Positions 1-64,000 of a stretch of DNA of 64,000 nt are shown here, piece after piece; position 1 is the first letter of the stretch, and each line of letters starts with the position of its first letter. The stretch is from Spirochaetales bacterium Spiro_12 (lineage in GTDB: Bacteria > Spirochaetota > Spirochaetia > Treponematales > Rectinemataceae). The DNA lies in NCBI GenBank assembly GCA_001603165.1, contig LVBN01000048.1, forward strand, positions 1 to 64,000, given 5' to 3'. The notes beneath the pieces were generated by a model. It was given only the letters and a program-made list of their open reading frames with translations, made no database searches and was not told the origin of the DNA. The position numbers and the translations under genes were made by a program.

Positions 1-60
1 CCATCACCGATTATCCGGGGATTTTCCAAACTTCAAACCTTTCAAACCGGCCCGGCGCTT

Positions 61-963
61 TCAGTCCGGATATATGAACATGGGGGGTTTGACCGAATTG
101 TCCAAGGCCTTGAACACATAGCCCTCCTTGGAGAGCGTGTCGATAATCGGACCGAGGGCTTCGCCGAGAACCGCCTTATCGTTATCGTGCATAAGGACGA
201 AAGCGGGACCCCAACAAAGACGAACGCCGTTCACCACATTATCGATGATGCCCTGGGTTGTGGCGTCGGCGCTGGCGTCGCCGGCGCTCACGTTCCAATC
301 ATAGTATATAAATCCCCGCCTCAGGATTTCCGCCACCATCGACTGGTAGTTTTCGAGGTTGAAAATATTGATCGAACCCCCGGGGAACCGGAGTATGTCC
401 GGCGCTTTTCCCGTCTCGGCCTTGATATAGAGGTAGTTTCTATAAAAATCATCCAGCAGGTTTTCTATATTTTCATAAATGACATTGTAACGGTGGGAAT
501 AGCTGTGCATCCCCACCGTATGGCCTTCCTCGACCATGCGCTTGAGCTGGTCGCTCAGGATCCGGTTGGATTTTCCGTTCACGAAAAAGCTTGCGCCCAC
601 CCCTTTTTTCTTGAGGATATCCAGCAGGGTGGCGGTCCCCTCCGAGGGGCCGTCGTCGAAGGTGAGGAACACCGTTTTGTCGCCGACCAGATCGGCGTTA
701 AAGCCGTAGAAGGATGCCTTAAAATCCGGATAGAGCATTTGATAGCTCAGAACTGGGGCTTCGCGAACGATGCCCGCGGGCTCCAGCTCGGTGGCGCCCA
801 CGGTAACCACGTCGTCGGGGAGGAATTGCGTCGTATCCAGCCGTTTTTCCAGCGACCTGTTTCTCACCAATAGGGCTATGCTGAAACCCGTGGAAAGAAG
901 GATAGTCAAGCCAACGACGACGAGTATGAGACGCTTGTAAAAGCCCACACTTTTTATTCTCAC
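61..963 (-). CDS. Membrane-anchored polysaccharide deacetylase (NodB domain)
   Basis: Predicted metal-dependent carbohydrate esterase (CE4 family) that removes acetyl groups from a cell-surface or peptidoglycan-type polysaccharide outside the membrane. One hydrophobic segment lies at about residues 11-33, so the protein is probably tethered with its catalytic domain outside. The NodB motifs are all visible: TFDDG (about 101-105), the metal-binding HSYSH (153-157), RFPGG (192-196), DWNVSAGD, and LMHD near the end, so it should be active. The start is a GTG directly behind a purine-rich stretch. It lies 24 bases downstream of lpdA on the same strand and may be read from that transcript, although its role is unrelated. 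The substrate cannot be told from sequence. Confidence 0.88.
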   Translation of the reverse strand: MRIKSVGFYKRLILVVVGLTILLSTGFSIALLVRNRSLEKRLDTTQFLPDDVVTVGATELEPAGIVREAPVLSYQMLYPDFKASFYGFNADLVGDKTVFLTFDDGPSEGTATLLDILKKKGVGASFFVNGKSNRILSDQLKRMVEEGHTVGMHSYSHRYNVIYENIENLLDDFYRNYLYIKAETGKAPDILRFPGGSINIFNLENYQSMVAEILRRGFIYYDWNVSAGDASADATTQGIIDNVVNGVRLCWGPAFVLMHDNDKAVLGEALGPIIDTLSKEGYVFKALDNSVKPPMFIYPD

Positions 964-987
964 GATTTTCCCATGCCTTTTTCGGCT

Positions 988-2409
988 TTAGATATGAATC
1001 GCCCTCCCCATGCCGGCCTTGGCGGCCTCCATTATTCCCTCGGATAGCGTTGGATGGGCATGGATCATCTGGGCGAGTTCTTCCAATGTGAGTTCCGCGT
1101 AGCTGGCCAGAAGAATTTCATGGACCAGCTCGGTGGCGCCCGCGCCTACCACCGATGCACCCAGCACGGCCCCCGTATCGGGAGCGAAGACAATCTTAAC
1201 CTGCCCCTCCGGAGCCTCGGTGGCCACAGCCTTGCCTATCGCCCTGAAGGGGAATCGGGTCACCCCATGGCGAACGCCCAGATCCTGGGCTTTTTTCTCG
1301 GAAAGGCCGAAGGATGCCACCTCGGGATGGCAGTACACGCCGCTGGGAATGGCGTAGGGATTGATCTTCGTCTCCGTCGGAGCCTCGGTGCCCGATAAAA
1401 GCCGGCCTATCCGCTCCGCGGCGATTTCCCCCGACTTGGAGGCCACATGGGCCAGCTGGGGATGGATGCAAATATCCCCGATCGCGTAGATTCCCTCGGC
1501 GGAAGTTTCGTAGTAGTCCCCGGTTTCGACATAACCTCGGTTCATTCGTATGCCCACGGCCTCCAGGCCGATATTGTCCGTGTTGGGCGCCCTGCCGATG
1601 GATACTAAAAGCTTATCCGAGGCTATTTCGGTCTTTGTTCCATCCTTGAGCTGAACATGAAGGAGGGTTCCCTCCCCGGTCATCTCCGCTTTTTCGGCCC
1701 TGGCCGAGCAATGGATCACCACGCCCCGGTCGGTAAAAGCCTTTTCCACCACCTTGGCGGATTCGGGGTCTTCCAAGGGAAGCACCTGGTCCATGAGTTC
1801 CACCACGGTGACCTTGGTTCCAAAGGATGAAAGAATATAGGCGAATTCCATGCCTATGGCTCCCGCGCCGAGGATGGCGATGCTCTTGGGCAGGGTTTCG
1901 GAAAGGAGCATGCCCGTGGAAGAAAGGATTCTTTCCTCGTCTATCGAAAAACCCGGCAGATTGCGGGGCCTCGAACCGGTGGCGAGTATTATGGCCCTGG
2001 CCCGCACAAGGCTCTGCTCCCCCTCTTTTTCGACCAGCAGGCTGCGGGAATCCTTCAGGCTTCCCTGGCCGGGAATAAACTCGATCTTGTTTTTTCTGAG
2101 CAGATACTGAACGCCCTTGGAAAGTCGTTCGGCCGCCATGCGCGAAGCCTTCCACACACTGCGGAAGTCGAAGCCCGAGGTATCGACTAAGGCTCCCCCG
2201 GACTTTAAGAGCGCCAGTCCTTCGGAGTAGAGATGGGCGTTATTAATCAGGGATTTCGAAGGGATGCAGCCAATATTGAGGCAGACCCCACCAGGTTTGT
2301 CCTTTTCGATTATGGCAACGTTGAGCCCTAACTGGGCGGCCCGTATCGCCGCCACGTAACCTCCCGGCCCCGAACCTAAAACCGCGACATCGACATTCTT
2401 TTCTTGCAT
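988..2409 (-). CDS. lpdA: Dihydrolipoamide dehydrogenase (E3)
   Basis: Flavoprotein that reoxidises the dihydrolipoyl groups of the E2 core with NAD+. The FAD-binding GSGPGG lies at residues 12-17, the redox-active disulfide CLNIGC at 43-48, the NAD-binding GAGAIGMEFA near 180, and the C-terminal His-Glu catalytic pair in HAHPTLSE. The 473 aa length is usual for the family. The ATG is preceded by AAAGGAG. It is the last gene of the pyruvate dehydrogenase cluster, separated from E2 by 99 bases that contain a consensus -10 box, so it may also have its own promoter. Confidence 0.96.
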   Translation of the reverse strand: MQEKNVDVAVLGSGPGGYVAAIRAAQLGLNVAIIEKDKPGGVCLNIGCIPSKSLINNAHLYSEGLALLKSGGALVDTSGFDFRSVWKASRMAAERLSKGVQYLLRKNKIEFIPGQGSLKDSRSLLVEKEGEQSLVRARAIILATGSRPRNLPGFSIDEERILSSTGMLLSETLPKSIAILGAGAIGMEFAYILSSFGTKVTVVELMDQVLPLEDPESAKVVEKAFTDRGVVIHCSARAEKAEMTGEGTLLHVQLKDGTKTEIASDKLLVSIGRAPNTDNIGLEAVGIRMNRGYVETGDYYETSAEGIYAIGDICIHPQLAHVASKSGEIAAERIGRLLSGTEAPTETKINPYAIPSGVYCHPEVASFGLSEKKAQDLGVRHGVTRFPFRAIGKAVATEAPEGQVKIVFAPDTGAVLGASVVGAGATELVHEILLASYAELTLEELAQMIHAHPTLSEGIMEAAKAGMGRAIHI

Positions 2410-2440
2410 GACGAAAGACTCCTTTCATGTCGTTGCCGCC

Positions 2441-2446
2441 ATTATA
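2441..2446 (-). promoter_or_regulatory. Candidate -10 box of an internal lpdA promoter
   Basis: The minus strand reads TATAAT here, a perfect -10 match, about 32 bases before the lpdA start. No strong -35 is seen (TGATTT at 16 bases is the best). It would allow E3 to be made independently of the rest of the operon. Confidence 0.3.
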
Positions 2447-2508
2447 CAATGTCGCAGGGAGGAAATCACTCAAGATATGCCCGGAAACGCCAATTTTTTC
2501 GGCCCGAA

Positions 2509-3840
2509 CTATAAGATAACCCTGATAGGATTGGTCGCGGCCTTTGCGAAATCCGCCAGAAAGGCGGCGCCGGTGACCCCGTCTATGCTCCGATGATCGC
2601 AACCCAGGGTGAATACCAGGGTCCTGGCCACGGTAATTTCGTCGTTTTCCCCGACCACGGGCTTTTTGTTTATCGCGCCCACCGCCAGTATGGCCGAGCC
2701 GGGTGGATTGATTATTGCGGTGAACTCATCCACCCCGAAGCTGCCCAGGTTGGTGATCGTAAATCCGGCTCCCTCGTACTCCTCCGGATTCAGACCCTTG
2801 CTTTTAGCCTTATCGATCAGCGCCGAAAGCTCTCGATCGATCTCTTCCAGGCCCTTTTTATCGCAATCCCTAACCACGGGCGTTATAAGTCCGTCGGGGA
2901 GGGAGACAGCCAGGCCGATGTCCACCACCCTTCGCTCTTCGATGCTCTCCCCCCTCCAATACACGTTCATCTCGGGGTGCTTAGCCAGAACGGAGGCCGC
3001 CAGTTTCATAAGCAGGGCGTTAAGGGAAATGGGCTTGTCCCTGCCCTGATTGAGCTCGGCCCTGGCCTCCAGAAGACGCTCCGCCCGTATCTCCCGGCGC
3101 AGATAATAGTGGGGCGCGCTAAAAAAGGATTCGCTCAATCGTTTCGCGATGATCGCCCTCTTCCTTCCCGTTTGCTTGGCCTCCGGCCGGCGCCGGGCAG
3201 AGGCGGCGTCCGCCCCGCTGTCGGCCGCCCGTACTTCGACACGCGGAAGAAAGGACAAAGCGGCCGCCCGCACGTCCTTTTCGGTCACCCTGCCTTCAGG
3301 GCCGCGGCCCCTGACAAGCCTGAGATCGACTCCCAGTTCGAGGGCGATTTTTCGCGCCAGGGGAGAAGAGCGGGGATATCCCGCCGGCGCGACGGGAACC
3401 TGTGGAAACGCTTCATGATCAACGCCGGGGCTTTTCGGCGATTCCCGGGGGAAGGCGTCCGATTCGGCCGGCTCAGACCTCGTTTCCTGTGTTCCGGGAG
3501 GTTCGGGCGATTTGGATGCGGGTCTTTCCGATTCGGGCGCCTCGGGTACGGGAACCGTCTTTTTTCCCCCGGCTTCGGCGGTCGGATCATCCACCCTTTC
3601 TCCGGCCTTGCCGATGAAGGCTATGGGCTGCCCCACCGTCGCCTTTCCTCCCTCGGGCACCAAAATCTTAAGCAGCACCCCGGATTTGGGAGCCTCGTAA
3701 TCCATGCTGGCCTTGTCGGTCTCCACCTCGCAGAGCGGATCCCCGGAGACAAAGGCATCGTTCTCTTTCAGCTTCCACCGGGCGATGCTCCCCTCGGTCA
3801 TGGTGGGCGACAGCGCGATCATCAATAAGGATTCGGCCAT
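2509..3840 (-). CDS. pdhC: Pyruvate dehydrogenase E2, dihydrolipoamide acetyltransferase
   Basis: Core of the pyruvate dehydrogenase complex; transfers the acetyl group from lipoamide to CoA. One lipoyl domain with the lipoylated lysine in ETDKAS (K43) is followed by a Pro/Glu/Ser-rich linker (about 85-150), a peripheral-subunit-binding domain (SPLARKIALELG, GPEGRVTEKDV), a second linker, and the acetyltransferase domain ending with the catalytic DHRSIDG (H416, D420). Two features favour pyruvate over branched-chain acids: one lipoyl domain with this arrangement, and the neighbouring E1alpha/E1beta. It directly abuts E1beta, whose stop codon is at 3841 upstream on this strand, so the two are translated together. 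Confidence 0.94.
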   Translation of the reverse strand: MAESLLMIALSPTMTEGSIARWKLKENDAFVSGDPLCEVETDKASMDYEAPKSGVLLKILVPEGGKATVGQPIAFIGKAGERVDDPTAEAGGKKTVPVPEAPESERPASKSPEPPGTQETRSEPAESDAFPRESPKSPGVDHEAFPQVPVAPAGYPRSSPLARKIALELGVDLRLVRGRGPEGRVTEKDVRAAALSFLPRVEVRAADSGADAASARRRPEAKQTGRKRAIIAKRLSESFFSAPHYYLRREIRAERLLEARAELNQGRDKPISLNALLMKLAASVLAKHPEMNVYWRGESIEERRVVDIGLAVSLPDGLITPVVRDCDKKGLEEIDRELSALIDKAKSKGLNPEEYEGAGFTITNLGSFGVDEFTAIINPPGSAILAVGAINKKPVVGENDEITVARTLVFTLGCDHRSIDGVTGAAFLADFAKAATNPIRVIL

Positions 3841-4827
3841 TCAAATATCCTCCCTGTAAAGAACCCGCCGGGCAGCGCCGAGGATCTTGTCCGCCGAAGG
3901 CTGGGCCGCCAGCTCGAGGCTATGGTTATAGGGCATGGGAACATCCTCGCCCGAGACAAGCTCCACCGGGGCGTCCAGCAGATCGAAGCAGTTATGGGAG
4001 ACCAGCCATGCCACGTGGGATCCTACGCTCGCCACGGGCCAGGACTCATCCACCACGACACAGCGGCCTGTCTTGCGCACCGACGCGTAGAGGCTTTCCT
4101 CGTCCAGGGGCCGTATCGAGCGCAGATCCACAACATCGGCTTCGATACCCTTGGCGCGCAAAAGCTCCGCGGCTTCCATCACCGCCTTTATGGGCTTGGA
4201 AAATGTGACGAGGCTCAGGTCCCTTCCCTCCCGGGCGAGTCGCGCCTTTCCCAGGGGCACGAGGAATTCCTCCTCCGGCACCTCGCCCTTCCAGGCGTAC
4301 ATCATCTCCGACTCCAGGACGACCACGGGATTGTCATCCCTGATGGCGCTCTTTAAAAGGCCGTAGGCGTCCGCCGGCGTGGCGGGAGCGACGACTTTCA
4401 GCCCCGGCACGTGCGCCCAGTAGGAGGCCAGCGCCTGGGAGTGCTGGGCGGCCAGGAATTCCGCCGGACCGTTGGGACCCCTGAAGACAATAGGCACTTT
4501 CAGCTGGCCGCCGGACATCTGCCGCATCTTGGCGGCGTTATTCACCACCTGATCCAGGGCGAGAAGGGCAAAATTGTGGGTCATCCACTCCACGACGGGA
4601 CGCAGGCCAGCCAGCGCCGCTCCCACGCCCAGACCCGTGAAGCCGAGTTCCGAAATGGGCGTATCCCGTACCCGCCTGGCTCCGTACTTTCCCAAAAGCC
4701 CCTTGGAAACCTTGTAGGCCCCGTCGTATTCCCCTACTTCCTCCCCCATGAGAAAAACCTTAGGATCCCGGGCCATCTCCTCGTCCAGCGCCCTGTTGAG
4801 GGCTTCCCGATAGGTCAATTCAGCCAT
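3841..4827 (-). CDS. pdhB: Pyruvate dehydrogenase E1 component, beta subunit
   Basis: Beta subunit of the thiamine-diphosphate E1 enzyme that decarboxylates pyruvate and acetylates lipoyl-E2. Family features include LMGEEVGEYDGAYKVSKGLL, DTPISELGFTGLGVGAA, the FRGPNG segment and the C-terminal transketolase domain with VVDESWPVASVGSHVAW. An in-frame extension reaches 4920, but the ATG at 4827 is preceded by an AGGAGG and gives the usual 328 aa protein, so I place the start there. That leaves 13 bases after the E1alpha stop. Confidence 0.95.
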   Translation of the reverse strand: MAELTYREALNRALDEEMARDPKVFLMGEEVGEYDGAYKVSKGLLGKYGARRVRDTPISELGFTGLGVGAALAGLRPVVEWMTHNFALLALDQVVNNAAKMRQMSGGQLKVPIVFRGPNGPAEFLAAQHSQALASYWAHVPGLKVVAPATPADAYGLLKSAIRDDNPVVVLESEMMYAWKGEVPEEEFLVPLGKARLAREGRDLSLVTFSKPIKAVMEAAELLRAKGIEADVVDLRSIRPLDEESLYASVRKTGRCVVVDESWPVASVGSHVAWLVSHNCFDLLDAPVELVSGEDVPMPYNHSLELAAQPSADKILGAARRVLYREDI

Positions 4828-4840
4828 TTCCGCCCTCCTT

Positions 4841-5830
4841 TCAGGCCAGTATGTCGGCGTAAAGCTCGCCGAGGGACGGCTCGGGGCTCGTCTCGGCGAA
4901 GCGGACCGCCTCTTCCACAAGTCCTTCCGTCCGTTGGACGATCGCCTCCCAATCCTCTTCCCCGATGAGACCAGCCTCCTCCATCCTGGAGCGGAGGAAC
5001 ACTATCGGATCCCGCCGCCTGTACTCGTCCACCTCGTCCCTGCTCCGATATTTCTGGGGATCGCTCATGGAATGCCCCTTGTAGCGATAGGTTCTCGCTT
5101 CGACAAAGACGGGATTTCCCTTTCGCGCCTCCTCCACCGCCTCCCCGACCACGTCGCGCACATTCAGCACATCCATGCCGTCGCAGACCAGGCCTTTCAT
5201 AGAATAGGCGGCGGCGGTGGCGACGAAATCGGATTGGGCGGATACCTTTTTCCAACTAGTGCCCATGCCCCATTGATTGTTTTCGACTATGTACACGATG
5301 GGAAGGTTCCATATTTTCGCCAGATTGAAGCTTTCGTGCAGGGCTCCCTGATGGAAGGCCCCGTCGCCGAAGAAGCACAGCGTTGCCCCGCCCGAGTCTT
5401 CGTAAGCCTGGGCCAGGGCTACGCCCGTGGCGATGGGTATCTGGGCTCCCACGATTCCGTTGCCCCCCAGCAGGTGCTTTTCGGCGGAGAAAAAGTGCAT
5501 GGAGCCGCCCTTGCCCCGGGAGCTTCCGGTGAGCTTGCCGAACAGTTCGGCCATGAGCGGCGCCGGCTCCATTCCGCAGGCCAGGGCGTGGCCATGATCC
5601 CTGTAGGCGGTCAGCACATAGTCCCTGGAGAGGTCCAGCACCGAGATGGCGCCGGTGGCCACCGCTTCCTGCCCAGTGTAGAGATGACAAAAACCGCCGA
5701 TTTTCCTGAGACCGTACATTTGGCCGGATTTTTCCTCGAAAGCCCGTATGAGCTGCATCGTTTCCAGAAGAGGAAAAAGGATTTCCCTGGGCGGAAGCGT
5801 ATTTCTGCCGTTTTTCGCTGTCTTAGCCAT
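4841..5830 (-). CDS. pdhA: Pyruvate dehydrogenase E1 component, alpha subunit
   Basis: Catalytic thiamine-diphosphate subunit of E1. The ThDP-binding motif starts at FFGDGAFHQGALHE and ends at VENNQWGMG, and the family segments YTGQEAVATGAI, YRDHGHALA and GGSMHFF are present. At 329 aa the length is typical of the Gram-positive/spirochaete heterotetrameric type rather than the homodimeric AceE. The start overlaps the end of the preceding FMN-binding gene by 8 bases, which points to translational coupling. Confidence 0.95.
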   Translation of the reverse strand: MAKTAKNGRNTLPPREILFPLLETMQLIRAFEEKSGQMYGLRKIGGFCHLYTGQEAVATGAISVLDLSRDYVLTAYRDHGHALACGMEPAPLMAELFGKLTGSSRGKGGSMHFFSAEKHLLGGNGIVGAQIPIATGVALAQAYEDSGGATLCFFGDGAFHQGALHESFNLAKIWNLPIVYIVENNQWGMGTSWKKVSAQSDFVATAAAYSMKGLVCDGMDVLNVRDVVGEAVEEARKGNPVFVEARTYRYKGHSMSDPQKYRSRDEVDEYRRRDPIVFLRSRMEEAGLIGEEDWEAIVQRTEGLVEEAVRFAETSPEPSLGELYADILA

Positions 5831-6275
5831 GACTGATCTCCTGGCTGACCTTTCCTTCCTTGAGCGGAGAAAACCAGGAAAAATCCTCCAGGACGGTCTC
5901 CAGCACCAGAAGCTTCTTGGGATCGCCTGTGTATTTCCAGAACACCTGCAACCGCGGCCCGATGGCTTCCAGCACCTCAGCGGAGAGGGTGGGATCCCTC
6001 ACTACCCGGGCACGCCCGTTGAGAGTGGCGATCCTGTCCAGGGATCTGGACTGGAATATCCAGGAAACCCTGGGATTAGCCTCCAGGTGACGGACCTTTT
6101 CGTTGTCCGCCGAGGTGACGGCGTAGAGAGCTCCCTTGAGCCGGGGAAGAAAAACAGGACTCATCCAGCGGGGGTGGGGAGAGGATTTTTCGTCCACTGT
6201 TATAAATATTCCAATCCTTGCTTCTTCCACGAGATTCTGCAGTTTTTCGAAGACGGAATTCTCCCGCATCCTCAT
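5823..6275 (-). CDS. Pyridoxamine 5'-phosphate oxidase-like FMN-binding protein
   Basis: Small split-barrel flavin-binding protein (150 aa) resembling the general-stress-protein-26 branch of the PNPOx-like superfamily. N-terminal IGIFITVDEKSSPHPRWMSPVF is followed by a core with SADNEKVRHLEANPRVSWIF and the RIATLNGRARVV strand pair typical of the fold. The reaction is unknown; related proteins bind FMN, FAD or F420. Its position is informative: its ATG overlaps the lipoate ligase stop by 4 bases (ATGA) and its end overlaps pdhA by 8, so it is locked inside the pyruvate dehydrogenase operon. It is not a standard member of such operons. Confidence 0.75.
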   Translation of the reverse strand: MRMRENSVFEKLQNLVEEARIGIFITVDEKSSPHPRWMSPVFLPRLKGALYAVTSADNEKVRHLEANPRVSWIFQSRSLDRIATLNGRARVVRDPTLSAEVLEAIGPRLQVFWKYTGDPKKLLVLETVLEDFSWFSPLKEGKVSQEISHG

Positions 6276-7255
6276 ACCTCCTTTGATATTTGGAATCCGA
6301 CCGTCGGTTCGAGCGGACTTTCCCGATGGGGCGAGGCCCGCCGGGAGCCAAGAACCTGCTCCGCCAGCTTTTTCATGTCGAAATAGGTTGAAAACGAAAA
6401 AGGAATTCCTCTGAATCGGGCGAAGTGGTTTTCATAACTACCCTCGGGAAAAGACAGGAAGCCCTGTTCGACGGAAAATAAAAAAGGCCCCCCTTTGCCA
6501 GGAAGCCTGAATGAAAAACCCGGTGTCGCGCCGTAGATCCAGTCGAGGGACCCTAGCCTGGCCGCTTCCCTCCGTATCCGGTCCCGGGTCTCCCCTTCGG
6601 GGGAAAAGCGCGCCGGCGGGCTTTCGCAAAGGGCGAGCGAAAGGGAAAGCGCCAGCGCTTCAAGGCCGACAGCCAGGCCGATGGAGGAAATATTGGCGGC
6701 CCTGGCCGGAACCGAGGGCAGGGAACGATCGTCCTGCGTCTCGATTCCCCCCAGGGAGGAACATAAGGTCCTCAGGTCGCTGGAGACCAGGAGCGTCCCG
6801 TGGTGGAGCACCCTCTGTTTGCCGAAACGACGGGCAGTTCCCGAAACCTTGCAGCCAGGATTGGCGCTCGATGCGTCGCAGTACAGCCCTCCCCGCTCGC
6901 CCGGTTCCACAGGGTACCCGATCTTCCGCAGGGCACCGGCTATCAAGGCCAGTTCTCCGTCCCTGTCGTGGGTTTCCCGGGGGACGACAAGCGACCAATT
7001 CAAGTTGCCCTGGTCGTGGTACACCGCGCCGCCGCCGGAGTCGCGACGGTAGATCGGCAGACGCGAACGAGGATTCACTTCTTTCCAGGGGTTCTGGTTG
7101 CGTCCGATGACAAGACAGGCTTCGTTGGTATACAAAAGGAGGAGGCCGGCATCGCGGTTCCAGGTTTCGATTAAGGCCGATTCCACCAGGGCCGATTCCA
7201 CCGCCAGGTGTTCAAGCGGCGAGCTGCCCTCCAGGACGAAGCTTTCGATCTTCAT
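6272..7255 (-). CDS. lplA: Lipoate-protein ligase A
   Basis: Activates free lipoate with ATP and attaches it to the lipoyl lysine of E2. The signatures are VIGRNQNPWKEVN, YRRDSGGGAVYHDQGNLNWS, and the catalytic-lysine segment KVSGTARRF followed by LHHGTLLV. At 327 aa it includes the C-terminal accessory domain. It is the first gene of the pyruvate dehydrogenase operon, so uptake of exogenous lipoate and its target enzyme are made together; no lipoate synthase is present in the window. I see no Shine-Dalgarno before the ATG, which follows an AT-rich stretch (TATATA) by a few bases, so the leader may be very short. Confidence 0.92.
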   Translation of the reverse strand: MKIESFVLEGSSPLEHLAVESALVESALIETWNRDAGLLLLYTNEACLVIGRNQNPWKEVNPRSRLPIYRRDSGGGAVYHDQGNLNWSLVVPRETHDRDGELALIAGALRKIGYPVEPGERGGLYCDASSANPGCKVSGTARRFGKQRVLHHGTLLVSSDLRTLCSSLGGIETQDDRSLPSVPARAANISSIGLAVGLEALALSLSLALCESPPARFSPEGETRDRIRREAARLGSLDWIYGATPGFSFRLPGKGGPFLFSVEQGFLSFPEGSYENHFARFRGIPFSFSTYFDMKKLAEQVLGSRRASPHRESPLEPTVGFQISKEV

Positions 7256-7315
7256 TGTATATAGAATATATCGAATACTGTTACGGAGGCAAAATACCTC
7301 CTTGGTGGAAGAAGC

Positions 7316-7879
7316 TTAGTCGGAATAGCCCCGGTAGCGCATGTAGAAAAAGAGCGAGGCGGTCATGAGGGCATGGCCGTAATCTTCCGCCCCGATCATG
7401 TCGATGGCTTCCCGCTCGGGGACAAGGAGAATTTCTATCTCCTCGTTCTCGTCCAGGGCTTGATCTCCTTCCAGGTAACAGCCCTCGGCGATAAAGGCGT
7501 GAAAAGTATTGGTCATGAAGGCGGGGTTGGGCGAAAGGTCCCCCAGGGGAAGAATCATCTCGGCCCGATAGCCGGTTTCCTCCAGGAGCTCCCTGGCTAT
7601 GGCCAGGACAGGGTCTTCGCCCTTGTCGATAATGCCGCCGGGGAATTCCACCGATACGCGGCCGGTCCCGTGTCGGTATTGCCGGATCATGACGAATTTT
7701 CTCCCCTCGGGAGTATCGACCACGGGGATGACCCCGGCCCAGTCGGGCGCGTTTACGAGATAGAAAGCCCCCTGCCTGCGCCCGTCGCAGGTTTCCCGGT
7801 CGCTCTCGGAAACGTTGAAGATGCGGCAATCGGCGATTTTCTTGGTATTAGTTTCCCGCCACCAGCAGGGCGTATCCAC
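7316..7879 (-). CDS. NUDIX hydrolase, ADP-ribose pyrophosphatase type
   Basis: Hydrolyses a nucleoside diphosphate linked to another moiety, most likely ADP-ribose. The Nudix box is complete: GGIIDKGEDPVLAIARELLEE followed by TGY. The upstream segment QYRHGTGRVSVEFPGG and a downstream NAFMTNTFHAF segment match the ADP-ribose pyrophosphatase subfamily. The 187 aa length is normal. The start appears to be GTG with GGAGGAG just upstream. It is separated by 60 bases from lplA and 67 from the patatin gene, with no clear functional link to either. Confidence 0.85.
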   Translation of the reverse strand: MDTPCWWRETNTKKIADCRIFNVSESDRETCDGRRQGAFYLVNAPDWAGVIPVVDTPEGRKFVMIRQYRHGTGRVSVEFPGGIIDKGEDPVLAIARELLEETGYRAEMILPLGDLSPNPAFMTNTFHAFIAEGCYLEGDQALDENEEIEILLVPEREAIDMIGAEDYGHALMTASLFFYMRYRGYSD

Positions 7880-7946
7880 AGGCTCCTCCGAATAGGACTA
7901 ATGATACCCCGGAACAGTATTGCCGTGAAGGGCGTTCCTGGTTCGC

Positions 7947-9188
7947 CTAATCCCGTTTCCCCAAGCCCTCAAGAAAATAAAGCCCGGCCGGAAGTTCGGG
8001 ATGTATCTTCGCCAGGGCTTTTTTTGTAACCTCCCAGGCGGAGGCGGGCAATAGTTCCTCGATCATTCTATAATTATAATAGGGACTCCCATTAAAGACT
8101 CCCGTTTTAACCGATTCCCTCAGAATATTCCCCGTGGCTTTGATCCGATCTTCCCCGGATTTCACGAGGTTTTCGATTTTGCCCTCCTCCTCGATCAGCT
8201 TTTCATCGATCGCATCGAAGAGGGATTGATAATCGTAGAGTCTGATCCTGGGAATTTCCAGCACCAAGGCGGCGCATTCCAGATATTTGTGCAGCAGGCT
8301 GCGTTCATGCTCCATCTCCCTGGGAAAGCCCACCTTTTCAGGAAGAGGAGCAAGCGACAGGTCGGGGGCCTTCCCTGGTCCGATGAAATAAAAGTATCCG
8401 GCGAGTCGGCCGAAGCTTCGCAGGGTATCCAGATATCCCAGGAGCCTGAATTCCTTTAAAAAATCGCGGTCGAAGTCGAAAACCCATCCCATGGGTATCG
8501 AGCTTTTAATATGGGCGGTGAGGCTTCCCTCGGTCTCCACCCTGCGATTTCTGCCCAACCCTCCGATGTCCGAGACTATGAGTCGCCGATAACCCCGCTT
8601 GCGGGCCATGTCGTAGGGTATATTTTCAAACACTCCCCCATCCATGTATTTCTTGCCGTCGATCACCGGTGCCTTAAAACCCGGGAAGGCCGCACTGGCC
8701 ATCAGATAGTCCAGGACCTTGCCCTCCTCCATGTCCTCGAGAAACACCTGTCTGGGCCTGAGGTTGGATAAATCGACGGTGACAATGCCCAGGTCCTTGC
8801 CGGAGGCCCGGATTTTCGATTCGTCGATATGGGCTTCGAGGAGTCCGCGCAAGGGGCTGGTATCGAGCCCCCGATGGGCGATAAGGGAGCGGAAGAGCTC
8901 GGGCGCGTCTTGAATGGCTTCGCGACCCACCGAGAGCCTCCCTTCCTCGACAAACCCCGGCGGCAGCGCGACGATGGAGTCGAGACTGATCGAATCCACG
9001 AAGGACTCATAGCTTTCCCGCAGATCCTGGGCGAGAAGCCCCGCCACCACGGCTCCGATCGAAGTCCCTACAAAAGCGTCGACCTCGATGCCCATCTCCA
9101 GCAAAGCTTTCCATACCCCGAGGTGATAGACCCCTTTTGAGCCGCCCCCGGCGAGGACAAGACAGAAACTATCGTTCCGTCGGCGCAT
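7947..9188 (-). CDS. Patatin-like phospholipase
   Basis: Cytoplasmic or membrane-associated serine acyl hydrolase of the patatin/RssA family. It carries the glycine-rich oxyanion motif GGGSKGVYHLGV near residue 14, the nucleophile elbow GTSIG near residue 41, and the catalytic Asp in DGG (YMDGGVFENIPYD) near 182; the catalytic dyad is therefore intact. The C-terminal half (about 230-413) is longer than in RssA and has no motif I recognise. Its likely substrates are membrane phospholipids or lysophospholipids. It ends at the border of the AT-rich segment that follows. Confidence 0.85.
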   Translation of the reverse strand: MRRRNDSFCLVLAGGGSKGVYHLGVWKALLEMGIEVDAFVGTSIGAVVAGLLAQDLRESYESFVDSISLDSIVALPPGFVEEGRLSVGREAIQDAPELFRSLIAHRGLDTSPLRGLLEAHIDESKIRASGKDLGIVTVDLSNLRPRQVFLEDMEEGKVLDYLMASAAFPGFKAPVIDGKKYMDGGVFENIPYDMARKRGYRRLIVSDIGGLGRNRRVETEGSLTAHIKSSIPMGWVFDFDRDFLKEFRLLGYLDTLRSFGRLAGYFYFIGPGKAPDLSLAPLPEKVGFPREMEHERSLLHKYLECAALVLEIPRIRLYDYQSLFDAIDEKLIEEEGKIENLVKSGEDRIKATGNILRESVKTGVFNGSPYYNYRMIEELLPASAWEVTKKALAKIHPELPAGLYFLEGLGKRD

Positions 9189-9249
9189 GCGCTGCCTCCT
9201 GGAATGGGATTATCGCCGAGCCTAAGTATAGGTTTGGAAACAACAAGAA

Positions 9250-10023
9250 TCAATAATAGCCGATTATTCCCTTCCTTATCGCTGTTTTCTTGCATAAGGA
9301 AAATACGAATAAACCGAAAAGCAATATGGCCAATGAGCTGACCGTTCCCATAATAAACTCTCTTGTTCTTATCAATTGCATTATCGAGTACATGTTCGCA
9401 TCGATGCTGTAAATCAGATCCATCCCATACGAAAAAGGAAATATTATTTTCAGATAGAACTTTTCTTTCGGTATTACCGCTATTAGGGAAAACGTAATGG
9501 ATATTATGGAGACAATGGAATCTATTTTCTGTATTAGCAAACTAATACCCCCCAGTATCAGAGCCCATCCCCAAATACTCAGCATCGATACAAGTACGAC
9601 TACCACATAAAGCTTGTTGAAAACTACATACTTATCAATACTGAGCATTATCGCAAAAAGAATTATTACCAGCTCCAGGGATATTATAATAAACTTATTA
9701 ATAATCTTGGCAAATACAATCCAAGAGAAGCCTATCGGCTGTACGAACAGGAAGGAAATCGTACCGATTTTGGTCTCCTCGGAAATAAAATCGCTGATCT
9801 CTTGAAGATTCGCCATCACCATGAACCATAAAATGTATCCCTTTATGAGATTCACTTGACCGTCCCCCTCAAATAAGGACGGGCCAAAAATATTTATCCC
9901 CAAAAACAGCAGCAAAAAAATCACCCACCATCCAATTATTCCGAATACCGTATTGATCGGATACCGTATCTTGTTTAATAATTCCTTATATAAAGAAAAA
10001 ATAAAAAATCGAACGTACCTCAT
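9250..10023 (-). CDS. ABC-2 type exporter permease
   Basis: Integral membrane protein of 257 aa with about six hydrophobic segments (roughly residues 22-46, 63-80, 103-128, 135-160, 165-185 and 228-250). It has the soluble loop between the second and third segments (SEETKIGTISFLFVQPIGFSW) seen in ABC-2 permeases of the drug, peptide or polysaccharide export type. It starts one base after the ATPase stop, so the two form an exporter. Codon use is strongly AT-biased compared with genes on either side, a sign of horizontal acquisition. The substrate is unknown. Confidence 0.82.
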   Translation of the reverse strand: MRYVRFFIFSLYKELLNKIRYPINTVFGIIGWWVIFLLLFLGINIFGPSLFEGDGQVNLIKGYILWFMVMANLQEISDFISEETKIGTISFLFVQPIGFSWIVFAKIINKFIIISLELVIILFAIMLSIDKYVVFNKLYVVVVLVSMLSIWGWALILGGISLLIQKIDSIVSIISITFSLIAVIPKEKFYLKIIFPFSYGMDLIYSIDANMYSIMQLIRTREFIMGTVSSLAILLFGLFVFSLCKKTAIRKGIIGYY

Positions 10024-11031
10024 TTACGACTCCAATTCCCTGCTCAACAGTCGGGACACTATATGCTGGAAATCAGGCGTTTCCCTTTCAAATTTTTCAA
10101 TATCAATATCGTTCGCCAGAAAATAGGACATTAACTCGATAGCATTTTCCCTGCTGCTTTTATCATATATATTTATGATAAACTGCCACATATTCTCGTT
10201 TGTCCCGTCAATCACAATACTGCCATATTTGCTTTTGATATCATCTATTATTCGTTGCAAAGTCGTATTATGCTTATTTTCGACGCACATCCGATAGGCG
10301 GTGGACGTAAACAGCTGCCTTAAAGACTTCACGTCGGTATCGACTAACATCCCCCCATTTTTTATCAATACAACGCGATCCACAATGCTTTCTATCAAGG
10401 ACATGTCATGCGATGCCACAAGAATAGAGTTTTCTTGCAGTTTTATTTCCTGCAGTAATTTGACAATTTCATGATTCGCAATGATGTCCAATCCCAAGGT
10501 CGGTTCATCCAGAATGATCAGCTTCGCTTTGCAAAGCAAGGCAATTGCGATATTCAGCTTCTGCTGCATACCCCTGGAGAGTTTTTCAACCAATGTGTGT
10601 TTATCATTGTGCAGTGAAACCCTCTTCAACATTTCATCTATCGACTTCTCATCCGGTTTTCCCATTTTGCGTAGTGACAAGAAATATCGTATGTTCTCCA
10701 TCACAGTTAAGCGCCAATACAAATTTCTGTTGCCCTCCAGCACAATGGCCACGTCGTTCAACGCATGTTTTTGCTGTTCGGGGATTTTGAAACTATTGAG
10801 GGTTATTTCGCCAGAGTCATATTTGACCAGGCCGGTTAAACATTTGATTATGGTGGTTTTGCCCGCACCGTTCGCGCCCAATAGGCCTACTATTTCTCCC
10901 TGTCTGACGCGAAAGGAAATATCCTTTAAGGCAAATGTCGTTTTTTTTGTCTTATAATACCTCTTGGATAAACCATCTATGCTTAAAACGATTTCTTCGC
11001 CGATATCCTCAGCCCTGTTTAATACATCCAT
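10024..11031 (-). CDS. ABC transporter ATP-binding protein
   Basis: Nucleotide-binding subunit of the exporter with the permease at 9250-10023. Walker A GLLGANGAGKTT, ABC signature LSRGMQQKL (a variant of LSGGQ), Walker B LIILDEPTLGLD and the H-loop SHDMS are all present, so it should hydrolyse ATP. After about residue 225 an extra domain of roughly 110 aa follows, as in many CcmA-type exporter ATPases. The ATG follows a GGGAGAGGG. A short reading frame of 82 codons ends inside its first codons. The base composition is as AT-rich as the permease. Confidence 0.88.
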   Translation of the reverse strand: MDVLNRAEDIGEEIVLSIDGLSKRYYKTKKTTFALKDISFRVRQGEIVGLLGANGAGKTTIIKCLTGLVKYDSGEITLNSFKIPEQQKHALNDVAIVLEGNRNLYWRLTVMENIRYFLSLRKMGKPDEKSIDEMLKRVSLHNDKHTLVEKLSRGMQQKLNIAIALLCKAKLIILDEPTLGLDIIANHEIVKLLQEIKLQENSILVASHDMSLIESIVDRVVLIKNGGMLVDTDVKSLRQLFTSTAYRMCVENKHNTTLQRIIDDIKSKYGSIVIDGTNENMWQFIINIYDKSSRENAIELMSYFLANDIDIEKFERETPDFQHIVSRLLSRELES

Positions 11032-11267
11032 CCCTCTCCCGCCTTTTGATAAACTATCCCCATGCCGTCATAATAGTAGCTTTGTATTTGTTCTTTTTTA
11101 AGGTTTTCCGTTTCAATACATGGAATTGAATCTATGCCGCCTCCTTCCATAAGTTTACCATGGTCTACTGTAATTCGATATTTTATGTTGAGTCCAGTGT
11201 TTATTGGAAATCCTGAAAAACCGAGAATCACAGCCGTCCTTTCCCTCTCGGCGGCCGAGCAGCACAA
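11019..11267 (-). CDS. Possible small protein ahead of the ABC exporter
   Basis: An 82-codon frame that overlaps the first 13 bases of the ATPase gene on the same strand. I do not recognise it. The first 20 or so codons are GC-rich and may not be coding; an internal ATG (at GKLMEGGG) would give a 43 aa product ending in YYYDGMGIVYQKAGEGWMY, rich in Tyr and Gly with one Cys. Neither start has a good ribosome site. It could be an exported peptide, the C-terminal remnant of a longer gene, or chance. The overlap with the exporter start and the coding-like AT bias of the second half are the only support. Confidence 0.3.
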   Translation of the reverse strand: MCCSAAERERTAVILGFSGFPINTGLNIKYRITVDHGKLMEGGGIDSIPCIETENLKKEQIQSYYYDGMGIVYQKAGEGWMY

Positions 11268-11356
11268 AGCTGACTTTAGGACGATGCGGCCAATTTTTCT
11301 TTACAAATTTTAAAATTACACATAAAATAAATAATTACTTATAACTGGAGGTAATA
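11032..11356. other. Intergenic stretch between exporter and lipoprotein
   Basis: Besides the doubtful 82-codon frame, this stretch holds a GC-rich patch (about 11245-11290) followed by an AT-rich promoter region for the rightward lipoprotein. No RNA gene or repeat is seen. The abrupt change in composition inside it suggests a junction between acquired pieces. Confidence 0.4.
11300..11328 (+). promoter_or_regulatory. Candidate promoter of the small lipoprotein
   Basis: TTTACA, 17 bases, TAAAAT: a good sigma-70-like pair about 28 bases before the ATG at 11357, which has GGAGGT in front of it. Confidence 0.5.
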
Positions 11357-11671
11357 ATGAAAAAGGCTGTCATATCTTTTTTCATGATTTCGCTCCTGCT
11401 TTTAGTAAGCTGCTCGCTTACGCTTGGAGGGCGGCTCGTCGGTACCTGGGCGATGGACTCGGATCCGACAACAACTATCACATTCAATAAAGATGGTACC
11501 TGCCTTACTTCTTCCGGTGATTCTGGAACATGGTCTTTGGATGAAAATAATATGTTGACGATAACTACGTCGGGCAGCAGCACAGTTCTTGTATTCCGCA
11601 TTTATATTATAGAGAACACTATGATATGGACCGCCGGAGGAGCCGGTATTACGCTTACCCGGGTAGAATAA
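11357..11671 (+). CDS. Small lipoprotein with lipocalin-like beta fold
   Basis: 104 aa protein with a Lys-rich N-terminus, a hydrophobic segment and a lipobox LLVSC near residues 15-19, so it is lipidated and exported. The mature part contains LVGTW, TTTITFNKDGTC and SGTWSLDENNMLTIT, the strand pattern seen in small lipocalin-like domains of bacterial lipoproteins that begin with a GTW motif. The start has a GGAGGT Shine-Dalgarno and a good promoter. It stands alone between the divergent exporter genes and the Fic gene. Function unknown. Confidence 0.72.
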   Translation: MKKAVISFFMISLLLLVSCSLTLGGRLVGTWAMDSDPTTTITFNKDGTCLTSSGDSGTWSLDENNMLTITTSGSSTVLVFRIYIIENTMIWTAGGAGITLTRVE

Positions 11672-11786
11672 TTCGATTTTCCTTACCCTTGGGTATCGAG
11701 CTTCGCTTCGGCATGTCCCAAAAGGGCCGCCGGCTCCGGAACTGTTGTCCCGCGGCTTTTATTTGCACGCGCTCTGACTATCCATC

Positions 11787-11799
11787 TGTCCCGTAATGC
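11787..11799. repeat. 13-bp direct repeat, left copy
   Basis: The sequence TGTCCCGTAATGC occurs here and again at 13136-13148, in the same orientation, bracketing the Fic gene. Such a pair could be a leftover of insertion or a recombination site. The length is short, so chance cannot be excluded. Confidence 0.45.
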
Positions 11800-11883
11800 C
11801 CACATGCTGCCCACATTTTCCTGTAAATCCACTGTGGGTGGCGCGTGTATAGGGCATCGCCACATCGTGGTGCAAAATTCGCC

Positions 11884-11934
11884 AAAATGGTACACAAAGG
11901 AACAATATATACCAATAATTGAAAAAATGGTACA
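11884..11934. promoter_or_regulatory. Direct repeats of AAAATGGTACA before the Fic gene
   Basis: Two identical 11-bp copies at 11884-11894 and 11924-11934, start-to-start 40 bases, close to four helical turns. Between them is an inverted partial copy (TATACCAAT). This arrangement is typical of an operator. The C-terminal winged-helix part of the Fic protein is a possible binder (inference). Confidence 0.4.
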
Positions 11935-11975
11935 TGTCATTGACAAGTGCGCCCAATAGGGAAATACTGGGACAT

Positions 11976-13058
11976 ATGGAATCTTTTGATCCTCAAAAAC
12001 CCTATGACGCTTTACCTTTGCTGCCCCCCGACAGCGCGAAAACCGATACTGTTGCGGTATTGCGACAAGAAAACAAAACCGTAAGCGCATTAGCGGAATT
12101 AAAGGGTTTGGCGAACATTATACCTAACCAATCGATACTCATAAACGCGATTGTTCTTCAGGAAGCTAAAGACAGTTCTGAAATAGAGAACATCATTACA
12201 ACAAAGGACGAATTGTACAAAGCGGTTTCCTCGACAACGGGAAAATATGATCCGGCAATAAAAGAAGTAATGTTCTACAGGGAAGCGTTGTACGAAGGAT
12301 TTAAGAGAATAAGAGAAAGAAATGTTTTATCCATGAACGATATCATCTCTTTACAGCAAATACTGGTACGAAATAACGCCGGTATAAGGAAGCTCCCCGG
12401 TACTGCATTAGCCAACGACAAGACGGGCGAGATTATTTATACGCCCCCCCAGAGCGAGGAGGCTATTAACGCATTGACGGCTAACTTGGTTGCATATTTT
12501 AACGATGATGAAGCCTCCCTGATCAAGATGGCGGTTTTGCATTACCAATTCGAATCTATACATCCTTTTTATGACGGAAACGGGAGAACTGGAAGAATAG
12601 TGAATATCCTGTACCTATTGCTAAAACAATACTTGGATATACCTATCCTTTACTTGAGTTCATATATAATAAAAAATAAAGCGTTATACTATAAACTCTT
12701 GATTGATGTGACGAAGGATGGGAAATGGGAAGATTGGATCATTTACATACTAAAAGGTGTCGAGGAAACTTCCAGGGAGACTATTGTCAAAATAAGGCAG
12801 ATAAAGGACCTGCTGGACAAAACGATCGAAAGAGTAAAAGAAAGAATTCCTAAAATTTATTCTAAAGAACTCGTAGAAACGCTATTTGTAAATCCGTATT
12901 GTAAAATCGAATTTATCACCTCTTCGGTTGGCGTAGAGCGAAAAGCAGCTTCAAGATACCTGCGCCAGTTGGTCGATATTGGGATACTCAAGGAATACAA
13001 AGTTGGGAAAGAAAATATTTTTATTAATACGGATTTGTTTGAAATCCTGAAAAAGTAA
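11976..13058 (+). CDS. Fic family protein (predicted AMP transferase) with own inhibitory helix
   Basis: Protein of about 360 aa. It has a Fic_N-type N-terminal region, then the core Fic motif HPFYDGNGRTGR near residue 195, which contains every residue needed for AMP transfer. The motif SSEIEN near residues 67-72 fits the (S/T)xxxE(G/N) inhibitory helix, placing it in class II Fic proteins, which keep themselves off by an N-terminal glutamate. The last 70 residues resemble a winged-helix DNA-binding domain (SSVGVERKAASRYLRQLVDIGIL). A frame extends back to 11919, but MESFDPQKPYDALP resembles known starts. The gene is AT-rich like the exporter and has no separate antitoxin gene. The target protein is unknown. 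Confidence 0.87.
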   Translation: MESFDPQKPYDALPLLPPDSAKTDTVAVLRQENKTVSALAELKGLANIIPNQSILINAIVLQEAKDSSEIENIITTKDELYKAVSSTTGKYDPAIKEVMFYREALYEGFKRIRERNVLSMNDIISLQQILVRNNAGIRKLPGTALANDKTGEIIYTPPQSEEAINALTANLVAYFNDDEASLIKMAVLHYQFESIHPFYDGNGRTGRIVNILYLLLKQYLDIPILYLSSYIIKNKALYYKLLIDVTKDGKWEDWIIYILKGVEETSRETIVKIRQIKDLLDKTIERVKERIPKIYSKELVETLFVNPYCKIEFITSSVGVERKAASRYLRQLVDIGILKEYKVGKENIFINTDLFEILKK

Positions 13059-13135
13059 GACCAATAACAACTTTTGACCGTCGGTATTTCTTTCTTGTTC
13101 ATGCGGGACTGTCAAGGCTAATGATTAATCGCCGG

Positions 13136-13148
13136 TGTCCCGTAATGC
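13136..13148. repeat. 13-bp direct repeat, right copy
   Basis: Second copy of TGTCCCGTAATGC, between the Fic gene and the terminator of the initiator tRNA gene; see the copy at 11787-11799. Confidence 0.45.
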
Positions 13149-13159
13149 TCCAGTGCAAC

Positions 13160-13183
13160 AAAAAAGGCTCCCGATTGGGAGCC
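13160..13183 (-). terminator. Terminator of the initiator tRNA gene
   Basis: On the minus strand GGCTCCC, a four-base loop and GGGAGCC are followed by six T. It lies about a dozen bases after the tRNA 3' end. Confidence 0.8.
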
Positions 13184-13194
13184 TGATTTTCTTT

Positions 13195-13267
13195 TAGCAG
13201 GGGCAGGACTCGAACCTGCGACCTCCGGGTTATGAGCCCGACGAGCTGCCAACTGCTCTACCCTGCG
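13195..13267 (-). tRNA. Initiator tRNA-fMet (anticodon CAT)
   Basis: 73 bases fold as a tRNA with anticodon CAT. Three initiator hallmarks are present: three consecutive G:C pairs at the base of the anticodon stem (GGG/CCC), an unpaired first position (C1 against T72), and A11:U24 in the D stem. The T arm is GCAGG-TTCGAGT-CCTGC. CCA is not encoded. Its neighbourhood borders the AT-rich segment. Confidence 0.93.
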
Positions 13268-13279
13268 TCGTGTTGGAGA

Positions 13280-13308
13280 AAGTTACATTAAACTGCAAAA
13301 AATGTCAA
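13280..13308 (-). promoter_or_regulatory. Promoter of the initiator tRNA
   Basis: On the minus strand TTGACA (perfect -35), 17 bases, TAACTT, placing the start of transcription just before the tRNA 5' end. Confidence 0.55.
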
Positions 13309-13407
13309 GGGACGGAAGGCGGTTGAGCCGGGCTTCTTGACGAAACCGGGCAATCCCGGGAGAGCGCTTTGCCCGGCTGCGCGGGAAGGCCTCGGCTCGG
13401 CGCATCC

Positions 13408-14148
13408 CTACAGCTTGAATAACCTATGCAGATTGGTGCTCGTGGCCACCCGGTGATGTATGTAAAGGAGGAAGACAGCTATGGGCAGGAGAGCCAGGGC
13501 TGTTACAACCGACCATCCGGGACGTATGGGATTTTCGAGAAATATGTCGATGAAGAGTTCGATGCCTATGCAGAGCAGGGCGCAGCCGGCGAGGACAAAG
13601 GCCAGGATGTTTAAGCCTTTGCGGCGGGTATTGCGGGCGAGCAGGCCGATGATCGCCGCGATGCCTTCCGCAAGGAGGCAGATCGGCAAGGCCAGGCGCC
13701 AAGCCCAGGCGCCCTTGCCGATAATAAAGCCGAGGCTCAGGAGAAAGATGGGGGGAGCGATCGCGATGAGCAGGGCTTGGAGCCGCGGCCTGCGGCCGAG
13801 AAGAAGAAAGGCCGTTGCCCAAAACCAAATGAACATAAAGGAAGCCAGGGGATAGAGGGACCAGGAAATCCCTTTGGCCACCAGCAAATTGATGAGAAAC
13901 ACCGTGGCCGAGGTGATCGCCAGAGCGACGGAGAGAATTTCCCAGGCCGCTTTTTGTCTTTCGGTTTTGCTGGGATTCTCCTCGTTATCGGCACCAAGCA
14001 AGCCACCTTCCTGATCGCCGCATTCGGGACGGAGGGTCGGTTTGTCGCCGGAGGCTGTGGCATTGGTAAAACGCGGATTTTCGCCGCCGCAGAGAGGGCA
14101 GCGTTTGGCCTGGCCTATCTCGACGCCGCAATCGGGGCAATAAGGCAT
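13408..14148 (-). CDS. Zinc-ribbon membrane protein
   Basis: 246 aa protein starting with a zinc ribbon (YCPDCGVEI then KRCPLCGG, four Cys in two CxxC pairs, residues 3-21), a polar linker to about 70, then about six closely spaced hydrophobic segments (roughly 75-230). The start has a GAGGAG. It follows the condensation-type acyltransferase gene with a gap of only three bases, so they are cotranscribed. Similar zinc-ribbon/acyltransferase pairs occur in spirochaetes and Firmicutes (I recall DUF6320), which suggests the two act together, perhaps on a membrane lipid. The function is not established. Confidence 0.72.
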   Translation of the reverse strand: MPYCPDCGVEIGQAKRCPLCGGENPRFTNATASGDKPTLRPECGDQEGGLLGADNEENPSKTERQKAAWEILSVALAITSATVFLINLLVAKGISWSLYPLASFMFIWFWATAFLLLGRRPRLQALLIAIAPPIFLLSLGFIIGKGAWAWRLALPICLLAEGIAAIIGLLARNTRRKGLNILAFVLAGCALLCIGIELFIDIFLENPIRPGWSVVTALALLPIAVFLLYIHHRVATSTNLHRLFKL

Positions 14149-14151
14149 GGT

Positions 14152-15492
14152 TCACTCCTCGTCCGCACGACAGTACACGCTGACTGTCATTCCAAGCTCG
14201 CGCAGACGTCTGAAATAAAGTTGTTCGAGCTGCCTCGAACGGAGCAGGCTTCCGAAGCTGATCACCAGCTTATCGTTCCAGGACAGCACGGAAGCGTTGG
14301 TGAGGGTCGTCGTGCTGGGGGCCGGGGAAAAGACAATCGATTTCACTAAAGGCGCGATGCCCGGGGGCAGGCGCAGGACTCCCAGGTTCGATATAAAGCC
14401 GCTGAGCATGGATTCGCCCAGGACGGAAAAAAGAATCCTCCCCGCGATGTCTTTGATAAAAAGCGGCATGGCACGCACGATTGGATTTCTGGTTCCTCCG
14501 GCGTTGCGGGCTATCTGCATGGCCAAAGATTTAGGATCGCCTTCGATTTTCATCCTATGGTGGGAGCGTTTTACCAGTTCATCGAAGCCCCTGGCCCCTA
14601 GGTCGAGATTTTCCTTCAAAAGGAAAAACAGCGAGAAATTGCGATTTGACTTGGAAGCGAAGAACTGCCGGAGGTTGACGGGAATCTCCACGGAAATAAA
14701 GCGTTCCCGCGGTTTTTCAGCCTGGGCGAACCAGAGGCTCTGGAGCGCGTCGAGGTAAACGGCTCCCAATAGCCCGGTGAGGGTTACGTTTCGCTTTTTC
14801 GCTTCGTTAAGGATTTCCGGGAGTTCGAGCGTACCCACGATGATCCTATACGAACCCTTGGGCAGGCGCTCCCCCCTGAGGTGCCAGGCCCGGGGATTGG
14901 CTTCGGGCGCGGGCAGGGAGCCGGGGAAATAGCGCTGATAGGCGTCTTCGTACTCTTCGGCAGGGACGGGACTTTCGACGGGGACGATATCGGCGTAGTC
15001 GCCCTGGCCGAGTTCCGCCCCGGCATCCACCCCGAGCAGCGCGTAATAACGGACCAGGAGGTTCTTCATGAAAGCCATCGCCCCAAAGCCGTCCGTGAGG
15101 GCGTGGGAAAACTCGCCAGCCAGCCTGTCGCCCTGAACCCTGATCCGGAACATCCTGGTGCCCCGCTTATTGATGTTCCAGTCCTGGCAGGGGCTGCCCT
15201 GGTCGGAATAGGCCCTGGGGCTGGTCTTGCACTGGTCAAGGTAATACCAAAAAAAGCCGCGCTTGAGGCTCACATTGAAATAAGGGAAGCGGTTGGCGCA
15301 GTCCCGGAGCGCCCGGTTCAGCGCGTCCAGGTCGATGTTGGCAGCCAGCCGGAACTCGAATCGGAAAAGACTTGTGTTTACCGAATTGGTCACCGCGGGC
15401 ATGATCACGCCGGCGTTGTCCAAGCCGTACCAGGCCCCCGATTCGTCCACACGCTTCGTATGGATAAACTGGTGGGCCTTGTTCTTGTTCAT
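14152..15492 (-). CDS. Condensation/alcohol acetyltransferase-like protein
   Basis: 446 aa protein of the CoA-dependent acyltransferase superfamily (chloramphenicol acetyltransferase, alcohol acetyltransferase and peptide-synthetase condensation domains). The active-site motif HxxxDG is visible as HALTDGFGA near residue 133, and SVEIPVNLRQFF fits the second-half DFGWG-like region in position but not in detail. The start is taken as ATG at 15492; a TTG two codons earlier is possible. It is preceded by the DUF554 gene (6 bases) and followed by the zinc-ribbon gene (3 bases). Donor and acceptor are unknown. Confidence 0.72.
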   Translation of the reverse strand: MNKNKAHQFIHTKRVDESGAWYGLDNAGVIMPAVTNSVNTSLFRFEFRLAANIDLDALNRALRDCANRFPYFNVSLKRGFFWYYLDQCKTSPRAYSDQGSPCQDWNINKRGTRMFRIRVQGDRLAGEFSHALTDGFGAMAFMKNLLVRYYALLGVDAGAELGQGDYADIVPVESPVPAEEYEDAYQRYFPGSLPAPEANPRAWHLRGERLPKGSYRIIVGTLELPEILNEAKKRNVTLTGLLGAVYLDALQSLWFAQAEKPRERFISVEIPVNLRQFFASKSNRNFSLFFLLKENLDLGARGFDELVKRSHHRMKIEGDPKSLAMQIARNAGGTRNPIVRAMPLFIKDIAGRILFSVLGESMLSGFISNLGVLRLPPGIAPLVKSIVFSPAPSTTTLTNASVLSWNDKLVISFGSLLRSRQLEQLYFRRLRELGMTVSVYCRADEE

Positions 15493-15498
15493 GCCCAA

Positions 15499-16197
15499 TT
15501 ATAAGAAGGGGGCGAAGGGGAGCGCAAGCACAAGGAGAACCATGACGAGCAGGGCGGGAATGAAGTCGGCGGTTTTGATCTTTTTTAAGTCCAATAGGCC
15601 CAGGCCTATCATGATCACCAGTGCTCCTCCTATGGCGGTCAGCTCGGAGAGCATTATTTCCGTTACAAAAGGCTTGATCCAAACCGAGAGGATTGTCAGG
15701 GCGCCCTGGTATAGGAGAACGCTCAGGGCGGAAAAAATCACTCCCTTGCCCAAGGCTCCGGCGAAAATCACAGACATGAAGCCGTCCAAAATGCTCTTGG
15801 TGAAAATGATCGAATAATCGCCTTCGGTGCCGGCCTTGAACGAGCCGACGATAGCCATGGCGCCGGAGCAGAAGAGCACCGAGGCATTGAGAAAGCCCAA
15901 GGCGAAGCTGCTTCCTTCGGCGCTTCGGTCGAAGCGGTTTTTCAGTCTCCCGCCGAATTTCATGATGGAGCCCTCGATATCGAGGGCGGTACCCGCCAGA
16001 CCGCCGAGGATGAGGGCGAGGGCGAAAGCCAGCAGATGTTTGGTGGAGAGGGCCATCTGTATGCCGATGACCAGGGAGGTGATGCCTGAAGCCGCGAAAA
16101 TGATTTTCTGATATTGTTCTTTTATTCCCTTTCGCAAAAACAAACCGACCAGGGAACCCACCACGACGGCCAGCGCGTTGATTATCGTTGCTATCAT
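15499..16197 (-). CDS. DUF554 family membrane protein
   Basis: 232 aa integral membrane protein with about seven hydrophobic segments, starting MIATIINALAVVVGSLVG and containing FCSGAMAIVGSFKAG, a highly recognisable DUF554 (YdfK/YqgA) signature. Transport activity has been suggested for the family but not proved. The ATG at 16197 has GGAAGGTG in front and matches family starts, so I prefer it over a longer frame from 16227. It is first in a three-gene operon with the acyltransferase and zinc-ribbon genes. Confidence 0.88.
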   Translation of the reverse strand: MIATIINALAVVVGSLVGLFLRKGIKEQYQKIIFAASGITSLVIGIQMALSTKHLLAFALALILGGLAGTALDIEGSIMKFGGRLKNRFDRSAEGSSFALGFLNASVLFCSGAMAIVGSFKAGTEGDYSIIFTKSILDGFMSVIFAGALGKGVIFSALSVLLYQGALTILSVWIKPFVTEIMLSELTAIGGALVIMIGLGLLDLKKIKTADFIPALLVMVLLVLALPFAPFL

Positions 16198-16286
16198 TGT
16201 ACACCTTCCGCCAAGACTCAAGCGCAAGCCCGCGGTTGACCCCGGCCGCGGAAGTATAGCATAATCATCATTCGTAAGGGGAGTCT

Positions 16287-16739
16287 ATGCGGCACGGATC
16301 GATAGATGGTTTGAGAAACAAGGCCCACTTTTCAGTCAAGTTCGGCGTGAAGATCATTCTGGCCCTTTCGCTGGCATTGATCTCCTGCGCCACCAGGCTG
16401 GAACCAGTGCCGGAAAACGCCAGTTCGGCGGAGATAATCCAACGGGCCCAGGAAAGGTCGGACGCCTACGATTGGAAGGGAGCCCAGTACTATTACAGAA
16501 CCCTCCAGGAACGCTTTCCCGACGATTTGAACCTGCAGGTCACGGCGATGTACGAACTGGCCTTTATCGAATACAAGCAGGGACATTACGAAGCGGCCAG
16601 GGCCGGTCTTCAAGAAGTGCTCGCCCTCTATAAAAAGCCCGAAGGAGCCTCGCTCCCGCAAACCTGGAAGATACTGGCCGAAAAGGTGATGGCGAAGCTC
16701 CCCAGCCCCGGTACCACCGCGACGAGTCCGGCCCCGTAG
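16287..16739 (+). CDS. Lipoprotein with tetratricopeptide-type helices
   Basis: 150 aa. A basic N-terminus, a hydrophobic stretch and the lipobox ALISC (Cys about 36) mark it as a lipoprotein. The mature part has two helix-pair units (RAQERSDAYDWKGAQYYYRTL and AFIEYKQGHYEAARAGLQEVL) with the alternating pattern of TPR repeats, then a Pro/Thr-rich tail. AAGGGGAG lies before the ATG. It stands alone and convergent with the ABC-F gene. It probably scaffolds periplasmic protein contacts; the partner is unknown. Confidence 0.75.
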   Translation: MRHGSIDGLRNKAHFSVKFGVKIILALSLALISCATRLEPVPENASSAEIIQRAQERSDAYDWKGAQYYYRTLQERFPDDLNLQVTAMYELAFIEYKQGHYEAARAGLQEVLALYKKPEGASLPQTWKILAEKVMAKLPSPGTTATSPAP

Positions 16740-16758
16740 TAAGAACAGCAGGAGCCTC

Positions 16759-18753
16759 CTACTTTACAGACAGAGCCTCGGCTGTCTCCACCCATTCCTC
16801 GTTAAGCGATTCGGTTTCTTCCTCTATCTCCGCCAAGGCGGCTAAAATTTTCTTCACCCTGGGGCCGTCCGAATAGACCTCGGGCCTGGCCATTTCCCGC
16901 TCCAGCGCCTTCTTGCCTTCGGCGAGATTTTCCAGCCTGCGCAGGATCTCTTCTTCCCGTTTTTTAAGCTTTCGGGTGCGGGCTTTTTGAGCCTTTTCCT
17001 CCTCCCAGGAGAGGGCGGTCCCGGCCTTGCTCCCATCTTCGGATCGAAAAGCGGGATCCTCGCCCGCCTGTATGGTCGCTTCACCACGGGAAGCCGCGCG
17101 GGGCGGGATCGAAGAAGAACCGATCCGGGCTTCCTCCAAAAGGCTGGCTTTTTTCTCCAGGTAATAGGAGTAGCCGCCGTAATACAGCCTGGGGGTAGTG
17201 CCGACCTCCAGTTCGAGGACCAAATCCGCAAGCTCGTCGATAAAACCCCTGTCGTGAGAGACGAAGAGCACCGTGCCCTCGAAGGTTTTCAGAGCTTCGA
17301 GCAGCACATCCTTGGAGGTGAGGTCCAGGTGATTTGTCGGTTCGTCCAGCACCAGGAGATTGGCGGGATGGAGGAGCATTTTCAAGAGCGCAAGCCTGGA
17401 ACGCTCGCCGCCGGAAAGCACCGACACGGACTTCCCCACGTCGTCGCCCCTGAACAGAAAGGCTCCCAGAAGGTTCCGGAGCTTGGGCGCGAGTTCGTTG
17501 GGGCAGACGGTTTCCACTTCCTGCTCCACATTGAGGGACGAAGACATTTTCTCCGCCGAGTCCTGGGCGAAGTAGGCGATTTCCACGCCAGCCCCGGGGA
17601 TGATGGAACCGGTGTAATCCCTGTCGACGCCGGCGATAATACGCATGAGGGTGGATTTTCCCGCCCCGTTCGGACCGACGAAGGCGATTTTCCTGCCCCG
17701 CTCGACCTCCAACGAAAGGTCTTCGATTACCTTGAGGGAGCCGTAGGACTTGCCCAAGTTCTCGATGCGCAGGGCGATCTTGCCCGAACGGGGCGCCGGC
17801 GGAAATTTGAAGTGTATGTGTTTCATCCCCTCCGGTATTTCGATGGGGATGATTTTTTCCAGCATCTTGATGCGGCTTTGCACCTGGGGAGCCTTGGACT
17901 CCTTATAGCGGAAGCGGCGAATGAAATCCTCGATCCGCTGGATTTCCTCCTGCTGTCGTTCCCAGGCGGCGAAGATGGCCTCCAGCTCCCTGGCGCGCCG
18001 TTCCTCGTAGGAGCTATAGCTGCCGGGATAGCGGGAAAGCTTGCCGTTGAAAAGCTCGTAGACTTCTCTGACGGTGACGTCCAGGAAAAAACGGTCGTGG
18101 GAGACCAGCAGGACCCCTCCCCTGTAGTCGGCGAGGTAGGCTTCCAGCCATCCGCGGGCTTCCAGGTCCAGGTAGTTGGTGGGTTCGTCAAGGAGCATTA
18201 TGTCGGGGTCTTCCAGGAGAATCTTGGCCAGGGCCAGACGCATCTGCCAACCGCCGGAGAGGTCCTGCGCCCGGCGCCCGAAGTCGTCGGTCCTGAATCC
18301 AAGTCCCCGGAGGACTTCGGAGATCCGCTCCTGTCTTCTAAAGTACCCTCCGGACTCCACCGCCCTGCCGATATCGTCGAACTCCTCCAGGAGCCTATTC
18401 GTCTGCCGTTCTTCGAGTCCTGAATCCTGCAGTCTGCGACCCAGCTCCTCCTGCCTGAGGAGCATGTCGGCAAAGTGGGAAAAAGCCGCTTCGGCTTCTT
18501 CGAGCACCGAGCCGCGGCCGAGGATCACCTGGGTCTGGGGAAGATAGGATATCCTTGCCCCCTTGGTTACGGCGAGTTCGCCCGAATCCGGAGCCAGCTG
18601 CCCCACGGCGATTTTCATGAGGGTCGTCTTGCCGGCTCCGTTGGGTCCGGCAAGGGCCGCCCGGGAGCCTTCCATGAGATTGAGGGTCGCGGATTTTATG
18701 AGGTCCCTGTCTCCAAAGGACAGGCTGATATTACTGAGCTGCACGAAGGCCAT
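16759..18753 (-). CDS. ABC-F family ATPase
   Basis: 664 aa soluble protein with two ABC domains and no membrane segment. Domain 1 (about 1-250) has GPNGAGKTT, LSGGWQMRLALAKILL and LLDEPTNYLDL; domain 2 (about 325-540) has GPNGAGKST, LSGGERSRLALLKMLL and LVLDEPTNHLDL. The linker between them is charged and helical, and the C-terminal 90 residues form a predicted coiled coil (RTRKLKKREEEILRRLENLAEGKKALE). This architecture belongs to the Uup/YheS-like ABC-F factors that act on ribosomes, relieving stalled translation. It sits 14 bases after the SH3 lipoprotein gene. Confidence 0.9.
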   Translation of the reverse strand: MAFVQLSNISLSFGDRDLIKSATLNLMEGSRAALAGPNGAGKTTLMKIAVGQLAPDSGELAVTKGARISYLPQTQVILGRGSVLEEAEAAFSHFADMLLRQEELGRRLQDSGLEERQTNRLLEEFDDIGRAVESGGYFRRQERISEVLRGLGFRTDDFGRRAQDLSGGWQMRLALAKILLEDPDIMLLDEPTNYLDLEARGWLEAYLADYRGGVLLVSHDRFFLDVTVREVYELFNGKLSRYPGSYSSYEERRARELEAIFAAWERQQEEIQRIEDFIRRFRYKESKAPQVQSRIKMLEKIIPIEIPEGMKHIHFKFPPAPRSGKIALRIENLGKSYGSLKVIEDLSLEVERGRKIAFVGPNGAGKSTLMRIIAGVDRDYTGSIIPGAGVEIAYFAQDSAEKMSSSLNVEQEVETVCPNELAPKLRNLLGAFLFRGDDVGKSVSVLSGGERSRLALLKMLLHPANLLVLDEPTNHLDLTSKDVLLEALKTFEGTVLFVSHDRGFIDELADLVLELEVGTTPRLYYGGYSYYLEKKASLLEEARIGSSSIPPRAASRGEATIQAGEDPAFRSEDGSKAGTALSWEEEKAQKARTRKLKKREEEILRRLENLAEGKKALEREMARPEVYSDGPRVKKILAALAEIEEETESLNEEWVETAEALSVK

Positions 18754-18767
18754 TTAAGGCTTTTCCT

Positions 18768-20195
18768 TTATTGGGCCGGCCTGATGGCCAGGCTCGTGGT
18801 CCCGAGCTTAGCCTTGGTCGTGTCCGAGGGACTTCCCGGCCGGGACAACTCCAAGGGTACCAGTTGAAGACCGCCGCCCTTAAGAGCATAGGCATAATCG
18901 GTTCTGCGCCCCGTATCGTCGGGATAGAGGGAAAAACCTCCCTGCCACTGGGAGGCCAGATTCTCGGAAAGCCGCAGACCAAAGACGACGCTTCCCTTCT
19001 GCGGCGATTCGGCATCATTGGAAGGCGGGGTGAATCCCGCGGGAAGAAAGAGGCTGTCCTTCCACGAATAAGACCCGCTGGGCCAGAACTCCATGGTTCC
19101 TGCGAAGGGCGAGGAAAAACGCAGCACGCCCGCGGCATCGGGCCTGGCGCCCGCTTTTTCCGCCGCGGAGAAGAATTCCCTGAGCGCGGTGCCGCGTCTG
19201 GCCTCCTCCCTTCGTATGGCATCTCTGATCGTCTCGCTGTCCACGTAGGTAAAACGCAGGTACGTATCGGTACCCGCCCAGCCGGCGGCATCGTCGGGCT
19301 CCTCGGTGGGCACGCTCGTTCCCCAGGATACCAGGAGGCTTGTGGTTCCCTCGGGCTTGATGCGCAGGCGGCTTCCCGCGAATACGAGCCAGTCGTCTTT
19401 CTGCTCTACGGCGCTGTACCGAAACACATTCGATGAAGCGGGTAGCTCCACGCGAAGCTGGCGGTTCAGGGCATCGCCGAAAAGACCGAAACGAAGGGAA
19501 AAGTAATCGAGATCGACCTCGTTATTACCCAGCATGGAGCCGTACCATGCCGGCCTCCAGGTTTTGGCGAAAACGAGATTCACGGACTTGGCATCGAGCG
19601 CGGGCTCTTCTTCCTGCTCCGGAATTTGGCTCTGGGATTCGTCGAAAAGTGAAAGAGCATAGCTGAACACATAGCCCCTGGTACCGTCCTTGGCTAACAC
19701 CAGGTACCAGTCCCCCGGAAGTTTCTCGCCTCCGGTGTATACAGCCTCTCCTTCGACCCGGGCCAGCGCTTTAACCATCTCTCCTTCCCTCATTCTATAC
19801 ACCCGGCGGGCATTGGCATTGTTCGAAGGCGATTCCCGCACCGGCAAGCCATCCCGTTCGGCGATAAAATAGATCGAAGCGAGTTCTCCCATGGCTTTGG
19901 CTTTCTCCCGGGCCGCTTTCTTGCTTTTCTGGTAATCGATCTGCCAAAGAGGAACCTCGAACCGCTCGTTCTTATCCTCCAATCCTACGACGTACTGTTT
20001 GGTGATATTGGACTTGAGATATACGGGTACGACAAGGCCAGACTTGAGCTCGCTGCCCTTTACCGACCAGAGGACGAGTCCCCAGCCGATTCTTGATCCG
20101 CAGGAGGAGAATAGCCCCACGCTGAAAACCAGCAGGCAGGATACGAAAAAAAACTTATTCAGGCCTTTAAAGGCGGGATATTTCTTGTTGTCCAT
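18768..20195 (-). CDS. SH3-domain lipoprotein
   Basis: About 475 aa. The start at 20195 gives a basic N-terminus, a hydrophobic core (FFFVSCLLVFSVGLF) and a lipobox LFSSC, so it is exported and lipidated; a longer frame to 20513 lacks such a signal. A bacterial SH3-type domain covers about 75-190 (GLPVRESPSNNANARRVYRMREGEMVKALARVEG, then WYLVLAKDGTRGYVFSYAL). The rest is beta-rich without recognised motifs and may bind cell-wall or envelope glycans. It is probably cotranscribed with the ABC-F gene. Function unknown. Confidence 0.68.
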   Translation of the reverse strand: MDNKKYPAFKGLNKFFFVSCLLVFSVGLFSSCGSRIGWGLVLWSVKGSELKSGLVVPVYLKSNITKQYVVGLEDKNERFEVPLWQIDYQKSKKAAREKAKAMGELASIYFIAERDGLPVRESPSNNANARRVYRMREGEMVKALARVEGEAVYTGGEKLPGDWYLVLAKDGTRGYVFSYALSLFDESQSQIPEQEEEPALDAKSVNLVFAKTWRPAWYGSMLGNNEVDLDYFSLRFGLFGDALNRQLRVELPASSNVFRYSAVEQKDDWLVFAGSRLRIKPEGTTSLLVSWGTSVPTEEPDDAAGWAGTDTYLRFTYVDSETIRDAIRREEARRGTALREFFSAAEKAGARPDAAGVLRFSSPFAGTMEFWPSGSYSWKDSLFLPAGFTPPSNDAESPQKGSVVFGLRLSENLASQWQGGFSLYPDDTGRRTDYAYALKGGGLQLVPLELSRPGSPSDTTKAKLGTTSLAIRPAQ

Positions 20196-20325
20196 CCGGG
20201 CGGATTGTACACCTACTTGGCGGCCAGGGTAAAGGCGCGGTTCCCGGCCGCGATCCGAACCCTGGCAAATGCCTGCGGATATGGTATTATTGGCGTTTGA
20301 ACCCCAGGAGGGAGCGGGAAAAATC

Positions 20326-21879
20326 ATGAAGGCCAGCCGACAGAATAACAGCCCCGAACCTGTCGCCGCGATCGAGATAGGTTCGACGGGGATTCGGCTT
20401 TTAATAGCTTCCATCGACGAGACAGGCTCGGTCAACGTGCTCGACAGGGCGGGCAAGCCCAGCCGAATAGGCAGGGACGTCTTTACCACCGGAAGCATCG
20501 GAAGGGATGCCATACGGGAAAGCGTGGCTGTGCTTCTGTCTTTCAGGGAGCTATTGAACGGCTACGGCATAGAGCCGGACCGGACCAAGGTAATCGCCAC
20601 CAGCGCGCTGAGGGAAGCGGCCAACCGGGATACCTTTCTGGACAGGGTGCAGCTGCAGACCGGCTTTAAGATACGGGTTGTGGAAGATATCGAAGAAAAC
20701 CATCTGATGTATCTGGCAGTCCAACAAGCGCTGCAGGACGAGCGGAAACTTCTCTCCCGCAACAACGCCATGGTCCTGGAGGTGGGGGGAGGAACGACGG
20801 AGATCATGTTGCTTCGTCGAGGCAAGATGGTTTCGAGCCACAGCCTTCATATCGGGACCCTCAGGCTGGAAGAGCAGATGCGGGAAGCCGGAGCCTCGAA
20901 ACAGTATCTGCAGGAGTATCTGGAAAGCAACATCAAGAACGCCTGCGACCTCATGACAGAAGATATACCTCTGGAAACCATCAAATCCTTCATCGTCGTA
21001 GGTTCCGACGCGCGGCTGGCGGCGTATTACGTATCCGGCAAGAATTACGAAGGCTACTCGCTGCTGGATCGGGCCGGATTCATGGCCTTCGCCTCTTCGG
21101 CGGCGGCGATGTCCGTGGAGGATCTTATCGCCACCTACCATCTCCCCTGGGCGGAAGCCGAGGGGCTTGGCCCCGGTCTCATGATCGAGTCTCTTTTCCT
21201 GGCCAGAACAGGCGCCGAAGAACTGATAATACCCAAGGTTTCCATACGGGAAGGTCTTTTGCTCGCCGAGTCGAAAGGGCTCGACCCAGCGGTCGAGGAG
21301 GAATTGCGGCGTCAGATAGTCGCCTCGGCCCAGGCGCTGGGAAAACGATTCCATTACGACGAAGCGCACGCGCACAACGTCGCTTCACTGAGCGTAAGGC
21401 TCTTCGATTCGACCGCCGAAGAGCATGGCATGAAGAGGCATGAAAGGCTTTTGCTGGAGACGGCGGCCTTTCTCCACGACATAGGCACATATATCAGATC
21501 GTCCGGCCATCACCGCCACGGCGAATATATCGTCTCCAACTCGGAGATATTCGGGCTCAACAGGAGCGACATCAACATCATATCAAACGTTGTGCGCTAT
21601 CATAGGAGGACGCCCCCCTCCCCCGCCCACGTGAATTACATCTCCTTGCCCCGCGAAGACAGGATAACGGTGATGAAGTTGTCCGCCATACTGAGGGTCG
21701 CCGACGCCTTGGACAGAAATCATACGGGAAGAATGTACGATGCGCGATTCGAAAAAAACGGGGATCGCCTGATAATACGGTCGGCGCGCAACCTGGATTT
21801 TTCCCTGGAGCGTCTGTCGCTGGCCGACAAGGGCGATCTTTTCGAAGACGTTTTCGGTTTGTCGCCGATAATCGTATGA
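20326..21879 (+). CDS. ppx: Exopolyphosphatase / guanosine pentaphosphatase family (Ppx/GppA)
   Basis: About 517 aa. The N-terminal actin-like ATPase fold shows phosphate-binding loops AAIEIGSTGIRLLIA and MVLEVGGGTTEIMLL, with TSALREAANRD between. The C-terminal part (about 330-517) is an HD-type domain (RLLLETAAFLHDIGTYIRSSGHHRH). It releases phosphate from polyphosphate or converts pppGpp to ppGpp. The start at 20326 fits family N-termini and has a purine-rich site; an earlier ATG at 20269 is in frame. It lies 7 bases before ppk1, so synthesis and breakdown of polyphosphate are coexpressed. Confidence 0.9.
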   Translation: MKASRQNNSPEPVAAIEIGSTGIRLLIASIDETGSVNVLDRAGKPSRIGRDVFTTGSIGRDAIRESVAVLLSFRELLNGYGIEPDRTKVIATSALREAANRDTFLDRVQLQTGFKIRVVEDIEENHLMYLAVQQALQDERKLLSRNNAMVLEVGGGTTEIMLLRRGKMVSSHSLHIGTLRLEEQMREAGASKQYLQEYLESNIKNACDLMTEDIPLETIKSFIVVGSDARLAAYYVSGKNYEGYSLLDRAGFMAFASSAAAMSVEDLIATYHLPWAEAEGLGPGLMIESLFLARTGAEELIIPKVSIREGLLLAESKGLDPAVEEELRRQIVASAQALGKRFHYDEAHAHNVASLSVRLFDSTAEEHGMKRHERLLLETAAFLHDIGTYIRSSGHHRHGEYIVSNSEIFGLNRSDINIISNVVRYHRRTPPSPAHVNYISLPREDRITVMKLSAILRVADALDRNHTGRMYDARFEKNGDRLIIRSARNLDFSLERLSLADKGDLFEDVFGLSPIIV

Positions 21880-21886
21880 GGACGTC

Positions 21887-24031
21887 ATGAGCAGCCTTCC
21901 GATGATCAACCGGGAACTGGCCTGGATAGAGTTCAACGCGAGAATTCTGCACGAGGCCACGAAAACCTTCCTGCCCCTGTTGGAGCGATTGAAATTCTTG
22001 AGCATCGTATCCTCCAATTTCGACGAGTTTTTCATGGTGCGGGTGGCGGGCCTGAAAAACGAGATCCGCCAAACCGAAGATGGTTCGGCGGAACAAGGAA
22101 CCATTTTTCAGGGGTCCCGGAGCGCGAGCAGGCTTCTGACCCAGGTTTCGTCCAGGGTTCATGAAATCGTCGCCCTCCAGTATTCCTGCCTCACCCGGGA
22201 GGTTCTGCCCGGACTGGCCCAGGAAGGTCTGGAGCTTTTGGCTCCCGCGTCCTGGACGCCAATGGTCAAATCCTTTCTCGAGGCGTACTTTATCGAACAG
22301 GTGTTCCCCCTCATCACCCCCTTACGCTTCGACGAGGAGGAAGAATTACCGACCATCGGCAACCTGCAGATACACTGCGCCTTCGAACTGAGCGACCGGG
22401 ATGGCAAGCGGCACCACGCGCTGGCCCAGGCGCCCAAAAATTCCAGGCGCTTCATCCTTCTGCCCGACGAGGAGAGCGGGGAGTCCGGAAAATTCCGCTT
22501 CGCCCTCCTGGAAGACCTCATCGTCAGCTTCGCTTCCAAATTGTTCCCCGGCTTTTCGGTGGAGGGTTCCCTGGTGTTCAAGGTGACCAGGGACGCCGAC
22601 ACCGGGGTGGACGAAAGCAGGCAGGATGATTTTTTAAGCGCCATGGAAGAGGTCCTGGCGGGAAGACAGAACTCAACCCCCGTGCGCTTGAGCTATTTCG
22701 GCTCGTCGAAGCAGCTGGAAGCCCTGCTGCGAAAACGGCTGGCCCTCGGCGAGGTGGACTGCTACTCCCTGGAGGGACCGATAGATTTGGCGGGTTTTTA
22801 CGAACTCGTGAGCCTGGAACTGAAGGGCGGCGCGGGAAAGACCTCTCGGCTCAGGGATAAACCATGGAAACCCATCGCCCTGCCGAACTCCGAAGGCCTG
22901 AGCGTCTGGGAAGAGATCGAAACCAGGGACAGGCTGCTCTTCCTGCCCTACGAGTCTTTCGGCGCAATACAGCGCTTTTTGGACGAGGCGGCGGACGATC
23001 CTTCGGTGTTGGCGATCAAAATGACCCTCTATCGGACCTCCGGCGATTCCCCTGTGGTCAAGGCCCTGATCCGCGCGGCGCGGAACAGAAAACAGGTCGC
23101 CGTGGTGGTGGAACTGAAGGCCCGGTTCGACGAGGAGAGGAACATAAGCTGGGCTTCGACCCTGGAACAGGCCGGCGCGATCGTTACCTACGGAGTGGCG
23201 CGGCTGAAGGTCCACGCCAAGGCCGCGCTCGTGCTGCGCAGGGCCAGGGACGGCTCCATACGCAAGTACCTGCATCTCTCCACCGGTAATTACAACGACA
23301 AAACCGCCAGGATATATTCCGACCTTTCCCTGTTCACCGCCAACGAAGAGCTGTGCAGGGAGGCTTCGGCTTTTTTCAACATGCTCACCGGTTATTCCAC
23401 GATCCAAAGTCTGAAACACTTGGCCGTGGGGCCTTTCGATCTCAAAAGCAGGCTCCTCGCCTTGATCGAAAGGGAAATTCAGAAAAGCAGCGCGGAATCG
23501 CCGGGACTGATCGAGATGAAGCTCAACGCCCTGGCCGACCGGGAGGTAATCCAGGCATTGTACAAAGCGTCCAAGGCTCGGGTCAGAGTGCGCCTTAACG
23601 TGCGGGGCGCCTGCACCCTGCTGCCGGGTATCCCCGGCCTTTCCGATTCGATCGAGGTCAGGAGCGTCGTCGGTCGTTACCTGGAGCATAGCCGCATGCT
23701 CCACTTCCGCAACGGGGGCCAGGACGAGGTTTATCTCTCCAGCGCCGATTGCCTGCCCAGAAACCTGGAGCGCCGGGTGGAATTGATGTTCCCGGTTCTG
23801 GACGAGTCCTTGGCGAAGAGCTGCAGAGAAATCTTTTCCGTCTACTTCAAGGACAACGAACACTCCTACAGGATGAAACCCGATGGGAGCTGGGAACCTG
23901 TGCTGCCCGAGGAGGGCGAGAAGAAGGCTTATGCCCAGGAGCTGCTCTATAAGCGGATCGAACGCCTGGCCGAAATAGCCGAGGCTCCGCCCGAACAATT
24001 GGTGGTAAGACGGCGCTTCAGATCCCGATGA
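21887..24031 (+). CDS. ppk1: Polyphosphate kinase 1
   Basis: 714 aa. Reversibly transfers the ATP gamma-phosphate to a polyphosphate chain. Characteristic blocks: NRELAWIEFNARIL and SNFDEFFMVRVAGLK (N-terminal), ITPLRFD, LFLPYESFGAIQRFL, MTLYRTSGDSPVV, ARFDEERNISWASTLEQAG, RLKVHAKAALVLRR (first catalytic His), LSTGNYNDKTARIYSDLSLFT and EHSRMLHF (second His). All four domains of the family are present. It follows ppx by 7 bases. The Pst-Pho operon at 37-45 kb serves the same phosphate economy. Confidence 0.96.
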   Translation: MSSLPMINRELAWIEFNARILHEATKTFLPLLERLKFLSIVSSNFDEFFMVRVAGLKNEIRQTEDGSAEQGTIFQGSRSASRLLTQVSSRVHEIVALQYSCLTREVLPGLAQEGLELLAPASWTPMVKSFLEAYFIEQVFPLITPLRFDEEEELPTIGNLQIHCAFELSDRDGKRHHALAQAPKNSRRFILLPDEESGESGKFRFALLEDLIVSFASKLFPGFSVEGSLVFKVTRDADTGVDESRQDDFLSAMEEVLAGRQNSTPVRLSYFGSSKQLEALLRKRLALGEVDCYSLEGPIDLAGFYELVSLELKGGAGKTSRLRDKPWKPIALPNSEGLSVWEEIETRDRLLFLPYESFGAIQRFLDEAADDPSVLAIKMTLYRTSGDSPVVKALIRAARNRKQVAVVVELKARFDEERNISWASTLEQAGAIVTYGVARLKVHAKAALVLRRARDGSIRKYLHLSTGNYNDKTARIYSDLSLFTANEELCREASAFFNMLTGYSTIQSLKHLAVGPFDLKSRLLALIEREIQKSSAESPGLIEMKLNALADREVIQALYKASKARVRVRLNVRGACTLLPGIPGLSDSIEVRSVVGRYLEHSRMLHFRNGGQDEVYLSSADCLPRNLERRVELMFPVLDESLAKSCREIFSVYFKDNEHSYRMKPDGSWEPVLPEEGEKKAYAQELLYKRIERLAEIAEAPPEQLVVRRRFRSR

Positions 24032-24034
24032 ACC

Positions 24035-24439
24035 TTAATCGCAGCGCCGGATCACCACGGGAAGCGAATCCTGCGCCCGGGCTTTCTGCACCATGACTCC
24101 GACAGCCAGGCTTAGGACGAACAGGATGCCCGCCGCCGCCACCGCCGGCCCCTCGGTCGTATGGGGGAAGAGAAGTCTTCCCAATCCATAGCCGACGAAA
24201 AGGGCGGCCAACGGGAGGCCGAGCACCCAGAAAGCGCCCTTAGCCTGCTCGCTCCCGGACACTTCTATCTCAACGCTATCGCCTTCGGTAAGCGGTATAC
24301 CCTTGGAATTCAGAACCTTCAGGTCGGAGCGGCCGGCCTTGCAGGCTCCGTTTATACAGGATTCGCACCCTTCGTGCATGGCTATGGCGACGCGGACGAT
24401 CCTTCCCTCAACTGCCTTGATCGTTCCCGTTTCTCTCAT
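24035..24439 (-). CDS. RseC/MucC-like redox-associated membrane protein
   Basis: 134 aa. The N-terminal part has the Cys cluster HEGCESCINGACK (three Cys) and the GTIKAVEGRIVRV start typical of RseC/MucC proteins; two hydrophobic segments follow (about 70-88 and 97-118). Family members are tied to SoxR reduction and the Rnf electron-transfer complex. The ATG has an AAGGAG and lies inside the end of the YmdB-like gene (32-base overlap), so translation is coupled. No rnf genes are in the window. Confidence 0.75.
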   Translation of the reverse strand: MRETGTIKAVEGRIVRVAIAMHEGCESCINGACKAGRSDLKVLNSKGIPLTEGDSVEIEVSGSEQAKGAFWVLGLPLAALFVGYGLGRLLFPHTTEGPAVAAAGILFVLSLAVGVMVQKARAQDSLPVVIRRCD

Positions 24440-25235
24440 CGATATTCTCCTTGCAGGGGATGCGGAAGCTTTCGATAGCCTCGGCTCGGCCGGAATCGGC
24501 GATGCGCAGAACGCAGCCTTGAATCTCCAAGCCCAAATTCCCGTCCCCCGCCCAGGCCCTAAGGGCCGTCATATACTCCCTTACCTTCGCCTCGGGGTTC
24601 ATTCCCCCCACGGACTGGATGCTGCCGGTGCGACCGCAGTCGGTAATGGCGGCGGTTCCCCGGGGGCTCAGCCGGGCGTCGGCGGTAAGGGCCTTGGCAT
24701 GGCTTCCCAGGACCGCCGAAACACGGCCGTCCAGATAGGCGGCCATGGTGAGTTTTTCCGCCGTGGTGGCGGCGTGGAAATCCACCAGTATGGTCCGGCA
24801 CTCGTTGCTCAACTTAGCGAGCAGGTGGTCGGCGGTCAGGAACGGATTTTCAGCATGAACTCTGGCAAAACCCGCCTGACCGAGGAGCGAGAGCACCACG
24901 AGGCTCCCTTGCCCGGTTTTAAAATACTTCCACCCCCGCCCCGGATTGTCGTAGGGATAGTTCGCCGGCCTCACGACCCAGCCCGCCCTGGGATAGAACT
25001 CCGTCATGTCGGGCTTGTAGTAGGCGCAGTCCCCGACCGTGAGGCAATCCACACCAAGCTTGCGCAGGTAAACCGCGTGCTGGACGCCCAAACCGGCAAC
25101 GCCGGTGGCGGAGTCGGCGCAGGCGAGGATGAAGTCCGGTTTATATCGGTTCCGCAGTTCCGGAAGACCGCTTTTAAGGGCGAAGACGCCGGCCTTACCA
25201 GTGATCTCGCCGACGTAGGCTATGGAAAGACTCAT
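24408..25235 (-). CDS. YmdB-family metallophosphoesterase homologue with altered metal site
   Basis: 275 aa. The fold and length match the YmdB/TIGR00282 cyclic-nucleotide phosphodiesterase family: KPDFILA near 35, VRPANYPY near 90, DFHAATTAEK near 152 and TDCGRTG near 198. Several metal ligands are replaced compared with Bacillus YmdB: D8 is E10, E39 is D41, N40 is S42, N67 is D69, the general-acid H68 is C70 and H177 is K181. H154 and H179 remain. It may therefore bind metal differently or have lost activity. It is coupled to the RseC-like gene. Confidence 0.8.
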   Translation of the reverse strand: MSLSIAYVGEITGKAGVFALKSGLPELRNRYKPDFILACADSATGVAGLGVQHAVYLRKLGVDCLTVGDCAYYKPDMTEFYPRAGWVVRPANYPYDNPGRGWKYFKTGQGSLVVLSLLGQAGFARVHAENPFLTADHLLAKLSNECRTILVDFHAATTAEKLTMAAYLDGRVSAVLGSHAKALTADARLSPRGTAAITDCGRTGSIQSVGGMNPEAKVREYMTALRAWAGDGNLGLEIQGCVLRIADSGRAEAIESFRIPCKENIDERNGNDQGS

Positions 25236-25383
25236 TATTCACAATGTACAGAAGAAAAGCCTTCTTGGGCAATGCGGTGAAGTTCCAGAAGCGGGGATGC
25301 GCGAAGGCTCGCAGGATGGGCGAGGATTCTCGGGGTGGGAGCGTTTTTGCGACGGCGGACCTTGCCACTGCCAGGAGGTTCCC

Positions 25384-25875
25384 TCACTGGTCGGAATAGC
25401 GCTGCACCTCGTCGAACACATATTCGAGCCTGACACCGGCCGCCGCGAACATAGCTTCGCTTTCGGCGCCGTCGTGGTAGCGACGCTCGCAGACTACCCG
25501 GACGATGCCGCAGTTGATGATCATCATCGCGCAGGTCCTGCAGGGAGTCATCCGGCAGTAGAGGGTCGCGCCCTGGATACCGACGCCCCGTTTGGCCGCC
25601 TGGCAGATCGCGTTCTGTTCGGCGTGGACGGTCCGGACGCAATGCTGCGTCACGGAGCCATCCTCATGGAGCATTTTCTTCAGCTGATGCCCCACTTGGT
25701 CGCAGTGGGGCAGGCCGCTGGGGGCGCCGACGTACCCTGTGGCGAGTATCTGGTTATCCTTGGCTATGACGCATCCAGACCTGCCGCGATCGCAGGTGGC
25801 TCGCTTCGCGATCGCGTTGCACACTTCCATGAAGTATTCGTCCCAGCTGGGTCTTAGGTATCCTGATTCGGCCAT
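25384..25875 (-). CDS. dCMP deaminase family protein
   Basis: 163 aa zinc enzyme that deaminates dCMP to dUMP for thymidylate synthesis. The zinc site is complete: HAEQNAI and [32 protein letters not shown] and the Cys/His-containing insert between them ([14 protein letters not shown]) match ComEB/DCTD-type deaminases. A longer antiparallel frame runs to 26697, but the extra part is only the shadow of the immunophilin gene. The ATG at 25875 has no good ribosome site. It is divergent from the immunophilin gene. Confidence 0.9.
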
Positions 25876-25986
25876 GGGGCCATGATGGCCGTTCACAGCC
25901 CGATAGTCAAGCCGAAAGGCGCTCTCGGGCTTTTCAGATACATGCTTTTCTGCTATGGTAGGCCCAGTTTTCCTTCGGAGGCGCGC

Positions 25987-27009
25987 GTGAGAGCTTATTC
26001 CAAAGTTGCCATGGGTTTTGCCCTGTTTTTTATCGTCGCCGGCATGGTGTCCTGCCAGAGTTCGGAACGTCCCGAGGGCATGTACGCGATCTTCGAAACC
26101 GACAGGGGCAAGATTGTCGCCTCGCTGGAATTCGAAAAGGCGCCCATGACCGTGGGCAACTTTGTGGGCCTGGCGGAGGGCAGGCTGGACGCCGCCAATG
26201 GCAAGCCTTTCTATAACGGAACCGTCTTTCATCGGGTCGAACCCGGCTTCGTGATCCAGGGCGGGGACCCCAAGGGCGACGGCACCGGAGGTCCGGGGTA
26301 TCGGTTCCCCGACGAATTCTCCCCCGACCTCAAGCATGACGGAGCGGGTATTCTCTCCATGGCCAACGCCGGCTCCAACACGAATGGAAGTCAGTTTTTC
26401 ATCACGCTGGGAGCGGCGGCCTGGCTGGACGGCAGGCACTCGGTATTCGGCAAGGTGGTGGAAGGACAGGAAGTAGCTTCGGCGATCGTCGCCGGCGATC
26501 GGATCAAAAGCCTCAAAATCGAAAGGGTGGGCAGCGCGGCCAAAAACTTCGACGCTTCCCAAAAAGCATGGGACGAACGCTTGAGCGCGGCATACGCGGC
26601 CCTGCGCGCCGCGGCCCAGGCCAAGCGCCAGTCGGACAGGGCCGCCATACAGGCCTCCTGGCCCGATGCTGTCGAAGACGAGTACGGCATATTCCAAAAG
26701 GTGCTCCGCAAAGGCTTCGGCGATACGCCAGCCAAGGGCGACACGGTATCGGTCATATACAAGGGGATGCTCCTGGACGGCACCGTATTCGATCAGTCGG
26801 CCTTGTCGGGGGGGCCCCTCAGCTTCACCATCGGTACCGGCGAAATCATCGACGGCTGGGACAAGGTGGTTTCATCGATGCGCAAAGCGGAAAAGCGCAT
26901 CGCAATCATTCCCCCCGAACTGGCCTACGGCTCCTCGGGGATAAGCGGCGTCATACCGGCCGATGCATATCTGGTTTTTGAAATGGAGCTTACCGCTATC
27001 AAAAAATGA
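25987..27009 (+). CDS. Dual immunophilin lipoprotein: cyclophilin fused to FKBP
   Basis: 340 aa peptidyl-prolyl isomerase with two unrelated catalytic domains. The GTG at 25987 has GGAGG five bases upstream and gives a signal ending in a lipobox GMVSC (Cys near 19), so the protein is an exported lipoprotein. The cyclophilin domain (about 25-180) has [34 protein letters not shown] and [10 protein letters not shown]. After a helical linker rich in Ala, the FKBP domain (about 235-340) has [34 protein letters not shown] and PPELAYG. Cyclophilin-first fusions have been described in treponemes. It should assist folding of envelope proteins. Confidence 0.92.
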
Positions 27010-27037
27010 CAGTTTTTTGTCAAGAAAGGATCCGGGC

Positions 27038-27122
27038 TGGAGATTTTGGACAATTTCGGCATTTCAAAGAAAGGGTAGTTTTTGGGATCGAAGTATGGAG
27101 AAATTGGACAATTTCAACATTC
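27038..27122. repeat. 27-bp imperfect direct repeat
   Basis: Two copies, 27038-27064 and 27096-27122, 22 of 27 positions identical and sharing the core TTGGACAATTTC, start-to-start 58 bases. The right copy forms the centre of a larger palindrome. This is probably a regulatory site rather than a mobile-element remnant. Confidence 0.55.
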
Positions 27123-27130
27123 TTCGATCC
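27085..27130. promoter_or_regulatory. Nested 46-bp palindrome (operator or hairpin)
   Basis: Outer arms GGATCGAAG (27085-27093) and CTTCGATCC (27122-27130), and inner arms GAAATTG (27100-27106) and CAATTTC (27109-27115), share exactly the same centre. The DNA could be a two-step operator. The RNA would form an interrupted stem, and since a T-rich run follows it could also end immunophilin transcription. Confidence 0.5.
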
Positions 27131-27225
27131 ATTTTCTTTAGTTTTCCCTATAAAAACATCTCAACTTCTTAGGTTGATTTAAAATCGCCAAGCCGCGTCC
27201 GGGTAGAATAAAACTACGACGGACC

Positions 27226-27819
27226 ATGCTGATGAAGAATAAGCGATTTTGGGGAATGTCCCTTCTGTTCTCTTTGCTCTTCCTGGCGGCAGTCGGCTCT
27301 GCGCAGACCCAGGACAAGAACAACAGCCAATCCGTTAGCATCCAGATCGTAGCCTATGTGCCGCCGACCCTCCGCCTGAACCTCGATTTCTCCCGGGACG
27401 GCAACCTACAGATCAACGGACGAATCCGGGGAAAGGAAGATTCTCCTAACCCGAGCGCCCGGAATCTTTCAGGCGGCGGTTCGGGCCGATCCGACTTCGA
27501 CATAAGCGCGGGCGCGACGATAATCATCGGCAACGCTTCGCTTTTTTCCAATATTCCAGGTTCCTATTCAGTGATTGTCCACTCCTCCAACGGAGGCTAC
27601 CTGCGTCACAGCAGCTCGGCCGCCGCCGCCACAATTCCCTATCAGCTAATGTTCGGCGATAGACTCAGCGCGGCCCAGCAAGGAAGTTTCCGATTCGCCC
27701 TGGGAGGCAAGGCGGGCAAGAGCGGTCCCGATTTTCCGGTGGCGCTGAGCTTTGGAGCCCTTGACGCCGAAGAAGGCGACTATTCGGACAGCTTGAGTTT
27801 TTCCATCATAGCCGGCTAA
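27226..27819 (+). CDS. Secreted beta-rich protein of unknown function
   Basis: 197 aa. The N-terminus has the signs of a cleaved signal peptide: basic MLMKNKR, a hydrophobic core (MSLLFSLLFLAAV) and GSAQ at the cleavage site near residue 26. The mature part is rich in Ser, Gly and short beta strands (VSIQIVAYVPPTLRLNLDFS, YSVIVHSSNGGYL, IPYQLMFGDR) and ends in SFSIIAG, a layout reminiscent of fimbrial or spore-coat-U-like domains. I recognise no family with certainty. It stands alone behind an unusual palindromic upstream region, which suggests regulated expression at the cell surface. Confidence 0.6.
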   Translation: MLMKNKRFWGMSLLFSLLFLAAVGSAQTQDKNNSQSVSIQIVAYVPPTLRLNLDFSRDGNLQINGRIRGKEDSPNPSARNLSGGGSGRSDFDISAGATIIIGNASLFSNIPGSYSVIVHSSNGGYLRHSSSAAAATIPYQLMFGDRLSAAQQGSFRFALGGKAGKSGPDFPVALSFGALDAEEGDYSDSLSFSIIAG

Positions 27820-27934
27820 AAATCTTCCGACATGCGCGGCCTCCAATCGGCCCTGCCTCATTGGCAGCTGAACGGTATTTTGGTATGTTCTATCCTGTGC
27901 TCGGCCCGGAGGCCGACGAAACAGGAGGTTGGAA

Positions 27935-28351
27935 ATGAGTTACAGCATGACGACGACATGGAAAGGCGACATGGCCTTCGAGGCCGATCTTGAGGGTCAT
28001 AAGGTTCTCATGGACGCGGCCAAGGATAACGGAGGCCAGGATTCCGGCCCCAGACCCAAGCCCCTGCTGCTCGCCGCCCTCACCGGCTGTTCGGGAATGG
28101 ACGTCGCTTCCATACTCAAGAAGATGCGGGAACCCCTGAGTTGGTTCCAACTTAAGGTGGACGCCGAAAGCAGCCAGGACCATCCGAAAAAATATACCCA
28201 AATCAAACTGACTTACCAGTTCAAGAAAAGCGATAATCTCAATCCGGACAATGTCCAGAAGGCTTGCCAGCTTTCCCAGGACAAGTACTGCGGGGTTAAC
28301 GCCATGCTCAAGGAAGCCGCCAAGGTGGAATGGGAGATAGAATATATTTGA
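27935..28351 (+). CDS. OsmC family protein
   Basis: 138 aa. The fold of the OsmC/Ohr family is indicated by PKPLLLAALTGCSGMDVASILKKMRE with the first conserved Cys near 50, and by the second Cys in DKYCGVNAML near 121. This two-Cys pair is the thiol-peroxidase centre in Ohr and OsmC, so it may detoxify organic peroxides; the subgroup is closer to the YhfA-like members. The ATG at 27935 has a perfect AGGAGG 7 bases away; a TTG two codons earlier is less likely. Confidence 0.85.
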   Translation: MSYSMTTTWKGDMAFEADLEGHKVLMDAAKDNGGQDSGPRPKPLLLAALTGCSGMDVASILKKMREPLSWFQLKVDAESSQDHPKKYTQIKLTYQFKKSDNLNPDNVQKACQLSQDKYCGVNAMLKEAAKVEWEIEYI

Positions 28352-28664
28352 GTCGGCACTGGTTGCGCGGTCTGTTTTGCCGCCGGCGCCGCTTCAGGAT
28401 GCCGGCATCGCCTTGAAAATCCGAAAGCCCGGACGAGCGGCTCATCGAGAGCTGTCGCCGGGCCTTGGATTTTCGGGGATTGAAAAAAAGCCTCTCCCCC
28501 ATTATACTCTCGCCGGTGGCTAATTTTCTAACGAACGGGATTAAACCGCATTTTTTTCAACAATTTTCCCAATGAAATTACCAGCGCTACCGTCGCGAAG
28601 CCTTGAGAAACCAGGGGACGCCTTCGGCGCCGACTATACTATTGGAACGAGGTGACTTGAAACT
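28352..28664. other. Intergenic region upstream of fusA
   Basis: No gene is seen on either strand. It contains a long hairpin at 28416-28475 and a TATACT box at 28635-28640 that probably belongs to the fusA promoter, although no good -35 lies at the right distance. The fusA leader would then be short. Confidence 0.5.
28416..28475. repeat. Long imperfect inverted repeat upstream of fusA
   Basis: GAAAATCC and GCCCGG on the left pair with CCGGGC and GGATTTTC on the right (18 and 17 base arms, two small mismatches), enclosing about 25 bases. There is no T-run on either side, so it is not a standard terminator. It may stabilise the osmC message or be a regulatory structure. Confidence 0.5.
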
Positions 28665-30755
28665 ATGTCCATAGATATTCACACGATGCGAAACATCGGC
28701 ATTTCCGCCCACATCGATTCGGGCAAGACTACCCTTTCCGAACGCATTCTCTTCTACTGCAGGAAGATTCACGCGATTCACGAGGTCAAGGGCAAAGATG
28801 GCGCCGGAGCGACCATGGACTCCATGGACCTGGAGCGGGAGCGGGGGATCACCATACAGTCAGCGGCCACGAACGTGAACTGGAAGGGCCACCCGATCAA
28901 TCTCATAGACACCCCGGGACACGTGGATTTCACCATCGAAGTGGAGCGTTCCCTGAGGGTGCTGGACGGAGCGATTCTCGTGCTCTGCGCGGTGGCGGGA
29001 GTCCAGTCGCAATCCATCACCGTGGACAGGCAGCTCAAGCGCTACCATGTCCCCCGGTTGGCGTTCATTAACAAATGCGACAGAACAGGAGCCAACCCCT
29101 TCAAGGTTAAGGCTCAGCTTCAGGAAAAACTTGGGCTGAACCCGGCTTTTGTCGCCCTTCCCATAGGACTCGAAGACAAGCTCGAGGGCGTGGTCGACCT
29201 CGTCACGATGCGGGCCGTATATTTCGACGGTCCCTCGGGAGAAGACCTACGTTACGCCGAAATTCCGGCCCATCTCCAGGCCGATGCCGAACGCTACCGG
29301 GAGGAGCTGGTCGAGGCCGCCGCCATGTTCTCCGACGACCTGGCCGAAGCGTATCTCGAAGGAGAATATACCAACGAGATGTTGGTGACCGCCATCCGCA
29401 AGGGCTGTATCGCCGAAAAACTGGTGCCCGTCTTCGTGGGCTCGGCCTATAAGAACAAGGGAGTACAACTGCTCCTGGATGGGGTCACTTCGTACCTCCC
29501 CGACCCCACGGAAGTGCGCAATTTCGCCCTCAACCTGGACGACGAGGAAAAACAGGTGGAACTCCTTCCCGATCCCGCCGCCAAGCCCGTAGCCCTGGGC
29601 TTCAAACTGGAGGACGGGCAGTACGGCCAGCTCACCTATGTGCGCGTGTACCAGGGCGAATTGAGAAAAGGCGACGAGCTTTTGAATACCCGCTCGCGCA
29701 AGCGTTTTAAAGTGGGCCGGCTGGTACGCATGCATTCCGACTCCATGGAAGACATCTCCGAAGGATACTGCGGGGATATCGTAGCCCTCTTCGGCATCGA
29801 ATGCGCCTCCGGCGACACCTTTTGCCATCCGGACCTCAACTACGCCATGACGAGCATGTTCATTCCCGAGCCGGTCATCTCCCTGGCCATCGAGCCCAAG
29901 GACAAAAAATCCTCGGACCAGATGGGCAAGGCTCTAAACCGCTTTACCAAGGAAGATCCCACCTTCCAGACCTACGTGGACCCCGAGTCCAACCAGACGA
30001 TCATCAAAGGCATGGGCGAACTCCACCTTGAAGTGTACATCGAGCGAATGCGCCGAGAGTACAAGTGCGAGGTCGAGGTGGGCAGGCCCCAGGTCGCCTA
30101 TAGGGAAGCCATCACCCAGCGGGCCGAGTTCAACTATACCCACAAGAAGCAAACCGGCGGTTCGGGTCAGTACGGCCGCGTGGCGGGCTATATGGAACCC
30201 CTGGAGACCGAAAACTACGAGTTCGTCGATATGGTCAAGGGCGGCGCCATACCTATCGAGTATATTCCCTCCTGCGACAAGGGCTTCAAGGCTGCCTTGC
30301 AAAAGGGTAGCCTGATCGGCTTCCCCATCGTGAACGTGCGCTGCGTGGTCAACGACGGGCAGAGCCACCCCGTGGACTCCTCGGATATCGCCTTCCAACT
30401 GGCCGCCATCGGCGCTTTCAGGGAGGCCTACGACAAGGCCAAGCCTGCCATCCTCGAACCAATCATGAAGGTTTCGGTGGAAGGTCCCAACGAATTTCAA
30501 GGGAACATCTTCGCTTCGCTGAATCAGCGCCGCGGTATCATCACCTCCAGCACCGAGGACGGCACCTTCTGCCGGGTAGAGGCCGAGGTTCCCCTGGCCG
30601 AGATGTTCGGCTATTCCACGGTCATACGCTCGCTGACCCAGGGCAAGGCGGAGTTCACCATGGAGTTCGAGAAATACGGCAAAGTGCCGACCTCGATCTC
30701 GGACCAGCTCAAGAAAGAGTATCTGGAAAAGCGCAGGAAGGAAGCGCAGCGCTGA
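28665..30755 (+). CDS. fusA: Elongation factor G (spirochaete/mitochondrial-like type 1)
   Basis: 696 aa GTPase that moves tRNAs and mRNA through the ribosome. G-domain motifs: AHIDSGKTT (P-loop), RGIT (switch I), DTPGH and NKCD. All five EF-G domains are covered, including GGSGQYGRV in domain IV and [20 protein letters not shown] in domain V. The P-loop reads HIDSGKTT where the common bacterial factor has HIDAGKTT, and the sequence [18 protein letters not shown] is like mitochondrial EF-G1. This is the spdEFG1 group of spirochaetes, planctomycetes and some deltaproteobacteria. It stands outside any ribosomal protein operon. Confidence 0.95.
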
Positions 30756-30798
30756 AGATGAGCCAATTTCAAAAGTCCGTTGAATTTTGATAAATACT

Positions 30799-30827
30799 TT
30801 GCCCGTCCGCGATTATGCGGGTATACT
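30799..30827 (+). promoter_or_regulatory. Candidate promoter of the RecA-fold ATPase gene
   Basis: TTGCCC, 17 bases, TATACT, with the ribosome site GGAGGAGGG directly following, so the leader would be very short. Confidence 0.5.
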
Positions 30828-30842
30828 TAGGGAGGAGGGCCC

Positions 30843-31547
30843 ATGCTGAAAGACGAATTCATATCCAAGAGTCCGGTGCGCGCGCTGGAAAAATCCATAA
30901 AAGGCGGTTTGGGGAAAGGCAATTTCGGTGTCATAGCCTCGCGCAAGGGCATCGGCAAGACTTCGGTGCTGGTGCAGATGGCCCTGGACAGGCTGATCCA
31001 AGGCGAAAAGGTGATCCATGTTTCCTTCAACGCCCATACGAGCTATATCATTTCCTGGTACGAAAACATCTTCGACGAAATAGCCCGGCGCAGGAAACTG
31101 GAAGATCTGGGGGAGCTCAGGGACCAGTTGGTCCGCAACAGGGTGATCATGAACTTCACCCAGGAGGGGGTGAGCGTCGAACAGATAACCCGTTCCCTGA
31201 AGGCCATGATCGTGGAAGGCGGTTTCGACGCCAAGACGGTAATCGTGGACGGCTTCGACTTCTCCCGGGGCACCGTGGAGCGTTTTCAGAAGGTCAGGGC
31301 GTTTTTGGCCGAGATGGGGCTGGAAGCATGGTACTCCTGCACCCTTTCGGGCGAAGAACCCCTCTGTGACAAAAACAACGTACCCATATTGCTGCGGGAA
31401 CTTTTGCCCCTGATCTCGGTGCTCATCGTCATGGAACCGGCCAGGGATTATATCCACTTCAAGGTGGTCAAGGATCACGAAACCCTCAATCCGCGGGACC
31501 TCAATCTCAAGCTTGATACCAAGTCTCTGCTGATAGCCGAGAACTGA
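30843..31547 (+). CDS. RecA/DnaB-fold ATPase, KaiC-like
   Basis: 234 aa. A P-loop ASRKGIGKTSVLVQMALDRL (residues about 32-51), a Walker B-like TVIVDGFDF (about 135) and a late Asp/Arg-rich strand indicate a single RecA-type domain of the KaiC/DnaB group. There is no second domain, no DNA-binding region and no membrane segment. It starts with GGAGG and has its own terminator, so it is a one-gene unit behind fusA. The role is unknown; the nearest well-known relatives assemble hexamers on DNA or on signalling proteins. Confidence 0.65.
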   Translation: MLKDEFISKSPVRALEKSIKGGLGKGNFGVIASRKGIGKTSVLVQMALDRLIQGEKVIHVSFNAHTSYIISWYENIFDEIARRRKLEDLGELRDQLVRNRVIMNFTQEGVSVEQITRSLKAMIVEGGFDAKTVIVDGFDFSRGTVERFQKVRAFLAEMGLEAWYSCTLSGEEPLCDKNNVPILLRELLPLISVLIVMEPARDYIHFKVVKDHETLNPRDLNLKLDTKSLLIAEN

Positions 31548-31592
31548 TAAAAACAGCGGGTGAAAGACCTGCACGAATTCCGAAATGCCGGC

Positions 31593-31627
31593 AAGCCGCC
31601 CGGGGTATGTACCCGCGGGCGGCTTTT
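31593..31627 (+). terminator. Terminator of the RecA-fold ATPase gene
   Basis: GCCGCCCG and CGGGCGGC form an 8-bp GC stem followed by TTTT, 45 bases after the stop. Confidence 0.8.
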
Positions 31628-31647
31628 CACATAAATGGGACCGCTTA

Positions 31648-32439
31648 TTATTTAGCGGGCGTGAACTGAAAGGAATCGATGGTGACCGAGAGAGCGCCGC
31701 GGCCTAAAGGGGGCCGATCGCCATTGGCCAGGTAGAGGTTCATGTGGACATTCGGGCTGGGCCGGGGCACCGCCGGGGCGTCGGCGAAGCTCCAGGCGGC
31801 AATGATATCCGGGGAGCCCCCTTTAGGCCGCGGCCCGTAGCCCAGCCAGGAGGAAAAGTCCACCCTGCCCTCGATCCAGACAAAAGAATAACTGGCGGGT
31901 CCCTTTATCCGGGACAGGTCGAAGCTGAACAAATGCCCCGGGTCCTGGTACGGTTGAATGACATACTGGCCCAGCACCGGGAGGTTTGGACTTCCCCAGG
32001 CCGAGAATTCGATATCGATTTCACGATGATGATAGGCGGAGGCACCCGAATACGTAAAAAGCCCGAGGACGAGATTCGGATCCAATTCCCCCGGTGCTGT
32101 CCGCAGCCTGAAGATATACTCGCCGTAGCCGGTCCGCTGTTGCAGAGTGACCTCTCCCGCATGCCAGATCCCATCTTTTTGAAAGACCCTCAAGGTCAAG
32201 GAGCCGTCCTGGTTGAGCAGGACCCCGAGATCCTTTCCCCCGAAAACATTACCGCCCGGACCTTCGGGCTTCGCCGTCTGCCTAACTGTCCATTGCCGAT
32301 CGGAAAATCTCAGGGTCTGCCGGGAAAGAGTCTCCTGGGCGCGGAGTGGAGCGGCGGAGACAAGGGCGATGAGAAAACCCAATATCGAAACCCCCTGCTT
32401 CCAAGAACCTCTCCGGAATACGGAAGATCGCCCTAGCAT
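31648..32439 (-). CDS. Secreted glycoside hydrolase family 16-like protein
   Basis: 263 aa. A Tat/Sec-like N-terminus with Arg residues, a hydrophobic segment (VSILGFLIALVSAA) and a signal-peptidase site (PLRAQ) point to export. The catalytic signature of GH16 is visible: EIDIE at residues 140-144 (nucleophile E140, acid/base E144) inside YHHREIDIEFSAWG. The flanking strands (GEYIFRLRTA, WIEGRVDF) fit the jelly-roll fold. It probably cleaves a beta-1,3/1,4-glucan. It is the last gene behind pgl, with its ATG overlapping the end of that gene, an unusual place for an extracellular enzyme. Confidence 0.82.
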   Translation of the reverse strand: MLGRSSVFRRGSWKQGVSILGFLIALVSAAPLRAQETLSRQTLRFSDRQWTVRQTAKPEGPGGNVFGGKDLGVLLNQDGSLTLRVFQKDGIWHAGEVTLQQRTGYGEYIFRLRTAPGELDPNLVLGLFTYSGASAYHHREIDIEFSAWGSPNLPVLGQYVIQPYQDPGHLFSFDLSRIKGPASYSFVWIEGRVDFSSWLGYGPRPKGGSPDIIAAWSFADAPAVPRPSPNVHMNLYLANGDRPPLGRGALSVTIDSFQFTPAK

Positions 32440-33146
32440 AACTGGAATATCCTGCTGTCGCCGTTCAATACTTCGCGTATGGGCAGCCGAACCGAACCGG
32501 CAAGAAGCGCTTCGAGCATCGCGTTTTTTCCCCCGCCTTTTAGAAGAACCAGATGGGTCCGTCCATTCCTGAGAAGCTGAGCACTCATGGTCATGCGGTT
32601 CCTGGGTTCCGAAGGAGCGTCGGTGCTTAAGCAGTGTTCGCCCTCCCTCCCCCTTTCGATGTCGTCGATAGTGAAAAGCCCGGCTGTGTGGCCATCCTGT
32701 CCCATCCCCAGCAACACCAGCTCGAAAACCGGCCTATCGCCCATGGCGCGGCGCAGCTCTTCGGCATAAAGGACGCAGGCTTTCTCCCTGTCCCCCTCGG
32801 GCCAGAGATGTAGTATAGGCCGTTTTTCCCAGCGACAGCCGCCTCCGAGCATGTCCTGGATCATTTTGCCGTTGCGTTCCGAACTCTCGGCGGGCACTTC
32901 CCGTTCATCGCCCACCCAGAAGTGGAGGTCCAGGCCGTTTGAAAGCTCTGAGCAGGCGGAATCTGCGGCCATGGCTTTGTACAAGGCAATGGGCGTGGAT
33001 CCTCCCGACAGGGCTATATGAAGGGCGCCGCCCCGCCGCTCACCGTTTTTCCGGTCCGGCGCCTGTTTAAAAAGCCCGCGAAAAATATCCAGGCCGGCTT
33101 CTATCCAACTGGCCTCGTCGGTAAAACGGAACAACGTTAAACTCAT
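32433..33146 (-). CDS. pgl: 6-phosphogluconolactonase
   Basis: 237 aa. Hydrolyses 6-phosphogluconolactone in the oxidative pentose phosphate pathway. Characteristic segments are LHIALSGGSTPIALYKAM, HFWVGDEREVP and LLGMGQDGHTAGLF, which build the substrate pocket. The start overlaps the zwf stop by four bases (ATGA), so it is translationally coupled to the enzyme that makes its substrate. Confidence 0.94.
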   Translation of the reverse strand: MSLTLFRFTDEASWIEAGLDIFRGLFKQAPDRKNGERRGGALHIALSGGSTPIALYKAMAADSACSELSNGLDLHFWVGDEREVPAESSERNGKMIQDMLGGGCRWEKRPILHLWPEGDREKACVLYAEELRRAMGDRPVFELVLLGMGQDGHTAGLFTIDDIERGREGEHCLSTDAPSEPRNRMTMSAQLLRNGRTHLVLLKGGGKNAMLEALLAGSVRLPIREVLNGDSRIFQLC

Positions 33147-34723
33147 GAACCGATCTCCGGGATGGGGGAGCCGGCGGGATAGAAAAGAAGTCCGCCTTTG
33201 GCGGGGGGAGCTCCGGGATCGGCCTTGGCCCAGGCCGCCTCCAGCGTATCCACAATCCGCCAGGCCTGCTGGGACTCGTCGGCGCGGATGAAGAGGGTCG
33301 AGTCGCCAGCCAGGGCGTCGGCGATGAGCCGTTCATAAGCTTCGGGAAGGTATTCGCTCACTTCCTTGAAGGAAAAACGCAGCTCGTTCGCCTTTATGGC
33401 GGACATGCCCGGTATCTTAGCGTTGAAGCGAAGCCAGACCCCTTCGTTCGGCTGGATTTGGATAGTCAGGGTGTTGTTGATGAGGCTTTCGCCGCACTGC
33501 GCCGTAAAGAGCGCGGCAGGGGGTTTTTTAAAATGTATGACGATCTGGCTGAACTTGGACGCGAAGGCCTTGCCCGTCCTCAGGCGGATGGGCACGCCGG
33601 CGAAACGCCAGTTGTCCAGCTCGAGGGTAAGGGCCACATAGGTTTCGGTGCTGGAATCGGGCTTTACCCTCGTTTCCTCCCTGTAACCGGGCAGGCTTCG
33701 GCCCTCGGCGTCCACGCCTCGAACATATTGGCCGCGCAGCGCCCGGGCCAGGAGGGAGGCGGGGCTGTAGGGGGCGATGGATTGCAGCACCTTTACCTTT
33801 TCGTTATGGATATTCTCCGGGTCGAGGCTCGCCGGAGGTTCCATGGTGGTCAGACACATGAGCTGAATCAGGTGATTCTGCAGCATGTCCCGGGCGGCGC
33901 CGGCGGAATCATAGTAACCTCCCCTGTCGCCGATGCCCACGGTTTCGAACACCGATATGTCGATCGCCTCGATGTGGTGCCTGTTCCAGATAGGTTCGAA
34001 GACCGAGTTGGCAAAGCGGAGATACAGGAGGTTCTGCACCGTCTCCTTGCCCAGATAGTGATCGATACGGTAGATATCCCGCTCGGCGAAGCTGCGCTGG
34101 AGCACGGCGGTGAGTTCCTTGGCGCTCTCGCCGTCCCGACCATAGGGTTTCTCCACCACCAGACGCCGCCATCCCTGCCTGGGCGCCGATTTTACGCCCG
34201 GCGCCGCCCGCTGTCCCCCCCGGTCGCGGCGGGAACCTAGGCCCGCCTCGCCGAGCCTGTCGGAAATCGTGCCGAAGTGCTCGGGACCCACCGCCAGGTA
34301 AAAGAGAATGTTCTTCGGTATGGCATCGATAGCCTTGAAAAAACCATTCTCCCTCCCGGCCAGGACATCGGCCAGCCGTACATAACCCCGGGAATCCTCC
34401 AAATCGGAACGCAGATAGTAAACTCTGGACGAAAACCGTTTCCACTGCTCCTCATCGAAGGCAGCGGCCCTGGCGAAGGAGGCGCAACCCTGCCGCAGAC
34501 CCTCCCGGAATTTTTTATGATCCAGATCCTTGCGGGCGAAGCCCACCATGAGGAGATCCTCGGGAAGTATCCCCCCTAAAAAGAGGTCGAAGAGCGCCGG
34601 GAAAATTTTCCTGTGGGAGAGGTCGCCGGTGGCGCCGAAGACCACGAAGACCGCCGGTTCGGGCTTGAATCCGCCGGAGTCCAGGCTGCAGACAGGATAC
34701 TGCTCACTCTTCAACTGCAGCAT
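33143..34723 (-). CDS. zwf: Glucose-6-phosphate 1-dehydrogenase
   Basis: 526 aa. Oxidises glucose-6-phosphate with NAD(P)+. It has FGATGDLSHRKIFPAL (nucleotide loop, near 27-42), the active-site IDHYLGKETVQN and VEKPYG, and the substrate-binding segments typical of the family. An Arg/Gly-rich insert of about 20 residues precedes VEKPYG and is not usual. The ATG at 34723 follows AGGAGG and lies inside the end of the methyltransferase gene (20-base overlap); a longer frame to 34864 has no supporting site. Confidence 0.94.
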   Translation of the reverse strand: MLQLKSEQYPVCSLDSGGFKPEPAVFVVFGATGDLSHRKIFPALFDLFLGGILPEDLLMVGFARKDLDHKKFREGLRQGCASFARAAAFDEEQWKRFSSRVYYLRSDLEDSRGYVRLADVLAGRENGFFKAIDAIPKNILFYLAVGPEHFGTISDRLGEAGLGSRRDRGGQRAAPGVKSAPRQGWRRLVVEKPYGRDGESAKELTAVLQRSFAERDIYRIDHYLGKETVQNLLYLRFANSVFEPIWNRHHIEAIDISVFETVGIGDRGGYYDSAGAARDMLQNHLIQLMCLTTMEPPASLDPENIHNEKVKVLQSIAPYSPASLLARALRGQYVRGVDAEGRSLPGYREETRVKPDSSTETYVALTLELDNWRFAGVPIRLRTGKAFASKFSQIVIHFKKPPAALFTAQCGESLINNTLTIQIQPNEGVWLRFNAKIPGMSAIKANELRFSFKEVSEYLPEAYERLIADALAGDSTLFIRADESQQAWRIVDTLEAAWAKADPGAPPAKGGLLFYPAGSPIPEIGS

Positions 34724-35876
34724 TCTTCTCCTCCTTGCCCGGATACCAGTGGAACCACTGCTCCTCGGCCCCGTTGAACAGGTGATGGACGGAAGTCGGC
34801 TTAAGACCGAAGATTTCCCCGAAATCTTCCCTGTCGGTGATAAAGCCCATATTCCATCCCCCATCCCTGAACCTATCCCTCATGGGCGCCAGATCGGCGT
34901 AAAGCGATAGGGCCTCCTCCTGACTGCCCAGCCTTTTCCCATAGGGAGGATTGGCTAAAAGATGTCCCTTGCCGTCAAAGGGGCCCAAATCCTGGGCTTT
35001 CTCGCAGGAGAATTCAATCCAATCCCGGAGGCCGGCGTCGGCGGCGTTGGCCTTCGCGGTTTCCACGGCTCCCGGATCGATATCCGAAGCCCTTATCTCC
35101 ACCTCCACATCGTTCCGTATCCGCGATTCGAAATCCTCCCGGACGGCATAGACCTGCTTGGGGGACATGGCGGGCATCAACTCAAAGGCAAAGCGTCTGG
35201 TAAGTCCCGGAGCGAAATCCAGGGCGTAGAGCGCGGCCTCTATGGCGATGCTGCCGGATCCGCAGAAGGGATCCAGAAGGGCGAATTTCCTGTTCCAGCC
35301 GGAAAAGAAGAGAAGCGAGGCGGCGATAGTCTCCTTGAGGGGAGCTTGAACGGTCCTTTTCCTATACCCTCGCTTATGCAAAGGCTCCCCGGATGTGTCG
35401 ATGCCCACCGAACACTCGTCCCTGTCCAGATAGATCCTCACGCCTACGGAATTTCCCGTTTCGGGCATGGTGCGCATATCGAAGCTATCCATGAGCCGGG
35501 AATAAGCCGCTTTTTGGCCCATGGCCTGGAGGCTGGCCTGGGAAGCCAGCCTGGAATCCTTGCTGCGCACCCGTTCGATGTGAATCTTGGAATCCTTGTA
35601 GCAGCAAAGCTCCCAGGGCAGGGAGGCGATGCCTTCGAAATACGCGTCGAAGTCCGGGGCGGGGAAGCGCCCAAGCTCCAGGAGCACCCGTTCGGCGGTT
35701 CGAAGCCCAATATTCGCCCTGGCAAGGTCCGTGGCCAATCTGTCGCTTTCCAGCGCGAAACCTATCCTGCCCGGCCTGCGATCCTGCGGTTTCAAGCCCA
35801 GCTTGACCAGCTCCTGGGCGGTGATTTTCTCCAGTCCGACGGCGCAAAGGGCGATGCCCTTGAATGCTGTTCCCAT
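34704..35876 (-). CDS. THUMP-domain RNA guanine/adenine N-methyltransferase (RlmL N-domain type)
   Basis: About 390 aa. The N-terminal half carries a ferredoxin-like/THUMP region. The C-terminal half is a Rossmann methyltransferase with LLDPFCGSGSIAIEAAL (SAM loop), the ASDIDPGAVETAKANA motif and the catalytic LLANPPYGKRLG. This matches the single-domain relatives of RlmL that make m2G in 23S rRNA. The start is taken at 35876 (MGTAFKGIAL); the longer frame to 36002 would overlap the divergent azlC gene. It is the first gene of the zwf-pgl-GH16 transcript, although functionally unrelated. Confidence 0.87.
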   Translation of the reverse strand: MGTAFKGIALCAVGLEKITAQELVKLGLKPQDRRPGRIGFALESDRLATDLARANIGLRTAERVLLELGRFPAPDFDAYFEGIASLPWELCCYKDSKIHIERVRSKDSRLASQASLQAMGQKAAYSRLMDSFDMRTMPETGNSVGVRIYLDRDECSVGIDTSGEPLHKRGYRKRTVQAPLKETIAASLLFFSGWNRKFALLDPFCGSGSIAIEAALYALDFAPGLTRRFAFELMPAMSPKQVYAVREDFESRIRNDVEVEIRASDIDPGAVETAKANAADAGLRDWIEFSCEKAQDLGPFDGKGHLLANPPYGKRLGSQEEALSLYADLAPMRDRFRDGGWNMGFITDREDFGEIFGLKPTSVHHLFNGAEEQWFHWYPGKEEKNAAVEE

Positions 35877-35980
35877 AGCCTGCAGTATGGACAAGAAGAG
35901 GGTCTTGCACAAGGCTGGCCCCTGCTCCGCCAGGGGGCGCCAGATTGACCCAAGGCCCTCGAAGGCCCTATTGTTGCCCC

Positions 35981-36694
35981 ATGACGAAGAGCGCAACCGC
36001 ACCTGCCCTGCCCAAGGCCTTCAAGGCCAGCGTTCCCGTGCTCCTGGGATACCTGACCATAGGCTTCGGCTTCGGCCTTCTGGCGGTGAATAAGGGCTAT
36101 CCAGTCTGGCTGGCGCTTTTCATGAGCATCTTCGTGTTCGCCGGAGCGGCGCAGTATATCGGCATCAGCCTATTCGCCGCCGGAGCCTCGCTGCCTGAGA
36201 TCGTTCTCGTGACCCTGGTGGCCAATATTCGACACGCCGCCTACGGGCTCTCTCTCATAGGGAGCTTCGGGGCTCATCCCAGGATAAAGCCCTATCTTAT
36301 CTTTGCCCTGACCGACGAGACCTACGCGCTTTTAAGTTCGTCCAAGCCCGAGGAGCGGGCCGACGGCGGCTTCCTGTTGGCGGTATCGGCGTTGAACCAG
36401 CTGTACTGGGTCGCTGGCACGGCCCTGGGCGCCCTTGCGGGCTCTCTGATACCCGGCAGGGTCCAGGGACTGGATTTCGCCCTGAATGCTCTCTTTATCG
36501 TGCTGGCCCTGGAGCAGGCCATGAGGCTGAAAAAAGGCCTTCCCTTCGTCATAGCCGGCATTTCCATCTTCCTGGCCTATAGGTTTATGAAAGGCAGCGG
36601 AGCCATAGCCCTGGGCCTGCTCATAGCTACCGCAGGCCTGGCCCTTTACGACAGCGTGAGAAAAAAGCGCATAAAAGGGGACGGCAATGCTTAG
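35981..36694 (+). CDS. azlC: Branched-chain amino acid exporter, large subunit
   Basis: 237 aa polytopic protein with about seven hydrophobic segments. The AzlC signature is clear: SVPVLLGYLTIGFGFGLL at the start, FVFAGAAQYIGISLF, LVANIRHAAYGLSL and FALTDETYALL. Together with AzlD it exports branched-chain amino acids and analogues. The ATG at 35981 opens the family N-terminus; no strong ribosome site is seen. It overlaps azlD by 8 bases. Confidence 0.93.
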   Translation: MTKSATAPALPKAFKASVPVLLGYLTIGFGFGLLAVNKGYPVWLALFMSIFVFAGAAQYIGISLFAAGASLPEIVLVTLVANIRHAAYGLSLIGSFGAHPRIKPYLIFALTDETYALLSSSKPEERADGGFLLAVSALNQLYWVAGTALGALAGSLIPGRVQGLDFALNALFIVLALEQAMRLKKGLPFVIAGISIFLAYRFMKGSGAIALGLLIATAGLALYDSVRKKRIKGDGNA

Positions 36695-37004
36695 CGTATC
36701 CCGGGCTTTTACAGCGTCGCTGGCCATGGCGGCGGTGATTCTTTTTTGCAGAGCTCTGCCCTTTTTATTCTTTTCGGGGAAAAAGGCCCCTCGGTTTCTA
36801 TCCTTCGTGGAAATCTATATGCCCGCCCTGGCCATGACAGTCCTTGCCCTCTCTCCTTACGCGTCGCTGGAGTGGAGCAAGGCGCCTCACGGGTTCCCGG
36901 AAGTCCTGGCCGGGCTTCTCGTGGTTGGGCTTCACCTGTGGAAACGCAATCCCCTCTTAAGCATCCTGGGCGGCACGGTCTTGTACATGATCCTTGCTTA
37001 TTGA
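36687..37004 (+). CDS. azlD: Branched-chain amino acid exporter, small subunit
   Basis: 105 aa with about four hydrophobic segments (ASLAMAAVILFCRALPFLFF, FVEIYMPALAMTVLALSPY, GFPEVLAGLLVVGLHLW, LLSILGGTVLYMIL). The size and the CRALPF/MPALAMTVLAL motifs fit AzlD. Overlap with azlC indicates one two-subunit exporter. Its stop codon overlaps the -35 box of the following tRNA promoter. Confidence 0.9.
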   Translation: MLSVSRAFTASLAMAAVILFCRALPFLFFSGKKAPRFLSFVEIYMPALAMTVLALSPYASLEWSKAPHGFPEVLAGLLVVGLHLWKRNPLLSILGGTVLYMILAY

Positions 37005-37030
37005 CACTCCCGCGGGCTTCGGGGTAGTAT
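37001..37030 (+). promoter_or_regulatory. Promoter of tRNA-Ala
   Basis: TTGACA (perfect -35), 18 bases, TAGTAT, ending 12 bases before the mature tRNA. The -35 overlaps the azlD stop codon. Confidence 0.7.
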
Positions 37031-37042
37031 CCCCTCGCTTTC

Positions 37043-37115
<73 letters not shown>

Positions 37116-37120
37116 CGAAT

Positions 37121-37152
37121 AAAAAGACCGCCTTAAAAAGGCGGTCTTTTTA
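37121..37152 (+). terminator. Terminator of tRNA-Ala
   Basis: AAAAAGACCGCC, a short loop and GGCGGTCTTTTT: a strong GC stem with flanking A and T runs. Because both runs are present it could also stop the opposite strand, i.e. the GNAT gene. Confidence 0.88.
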
Positions 37153-37168
37153 TTGTCCCAGGGAAGTT

Positions 37169-37441
37169 CTAAGCGAGAATATCTTCGTACTCAGCCTTTT
37201 TTTGGAGATAGGCCCGGGCATAAGAACAAAGGGGTAAAATTTTCGCTCCCTCTTCCTTGGCCAGCCCCACCACCGCCTCCACCAGGCGACCTCCTATGCC
37301 CCGGCCTTTCAGGGTCTCGGAAACCCTCGTATGCTCGATCACGATGACCGGCCCTTCTTTTCGCGAGAATTTGATCAGTGCCAGGGGCTTATCATCCTCA
37401 CCCAGATAGAATAGGCCTTCTTTCTGTTTCAAATCGTCCAT
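37169..37441 (-). CDS. Small GNAT acetyltransferase (YjdJ/COG2388 type)
   Basis: 90 aa single-domain acetyltransferase-like protein. The acetyl-CoA loop is seen in TLKGRGIGGRLVEAVVGLA, and the C-terminal ILPLCSYARAYLQKKAEYEDIL is the hallmark of the short COG2388 branch that includes human NATD1. The substrate is unknown. It ends next to the bidirectional-looking tRNA-Ala terminator. Confidence 0.85.
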   Translation of the reverse strand: MDDLKQKEGLFYLGEDDKPLALIKFSRKEGPVIVIEHTRVSETLKGRGIGGRLVEAVVGLAKEEGAKILPLCSYARAYLQKKAEYEDILA

Positions 37442-37585
37442 CTTCTCTCCCTGAATGCTGAATGAAGTCTTTACACCGATGAATATACGCAGAAACCCGA
37501 AACGACGACCACTTCGATTTAGGCCTTAAGCGGACTTCGGCTTATATTTCATCAGCGCCTGTCCTCCGCCTTCCGCTCCGCCAGG

Positions 37586-39424
37586 CTAACCGAGCCTTGC
37601 CCCGGCATTCGCGTCGAGTTCGATCCAAAACAGGGAGCCCTCTCCTTCCCAGCTCTCCACTCCAACGGAGCCGCCGTGGACTTCGGCGATATGGCGGACA
37701 ATAGCCAGGCCGAGGCCAGTACCCCCCTGCTCCCGGCTCCTTGCTTTGTCCACCCTGTAGAAGCGCTCGAAGAGCCTGGGCAACTGGGCCGCGGGGATTC
37801 CCGGGCCTTGGTCCCGAACCTCGATGCGCAATCTGGAATCGATTCGGCGCGCCCTGATCCGGACCTGGCTCTCGGCCGGGGAATATTTCACCGCGTTGTC
37901 CAAAAGATTGAAAACGGCCTGTACGATCAAGCCGCCGTTCACCTCGACACGGATATCCTCGGGGCAGTCCAGTTCGAGTTTAAGGTTTTTGCCCATCGCG
38001 GCATATTCCACCGAGGCTATTGCCTCGAGAACGAGTTCCCGGAGACTTTCGGATTTCGTTTCCAGACTCTCCCTTTCCTGCTGTTCAAGCTTGGCCAGAG
38101 AGAGCAGGTCATCGATGAGCCGTTCCATTCTCGCCGCGTTTCGACCGATGATTTCCGAAAAACGCCTGGCCTTGTCGGGATCTTCCAAGGCCCCTCCGAG
38201 AAGGGTTTCGGCGAAGCCTTTCACCAGTTGCACGGGTGTTCTGAGCTCGTGGGATACGTTGGCGACGAAATCCCTGCGAATCGTCTCGAGGCGGCGCAGA
38301 ACGGTGAGGTCGTTCAGGACCAGCACGACGCCCTCAGGTTCCCGGGAGCCGCTCTGCATTCCGTATGCCGCGGCGAGCACTCGAAAACTTCGCTGACTTC
38401 CCTGGCGATAGAGTTCGATATCGACTTCCGCCGCCGAGGAACTTTCCAGCGCCTTTCGCGCCACCTCCTCGAGCGCCGGCGAGCGGGAGATTTCGAGAAG
38501 GCAGGGCTTGGTTTTCCTGCCAGCGTCGGAGGCCTGGGGAAAATCGAAGAATTGGCGGGCCGCTTTATTGGCCAGCCGCAGATTGAGATGGGCATCGAGA
38601 GCGAGGACGGCCTCGGAGACCCCATCCAGGATGGCTTCCACCTCCCGCTCCTTGGCTTCCGCCGATTCGGCCCGCAGGGAAAGCTCTCCGGCCATGGAGT
38701 CCAGCGCTTCGCCTAAAACCCGTATCTCCCGGGAACTTCGGGCGAGCTGCCGCCTGTCCTTGAGCTCGAAGCGGCCGCCGGCCCGCGATCCGGGCGCATC
38801 CCTCTCCCCCCGGGGCACGGACTCGGCCGCGGCAGCCAAAAGCCCCAGGGGCCGCGTTATGCCCCTGGACAGGAATACGGCCACCAGGGCCGCGAGGGCT
38901 GCCGCGAAGGCTATTACGGTGACCAGGAGAAATTGCAGCTCGGAAAGCCTGGACTCCATGGCCGGGGTATCCAGGGAGAGCCTGAAGGCGGCGATTATTT
39001 TCCCCTCGCCGTCCTTTATCGGCAGTGCGATATAGCGCTGCTCCATGCCGAGGGTGTTCGATTTCCGCGTAGCCCTGGCCTGGAATCCCGAGAGGGCCTG
39101 GATGATTTCGGGCCTGTCGCCGTGGTTTTCCATCGTTGCCGGATCGGCCTTGGAATCGGCGGCCACCCTGCCGTCGGAAGTCACGATAGTGACGCGGTAC
39201 GAGGACGCCCCGCCGGCTTCCCTGGCCCAGCGTCGCAGCTCAGCCGCATCGGCGGGATCGGGCAGGTACGCCGAGAGAAGGCGGGCGGTTTCGGCAAGAG
39301 CCTTATCGTTGATCTCGGTGTGGATCTGCCCTATCAGCGTGACGGACAGGAGGGCGAAGACAAGACACAAGGCTAGGCTCAAGCCTAAAAGAGATCCCAG
39401 CGTTTTACCAAAAAGCGTCTTCAT
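37586..39424 (-). CDS. phoR: Phosphate-regulon sensor histidine kinase
   Basis: 612 aa. Two membrane segments (about 8-30 and 160-185) frame a periplasmic sensing region; then come a HAMP-like region, a PAS domain (about 262-365) and the kinase. The phosphorylated His is in FVANVSHELRTPVQLVKG. The ATP-binding domain has the N box and G boxes RIEVRDQGPGIPAAQLPRLFERFYRVDKAR and GGTGLGLAIVRHIAEVHGG. The periplasmic domain is larger than in Escherichia coli PhoR and like that of Gram-positive/spirochaete PhoR. It follows phoB by 58 bases and the Pst genes, so it should read phosphate through PstB/PhoU. Confidence 0.92.
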   Translation of the reverse strand: MKTLFGKTLGSLLGLSLALCLVFALLSVTLIGQIHTEINDKALAETARLLSAYLPDPADAAELRRWAREAGGASSYRVTIVTSDGRVAADSKADPATMENHGDRPEIIQALSGFQARATRKSNTLGMEQRYIALPIKDGEGKIIAAFRLSLDTPAMESRLSELQFLLVTVIAFAAALAALVAVFLSRGITRPLGLLAAAAESVPRGERDAPGSRAGGRFELKDRRQLARSSREIRVLGEALDSMAGELSLRAESAEAKEREVEAILDGVSEAVLALDAHLNLRLANKAARQFFDFPQASDAGRKTKPCLLEISRSPALEEVARKALESSSAAEVDIELYRQGSQRSFRVLAAAYGMQSGSREPEGVVLVLNDLTVLRRLETIRRDFVANVSHELRTPVQLVKGFAETLLGGALEDPDKARRFSEIIGRNAARMERLIDDLLSLAKLEQQERESLETKSESLRELVLEAIASVEYAAMGKNLKLELDCPEDIRVEVNGGLIVQAVFNLLDNAVKYSPAESQVRIRARRIDSRLRIEVRDQGPGIPAAQLPRLFERFYRVDKARSREQGGTGLGLAIVRHIAEVHGGSVGVESWEGEGSLFWIELDANAGARLG

Positions 39425-39482
39425 AATTCGACTCTCGCTCCTGTACTATCCGCCTTTCCAGTCGTAAACGGTCTTTTAGTTT

Positions 39483-40181
39483 TTACTGCTCCGCTCTAAA
39501 CCTATACCCCACGCCCCGGACCGTTTCTATGAGGGCGGAGCCTTCCCCTAATTTTTTTCTTATGGAAAGTATCTGCACATCCACCGATCGATCGGTAACC
39601 GGGTAATCCTGCCCCTTGACGGCATCGATGATCTGGGTGCGGGCGAAGACCCTTCCGGGCTCCTCCATAAGGCATTTGAGGATGGAGAACTCGGTGGCCG
39701 AAAGCTCGAGGAACTTATCTTCGAAGAATGCTTCATGCCGCAGGGGGTCCAGGACAAGCCCTCCCCTGCTAAGTCTGGTCTGAACATCCTGTCCCGGCGA
39801 TCGCTCCAGGCCTCGCCGCAGGGCGGTTCTGATCCGGGCCACCAGAACCCTGGGACTGAAAGGTTTAACCACATAATCCGCGGCGCCCAATTCGAGGCCG
39901 GCCACCACATCGGCATCCTCGCCCCTGGCCGTGGTTATGAGAATAGGAATCCCGGCCTTGCCCGGAAGATTCTTCGAACGGCGCAAAAACTCGAATCCGT
40001 CGATGCCGGGCAGCATGAGATCGAGGACGATGCAGTCAAAATCCCTGGCCCGCAGCAGGGAGAGTCCCTCCTCGGCGGATACCACGGGCAGCACTTCCCA
40101 GCCTTCGGCCTGGAGGGTATAGGAGAGGAGTTCCCGTATATCCTGGTCGTCTTCGACGACCAGGATTTTGGCTTTGGCCAT
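39483..40181 (-). CDS. phoB: Phosphate-regulon response regulator
   Basis: 232 aa OmpR-type regulator. The receiver has the acidic pair EDD (near 9-11), the phosphorylated Asp in DCIVLDLMLPG (about 52-56) and the conserved Lys in VVKPFSPR. The C-terminal winged helix has LSATEFSILKCLMEEPGRVFAR and VDVQILSIRKKLGE plus GVGYRF. The ATG at 40181 follows GGAGGG. A Pho-box-like repeat in front of pstS is the likely target. Confidence 0.93.
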   Translation of the reverse strand: MAKAKILVVEDDQDIRELLSYTLQAEGWEVLPVVSAEEGLSLLRARDFDCIVLDLMLPGIDGFEFLRRSKNLPGKAGIPILITTARGEDADVVAGLELGAADYVVKPFSPRVLVARIRTALRRGLERSPGQDVQTRLSRGGLVLDPLRHEAFFEDKFLELSATEFSILKCLMEEPGRVFARTQIIDAVKGQDYPVTDRSVDVQILSIRKKLGEGSALIETVRGVGYRFRAEQ

Positions 40182-40282
40182 TTTCCCTCCTGCCATGCTT
40201 TAAAAGCATTTCGCCGGCCCCGATCTTCTCGGCCCGATCGATCCGGCTCCCTACAGGTCTATGGTTAGCCTGGCGGCCCGGC

Positions 40283-40942
40283 TTAGTCGTTCAGCTCGAG
40301 ATGCCGCCCCTCCACCATGTAGACCACCGCCTCGCATACGTTGGTCATGTGGTCGCCGAAGCGCTCGAGGTACCCGGAGGTCGTCAGCAGCTTGGAAGCT
40401 CGCTTGATGAGTTCCGGATGATCCTTCATAAGGCTCAAGATTTCTTCGATGAGGGCCTTGTGCTCATGATCGATTTCATCGTCCAGCAAGGCTGTCGATC
40501 TTGCCGTTTCGACATCCCAATTCTGATAGGCGCTCACCGCTCCCCTGATCATCCTCAGGCCCACGCCGGCCATGCGATCCAGCCTGCCGATCTGGCGGAA
40601 GGGAGCTTCGCCGGCCAGCTTGATGGCTGTCTTGGCCAGATGCACGCTATAGTCCCCCGCCCTTTCCAGATTGTACGTCACTTTGAAGATGGTGACGAGT
40701 TCCCGCAAGTCCCTGGCCACAGGTTGCTGAGTGGCGATGAGCACCGCCGCCGCGTCTTCGATCGCCAGCTGGAGTCTATCGACCTCCTTGTCCCCGGCCT
40801 TGGCCTCTTTCGCGAGGTTTAGGTCTTGATTTTTCAGGGCGGTCATAGCCTTGGCCAGGTTCTCCTCGACCCTGGTGGCCATGCCGAGTATATCGTAACG
40901 AAGTCGTGCCAGCTCCTCCTGGAGCGCTGTTCTGGTGCTCAT
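40283..40942 (-). CDS. phoU: Phosphate-signalling regulator PhoU
   Basis: 219 aa helical protein with the repeated PhoU helices; EARKAGDKEVDRLQ-like, RDLRELVTIFKVTYNLERAGDY and YLERFGDHMTNVCEAVVYM hold the metal-binding E/D-xxxD motifs twice, as in the two-repeat family. It couples Pst transport state to PhoR and normally keeps the regulon off. Located between pstB and phoB. Confidence 0.95.
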   Translation of the reverse strand: MSTRTALQEELARLRYDILGMATRVEENLAKAMTALKNQDLNLAKEAKAGDKEVDRLQLAIEDAAAVLIATQQPVARDLRELVTIFKVTYNLERAGDYSVHLAKTAIKLAGEAPFRQIGRLDRMAGVGLRMIRGAVSAYQNWDVETARSTALLDDEIDHEHKALIEEILSLMKDHPELIKRASKLLTTSGYLERFGDHMTNVCEAVVYMVEGRHLELND

Positions 40943-40957
40943 GGATTCCTTCCTCTA

Positions 40958-41716
40958 TCAACCGAAGCGACCCGAGATATAGTTCTCGGTGCGTTCATCC
41001 TTGGGATTGAAAAAAACTTCCTTCGTCGGGGCATACTCGACGAGATCCCCCGAAAGAAGGAAGGCTGTGAAATCCGATATCCTGGCGGCCTGCTGCATGT
41101 TGTGCGTCACGATGACGATAGAATAGCGGCTCTTGAGCTGACCGAGCAAGTCTTCGATCTTGGCGGTGGAAATCGGATCCAGGGCGCTGGTGGGTTCGTC
41201 CATGAGGATCACCTCGGGGCTCACAGCCAGGGCCCGGGCGATGCAAAGCCTCTGCTGCTGTCCGCCAGAGAGGGCCATGGCGCTCTGCTTGAGCTTATCC
41301 TTCACCTCGTCCCAAAGGGCTACCTGGAAAAGGCTGGACTCCACCAGTTCGTCCATGTCGCCCCTGTAGCCGTTGATCCTGGCCCCCCAGGCTATGTTTT
41401 CGTAAATGGTTTTCGGGAAAGGATTGGGCTTCTGGAAGACCATGCCTATCCAGCGCCGCACTTCCACGGGATCGACACCGGAACCGTAGATATTCGCCCC
41501 GCGGAAAAGAACCTGGCCCGAAGTCTTCGTGCCTGGTATCAGCTCGTTCATGCGGTTGAACGCCCGCAGCGCAGTACTTTTCCCGCAGCCCGAGGGACCT
41601 ATTATGGCGGTGACCGCGTTGCGGTCGATATTCATGGTCAAGTCTTTTACCGCCCTGTGTCCGTCGGAGTATTCTATCGAAAGATCGATCACTTCCAGGC
41701 ATGCTGTTGTCTTCAT
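40958..41716 (-). CDS. pstB: Phosphate ABC transporter ATP-binding protein
   Basis: 252 aa. Walker [10 protein letters not shown], signature LSGGQQQRL, Walker [13 protein letters not shown] and H-loop VTHNMQQA are all intact, and [20 protein letters not shown] is diagnostic of PstB. It starts four bases inside the end of pstA. It drives the high-affinity phosphate permease PstAC. Confidence 0.97.
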
Positions 41717-42972
41717 TGGGAGGCTGCCTTTTTATTGCTGTATTTCGCACGCATATAGATGACGCTGGCATTAAGCGAGAGGAGCATCACCAGAAGCACG
41801 ACGATGGCCCCGGCGGCGAGGTTCCGGAATTCCTGCTGGGGCCTGGCGCTCCATTGGTATATCTGTATGGGCAGGGTGGTGAATTTGGAAAAGGGGCCGG
41901 TGGGGTCCATGGAGAGGAAGGTAGAGGCTCCCACCACCACAAGGGGCGCTGTCTCGCCCAAAGCCCTGGATATGGCCAGCACGGCTCCTGTGAGGATTCT
42001 GTCCGCCGATGCGGGCAGCACGTGATGCCAGACTGTCTGCCACCTGGTGGCGCCCAGGGCAAGGCTGGACTGTCGTAGGCTCTGCGGCACAGCCCTCATG
42101 GCCTCCTGGGCATTGATTATGATAATCGGAAGAATCAATAAGGCCAGGCTTAAGGATGCGGAAAGGACCGTCCTGCCGTCGAGAGAAGTCCCTTCGGATT
42201 GTACGCCGAAGATCGCTCCCGAAGTCAGGGGCGCCATCGCCCTCACGAAGAGCGCGAGGCCAAGCATTCCATAGATGATCGAAGGGACTCCCGCCAGGTT
42301 ATAAATATTCGTACGGATCACCCTGTTGAGCCAGTTGTCCCTGGCGTATTCCTCCAGCCAGACCGCCGCGGCCACGCCCAGTGGCAGGGCAAAGAGAATA
42401 GTAAAGAGAATGGTCAACAGGGAGCCCAAAAGGGCGCCGCGGATGCCGCTTCTCAGGGGGTCCGAGGACTGGGAGCTGGAGAGCAGGCTTGCGCTCACCC
42501 AGGATCGGAATTGCAGGCTTCCCCCTTGGTAATCGCGGACGACGCTTTCCATTATCTCCGGCTTGAAAAAGATGCTTTCGAAGAGGCTCCAGGTGGCAAT
42601 CACATGGGGTTTGAGTATTTCCGCATCGATGATGCCCAGGAGCTCGGCCCTGCTACGTTCCGCCAGGGGGGCTTCGGTATCGAGTTTCCGGTATAGGCGC
42701 CGGGAGAGCCTTTCCTGGAGAATCGAGCTGAGCCCCTGGGCGTCCTGTTCCGAGAGGGTCTCTCCCTCGGGGACTAATTTCGCCGGATCTTCCTCGGTTT
42801 GAACCAAGACATAACCGAAGGCCTGATTCACGATGCCCGCCAGAAGGGCGGCGAGAAAAAAGACCGAAACTATCGTACAGACCAGAAAGATAATTCTCCA
42901 GCGCCCGGATTTCCTGCGACGTTCTTCCAGCCTGGAGTCGAGCCGGCCGGATATGGGAGGCGAGGGGTTCAT
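41713..42972 (-). CDS. pstA: Phosphate ABC transporter permease PstA
   Basis: 419 aa, larger than the common 290 aa form. One hydrophobic segment (about 27-50) is followed by a long extracytoplasmic part of roughly 130 residues, then the five-segment permease core starting [38 protein letters not shown] permease loop: [31 protein letters not shown]. The ATG at 42972 overlaps the pstC stop by four bases; the earlier frame to 43362 would run deep into pstC. Confidence 0.93.
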
Positions 42973-43904
42973 TCGTAGACCTCCCTGAAGCGACGCACAA
43001 TCCGCGAAGAAAGCATATTGAGGCCGAGCGTCACGATGAAAAGCACCAGGGCTATGGCGAAGAGACTTTGATAATCCATGGAGTCGTAGGAAAGATCGCC
43101 TCCGGATATTCTTACGATATGACCCGTCATCGTCTCGGCGGACTTGAAGGGGTTGAGGGTGAGATTGGGGCCGGCTCCGGCCGCCATGGCGACGATCATC
43201 GTTTCGCCCACCGCTCTCGAAAGCCCCAGGATAAAGGCAGCGGCTATTCCCGAGAAGGCGGCGGGCACGACAATCGTAAGGGAGACTTCCAGCTTGTTGG
43301 CGCCCATGGCATAGGCCCCTTCCTTGAGCGAGCGCGGCACCGACGAGAGAGCGTCCTCGCACATCGAGGCGATGAGGGGAAGGATGAGAATACCCATGAC
43401 CAATCCCGCGGACAGGGTATTATAAACATCCACCCGCTGCCGCCCGAAAAGATTTCGTATGAGGGGCGTGACGGTGTTGAGGGCGAAATAACCGTAGACA
43501 ACAGTAGGGATGCCCGCCAGGAGTTCGAGGACAGGTTTCAGGAAATCCCGCACCCTGCGGGGCGCGTACTCGGAGAGGTAGATGGCCACCAAAAGCCCCA
43601 GGGGCAAAGCCAGCAGCATGGCCCAGAAACTGGTAGCGAGGGTGGCGCTCAAGAGAGGGAGGATTCCGTAGCGTTCGATGGCGGGCTGCCAGACAGTATC
43701 GGTGAAAAAGTCGATCAGCGATATCTTTCTGAAAAAGGCGAAGGCTTCCAGCCCCAAGCTGGCGACGATGCCGAGGGTTGTGAAGATGGATATCGAGGCG
43801 GCTAAAAACAGCAAAGCCTGAATGATTATCTCCCCCGGCCGGGGACGATGCAGTAAAGTCCGGGGGAGTTGATCGGTAGGCTTGGAAGGATTTCCACAGC
43901 CCAT
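42969..43904 (-). CDS. pstC: Phosphate ABC transporter permease PstC
   Basis: 311 aa with six hydrophobic segments. Typical segments are LPLGLLVAIYLSEYAP, LAGIPTVVYGYFAL and the EAA-type loop EDALSSVPRSLKEGAYAMGANKLEVSLTIVVP. It starts 5 bases after pstS and overlaps pstA by four, so all Pst genes are cotranscribed. Confidence 0.95.
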   Translation of the reverse strand: MGCGNPSKPTDQLPRTLLHRPRPGEIIIQALLFLAASISIFTTLGIVASLGLEAFAFFRKISLIDFFTDTVWQPAIERYGILPLLSATLATSFWAMLLALPLGLLVAIYLSEYAPRRVRDFLKPVLELLAGIPTVVYGYFALNTVTPLIRNLFGRQRVDVYNTLSAGLVMGILILPLIASMCEDALSSVPRSLKEGAYAMGANKLEVSLTIVVPAAFSGIAAAFILGLSRAVGETMIVAMAAGAGPNLTLNPFKSAETMTGHIVRISGGDLSYDSMDYQSLFAIALVLFIVTLGLNMLSSRIVRRFREVYE

Positions 43905-43909
43905 GGTTC

Positions 43910-44890
43910 TTAGAAAAGGCCCTTCATCGCCTCGGCCAGAAGGGTTTTGGATTTCTTAAGATCCGCCGCGGGAGCCGGGAAGTAACCTACCTTCTTTATG
44001 AGATCGTTCACGTAGGTAAGGTAGTAGGTAAGGAAGGCGGCAACCTGGGGCTTGCCCCGTATGATGTTCTTGTCGGAGTAGAGGAAGAGGGGCCTGGCCA
44101 GGGGGTAGGTGCCGGCGTCCACGGTTGCCTGGTTGGGCTCGATACCTTCGATCGATACAGCCTTGAGCTTGCCCTTGTTCTCCGCGGCGTAGGCGTAGCC
44201 GAAGTAACCGATGGCGAACTGGTCGGTGAGAATGCCCTGGACAAGCACGTTGTCATCCTCGGAGAGCTGGAGGTTCCTGGCCGAGAGGATGGGCTTCTTG
44301 TCCTTCTTGAAGACGTGCTCCACAAAGTAGTCGAAGGTTCCCGAATCGGTGCCGGGGGAGAAACGCTTGATCTCCTGCCTGGGCCATTCCTTTCTCACGT
44401 CGGACCAGTACTGGGCGGTGGAGAAGATAGCGCCCAGCTCGGCGATAGTCAGGTTTTTTACAAAGCCGTTGGTTGAGCTGACGACCACGGCCAAGGCGTC
44501 GGTGCCGATGCGGAACTCGATGGGAAGACGGGGAGGATTGAGCTTGGCCGCCGCTTCGATATTGCTCTGCTTGATTTTGGCCGAGGCGTTGGAAATGTCG
44601 GTCTCGCCGGTCTTGGTAAAGCGGTCAAAGCCCGCGCCCGAGCCTATGGAGTCTATGGTGATCTGGCCGCCGAAACCTTCCTTGACGAACTGCTCGGCGA
44701 CAGCCTCCGAGAGAGGATAGACCGTGGACGAGCCTGCGGTTACGATCCGGCCCGTGACTTTCATGGGATTGACCCCGGGCAGGATTCCGTCCGGATCGTC
44801 GGAGACGCTGTCCAGCCAAGAATACTTTGCCTGGGCTCCCAGGGAGAGGGCCGCGAAAAGAACCAGGATGGCACAAAGGGCTTTCTTCAT
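43910..44890 (-). CDS. pstS: Phosphate-binding protein PstS
   Basis: 326 aa periplasmic binding protein. A cleavable signal peptide is seen (MKKALCAILVLFAALSLGAQA, cleavage after AQA). Phosphate-binding segments: AGSSTVYPLSEAVAEQF, SIGSGAGFDRF, DISNASAKI and PGTDSGTFDYFVEHVF. The ATG at 44890 follows AGGAG and opens directly with the signal; a longer frame does not. It is the first gene of the Pst-Pho operon. Confidence 0.96.
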   Translation of the reverse strand: MKKALCAILVLFAALSLGAQAKYSWLDSVSDDPDGILPGVNPMKVTGRIVTAGSSTVYPLSEAVAEQFVKEGFGGQITIDSIGSGAGFDRFTKTGETDISNASAKIKQSNIEAAAKLNPPRLPIEFRIGTDALAVVVSSTNGFVKNLTIAELGAIFSTAQYWSDVRKEWPRQEIKRFSPGTDSGTFDYFVEHVFKKDKKPILSARNLQLSEDDNVLVQGILTDQFAIGYFGYAYAAENKGKLKAVSIEGIEPNQATVDAGTYPLARPLFLYSDKNIIRGKPQVAAFLTYYLTYVNDLIKKVGYFPAPAADLKKSKTLLAEAMKGLF

Positions 44891-44960
44891 CGATTTTCTC
44901 CTTTTAAAGTAGGTTTCGCGGCAAGAATACGAAGGCAATGTGAGCTTTTTATGCGGGGAT

Positions 44961-44977
44961 TGTTAAAATACGGTTAA
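44961..44977 (-). promoter_or_regulatory. Pho-box-like direct repeat upstream of pstS
   Basis: The minus strand reads TTAACC, five bases, TTAACA, an 11-base period as in the TT(A/C)ACA repeats bound by PhoP in Bacillus and PhoB in other bacteria. It lies about 70 bases before the pstS start, a good place for activation by the PhoB encoded in the same operon. Confidence 0.55.
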
Positions 44978-45029
44978 TTTCGTCAGTACGGTACGAAAAA
45001 TGTTTTTTCGGGCCAAGAGGCAGGAGATG

Positions 45030-45067
45030 AAAAAGCCGCCCCGGGGAGTTCTTTCCCCTCGGGCGGC
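45030..45067 (-). terminator. Terminator of the TRAP transporter operon
   Basis: On the minus strand GCCGCCC and GGGCGGC flank an inner GGGG/CCCC stem and are followed by TTTTT. It ends transcription from the TAXI receptor gene before the Pst operon. Confidence 0.85.
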
Positions 45068-45179
45068 CTGGTCATAAGCCATGGTGTTTACGCTATCACG
45101 GTAATTCGACCCAGTCGGCGATCGTTCCCGGCCGGCACGGGGCACACCCCACAGCCCCGGCCCAAAACGGCTGCAGCGT

Positions 45180-46151
45180 TTACTTCAACCAGCCCCGTTC
45201 CACGAAATACTTCCTGGCGCCGGGATGATAGGGAATAAGCATCTGCTCGTCGGGCAGCACAAGGTTAGGCCCAAACTGTTTCAGGAGGGCGGAGACCTTC
45301 TGTACTTCGGAGATATTTTCATACACAGCCTTGGTCATCTTGTAGACCAGATCGGCATCCATATCCGCTCTAGCCATGATGACGTCGGGGGGAGTGCCGA
45401 CGGTGGGGACCGGCGCGGGCTGATGGGGATAGGTGTCGGCGGGGATATTAGCCCTGGTGTAGGTGGAGTTGACCTTCTTAAGGTTGGCGAGAGCTTCGTC
45501 GGTGATGGGGATGAGCTGGACCTTGCCGTCCAAAAGGAGTTCCGTCATACCCGCCGATCCCATGGCCAAGCCGAGGATCGCGCCGTCCACGAGACCGTCC
45601 TGCATCATTTCGATACCCTGGGTGTACTCCACAAAGCTCACTCTCATGTCCTTGTAGGTGAGGCCATAGGCTGCCAGCGTCTCGCGGGCGTCGACTTCAC
45701 CGCCGGAACCTACGGGACCCACCGCGATGCGCTTGCCTTTAAAATCGGCGACGGACTTGATGCCCGAGGATTTGAGGGCCACTACCTGGAAGACATCCAT
45801 GAAGAGTCCTCCGGTGATGGCGCGGATCCAGGGCATCTTCTCGGGGTAGGGAGCGACGCCGTTGGTGGCTCTCCAGGCTTCGAGGGAGCGCACCTGGGCG
45901 ATATCCGCATCCCTGGTCCGCAAGAGGTCGATGTTGTGGGGGCTTCCGCCGGTGGCGATGGCCACGGCCTTGATCCCGGGAATTGCCTTGTTCCAAATGG
46001 CACACATGGCGAGGCCTGTGGGATAGTTGGTACCGCTGACGCCCGCGGTTCCCATGGTCAGATGGGTGATTTTCTGGGCGAAGAGGCCGGAGCCCCCGAG
46101 CGCCAGGGCGATCATGGCGATGAGGATCGTTTTTCTTCCGAACTGTTTCAT
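45180..46151 (-). CDS. TAXI family TRAP transporter solute receptor
   Basis: 323 aa periplasmic binding protein. A signal peptide is visible (KTILIAMIALALGGSGLFAQ). MGTAGVSGTNYPTGLAMCAIWNK is the characteristic TAXI start, followed by VAIATGGSPHNIDLLRTRDADIAQVRS and FKGKRIAVGPVGSGGEVDARETLAAYG. It captures an organic acid or amino acid for the permease encoded 125 bases upstream. It has AAGGAGG before the ATG. Confidence 0.93.
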   Translation of the reverse strand: MKQFGRKTILIAMIALALGGSGLFAQKITHLTMGTAGVSGTNYPTGLAMCAIWNKAIPGIKAVAIATGGSPHNIDLLRTRDADIAQVRSLEAWRATNGVAPYPEKMPWIRAITGGLFMDVFQVVALKSSGIKSVADFKGKRIAVGPVGSGGEVDARETLAAYGLTYKDMRVSFVEYTQGIEMMQDGLVDGAILGLAMGSAGMTELLLDGKVQLIPITDEALANLKKVNSTYTRANIPADTYPHQPAPVPTVGTPPDVIMARADMDADLVYKMTKAVYENISEVQKVSALLKQFGPNLVLPDEQMLIPYHPGARKYFVERGWLK

Positions 46152-46276
46152 TAAAGAAACCTCCTTGTATCTATCGATCTACAATATGTTCGATTCGGAC
46201 CGAACCGGAGTCCGGCCGTTGAATCCTTTACTCGGTTCCCGGCATGTACCGCCATCGGGCGAAGACCGGATTCGCA

Positions 46277-48238
46277 TCAAGCGGCGATCGATTGGCGTTT
46301 CCTTTTCAAGAGCTGAATAGAGAACCAGCCGATAGCCGTCAGGCCTAAGCCGATAAGGTCTGAAGTAACTCCAGGCGTTATGAGCATGAGGGCCGCGACG
46401 ATAAAGACGGGCCTTAGCCATACGGGTAGCTTTATCGTGAGGTATCCCTCCACCCCCACGGAAAGGAGGAAGGTCCCGGCGAGACCGGTAACGGCCGCCC
46501 ACACTATCTGGGTGGCGGAGTCGGCGATGAGGAGCATGGCCGGCGAATAAACGAAGAAGAAAGGTACGATAAAACCGGCCAGGGCAAGCTTGAATGCCGT
46601 CCAGCCCACGGTGCTGGACTTGGCTCCCGCCAAGCCCGCGCCGACGTAGGCGGCCAAGGCTACCGGCGGCGTTATCGTTGAGAGACAGGCATAATAGAAA
46701 ACAAAGAAATGGGCCTGAAATGGTTGCACTCCCATTTTTGTAAGTATTGGGACGGTTATTGAAGCCGCGATGACATAACAGGCGGAGGTGGGCAATCCCA
46801 TGCCCAGGATTATCGCCACGACCATGCAAAGCACCAGGGCGATGATCAACCTGCCCTGGGAAAGCATGACTATGTTGTCCGCGAGAATCGCGCCGATACC
46901 CGTCATTGCCAGAACGGCGATTATGAAGCCTGCGTTGGCCATGGCCACGCCGATGGAGAGGGAACTCCTGGCGGAATTGACCGCCACGTCTTTCGCCGCC
47001 TTGAAGTCGATCCGGGTTTCCTTTCTGACCCAGGACAGGATAACCGTAAAGAGCACGGTATAGAATGCCGCGTAGAGAGGGGTTCGTCCTTCGATCATCA
47101 GATACACCAGGACAATCATGGGGAAGATCATGTGGCCGTAACGGAAGATGGTGCTCTTCACATCGGGGAGGTCTTCCTTGGCCAGTCCTTTAAGGCCCAG
47201 CGAGCGGGCGCGCAAGTCGATCTGGAAAAATACCGATGCGAAGTACAGAAGCGAAGGGATGATCGCCGCCGCCGCGATGCTTATATACTTCATGCCCAGG
47301 AATTCGGCCATGATAAAGGCCGCGGATCCCATGATGGGGGGCATTATCTGTCCGCCTGTGGATGCGGCGGCTTCCACAGCGCCGGCGAAATGAGGCTTGT
47401 AACCTATCCGCTTCATCAAAGGGATCGTAAACGCTCCGGTGGTGGCCACGTTGGACGCCGCGCTGCCGGAGATAGTGCCGATGAGGGCAGAGGCCACCAC
47501 CGCCACCTTGGCCGGACCGCCTGTCATCCTGCCGCCCAGGCCTAGGGCGAGGTCGTTGAAGAGCTTCCCTAAACCGCTCCTCTCCAGCACTGCGGCCAGA
47601 ATAACGAAGATGATGAGGAAAGAGGAGGAAACCTCGATGGGTATGCCGAAGATACCCTGGGCGGTGAGGTACATTTGATAGATAATTCGTTGGATCGTAT
47701 AGCCCCTATGGGACAGGACACCGGGCATTATCCTTCCGAAGTAGGCATAGAGAAGGAAGATTATTCCCAACGCGAGAAGCTGCACGCCCACCGATCGCCG
47801 GCAGGCCTCCAATACCAGAAGGATGAGAATCCCGCCGAAAATGTAGTTATCCAGCGTAGCCACGCCGGCCCTTATCAAGAAGGCGTCTCTTGATATAATT
47901 GTGTAAACCGTGACTATCACTGTGACAATGAATAGGCCGATATCCACAAAGCTGGGTCGATCCTTGGGCGATTTTCTCGTCGCCGGAAAATATAGCCATA
48001 CAAGGCCTAGGATAAAGCCCACGTGGAGCGCGCGATGTTTTATAGCCTCGGGCATGCCGAAACGAGCCGTGTAGAGATGGTAAGAGATAAATACGATTGA
48101 GATTACCGCGATCACTATCTTCCAAAAGGGCTGAAAGTTCCTTCTATACCGGGACTCCACCTCGACTTTCTGTATCAGTTTGTCCACATCGACCGGAGAA
48201 TCGCCCTGAGGAGAAATCTCCTCCCTGTTCTTCTTCAC
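46277..48238 (-). CDS. TRAP transporter permease, fused 4TM/12TM subunits
   Basis: 653 aa integral membrane protein with a long series of hydrophobic segments. Fused-TAXI permease motifs: GVLSHRGYTIQRIIYQMYLTAQGIFGIP, GRMTGGPAKVAVVASALIGTISGSAASNVATTGAFTIPLMKRIGY and GGQIMPPIMGSAAFIMAEF. The start is GTG at 48238 with GAGGTG ahead. It uses a sodium or proton gradient to import the ligand of the TAXI receptor. Its promoter is overlapped by a perfect palindrome. Confidence 0.93.
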   Translation of the reverse strand: MKKNREEISPQGDSPVDVDKLIQKVEVESRYRRNFQPFWKIVIAVISIVFISYHLYTARFGMPEAIKHRALHVGFILGLVWLYFPATRKSPKDRPSFVDIGLFIVTVIVTVYTIISRDAFLIRAGVATLDNYIFGGILILLVLEACRRSVGVQLLALGIIFLLYAYFGRIMPGVLSHRGYTIQRIIYQMYLTAQGIFGIPIEVSSSFLIIFVILAAVLERSGLGKLFNDLALGLGGRMTGGPAKVAVVASALIGTISGSAASNVATTGAFTIPLMKRIGYKPHFAGAVEAAASTGGQIMPPIMGSAAFIMAEFLGMKYISIAAAAIIPSLLYFASVFFQIDLRARSLGLKGLAKEDLPDVKSTIFRYGHMIFPMIVLVYLMIEGRTPLYAAFYTVLFTVILSWVRKETRIDFKAAKDVAVNSARSSLSIGVAMANAGFIIAVLAMTGIGAILADNIVMLSQGRLIIALVLCMVVAIILGMGLPTSACYVIAASITVPILTKMGVQPFQAHFFVFYYACLSTITPPVALAAYVGAGLAGAKSSTVGWTAFKLALAGFIVPFFFVYSPAMLLIADSATQIVWAAVTGLAGTFLLSVGVEGYLTIKLPVWLRPVFIVAALMLITPGVTSDLIGLGLTAIGWFSIQLLKRKRQSIAA

Positions 48239-48331
48239 ACAACACCTCGCTTGGTTATTTCTCTAGAGATGCAGGCCCCGAGGTCTAGGATATAAATCCC
48301 ACCAAGGCAACGCATGCTCGCAATCGCTCCA

Positions 48332-48356
48332 ATTATATCCTATATCATATATGATA
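48332..48356 (-). promoter_or_regulatory. TRAP operon promoter with palindromic operator
   Basis: The minus strand reads TATAAT at 48332-48337 (perfect -10). Six bases upstream of it, 48343-48356 is the perfect 14-bp palindrome TATCATATATGATA, placed between -10 and -35. A bound regulator would block transcription. The neighbouring FCD/GntR protein is the obvious candidate. Confidence 0.6.
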
Positions 48357-48444
48357 AATTATATCATGGGTTTCCATAGCGCGCAAGGGTGCAAATCAAG
48401 GCACTCCGTATCTCGAGGAAACTGGTGGTGGTGAGGAACAAAAA

Positions 48445-49107
48445 TCAAGAATTCCGGATAAAGGCCTTTATCGTTCTCGATTCTCCGTTTTCCAAATGCA
48501 TTTTCACGCTTTCGGCCACCGCATCCGCATTTCGGGACAACAGAGCGTCGACGATGGCCAGGTGCTCAGCCAGGACTTCATCGACAACTTGCTTATGCAT
48601 CTGTACCGAGCCTTCGGGGAAATAGCGAATTCTGATGGACATCTGGTGGACCCTTCGAATGCTATCCCGCAACACGTTGTTGGAAAGGTGGATATAAAGA
48701 GTATCGTGCAGTTTGGTATCTGAAGCCACGTAGCGATCATTATCGAAAGGAGTTACCTTCATATCCTCGATTTCTTTTCTCAAGGCGAAAAGGTCGTTCT
48801 CGGGGATAAGGAGGCAACTTTTCGCGGCAGCGTATGGTTCGAGGAGGAGGCGCATCTCCCAGTTGTTTCTTATATCCTTGGTTTCTATGTCCGTCACCAT
48901 TGCGCCTTTGTTGGGGACAAGAGTGACAAGCCCCTCGGCCTCAAGCCTTACCAAAGCCTCGCGAACAGGCGTGGCGCTTACTCCGAAATCCTCGGCGAGT
49001 TTATCTATGGGAAGCATTGCTCCGGGCATATAGTTGTTCTTCATTATCGATTCTCGCAAAGCTTCATAAATCTGGTCGCGCATAGATAAGGTGACGATCT
49101 TTCGCAT
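48445..49107 (-). CDS. GntR family regulator with FCD ligand domain
   Basis: 220 aa. The N-terminal winged helix (about 10-70) has GAMLPIDKLAEDFGVSATPVREALVRLEAEGLV, the GntR signature. The FCD domain (about 85-215) keeps metal-binding residues in DTKLHDTLY, EHLAIVDAL and VKMHLENG, so it probably senses a carboxylic acid. It lies between the TRAP genes and the divergent ThDP/aminotransferase genes and is likely to control both. Confidence 0.9.
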   Translation of the reverse strand: MRKIVTLSMRDQIYEALRESIMKNNYMPGAMLPIDKLAEDFGVSATPVREALVRLEAEGLVTLVPNKGAMVTDIETKDIRNNWEMRLLLEPYAAAKSCLLIPENDLFALRKEIEDMKVTPFDNDRYVASDTKLHDTLYIHLSNNVLRDSIRRVHQMSIRIRYFPEGSVQMHKQVVDEVLAEHLAIVDALLSRNADAVAESVKMHLENGESRTIKAFIRNS

Positions 49108-49366
49108 TCAGGATGCCTCTATGGTATAGAATATTTTATGTCACAATTACTGTGTTTTGAGTATAATATATCATCGATTCTACTTTGGACACAAGAGAAG
49201 ATACCCCACGGCGCGCCATTCATTCGCAGGATAGTGGAACTTAGCCTGAGGTCATGTACTTTGAATTGGAACGATTCTCCCTTGCCTAGCTATTCTACTT
49301 ATGCTAGTATATATAATATAGGATGTTTAATATATTTTGTCCCGAACGACGGCCAAAGGAAGTAGT
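49108..49366. other. Divergent intergenic region between GntR gene and ThDP enzyme
   Basis: AT-rich control region without a gene. Besides the promoter at 49282-49310 it holds TATAATATATCAT at about 49162-49174, a partial match to the TRAP operator palindrome, close to the GntR start. Confidence 0.45.
49282..49310 (+). promoter_or_regulatory. Candidate promoter of the ThDP enzyme operon
   Basis: TTGCCT, 17 bases, TAGTAT, followed by a TATATAATATA stretch that overlaps the expected transcription start and resembles half of the TRAP palindrome, so regulation by the GntR protein is plausible. Confidence 0.5.
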
Positions 49367-50989
49367 ATGGGTACAGTCTCCGAACAGTTGATCGCAAAGT
49401 TTAAAGAAAGGGGAATGCGTTTCGTATTCGGTGTCCCCAGCGGTTCATGGCTTTATTATATGGAAGCTATGCGTAAGCAGGGCTTAGATTTCGTCCTTGT
49501 GGCCAATGAGGCCAGCGCCGGCTTTATGGCCGATGTCTGCGCCAGATTGACCGGAATTCCCGCAGCCTGTTATGGTACTGTCGGCCCCGGCGCGACCAAC
49601 CTGAGCACCGGCGTGCTCGGAGCCTACCTCGATCGATCGCCGATGATCGCGCTCTCCAGCGAGCCTCCCGAGCATATGTTGGGCCGCACCGTACAGATGG
49701 CCTTCGATCAACAGGCGTTTTTCAGGCCACTCACCAAATGGACGACAAGGCTCTCCGCCAAAAGGCTGGATCAGATAGTCGATCAGGCTTACAGGATCGC
49801 CCTTTCCGAAACTCCCGGCCCGGTCCATATCGGCCTGACCGAGGATATAGGCGGCAGGGAGGCGGTTTCCCCGGGAAGCTCGACCCAAATTCCGGGAAGC
49901 CTTTCAAAGCCGGTCCCCGCTTCAGAAGCCCTGCTTAAACAGCTGGAAAAAAGTTTCAACGCCAGCAGGAAACCCCTGATCGCCGTAGGCCTTTCGGCGG
50001 TTCGCGCCAAGGCGGGTCCGCTCATCGCCGCGATTGCCGAAAAACACCGCATCCCTGTGGTCCTCACACCCATGGCCAAGGGTATCCTATCCGAAGACCA
50101 TCCATGGTACGCCGGCGTCCTCTTCCATGCCCTCAGCGACAGGGTCGCCGAAACCCACAAGCAGGCCGACCTGGTCATAGGCGTGGGTTACGACCCGGTG
50201 GAATTCAACTACGAAGATTGGATGCCCAAAGCGCCGCTGCTCAGCCTGGATACGGTGGAAGCGGATATCGACCGCTCAACCTATTCCGGCGTCTGCGATA
50301 TCGTCGGTGACATAACCACTTCCCTGGGCTACCTTGCGTCCCTGCCGGCAAAATCTACCGAGTGGGACCAGGGGGCTCTCGAGGAGAGAAAGGAAAGGAT
50401 GTTCGCCGATCTCGCCCCACCCGAAGGCAGCTTCGGTCCCAGGGCGGCGCTGGCCATTCTTCGCGAAATCCTGCCCCAGGACGGCATAATGACCTGCGAC
50501 GTGGGCGCCCACACACACCTCATCGGCCAAGCCTGGAGGACCCCGGAACCCGGCTTGCAGATAATGACCAACGGCAATTCCTCCATGGGATTCGGCGTGC
50601 CTTCGGCCATTGCCGCCAAGCTCTGCCGGCCGGACAAGAAAGTAGCCTGTGTCAGCGGAGACGGCGGTTTTCTCATGATGGCAGGTGAGATGGCCCTTGC
50701 CCGTCGAAGAAGGCTGCCGATCGTTTTCGTCATCCTGGCGGACCAGAATCTGGAACTGATCCGGCTCAAGCAGGCCAGGAAAAACTTCGAAAGTTATTCA
50801 ACGGTGCTGTACGAAGACGAATGCCCGACGCCGAATTATATTTTCGGCGTTCCCGTCCTTCGCGCCGATACCGCGGAAGAGTACAGAAAAGCCCTCCTGA
50901 AGGGCTTCGAGACCGATGGGCCGGTGATCGTGGAAGCCCATATCGATCCTTCGGAATATTCCCAGCTCATAATGCGCAAGCATAAATAA
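49367..50989 (+). CDS. Thiamine diphosphate enzyme of the acetolactate synthase family
   Basis: 540 aa. N-terminal ThDP domain with the activating Glu in VANEASAGFMADVCARLTG and GTVGPGATNLSTG; central domain with KPLIAVGLSAVRAKA; C-terminal domain with the ThDP/magnesium motif GDGGFLMMAGEMALA and later ADQN. The enzyme binds ThDP and probably decarboxylates or carboligates a 2-oxo acid. Gene context (TRAP importer, aminotransferase, GntR) argues for a degradative or conversion role rather than branched-chain amino acid synthesis, and no small regulatory subunit follows. The substrate cannot be read from sequence. Confidence 0.85.
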   Translation: MGTVSEQLIAKFKERGMRFVFGVPSGSWLYYMEAMRKQGLDFVLVANEASAGFMADVCARLTGIPAACYGTVGPGATNLSTGVLGAYLDRSPMIALSSEPPEHMLGRTVQMAFDQQAFFRPLTKWTTRLSAKRLDQIVDQAYRIALSETPGPVHIGLTEDIGGREAVSPGSSTQIPGSLSKPVPASEALLKQLEKSFNASRKPLIAVGLSAVRAKAGPLIAAIAEKHRIPVVLTPMAKGILSEDHPWYAGVLFHALSDRVAETHKQADLVIGVGYDPVEFNYEDWMPKAPLLSLDTVEADIDRSTYSGVCDIVGDITTSLGYLASLPAKSTEWDQGALEERKERMFADLAPPEGSFGPRAALAILREILPQDGIMTCDVGAHTHLIGQAWRTPEPGLQIMTNGNSSMGFGVPSAIAAKLCRPDKKVACVSGDGGFLMMAGEMALARRRRLPIVFVILADQNLELIRLKQARKNFESYSTVLYEDECPTPNYIFGVPVLRADTAEEYRKALLKGFETDGPVIVEAHIDPSEYSQLIMRKHK

Positions 50990-50999
50990 GGAGAAACCC

Positions 51000-52223
51000 A
51001 TGCAGAATAACGATAACGCAGCCCCGTTCAATCCCGAATCCCTCATGGCCGAACGGCTGGGGAAGGTTCCGTTTTCCGGAATACGGAAGGTTTTCGACAA
51101 GGTCAAGGAGCTGGAAGCGGCCGGCAGGGATGTGATCCACTGGCAGATAGGCCGGCCCGACTTCGATACCCCCGCCCACATCAAGGAAGCGGCCATCGAG
51201 TCCCTGCGCAAGGGAGAGGTGCACTACGCCCCGAACCTGGGAACGCCCGCCCTGCGCAAGGCCATCGGCAACCGGACCACAATCGACACAGGCGTAAAAG
51301 TAAATGGAGAAACCCAGTCCATCGTCATGGCGGGAGCCAACGAAGGCATCATGGTTTCGATGCTCGCCTTCATCAATCCCGGCGACGAAGTCATCATCGC
51401 CAACCCCAACTGGCACCACTACAAATCCTGCGTTTCCCTGGCCGGCGGAATTCCCGTCGAGGTGGACGCCAAGGAATCCAACGGTTTTGTCCTCGACCCT
51501 AAGGACGTGGAAGCGAAAATCGGCCCCCGCACCAAGATGCTCTGCATAACTTCGCCGGGGAACCCCACCGGAGCGGTTCAAAGCGCCGAAAGCCTGCGGG
51601 AGCTGGCCGATATCGCCAAACGTCACAACCTTCTCGTCCTTTCGGACGAAATCTACGCCAGGATTTACTACGGCAAAACTCCCGTCTCGCCGAGCATCTA
51701 TTCCGTCCCCGGAATGGCCGAGCGGACGATCATCATCAACGGTTTCTCGAAAACCTACTCCATGGACGGATGGCGACTCGGCTGGACCGTGGCTTCCGAA
51801 CAGCTTACCCGGGCGCTTTTAAAGGTAAGGCAATATACCACCGTTTGCGTAAACACATTTATCCAAGCCGGCGCCGCCCTCGCCCTGAGTGCCGACCAAG
51901 CCTGCGTCGACGAAATGCTGGGGCAGTTCGCCGCCCGAAGGCGGATATTGCTCGAAGGATTCAAAGCTATCCCCGGGCTCAAAATCGCCGAGCCTCTGGG
52001 CGCTTTTTATCTTTTTCCCAACATAAGCGCATTCTCTCCAAACTCGTCCGAGCTGGCGGACTACCTGCTTTCCGAGCATGGCATAGCCACGGTGGCGGGA
52101 AGCGTCTTCGGATCGGCCGGCGAAGGTCATATACGCATAGCCTACTCCTGCTCCACCGACGAGTGCGCCCGGGGCGTGGACAGGCTCGCCGAAGCCCTGG
52201 CGGCCTTCAAGGCGCGCGGCTAG
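51000..52223 (+). CDS. Pyridoxal-phosphate aminotransferase, class I/II
   Basis: 407 aa. Fold type I aminotransferase with the PLP-binding lysine in NGFSKTYSMDGWRLGW, the ring-stacking region GANEGIMVSML, CITSPGNPTGAV and the C-terminal Arg region HIRIAYSCS. It resembles the aspartate/aromatic aminotransferase branch. It follows the ThDP enzyme by 10 bases with its own AAGGAG, so the two form an operon in which transamination to a 2-oxo acid could precede ThDP-dependent conversion. Confidence 0.9.
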   Translation: MQNNDNAAPFNPESLMAERLGKVPFSGIRKVFDKVKELEAAGRDVIHWQIGRPDFDTPAHIKEAAIESLRKGEVHYAPNLGTPALRKAIGNRTTIDTGVKVNGETQSIVMAGANEGIMVSMLAFINPGDEVIIANPNWHHYKSCVSLAGGIPVEVDAKESNGFVLDPKDVEAKIGPRTKMLCITSPGNPTGAVQSAESLRELADIAKRHNLLVLSDEIYARIYYGKTPVSPSIYSVPGMAERTIIINGFSKTYSMDGWRLGWTVASEQLTRALLKVRQYTTVCVNTFIQAGAALALSADQACVDEMLGQFAARRRILLEGFKAIPGLKIAEPLGAFYLFPNISAFSPNSSELADYLLSEHGIATVAGSVFGSAGEGHIRIAYSCSTDECARGVDRLAEALAAFKARG

Positions 52224-52307
52224 ACCCCAAGGCTTTTTGTGCCACAAATTGACAACCCAGGGGAAGCTATCTATAGTTAAAGGATACTTTTTCCCCTTGG
52301 AGCGAGG

Positions 52308-53213
52308 ATGGATTCGATTCCCGAACGCTATAAGCCCCTGCTTTCCAAACTGCTGGAGGGCGAAAACAAACCTTCCCTGCTGTCGGAGAATAATGTCTAT
52401 CAGGAAGGCCGGGGCGAAATTCTTCCTTATATCGACCAGATATTGGAAGACCATCTGCTCTCCAATTCCCGCATCGAAGGATTCGAACATCTAAGCGAGC
52501 TTTACGCCCGGGCTCTCAAAGGCGAATCCTGCCTCCTCCTGGTCGAGCATTACTCCAACTTCGACCTTCCCGTATTTCATTATTTGTTACGCAAACAGGG
52601 CGACCCAGGCAAGGCCATAGCCGACACGATCGTCTCGATAGCAGGGATCAAGCTTTCCGAATCGAATCCCGCGGTCAATGCCTTCGCCAAGGCTTACACA
52701 AGGCTCGTCATCTATCCCAGCCGCTCTTTGGAAATCATTAAAAAGCGCTTTATGGAACCGGGGAAACTCTATCACGAAATAAGAAGAAGCATGGCTATCA
52801 ACAGGGCGGCGGTAAAAAAGCTGGCCGAACTCAAGGGCTCGGGCCGCCTGGTTCTGGTCTTTCCGGCCGGCACGAGGTTCAGGCCCTGGGATCCAGGATC
52901 GAAAAAGGGTGTTCGGGAGATCGCTTCCTATATCAAGAGTTTCGACAATTTCTGCCTGGTGGCCATAAATGGGAACATCCTCAGAATAAACCCCTCCGGC
53001 GAGATGGAAGACGACCTACTCCACAAGGATAGGGTTATATTTACCGTCGGAAATGTGTATAAGAGCGAAGCGCTCATTCAACACGTAAAGGCCGCCCATC
53101 ATTTCAAAGAAGATAAAAAGCAGGAATTGGTGGACCATATCATGGAAGACCTGGAGAAGATGCACGAGGAGACGGAGAAAAAACGACTTTCCGATTCCGG
53201 GACTGCTATGTAA
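52308..53213 (+). CDS. Glycerolipid acyltransferase-like protein (PlsB/PlsC fold)
   Basis: 301 aa. The acyltransferase motif I HxxxxD is present as EHYSNFDLPVFHYLL near residue 81. The third motif reads VFPAGTR instead of the common FPEGTR, followed by a spaced GSKKGV. No membrane segment is obvious. It is probably a lysophosphatidic or glycerol-3-phosphate acyltransferase; the replaced Glu leaves some doubt. GGAGCGAGG lies before the ATG. It is convergent with the rhomboid gene. Confidence 0.72.
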   Translation: MDSIPERYKPLLSKLLEGENKPSLLSENNVYQEGRGEILPYIDQILEDHLLSNSRIEGFEHLSELYARALKGESCLLLVEHYSNFDLPVFHYLLRKQGDPGKAIADTIVSIAGIKLSESNPAVNAFAKAYTRLVIYPSRSLEIIKKRFMEPGKLYHEIRRSMAINRAAVKKLAELKGSGRLVLVFPAGTRFRPWDPGSKKGVREIASYIKSFDNFCLVAINGNILRINPSGEMEDDLLHKDRVIFTVGNVYKSEALIQHVKAAHHFKEDKKQELVDHIMEDLEKMHEETEKKRLSDSGTAM

Positions 53214-53231
53214 TCGGCGCTTGCCGGGGCG

Positions 53232-53852
53232 CTAGCGGGGTCCGAAGAGACGCTTCGCCGGGTTTATTCCAAACCGAAGAACAAAATAGAGCCATGACCA
53301 GAAAAAGCCCGCCAGATGGGTGAGGTGGGCGACGGAACTTCTGAAACTGAAAAGCTGCGACGCGATTTCGATGCCGGCATAGCCGAGAACGAGAATCGGA
53401 GCCCGGACGGGGAGAATCCCGTAGAGAAAAATTCTCGCCTCGGGATTGAGCACGGCGAAAGCCAGGAGCAGGGCGTATACCGCCCCCGACGAACCCAGAA
53501 GCATGGTGTACCAGGATCCGGTGGCCACATAGATGCCGAAGGATGTTATACCCGCCAGGGTCCCAGTCAAAAGGTAGAAAAGCAGGAACTCCTTGCTCCC
53601 CATGCTTCGTTCCACCGCCGTGCCGAAGATGAACAGGCCGAGCATGTTCACCAAAAGATGGGATATGTCGGCGTGGGCGAACATATAGCTAAGGATTTGC
53701 CATACGAATCCCGACAGCAGGGCGGCCGGATTGAGGGCCATGTATACCTTGATCAAGGGAAAGACATATCCCAGGGCGAAAAATAGAATATTGGCCGCGA
53801 TCAGGTATAATGTGGCATTGAAGTAGCTGTATCGAAAAGGTTTTCGTATCAT
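53232..53852 (-). CDS. Rhomboid family intramembrane protease
   Basis: About 206 aa with six to seven hydrophobic segments. The catalytic Ser is in GSSGAVYALLLAF (S122) and the catalytic His in HLTHLAGFFW (H179); SHLLVNMLGLFIFG in the second segment is the typical supporting motif. It cleaves transmembrane segments of other proteins. The start at 53852 (MIRKPFRYS) is preferred over an ATG five codons earlier because it resembles family N-termini; neither has a clear ribosome site. Confidence 0.88.
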   Translation of the reverse strand: MIRKPFRYSYFNATLYLIAANILFFALGYVFPLIKVYMALNPAALLSGFVWQILSYMFAHADISHLLVNMLGLFIFGTAVERSMGSKEFLLFYLLTGTLAGITSFGIYVATGSWYTMLLGSSGAVYALLLAFAVLNPEARIFLYGILPVRAPILVLGYAGIEIASQLFSFRSSVAHLTHLAGFFWSWLYFVLRFGINPAKRLFGPR

Positions 53853-53904
53853 TGTTAAAGCCGGCATTCATATATGATACGAAATTTACAGCCCCGGGAA
53901 AAGC

Positions 53905-55782
53905 CTATCGATGCATACCCCCGGCTCGCTCGCCCCCCGCCGTCAGAGACTGAATCATGGCGGTGAGCTGGCTTAAGGTAAAAGGCTTGGATAAGAGCTC
54001 GTTCATTCCCGAAGCCCTGCAGCGTTCCAGTTCCTGAGTCCCTACCTTCGCGCTCATGCCGACAATTTTCGTTTTGGCTGAAGCCTTGGAGGACCGTATC
54101 AGTTTGCTGGCCTTAAGGCCGTCCATCCCGGGCATAAAACAGTCCATAAAAATTATGGCAAAGTCCTTGGAGGTGCTTCGGGCGAGGGCTTCCTCGCCCG
54201 AAGCGGCGAATTCTGGTTCGTAGCCGCGAAGCGCCAGCATGCGCCCCATGATGTCCCGGTTAGCCTCGCTGTCGTCGACAACCAATATGGAAACAGCCTT
54301 CGGGTTTGGCGCCGTCCTGTATTCGCGCCGCTTTTCTTTAGCCGAATCGGGAGCCGGCGGCGGCTCTTGCTCCCGCAGAGGCTCCGGCCGGGGTCCGGTC
54401 TTACCTTCATCCTCCACTATCCTCAGGCGGGCGAAAAGGTCTTTAGGATCGCCGGAGAGCATAACGTCGGGCATGTAGAGCTGGCCCTTGACCGAGGGAC
54501 CTTTGAACTGGATCGTGATCGTCTCCGACGGAGTCGGGGGCTGGATAGGCGAAGACGAGGGCATGGGCGCGGAGCCCGTCGCCGCCGAAGAATGAGGCTC
54601 CCGCGTCGACTCCTGCGTCGCCTCCCGAGCCGGCTCTGGCATCTCCGGAGGCATTTCATCGGATACAATTTCAGGCGCGTCCGTCTTTGCGGATTCCGTA
54701 GCCGCCCGAGCTTGAGGCTGCGTGGCCTCCGCCGGTCTAACGGCGTCCGGGGACCGCGCCGACCTTTCCCTTGCTTGACGGCCCGCGGCACCGTCGAAAA
54801 TTTCCGGAAAGGGAGACGCGGATTTTTTGCCCTGCCCGCCGGGGAGGGGAAACACTACTTCCACGGCCCTGTCGACGCGATTGCCGGTCCTCTCCCTGCT
54901 TTTCAACAAAGCGAATAAAAAAACCGCCCCGGCCAGCGCCGCCACCCCGAGAAAATAGAGGGCGGGGCTTAAGGCCAGCCAGCCTCCGGCCGGCAGCACA
55001 TAAAGACGCCAGGCGAGGCCCTGCAGATTCAAGGGAGCTGAGGCCACTCCCTGTCTAAAGGCCGCGATTTCTCCGGCGATCATGATACCGGAAGCTCCGC
55101 CTCCTTTCCCGTCGACGGCGGAGCCTCCTTTCTGGGCGGCGGACGCGGGCCGCTCCTCGGCGGAGAGGGCAAAGGCAAATCCAGGATATGAATCCTTTCC
55201 AATCCATGGTTCCATGAGGCTGTCGAAATCCAGGGTAAGGCTGACAAAGCCCCAGAACTTTCCGGAGTTGAAGACCGGGTACCGGAGGAAGAGCACGGAG
55301 CCTCCGTCCAGGGATTCGAAAGGTCCGGAAAAAACCGGCGCCTTTTGTTCCATGGCCAAGGTCAGGGCGTCCCGCCGCTCCGGATTCGAGAGAAGATCAT
55401 GACCGACCAGGGATTCGCCATCTTTGACGGGAAAATGATAACGGACCAGCGCCGAGGGAGCGACGCTCACCCCGGTGACATAAGGAGCAAGGGACAACAT
55501 AGCCGTGGCTATTCGGGCGACTTCTGATTCAGGTAAATCGGCATGCCTGGAAATGGAAGATGCCAATACCGAGGCTTCGTCCCTGAGCCCGACCAGATGT
55601 TTTTCCACCTCGGAGGCGACCCTGAACGCGACGCCCGAACAAAGATCCCGTTCGGAGGAGCGGAAGCGCACTACGATGCCGGTGAAAACCGCCATGACGC
55701 AGGCCGCGTAAAGCAAGGGCAGAATGAGCGCGGGGAAGGGCGAAGGCTTAAGCCTGGCGGTTTTTGTTGTCGTTTCGGTCAC
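53905..55782 (-). CDS. CHASE-type sensor protein ending in a receiver domain, no kinase
   Basis: 625 aa. One hydrophobic segment near 18-40 and another near 275-295 bracket an extracytoplasmic CHASE-like domain (ALVRYHFPVKDGESLVGHDLL, FSGPFESLDGGSVLFLRYPVF). A low-complexity, Pro/Glu/Ser-rich linker of about 190 residues follows (roughly 300-490). The C-terminus is a complete receiver domain: DD acidic pair, phosphorylated Asp in FMDCFMPGMDG, Lys in SKPF. I find no His-box and no ATP-binding G boxes, so a kinase must act from elsewhere. Confidence 0.82.
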   Translation of the reverse strand: MTETTTKTARLKPSPFPALILPLLYAACVMAVFTGIVVRFRSSERDLCSGVAFRVASEVEKHLVGLRDEASVLASSISRHADLPESEVARIATAMLSLAPYVTGVSVAPSALVRYHFPVKDGESLVGHDLLSNPERRDALTLAMEQKAPVFSGPFESLDGGSVLFLRYPVFNSGKFWGFVSLTLDFDSLMEPWIGKDSYPGFAFALSAEERPASAAQKGGSAVDGKGGGASGIMIAGEIAAFRQGVASAPLNLQGLAWRLYVLPAGGWLALSPALYFLGVAALAGAVFLFALLKSRERTGNRVDRAVEVVFPLPGGQGKKSASPFPEIFDGAAGRQARERSARSPDAVRPAEATQPQARAATESAKTDAPEIVSDEMPPEMPEPAREATQESTREPHSSAATGSAPMPSSSPIQPPTPSETITIQFKGPSVKGQLYMPDVMLSGDPKDLFARLRIVEDEGKTGPRPEPLREQEPPPAPDSAKEKRREYRTAPNPKAVSILVVDDSEANRDIMGRMLALRGYEPEFAASGEEALARSTSKDFAIIFMDCFMPGMDGLKASKLIRSSKASAKTKIVGMSAKVGTQELERCRASGMNELLSKPFTLSQLTAMIQSLTAGGERAGGMHR

Positions 55783-55890
55783 ACTCCGTTCCTCTGGGTC
55801 AACATCTTACCCTGAAAGGAAAAGACCCGCAAGAAAGCCCGAAGGACGCCGTTTGGCCGCGGCGATGTCCTGCGGCCCATAAAGGACATG

Positions 55891-55927
55891 AAAAGGGGCT
55901 GTCCCGGATACGTCCAAGACAGCCCCC
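55891..55927 (-). terminator. Terminator of tRNA-Cys
   Basis: On the minus strand GGGGCTGTC and GGACAGCCCC pair, followed by TTTT, a few bases after the tRNA 3' end. Confidence 0.82.
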
Positions 55928-55930
55928 CGA

Positions 55931-56002
55931 AGGCGCCGATCGGAATTGAACCGATGCATAAAGGTTTTGCAGACCTCTCCCTTACCACTTGGGTACGGCG
56001 CC
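55931..56002 (-). tRNA. tRNA-Cys (anticodon GCA)
   Basis: 72 bases with acceptor GGCGCCG/CGGCGCC, anticodon loop CTGCAAA (GCA) and T stem ATCGG/CCGAT. The discriminator is T, the identity base used by cysteinyl-tRNA synthetase. CCA is not encoded. Confidence 0.94.
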
Positions 56003-56014
56003 GATGTGGGGCAC

Positions 56015-56044
56015 ACTATAGCCTGGGCGCCCCTTCTCTGTAAA
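56015..56044 (-). promoter_or_regulatory. Promoter of tRNA-Cys
   Basis: On the minus strand TTTACA, 18 bases, TATAGT, with the -10 ending about 12 bases before the tRNA. Confidence 0.62.
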
Positions 56045-56063
56045 GAGCTTCGAGGTTTCGCCC

Positions 56064-57308
56064 TCAGGAAGCGCTGCCCTGGGGCTGCGCAGCCTCGGCG
56101 ATCTTCGGCTCCTTCTTTTTCTTGTTCCTCGTATACCACCAGGCCACGAATCCGCTGGCGATATAGATGGTCGAATAGGTTCCGGATACCATGCCGACGA
56201 AGAGCGCCAGGGCGAAATCCTTCATACTGCCGGTGGTGAAGAAAAACAGAGCCAGGACCGTGAGCATGGTCGTGGCGGTTGTTATGATCGTTCGGCCCAG
56301 GGTGAGGGTAAGTGAATAATTGACCACATCCATGAACTTTTCGTTCGGCTGCAGTTTTTTCTGTTCCCGGATCCGGTCGAACTGCACGATCGTGTCGTTG
56401 ATCGAGTAGCCCAGAATTGTGAGGATGGCGGCTATCGTCATCGAGCTGAACTCCATCCTCGTCCAGACGATAAATCCAACCATCACGATAGCGTCCTGGG
56501 CGATGGCCAGGACAGCGCCGATGGCATAGCCGGCCTTAAAGCGGATGAGGGAGTAGAGGAAAATCAGCAAGAGGGTGGCGCCGACCAATAACAGGGCGGT
56601 ACGGGACAAGCCTTGGGAATACCGGGCTCCCACGAAGTCGGTCTTGAGGACGACAACCCTATCCTGACCGAAAACTGCCTCGAGGCCCGAGACGAGGGCC
56701 TGCCTGGCGGTAGCGGAGAAATTGGGATCCTCCCCCGAATCTTCGACCCGAATCAGATAGCGCTGGCTGGATTCGGGTTTCAAGGTCTGTACCGAAATTT
56801 TTCCAAGCCCGACTATCGCCTCACGTACCTTGTCGATAGTGGAAAAAAGCTCGCCCTCCCCGGAAGCCGCCCGATGAAGTTTGATCGGATTCTTGCTTAT
56901 AAGGGTATTGCCCTGCGAAGTAGGAATTAGAAGCGTCGACGGATAGCTTTCCTGGGCGGGATCGATGGACAACTCAATACCGGCTTCGGCAGCCAGGGCT
57001 CCCGCGAGATCCTTGATCGTTCCATAGTTCTGATAGCTTAAAACCACCGTACGCTGCTCGATTTCAGCTCCGGAGAATACCAGCGTGAGATTTTCGCCCG
57101 AGATTCTAAGCTCGGCGTTGCCTTTGCCGGAGTACCCCACGCTGCCGACCGGATAGGCAAGCTGCACAGTCTGGTTTATACCCGCCTGGAAGTCGACGCC
57201 GAGATTAAATCCCTTTGTGGCGTATCCAACAATGCTAAAGAGGATCAACCCCGCCGAGATTATGGCGGCGGGTATGAAAAATCGGCTGAATCGGATGACG
57301 CGTTTCAT
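56064..57308 (-). CDS. secF: Protein translocase subunit SecF
   Basis: 414 aa, six hydrophobic segments, RND-type. GVDFQAGINQTVQLAYPVG is the N-terminal SecF block; DFVGARYSQGLSRTALLLVGATLL, TILGYSINDTIVQFDRIREQ and the AL...F(T)TGSMKDFALALFVGMVSGTYSTIYIASGF end region are diagnostic. At about 100 residues longer than the E. coli protein, the periplasmic domain is enlarged. It starts one base after the secD stop. SecDF pulls exported proteins outward using the proton or sodium gradient. Confidence 0.94.
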   Translation of the reverse strand: MKRVIRFSRFFIPAAIISAGLILFSIVGYATKGFNLGVDFQAGINQTVQLAYPVGSVGYSGKGNAELRISGENLTLVFSGAEIEQRTVVLSYQNYGTIKDLAGALAAEAGIELSIDPAQESYPSTLLIPTSQGNTLISKNPIKLHRAASGEGELFSTIDKVREAIVGLGKISVQTLKPESSQRYLIRVEDSGEDPNFSATARQALVSGLEAVFGQDRVVVLKTDFVGARYSQGLSRTALLLVGATLLLIFLYSLIRFKAGYAIGAVLAIAQDAIVMVGFIVWTRMEFSSMTIAAILTILGYSINDTIVQFDRIREQKKLQPNEKFMDVVNYSLTLTLGRTIITTATTMLTVLALFFFTTGSMKDFALALFVGMVSGTYSTIYIASGFVAWWYTRNKKKKEPKIAEAAQPQGSAS

Positions 57309-59039
57309 TTATTTGATCCTCCAGCTGATGGAGACGTTCTTCTGCTTAAGGACGTCGGTACCGAAATCGAAGATGAGCCTGGATACGAAGAGGGAAGTGA
57401 AAAGGCTGGTCATATTGCCGATGGCCAAGGAGATGGCGAAGCCCTGGATGGCTCCCGAACCCAGCTGGGCCAGGAAGAGGGCCGCGATAATCGTGGTGAT
57501 ATTGGAGTCCATGACCGCCCAGAAGGCTTTGTGGAAGCCGGCATCGATCGCCGCCTTCCTCGACTTGCCTTCCCGTATCTCTTCCTTTATGCGCTCGAAA
57601 ATGACCACGTTCGCGTCAACGGCCATGCCCACGGTGAGCACAAAGCCGGCCAGCGAAGGCAGGGTAAGGGTGAGCTTAAAGGCGGTAAGCACCGAGAGCA
57701 TGACATAAAGGTTGATGACCTGGGCAAGGGTGGCGTTGACGCCGGCGCTCTTGTAGAAGGCGAACATGAAGACGAAGACGGCCAAAAGACCGACGATAAT
57801 CGCCCGCTGGCCCTGGGCTATGGAATCCTCGCCGAGGGAGGCGCCGATAGCCTGCTGGTTGGCGACGCTCAAGGAGAGGGGAAGGGCTGCGGTTCTGAGC
57901 AATGTAGCCAAGTTCTGGGCTTCCACCGCGTCGAATCCCGATATGCGCACCGACTCCCGTATGGGTTCCTGGATCGTGGCGTAGGATTTGACCCTGTCGT
58001 CCAGCATGACCGCCAGGGATTTACCCACGTTGGCGCTGGTCAGCCCGTAGAAAAGATCGCCGCCTTCCTTGTCGAGCACGAAATTCGTCTCGGGCCTTCC
58101 GGTGATCGGATCGCTGGAAACGGTGGCGCTCTGCACATGGCTGCCGTCCAGCCCGGGTTTCGCCTCGAGCACGAGGTATCTGCCGGTGAACTCGTCCAAC
58201 CCGTAGTTGTCCTTGGTATATACCTTCCGGATGATCTTTCCCTCGGGGATAATGCCGGGCACGGAGACTGTCATAGTCCTCTCGTCGACCCCGAGGGGAT
58301 TGGTCGCCAAATACGAATCGAGGGCAGCGCTGGCTTCGGAGTCTACGATATAGAAAGCCAGGTTACCCTTGCCCATGATAATGGAGTTGATCCGCTCCGG
58401 ATCTGCGGTCCCAGGGATTTCGACATAGATCTGATCCTCGCCCTGCCGGCGAATAACCGGCTCGGTGAGACCGAACTGATCGATGCGGCTGTTGAGCACT
58501 TCCACAGCCCGCTGCATGGCGTCTTCCCGATCAGCCGCGGTCAGCTCCCGGCCGAGCCTTTCGGCGAGAATTTCCATATCGGCCTGTATGACCACCGACA
58601 TTCCGCCGGCCAGGTCCAATCCGAGCTGAAGGGCGTTGCCGTGGCGCTTTTTCAGATCCAGCGATCGCTCCCTGTATCTGGCTTCGACGGCATCGAACAT
58701 TGCACGCTCGCCGGAAAAGGCCGCAAGGATATTCGATGCGTTCCACTGGCCGGGGAGGGGTTTCTTTTTATCCTTGTAGGCTTTTTTCGCCACCTGCGTC
58801 ACAAGCTCGTACTGCCTGGACAGGTCGGAAGCATCTCCGGCGAGGGCCCTGGCCTTTATATCGGTAAGCGCCGAATACGCCATTCTGCGGGAAAAGTCCC
58901 TGATCTGCTCGCGGGATCCAACAGCCACCGCCTGATCCTCTTTCGGAGTCAGGAAGTACCAGTGAATCGTCGGAAACAGGAAGGCGAAGGCGACGGCAAT
59001 CACCAGGATTACGATGATCAGACGACGGATTTTACTCAT
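57309..59039 (-). CDS. secD: Protein translocase subunit SecD
   Basis: 576 aa. N-terminal membrane segment (about 5-27), large periplasmic part with LGLDLAGGMSVVIQADM, VLNSRIDQFGLTEPVIRRQGEDQIYVEIPGT, and the C-terminal five segments with LGEDSIAQGQRA, TLPSLAGFVLTVGMAVDANVVIFERIKEE and GFHKAFWAVMDSNITTIIAALFLAQLGSG. The start at 59039 gives a normal SecD N-terminus; a longer frame to 59309 would overlap yajC. It is separated from yajC by 115 bases holding a perfect 30-bp palindrome. Confidence 0.95.
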   Translation of the reverse strand: MSKIRRLIIVILVIAVAFAFLFPTIHWYFLTPKEDQAVAVGSREQIRDFSRRMAYSALTDIKARALAGDASDLSRQYELVTQVAKKAYKDKKKPLPGQWNASNILAAFSGERAMFDAVEARYRERSLDLKKRHGNALQLGLDLAGGMSVVIQADMEILAERLGRELTAADREDAMQRAVEVLNSRIDQFGLTEPVIRRQGEDQIYVEIPGTADPERINSIIMGKGNLAFYIVDSEASAALDSYLATNPLGVDERTMTVSVPGIIPEGKIIRKVYTKDNYGLDEFTGRYLVLEAKPGLDGSHVQSATVSSDPITGRPETNFVLDKEGGDLFYGLTSANVGKSLAVMLDDRVKSYATIQEPIRESVRISGFDAVEAQNLATLLRTAALPLSLSVANQQAIGASLGEDSIAQGQRAIIVGLLAVFVFMFAFYKSAGVNATLAQVINLYVMLSVLTAFKLTLTLPSLAGFVLTVGMAVDANVVIFERIKEEIREGKSRKAAIDAGFHKAFWAVMDSNITTIIAALFLAQLGSGAIQGFAISLAIGNMTSLFTSLFVSRLIFDFGTDVLKQKNVSISWRIK

Positions 59040-59100
59040 TCCGGTAACTCCACTTTGTAAGCGTAAAACCCGAGTCCTATCCGCGGCGCCATGGCACAAC

Positions 59101-59130
59101 GCCGCAGGTCCTCGGCCGAGGACCTGCGGC
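59101..59130. repeat. Perfect 30-bp palindrome between yajC and secD
   Basis: Two 15-base halves (GCCGCAGGTCCTCGG and CCGAGGACCTGCGGC) are exact reverse complements. No T-run follows on the minus strand, so it is not a standard terminator. In RNA it makes a very stable hairpin in the intercistronic space, perhaps adjusting the YajC:SecD ratio or blocking exonucleases. Confidence 0.8.
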
Positions 59131-59154
59131 GGCAGGGAATCGGGCCTTCTAAGG

Positions 59155-59568
59155 CTATTTCTTTTCTTCTTCGGACTTCTCTGCTGTTTTTTCGGTCTTC
59201 TGGGGCTTCTCGGCCGCGGGAGCGGGTTCCTCGGCGGCTTTTTCCTCGACCTTCGAGGCCGAGACGGTGGCCACTGCGGACTTGGAGAACTCGATCCTGC
59301 AATCGTCATCGACTTTTACGACAACCGTGCCTTCCTTGACCGCATGGACAGTGCCGTGGATTCCGCCGATGGTGACAATCCGGTCGCCCTTCTTGACGGC
59401 CTCGATCATCTTCTTCATCTCTTTCTGCTTCTTATTCTGGGGGCGGATGATGAGGAAATAAAACACCACGAATACAAGGCCGAAAGTGACGAGGGTGGAA
59501 ACCATCTGACCGCTCGAGCTGCCTGCCGCGGCCTGGAGAAGTACCAGGCCCTGGGAGATAGAATTCAT
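59155..59568 (-). CDS. yajC: Sec translocase accessory protein YajC
   Basis: About 137 aa. One hydrophobic segment (TLVTFGLVFVVFYFLII, about 25-42) is followed by RPQNKKQKEMKKMIEAVKKGDRIVTIGGIHGTV, the YajC signature. The C-terminal 40 residues are Glu/Lys/Pro-rich and unusual in length. It works with SecDF, encoded directly downstream. The ATG at 59568 starts the usual short N-terminus; an in-frame GTG at 59607 is less likely. Confidence 0.93.
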   Translation of the reverse strand: MNSISQGLVLLQAAAGSSSGQMVSTLVTFGLVFVVFYFLIIRPQNKKQKEMKKMIEAVKKGDRIVTIGGIHGTVHAVKEGTVVVKVDDDCRIEFSKSAVATVSASKVEEKAAEEPAPAAEKPQKTEKTAEKSEEEKK

Positions 59569-59663
59569 ATTCAATCCTTTACGTAAAGATTCGAAAAAAA
59601 TTAGCACGGATAGCTAAGACTCGTCAAGCTGAAGGCCTAAAAGGCCTCGGGCCGGAAGGGCCT

Positions 59664-60608
59664 TCAAGCGCTGATAACGGTGCCCGCCCTTCCCTCCACG
59701 GCGAGGCTGGCGTTCTCCATGGAAGTAATGATCACCTCGGCTCCTCCGCGTTTTACAAAGTCGCAGGCGGCCTCGATCTTAGGGCCCATGGATCCCCTGG
59801 GGAACTGGCCCTCGGCCAGGAAACGCTCGCATTCCGTTACGCTCAACCTGTCGAAAAACCGCTGATCCGGTTTTTTGAAGTTGATCGCCACCTTTTCGAC
59901 CCCGGTCAGTATTATAAGTTGATCCGCGGCTATGAGGCTGGCCAGGAGCGCGGAAGCCCTATCCTTGTCTATGACGGCGTCCACGCCTTCCAGGCTGCCA
60001 TCCTTTTCCCGGCAGACCGGGACACCGCCGCCGCCCGCGGCGATGACTATTTTCCCGTCCCGGAGCAGATCCCTGATCGTCTCCTTTTCCACCACGTCCA
60101 GAGGCAGGGGGCTGGGCACTACCCTTCTATAGCCTCTTCCCGGATCTTCCTTGATGATCCATCCACGGGCGGAAAGTTGTTCGACCTGCTCGGCCCTGTA
60201 AAAAGGACCCACGTACTTGGTCGGGTTCAGCATGGAAGGGTCCTGGGGGTCCACCACCACCTGGGTGATCAGGGTGACCACTTCCTTGCGGAGCCCCGCC
60301 TTGTTGAGGGCATTTGCCAAGCTCTGGGCGATCATATAGCCCATGGAGCCTTGGGTATCCGCCACGATCACCCCCAGGGGCGATGGAGGGACCTGAGAAC
60401 TGGCGGCTTCGTTGCGGATAAGATGGACCCCCGCCTGGGGCCCATTGCCGTGGGTGAGCACTACCCTATGCCCCTGGGCTATCATATCGACAATGGCGGT
60501 CAAACTTTTCCGCGTATTGGCGAACTGCTGGGTTATGGTGCCCTCGGTGCCTTCTTCGATTATCGCGTTGCCGCCCAATGCGACCACGATCGTCTTGCGC
60601 TCTTTCAT
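59664..60608 (-). CDS. arcC: Carbamate kinase
   Basis: 314 aa amino-acid-kinase fold. Makes ATP from carbamoyl phosphate in arginine or agmatine fermentation. Signatures: TIVVALGGNAI at the start, LTHGNGPQAGVHLIRNE, SQVPPSPLGVIVADTQGSMGYMI, IVIAAGGGGVPV, VDAVIDKDRASALLAS and FPRGSMGPKIEAACDF. The ATG at 60608 has AGGGGAA ahead; the longer frame to 60713 is not supported. No arginine deiminase or carbamoyltransferase gene is adjacent. Confidence 0.95.
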   Translation of the reverse strand: MKERKTIVVALGGNAIIEEGTEGTITQQFANTRKSLTAIVDMIAQGHRVVLTHGNGPQAGVHLIRNEAASSQVPPSPLGVIVADTQGSMGYMIAQSLANALNKAGLRKEVVTLITQVVVDPQDPSMLNPTKYVGPFYRAEQVEQLSARGWIIKEDPGRGYRRVVPSPLPLDVVEKETIRDLLRDGKIVIAAGGGGVPVCREKDGSLEGVDAVIDKDRASALLASLIAADQLIILTGVEKVAINFKKPDQRFFDRLSVTECERFLAEGQFPRGSMGPKIEAACDFVKRGGAEVIITSMENASLAVEGRAGTVISA

Positions 60609-60900
60609 CGTAGTTCCCCTTTTGTTCAATGACGCGAAAAGCCCCGCCGCTATGGCCGCGGCTTGTTCAACCGCGGCGAACTCCAAGTATATCATTTTAC
60701 CCAAGGCTGGCAAGGCGAAATCGAAAATAAGGTCTTTCTATATAAATATTTATAATTTATGAATATTTATCCTTATCCTGGGATCGGGGGGCGAGCGCCC
60801 CTGGAGTTTCTCCGTCGCTTTGTTCGTCTGCCCACGGGGAAAAGGGAATCCCCCGATCGGGGCGCTCGCCCCGGTCCTCGATTGGTTGTATACTGGTACT
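60609..60900. other. Divergent control region between arcC and ispH
   Basis: No gene of its own. An AT-rich core near 60735-60775 may hold the arcC promoter. The right part has a 14-bp inverted repeat and a TATACT box just before ispH. Confidence 0.5.
60788..60872. repeat. 14-bp inverted repeat upstream of ispH
   Basis: GGGGCGAGCGCCCC (60788-60801) and its reverse complement GGGGCGCTCGCCCC (60859-60872) enclose 57 bases. A second small palindrome CCCCGATCGGGG (60851-60862) shares bases with the right arm, so the two structures exclude each other, as in attenuators. Confidence 0.6.
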
Positions 60901-61791
60901 ATGCAAATAGTGAGAGCCCCGGTCCTGGGCATGTGCATGGGTGTGCGCAGGGCCGAAGAAAAGGCGAAAAAAGCGGCCCAGCGGGCCAAGGAGCTTTCGA
61001 AGCCCGTTTTCACCTACGGCCCCCTTATCCACAATCCCCAGGCGGTTAAGGCATTGGAGAGCCTGGGAGTAAGGGTGCTGGAGCCCGAAGCCTTCGAACG
61101 AGGAGAATTGGACGGGAAAGCCAAGGGCTCGATCGTGGTCATCAGGGCTCACGGGGCCCCGCCCGAAGCCCTGTTGCGCCTGAATTCCCTGGGCGTCGAG
61201 GTGGTGGACGCCACCTGTCCCCGGGTGCTCAAAAGCCAAAAAAAGGCCGCGTCGCTCATAGAGAAGGGCTTTTCCCTGGCCATAGCGGGGGATCGGTCAC
61301 ATGGAGAAGTAACGGGAATACTGGGGTACGCGCCGGGCGCCGTGGTGGTTCAAAACGCCGCGGAGGCCGCGGTTCTTGCCAAGGAATGGGAACGCAGGCC
61401 CGTGGCTCTCATCGCCCAGACCACGATAAAGAAGAGCGAGTACGACGCCATAGCGGCCCTGTTCGAAGCCCACTGCCCCTCGTTTTTAGCCTTCGACACC
61501 CTCTGCCCGGCCACCGCGGAACGCCAAAAAGCGCTCAAGAAGATGGCCGGAGAGGTGGAAGCGCTACTCGTCGTGGGGGGCAAGAACTCCGCCAATACAC
61601 AGCGGCTTTTCATGGCCGCCAAGGAAACCGGGAAACCGGCCTGGCATATCGAAACCGCCTCCGAACTACCGAGGGAAATCTTTGGATATACCTCGGTGGG
61701 GCTTACGGCGGGAGCATCCACCCCCGATTCGGTGGTGGACGATGTGGAATCGACACTGATGAAAGGAGAATACGATGGACCTGCTTCCTGA
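60901..61791 (+). CDS. ispH: 4-hydroxy-3-methylbut-2-enyl diphosphate reductase
   Basis: 296 aa iron-sulfur enzyme making IPP and DMAPP in the non-mevalonate isoprenoid pathway. Three cluster cysteines are present: GMCMGVRRA (C12), VVDATCPRV (C106) and FDTLCPAT (C202), together with VIRAHGAPPEAL and NSANTQRL. The ATG at 60901 gives the family N-terminus but has no Shine-Dalgarno; a TATACT box ends 6 bases before it, so the message may be leaderless. It overlaps the nitroreductase gene by 17 bases. Confidence 0.95.
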   Translation: MQIVRAPVLGMCMGVRRAEEKAKKAAQRAKELSKPVFTYGPLIHNPQAVKALESLGVRVLEPEAFERGELDGKAKGSIVVIRAHGAPPEALLRLNSLGVEVVDATCPRVLKSQKKAASLIEKGFSLAIAGDRSHGEVTGILGYAPGAVVVQNAAEAAVLAKEWERRPVALIAQTTIKKSEYDAIAALFEAHCPSFLAFDTLCPATAERQKALKKMAGEVEALLVVGGKNSANTQRLFMAAKETGKPAWHIETASELPREIFGYTSVGLTAGASTPDSVVDDVESTLMKGEYDGPAS

Positions 61792-62347
61792 ACTGCTGGG
61801 GCGAAGAGCCCGGAGGGCTTTATCGAACGAGGCCTTGGACAGGGCTGTTGTTTCCAGACTACTAAAGGCCGCTACTTTGGCGCCTTCCTGCTTTAACAAT
61901 CAGCCCTGGCGCATCCTCGCGGTTGAGCGGAGCCAGGAAGGTCCGGAATACCGGAGCCTGGCCGAATCCCTCACCACGGCCAACGCCTGGGCGCTGGAGG
62001 CCCCCCTTCTGCTTGTCTTCGCCACCGCGGCGCACCTGGATTGCAGACTGGACTCGGGGCGGGATTACGCCTACTTCGACCTGGGACAGGCAGCCATGGC
62101 CTTACAACTTCAGGCCCAAAGGGAAGGTTTGTACGCCCACCCCATGGCCGGATTTTCCCCTTCCAAACTCAAGAGCGCCCTCAAAATACCTCCCGAGCTG
62201 GTTCCGCTTTGCCTGATCGCGGTAGGCAAGCCCGGCGATCCGGAAAAACTCGCCGAAGGCCCGCGCAAAAGCGAATTCTCGCCCCGCAGCAGAAAAGCAT
62301 TGGGCGAAGTCGCCTTTTCCGGCGATTTTTCGACCCCCTGGGCCTAA
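61775..62347 (+). CDS. Nitroreductase family protein
   Basis: 190 aa FMN-binding protein. The core motif [41 protein letters not shown] is the classic nitroreductase start with FMN-phosphate contacts, and [31 protein letters not shown] and [12 protein letters not shown] complete the fold. It reduces nitro or quinone compounds with NAD(P)H; the physiological substrate is unknown. It overlaps ispH by 17 bases and is therefore cotranslated with it. Confidence 0.88.
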
Positions 62348-62424
62348 GGAGCTTAGGCTCGGACCCGGCAGTTGACCTCAGACCGATATTTACCCCTTTC
62401 CGAGGTCGTGATAGTGTGAACCCC

Positions 62425-63039
62425 ATGGCGCTCAACAAGGTGATCGGCATATGCGGAGGGTCGGGGTCGGGCAAGACGACCATAGTCCGAAAAATTTCGG
62501 AACTTGTCTCGGACTTCGTTTTCATTCCCCAGGACAGTTACTATAAATCGGCGGAGTTCATTTCGAACGCCAACATCACGGCCTTTAACTTCGATCATCC
62601 CGACGCCTTCGACAATCCCCTGATCATCGAACAGCTGAGCGCCCTCAAGCGCGGCGAGCGCATCGAAATGCCCACCTACGATTTCGTTCATCACCGCAGA
62701 ACCGAGGAGACGGTAAAGGTATCGCCCAAGAAGGTGGTTATCTTCGAGGGCATCATGGTATTCACCAATAAGGATGTCCGGGACCTCATAGACCTTAAGA
62801 TATTCGTGGACACCCCCGATGATATCCGTTTCATCCGAAGACTGATTCGGGATATAAAAGAACGGGGAAGGACAGTGGACTCGGTGGTCGAACAGTATCT
62901 GAACGTCGTAAGACCGGGACACTATCAGTTCATAGAACCCACAAAGGCCTACGCCGACATAATAATTCCCGAGGGCGGCGCGAACGAACGGGCCCTGGAC
63001 GTCCTTGTTTCCTTCATCAATTCAGTGATCAACACCTAA
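62425..63039 (+). CDS. udk: Uridine kinase
   Basis: 204 aa P-loop kinase. Walker [13 protein letters not shown] near residue 8-19, YYKSAEF and [36 protein letters not shown] form the nucleoside-binding part, [10 protein letters not shown] is Walker B, and [22 protein letters not shown] is the lid. It phosphorylates uridine and cytidine for salvage. ATG at 62425 gives the usual N-terminus; an in-frame GTG at 62416 is possible. Confidence 0.92.
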
Positions 63040-63051
63040 AGAACCGTCCGG

Positions 63052-63095
63052 AAAAACTGCAGGCCCACTCAGCGCGCATCGAGCAGGGCCTGCAG
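63052..63095 (-). terminator. Terminator overlapping the end of the repeat-containing protein gene
   Basis: On the minus strand CTGCAGGCCC (inside the last codons), a loop containing the stop codon and GGGCCTGCAG form a perfect 10-bp stem followed by TTTTT. Transcription of the 63069-63983 gene thus ends right at its stop codon. Confidence 0.8.
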
Positions 63096-63983
63096 CCTTG
63101 CCTTGATCTCCGAAAAGCTCAGCCCCTTGGAACTCGCCCAGTCCCGTATGGCGGCCAAGTCATGGCCTATCTCCCCGCCGGTCGTCGATTTTATCTGATC
63201 CTCGCTCAAGCCCCAGGTCTTGATTTCCTTAAACGTCGTCTTGCCGGTTATGGTCCCCGGCACGGCGCCTTCGCCCGTACTCTCCCCACCTGATTTGGCC
63301 GGACTGGGCGTATGTACCGTGGTGCTCGTGGTGGGCGTGGCGGCATCGAAAACCGGTGAGGCGGGAAGATCGGCCTGAACAATCTTTGGGACCGCGACGG
63401 CGGAAGTCTTCGTAGCTGCCGGGGCTCCTGGACTATCGCCCGTCGCCGGTGGAATATCCGTTGCAGGTTCCGCGCTCTTCGTCGCCGGGACGCCCTGTAC
63501 CGCTCCCGGTGTATAAGCCCTGGCCGCCGCCTCTTCTATAAACTCGCTTGAAGCCTTTCCCTCGGTCCGGAGCACTTCGATAGCCGAGAAGGGAAGAATG
63601 GTACTCCCTTCGGGAGCATGGGGCAAACCGGTTAAAAGGCTTACAAACAATCTGACCGCGTCTGTACCAATCTCGGTTCCTTCGGGCAGGGAGGCTTCCC
63701 CATAAATCGACTCCAGGGTATTCACTTTTGTCGTCGGATCGCTCGCACCAAAGGCTTTCAGCGCAAGTTCCACATCGAAGTTAAAAGCCCTGGCCACATC
63801 GTCCCAGGTATAGGAGCCGCGGATGTCCAAAGGGTTGGGCATGCCGGCGAACTCTCCTTCGCGGATGGCCACAGGCTGTTTCGTGCTTTCGGTTTTCCAA
63901 AGCCCGACGAGTTTGGCGCCTCCGATGCCCGCGGCCAGGAGGACGACAACAAAAACACCCAAGGGTTTATAGGTAATTTTCAT
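63069..63983 (-). CDS. Membrane-anchored protein with duplicated small domain
   Basis: 304 aa. One hydrophobic segment near residues 8-27 serves as signal anchor. Two related modules are separated by a Pro/Ala/Thr-rich linker (about 165-235): the first begins DIRGSYTWDDVARAFNFD (near 53), the second TITGKTTFKEIKTWGLSED (near 243). I recall such modules next to ferredoxin-like membrane proteins, but that link is uncertain. The ATG at 63983 has GGAGGGG. It stands alone in the window, and its upstream neighbours lie beyond the end. Function unknown. Confidence 0.65.
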   Translation of the reverse strand: MKITYKPLGVFVVVLLAAGIGGAKLVGLWKTESTKQPVAIREGEFAGMPNPLDIRGSYTWDDVARAFNFDVELALKAFGASDPTTKVNTLESIYGEASLPEGTEIGTDAVRLFVSLLTGLPHAPEGSTILPFSAIEVLRTEGKASSEFIEEAAARAYTPGAVQGVPATKSAEPATDIPPATGDSPGAPAATKTSAVAVPKIVQADLPASPVFDAATPTTSTTVHTPSPAKSGGESTGEGAVPGTITGKTTFKEIKTWGLSEDQIKSTTGGEIGHDLAAIRDWASSKGLSFSEIKARLQALLDAR

Positions 63984-64000
63984 TTTTCCCCTCCAAGGTT

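Follow-up and report, generated by a model that had tools for sequence, protein, structure and literature searches.

The window analysed here, a stretch of DNA of 64,000 nucleotides, carries on its minus strand a gene of the YmdB family in which most residues of the catalytic site have been exchanged. We lean towards regarding this gene as an ancient paralogue of YmdB, in which the family sequence has been kept at full length while the two-metal catalytic site would no longer be built. Its sequence conservation and its retention or loss together with the canonical YmdB suggest to us, on balance, a conserved pseudoenzyme, which would act with the active YmdB, or regulate it, without being catalytic itself. 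We use for the clade of the window type the name "YmdB2", coined in this analysis.

Two YmdB genes in one genome

The gene considered is the following:

24408..25235, minus strand: ymdB2, putative catalytically altered YmdB paralogue, ATG at 25235, 275 aa

Compared with the Pfam model PF13277 (YmdB), the window protein scored 243.3 bits (3.2e-72, the curated cut-off being 27), and its residues 7-256 were matched to positions 2-252 of the 253 of the model. This means that it belongs to the PF13277 sequence family over the full model, which bears out the first-pass annotation, according to which it aligns with YmdB over its whole length. With TIGR00282 (a hypothetical equivalog, metallophosphoesterase) it scored 188.9 bits, below the curated cut-off of 254.15. 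The nearest solved chain is 4b2o, the YmdB of B. subtilis (E 5.7e-43, residues 5-255 aligned). The alignment with TIGR00282 and YmdB and the mapping of the ligands on 4b2o, proposed earlier as a check, were carried out: the ligand motifs of the window protein are aligned with those of 4b2o free of gaps. An AlphaFold2 model built from 3 sequences only (the window protein, L032 and L033) had a mean pLDDT of 39.

A search of the organism's own genome with PF13277 gave two genes. The second one (contig C109; L001) has all the canonical site residues (DENNHHHH) and lies directly after the gene of RNase Y (rny). This canonical second copy, which could not be seen from the window, alters the picture drawn from the window gene taken singly. 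A PF13277 match was found in 50 of the 58 genomes of relatives searched (the genome of the window included), mostly as two genes. We aligned 113 rows, taken from the loci around the PF13277 genes of these relatives and of more distant members of the phylum; duplicate sequences and matches shorter than 200 aa were dropped before the rows were counted. In the resulting tree, one single branch, with a support of 100/100, divides 49 canonical rows from 64 YmdB2 rows. The window protein lies across this branch from the canonical clade, and is therefore no orthologue of the YmdB of the rny locus.

The survey was made within the phylum. The YmdB2 clade comprises thirteen sampled families of the window's class (f1-f13) and two families outside it (f14 and f27); the Borrelia-like group (f7) contributes four rows. 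Six genomes of f14 and f27 have a YmdB2 row, and in the five of them where the second gene was fetched it is canonical (5/5). In the eight sampled genomes outside the class with one gene only (L105-L112), this gene is canonical. A homologue search of genome contigs with the window gene itself returned just 2 close relatives. The altered site is not the oddity of a single genome that it might have been taken for at first; it is the mark of a clade of 64 rows.

The altered catalytic site

The site of YmdB, as described in PMC10406935, consists of D8, E39, N40, N67, H150, H175 and H177, with H68 and D71. At these places, according to the alignment, the window protein has E10, D41, S42, D69, H154, H179 and K181, with C70 and Y73. 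The list drawn up in the first-pass annotation (E10, D41, S42, D69, C70 and K181 in place of the usual residues, H154 and H179 kept) is correct. The replacement of D71 by Y73 was absent from it; since D71 is kept in merely 2 of the 49 canonical rows, this change is uninformative. The places concerned, with two YmdB2-specific ones (counts refer to the rows of the alignment), are as follows:

25206..25208, minus strand: E10, replacing ligand D8; all YmdB2 rows (64/64) have E here and all canonical rows (49/49) have D
25110..25115, minus strand: D41 and S42, replacing ligands E39 and N40
25026..25031, minus strand: D69 and C70, replacing ligand N67 and the catalytic acid H68; C in 21/64 YmdB2 rows, 14 residue types
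24855..24863, minus strand: R125-x-H127, YmdB2-specific motif; K/R in 63/64 and H in 50/64, position 127 being a gap in 49/49 canonical rows
24774..24776, minus strand: H154, corresponding to ligand H150 and kept; H in 54/64 YmdB2 rows
24693..24701, minus strand: H179 (equivalent of H175, kept, 40/64) to K181 (equivalent of H177; K/R in 63/64)
24630..24632, minus strand: R202, YmdB2-specific Arg; 57/64 in YmdB2, Met in 49/49 canonical rows

All eight site residues are found in 49 of the 49 canonical rows. Two of the seven ligands are kept in the window protein and 0 to 3 of 7 across YmdB2 (none in 10 of the 64 rows), so that the ligand set of a two-metal phosphodiesterase is absent. The catalytic acid H68 is missing too: its place is taken by C70 in the window protein, and an H stands there in 1 of the 64 YmdB2 rows. 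Some binding of metal by the window protein would be conceivable, H154 and H179 being present.

What replaces the canonical residues is itself conserved. The Lys or Arg at position 177 has L077, with a Leu, as its sole exception; position 67 is D or E in 63/64 rows, and position 39 is D, E or N in 64/64. Gained residues absent from the canonical clade include K/R21 and T/S44 (64/64 each), to which the R125-x-H127 motif must be added; R202 is wanting only in the six rows of f14 and f27 and in L058. In the four Borrelia-like rows, positions 8/39/40/67/68 are E-N-F-E-N and positions 150/175/177 are D-G-R, which leaves them no ligand histidine at all. It had been asked whether spirochaete homologues share the E/D/S/D/C/K of the window protein: the Glu at position 8 and the Lys or Arg at 177 are shared, the Cys is not. 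E/D/S/D/C/K is a local form of a broader YmdB2 rule, to which the Cys does not belong. A Cys-based redox site at C70 was accordingly rejected as a general feature. The changed cofactor considered in the first-pass annotation is likewise rejected as a property of the clade, because the remaining ligand histidines are not conserved.

In the main rival explanation, YmdB2 would catalyse a new reaction, with one metal or none, in the pathway in which YmdB acts; we regard this explanation as possible but rather unlikely. The invariant E10 and E160, and the near-invariant K/R181, D/E69, T158, K/R125 and R202, could be catalytic, and the lasso-peptide epimerase MslH, as described in PMC10406935, is a calcineurin-like fold turned to another reaction. 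However, MslH has retained one metal and its H/D dyads, unlike YmdB2; the place of the acid is highly variable, H150 and H175 vary as well, and no biosynthetic or catabolic cluster conserved around YmdB2 was found in the neighbourhoods of the loci examined.

Joint occurrence and gene neighbourhood

We cross-tabulated the presence of YmdB, YmdB2, RseC, rny and RnfC over the 58 genomes, split or partial genes being counted as present, and the presence of RnfC requiring a score of at least 390 bits, a threshold set after the scores were seen. Among the 23 genomes at least 98% complete, 16 have both YmdB genes, 7 have neither and none has a single one. When the 45 genomes at least 90% complete are taken, 34 have both, 8 neither, 3 YmdB2 only (G002, G020 and G022) and none the canonical gene only; over all 58 genomes these numbers become 44 both, 4 YmdB2 only, 2 canonical only and 8 neither. 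A real match to rny is also missing from G002 and G022 (G020 has rny), which suggests that their YmdB2-only state reflects an assembly gap or a missing contig. In the phylum sample, the 37 matching genomes of the window's class all have at least two PF13277 genes (37/37).

The two genes were lost in some Treponema-like genomes (f3). Among 134 genomes of this family, 107 have no match and 27 do; there are two genes in 26 of these 27, several of which are split or fragmentary and were classed by place and score (by residue just in those fetched), and one gene in G245. RNase Y was found in 131 of the 134. In a tree of rny (44 rows), the state with neither gene needs at least 3 changes, 2 of which are forced by strongly supported branches: the small-genome G039 groups with G253, which has both genes, and the remaining losses fall in other parts of the tree. 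Were losses irreversible, more events would be needed, the two-gene genomes of g37 nesting among the losers in this one gene tree of modest support. Three loci of losers (L134, L146 and L149) have a TPR gene followed by rseC, near cheB, a cheR-like gene and rny (TPR, RseC and CheB were found by Pfam on L146), where L034, L047 and L057 have the TPR gene, then ymdB2, then rseC. This means that these genomes lost ymdB2, and the canonical ymdB as well, but kept rseC and rny.

It seems that YmdB2 is required only in the presence of YmdB, and we rank this as the strongest functional evidence; the co-loss concerns one family (f3) and few independent events, and, the genomes being non-independent, the Fisher p values overstate the significance. 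Joint retention could also mean that the two proteins are enzymes of one pathway. As a side observation, the YmdB2 matches of G252 and G254-G257 (one Treponema-like species group) are split near profile position 193, which suggests an insertion or frame breaks. The canonical match of G041 (G041:C1:1127284-1128114) falls into parts separated by a short gap, all in a single open frame of 297 aa, probably because of an insertion in the canonical enzyme.

The neighbours of the window gene are the following:

24035..24439, minus strand: rseC homologue (PF04246, RseC/MucC), 134 aa, overlapping ymdB2 by 32 nt
25384..25875, minus strand: gene resembling dCMP/cytidine deaminase, found next to ymdB2 on its upstream side in many genomes of f1 and f4

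The overlap with the RseC-like reading frame spans 24408-24439, and an AGGAG stands inside ymdB2, upstream of the rseC start. An RseC-like frame lies directly downstream, overlapping and co-directional, in 40 of 63 YmdB2 loci and in 0 of 48 canonical loci (as found with a local iterated profile), and this adjacency occurs in several families. One could conclude from it that YmdB2 serves RseC and a Rnf/SoxR-type redox system, for instance in its regulation or assembly. We hold this to be improbable. The presence of YmdB2 is unrelated to that of RseC (p 0.62 over the 23 near-complete genomes, 0.69 over all 58) and to that of RnfC (p 0.56 and 1, respectively), whereas RseC follows RnfC (p 0.021 and 0.0005), these p values ignoring shared ancestry. 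Moreover, no RseC match was found in the 12 Borrelia-like genomes among those listed, all 12 of which have YmdB2, and RseC persists where YmdB2 was lost. By presence, YmdB2 does not belong to an RseC/Rnf redox module, and the redox-linked role suggested at first finds no support beyond the gene neighbourhood. According to PMC9124969, the Rnf of C. ljungdahlii requires RseC as a regulator. That RseC follows a high-scoring RnfC fits a role with Rnf; its tie to RnfC leaves the adjacency to ymdB2 unexplained.

Other neighbours differ between families. In the loci of f3 and f5 that were examined (L034, L047 and L057; Pfam on L047), the gene upstream of ymdB2 codes for a TPR protein. In the Borrelia-like locus L087, ymdB2 lies between the gene of signal peptidase II (with one small reading frame between) and an EPSP-synthase-family gene; from this gene context, it is presumably BB_0471 of Borrelia. 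In PMC6711536, BB_0471 is given merely as a hypothetical protein. In the window, the genes of a Ppx/GppA phosphatase that carries an HD domain (20269-21879) and of polyphosphate kinase 1 (21887-24031) lie side by side and are oriented convergently to the ymdB2-rseC pair; the kinase is also found downstream in several f1 loci. The reading frame 25882-27009 looks, by eye, like a fusion of cyclophilin-type and FKBP-type peptidyl-prolyl isomerases. In several f3 genera (L153; G251, G248, G246, G240, G241 and G226), ymdB2 lies about 5-6 kb from rny, the canonical ymdB being elsewhere; the distance is the same in G245, where the canonical ymdB was not found. It is 8-9 kb from the rny-ymdB pair in G038 and G046, and about 20 kb separate the two YmdB genes in Borrelia-like genomes. 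An old common neighbourhood of the YmdB genes with RNase Y seems likely.

Selection, proposed role and known systems

For the window ymdB2 and its counterparts in two genus mates, dN/dS was 0.059/1.001 and 0.076/1.48 (about 0.05-0.06), similar to that of the canonical copy with one genus mate, 0.058/0.823 (0.07); the pair Y1_G021/Y1_G023, being out of frame, was left out. The loss of catalytic residues thus goes together with purifying selection, and YmdB2 is a maintained protein, not a relic. This agrees with the earlier opinion that the gene is otherwise intact, and speaks against chance or decay: the changes recur in the 64 YmdB2 rows, and dN/dS is like that of the canonical copy. There is little chance that YmdB2 is a still active YmdB-like phosphodiesterase whose metal would be held instead by E, D, S, D and K: in the window protein the E and D, with H154 and H179, could hold one metal, but the Lys or Arg at 177, the loss of the acid H68 and the four Borrelia-like rows deprived of any ligand histidine argue against it. 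A decaying duplicate, for which the loss of catalytic residues alone would speak, is contradicted by dN/dS values well below 0.1, by the depth of the clade and by the invariant new residues, and we rejected it as very improbable.

Three readings had been offered for the changed site: a changed cofactor, a new reaction and a binding-only role. The first is unlikely for the clade, the second we have placed above as the main rival, and the third fits best. In the pseudoenzyme that we favour, K/R181 and E10, often with D/E69 and perhaps with R202, would form a salt-bridge network replacing the metals. In MslH, which has lost metal 2, a direct hydrogen bond joins the residues at the places of D8 and H177 (PMC10406935), so that the geometry permits a salt bridge between E10 and K/R181. 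Such a salt bridge, like the positions of R202 and R125 in the fold, is a prediction. The gained basic residues (K/R21, K/R74, R/K125, K/R181 and R202) may form a pocket or surface binding an anionic ligand or a protein; a candidate ligand would be a nucleotide or an RNA end, bound without hydrolysis. YmdB2 might then act as a partner or regulator of YmdB in the manner of a prozyme, or by sequestering the same ligand. Its co-translation with rseC in many lineages would be a matter of genomic convenience or shared expression, and would imply no common mechanism.

As a bolder proposal, which we consider less likely than not, YmdB2 may be a phylum-deep pseudoenzyme in which two metals have been replaced in place by Lys or Arg. 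It would be an obligate partner (an activator or a ligand-sensing subunit, prozyme-like) of a YmdB acting with RNase Y, both proteins having been shed together in Treponema lineages. Among the titles and abstract openings listed for YmdB, RNase Y, spirochaetes, TIGR00282 and BB0471, no description of a paralogue like YmdB2 was found. Pseudoenzymes are common in eukaryotes; to our knowledge, few in bacteria have so clear an evolutionary signature. A gene known as "hypothetical protein" is kept with an active YmdB from Borrelia-like to free-living spirochaetes. The role of YmdB in RNA turnover is poorly understood, and the pairing of the two genes and their loss in Treponema-like genomes offer a ready test of YmdB function. 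We must also note, as a caution, that ymdB2 should not be annotated as a metallophosphoesterase.

Finally, YmdB2 can be compared to known systems. The YmdB of B. subtilis (4B2O) and the TIGR00282/PF13277 enzymes 1T70, 1T71 and 2CV9 belong to the same family and share with it most of their length and common motifs; these four solved chains have the canonical D, EN, NH, H and HxH, whereas the window protein has E, DS, DC, H and HxK. The canonical YmdB of the same genome (L001) is of the same family and is kept or lost together with YmdB2, but differs from it by its full metal site, its place beside rny and its clade. MslH resembles YmdB2 in having a YmdB-like part with a reduced metal site, in which the residues at the places of D8 and H177 touch; according to the description in PMC10406935, it differs in that it keeps one metal and two H/D dyads, is 16% identical to YmdB and belongs to a biosynthetic cluster. 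Vps29 of retromer is a metallophosphoesterase fold deprived of the catalytic His and used as a scaffold; unlike YmdB2, it is eukaryotic, of another subfamily and, as PMC2674652 presents it, altered in its metal motif without replacement by Lys or Arg. The prozyme of trypanosome AdoMetDC (PMC6221367) is related to an enzyme without kinship to YmdB, and a heterodimer has been shown for it where the pairing of YmdB2 is known from the genes alone; it has in common with YmdB2 that a catalytically dead paralogue is kept beside an active one.
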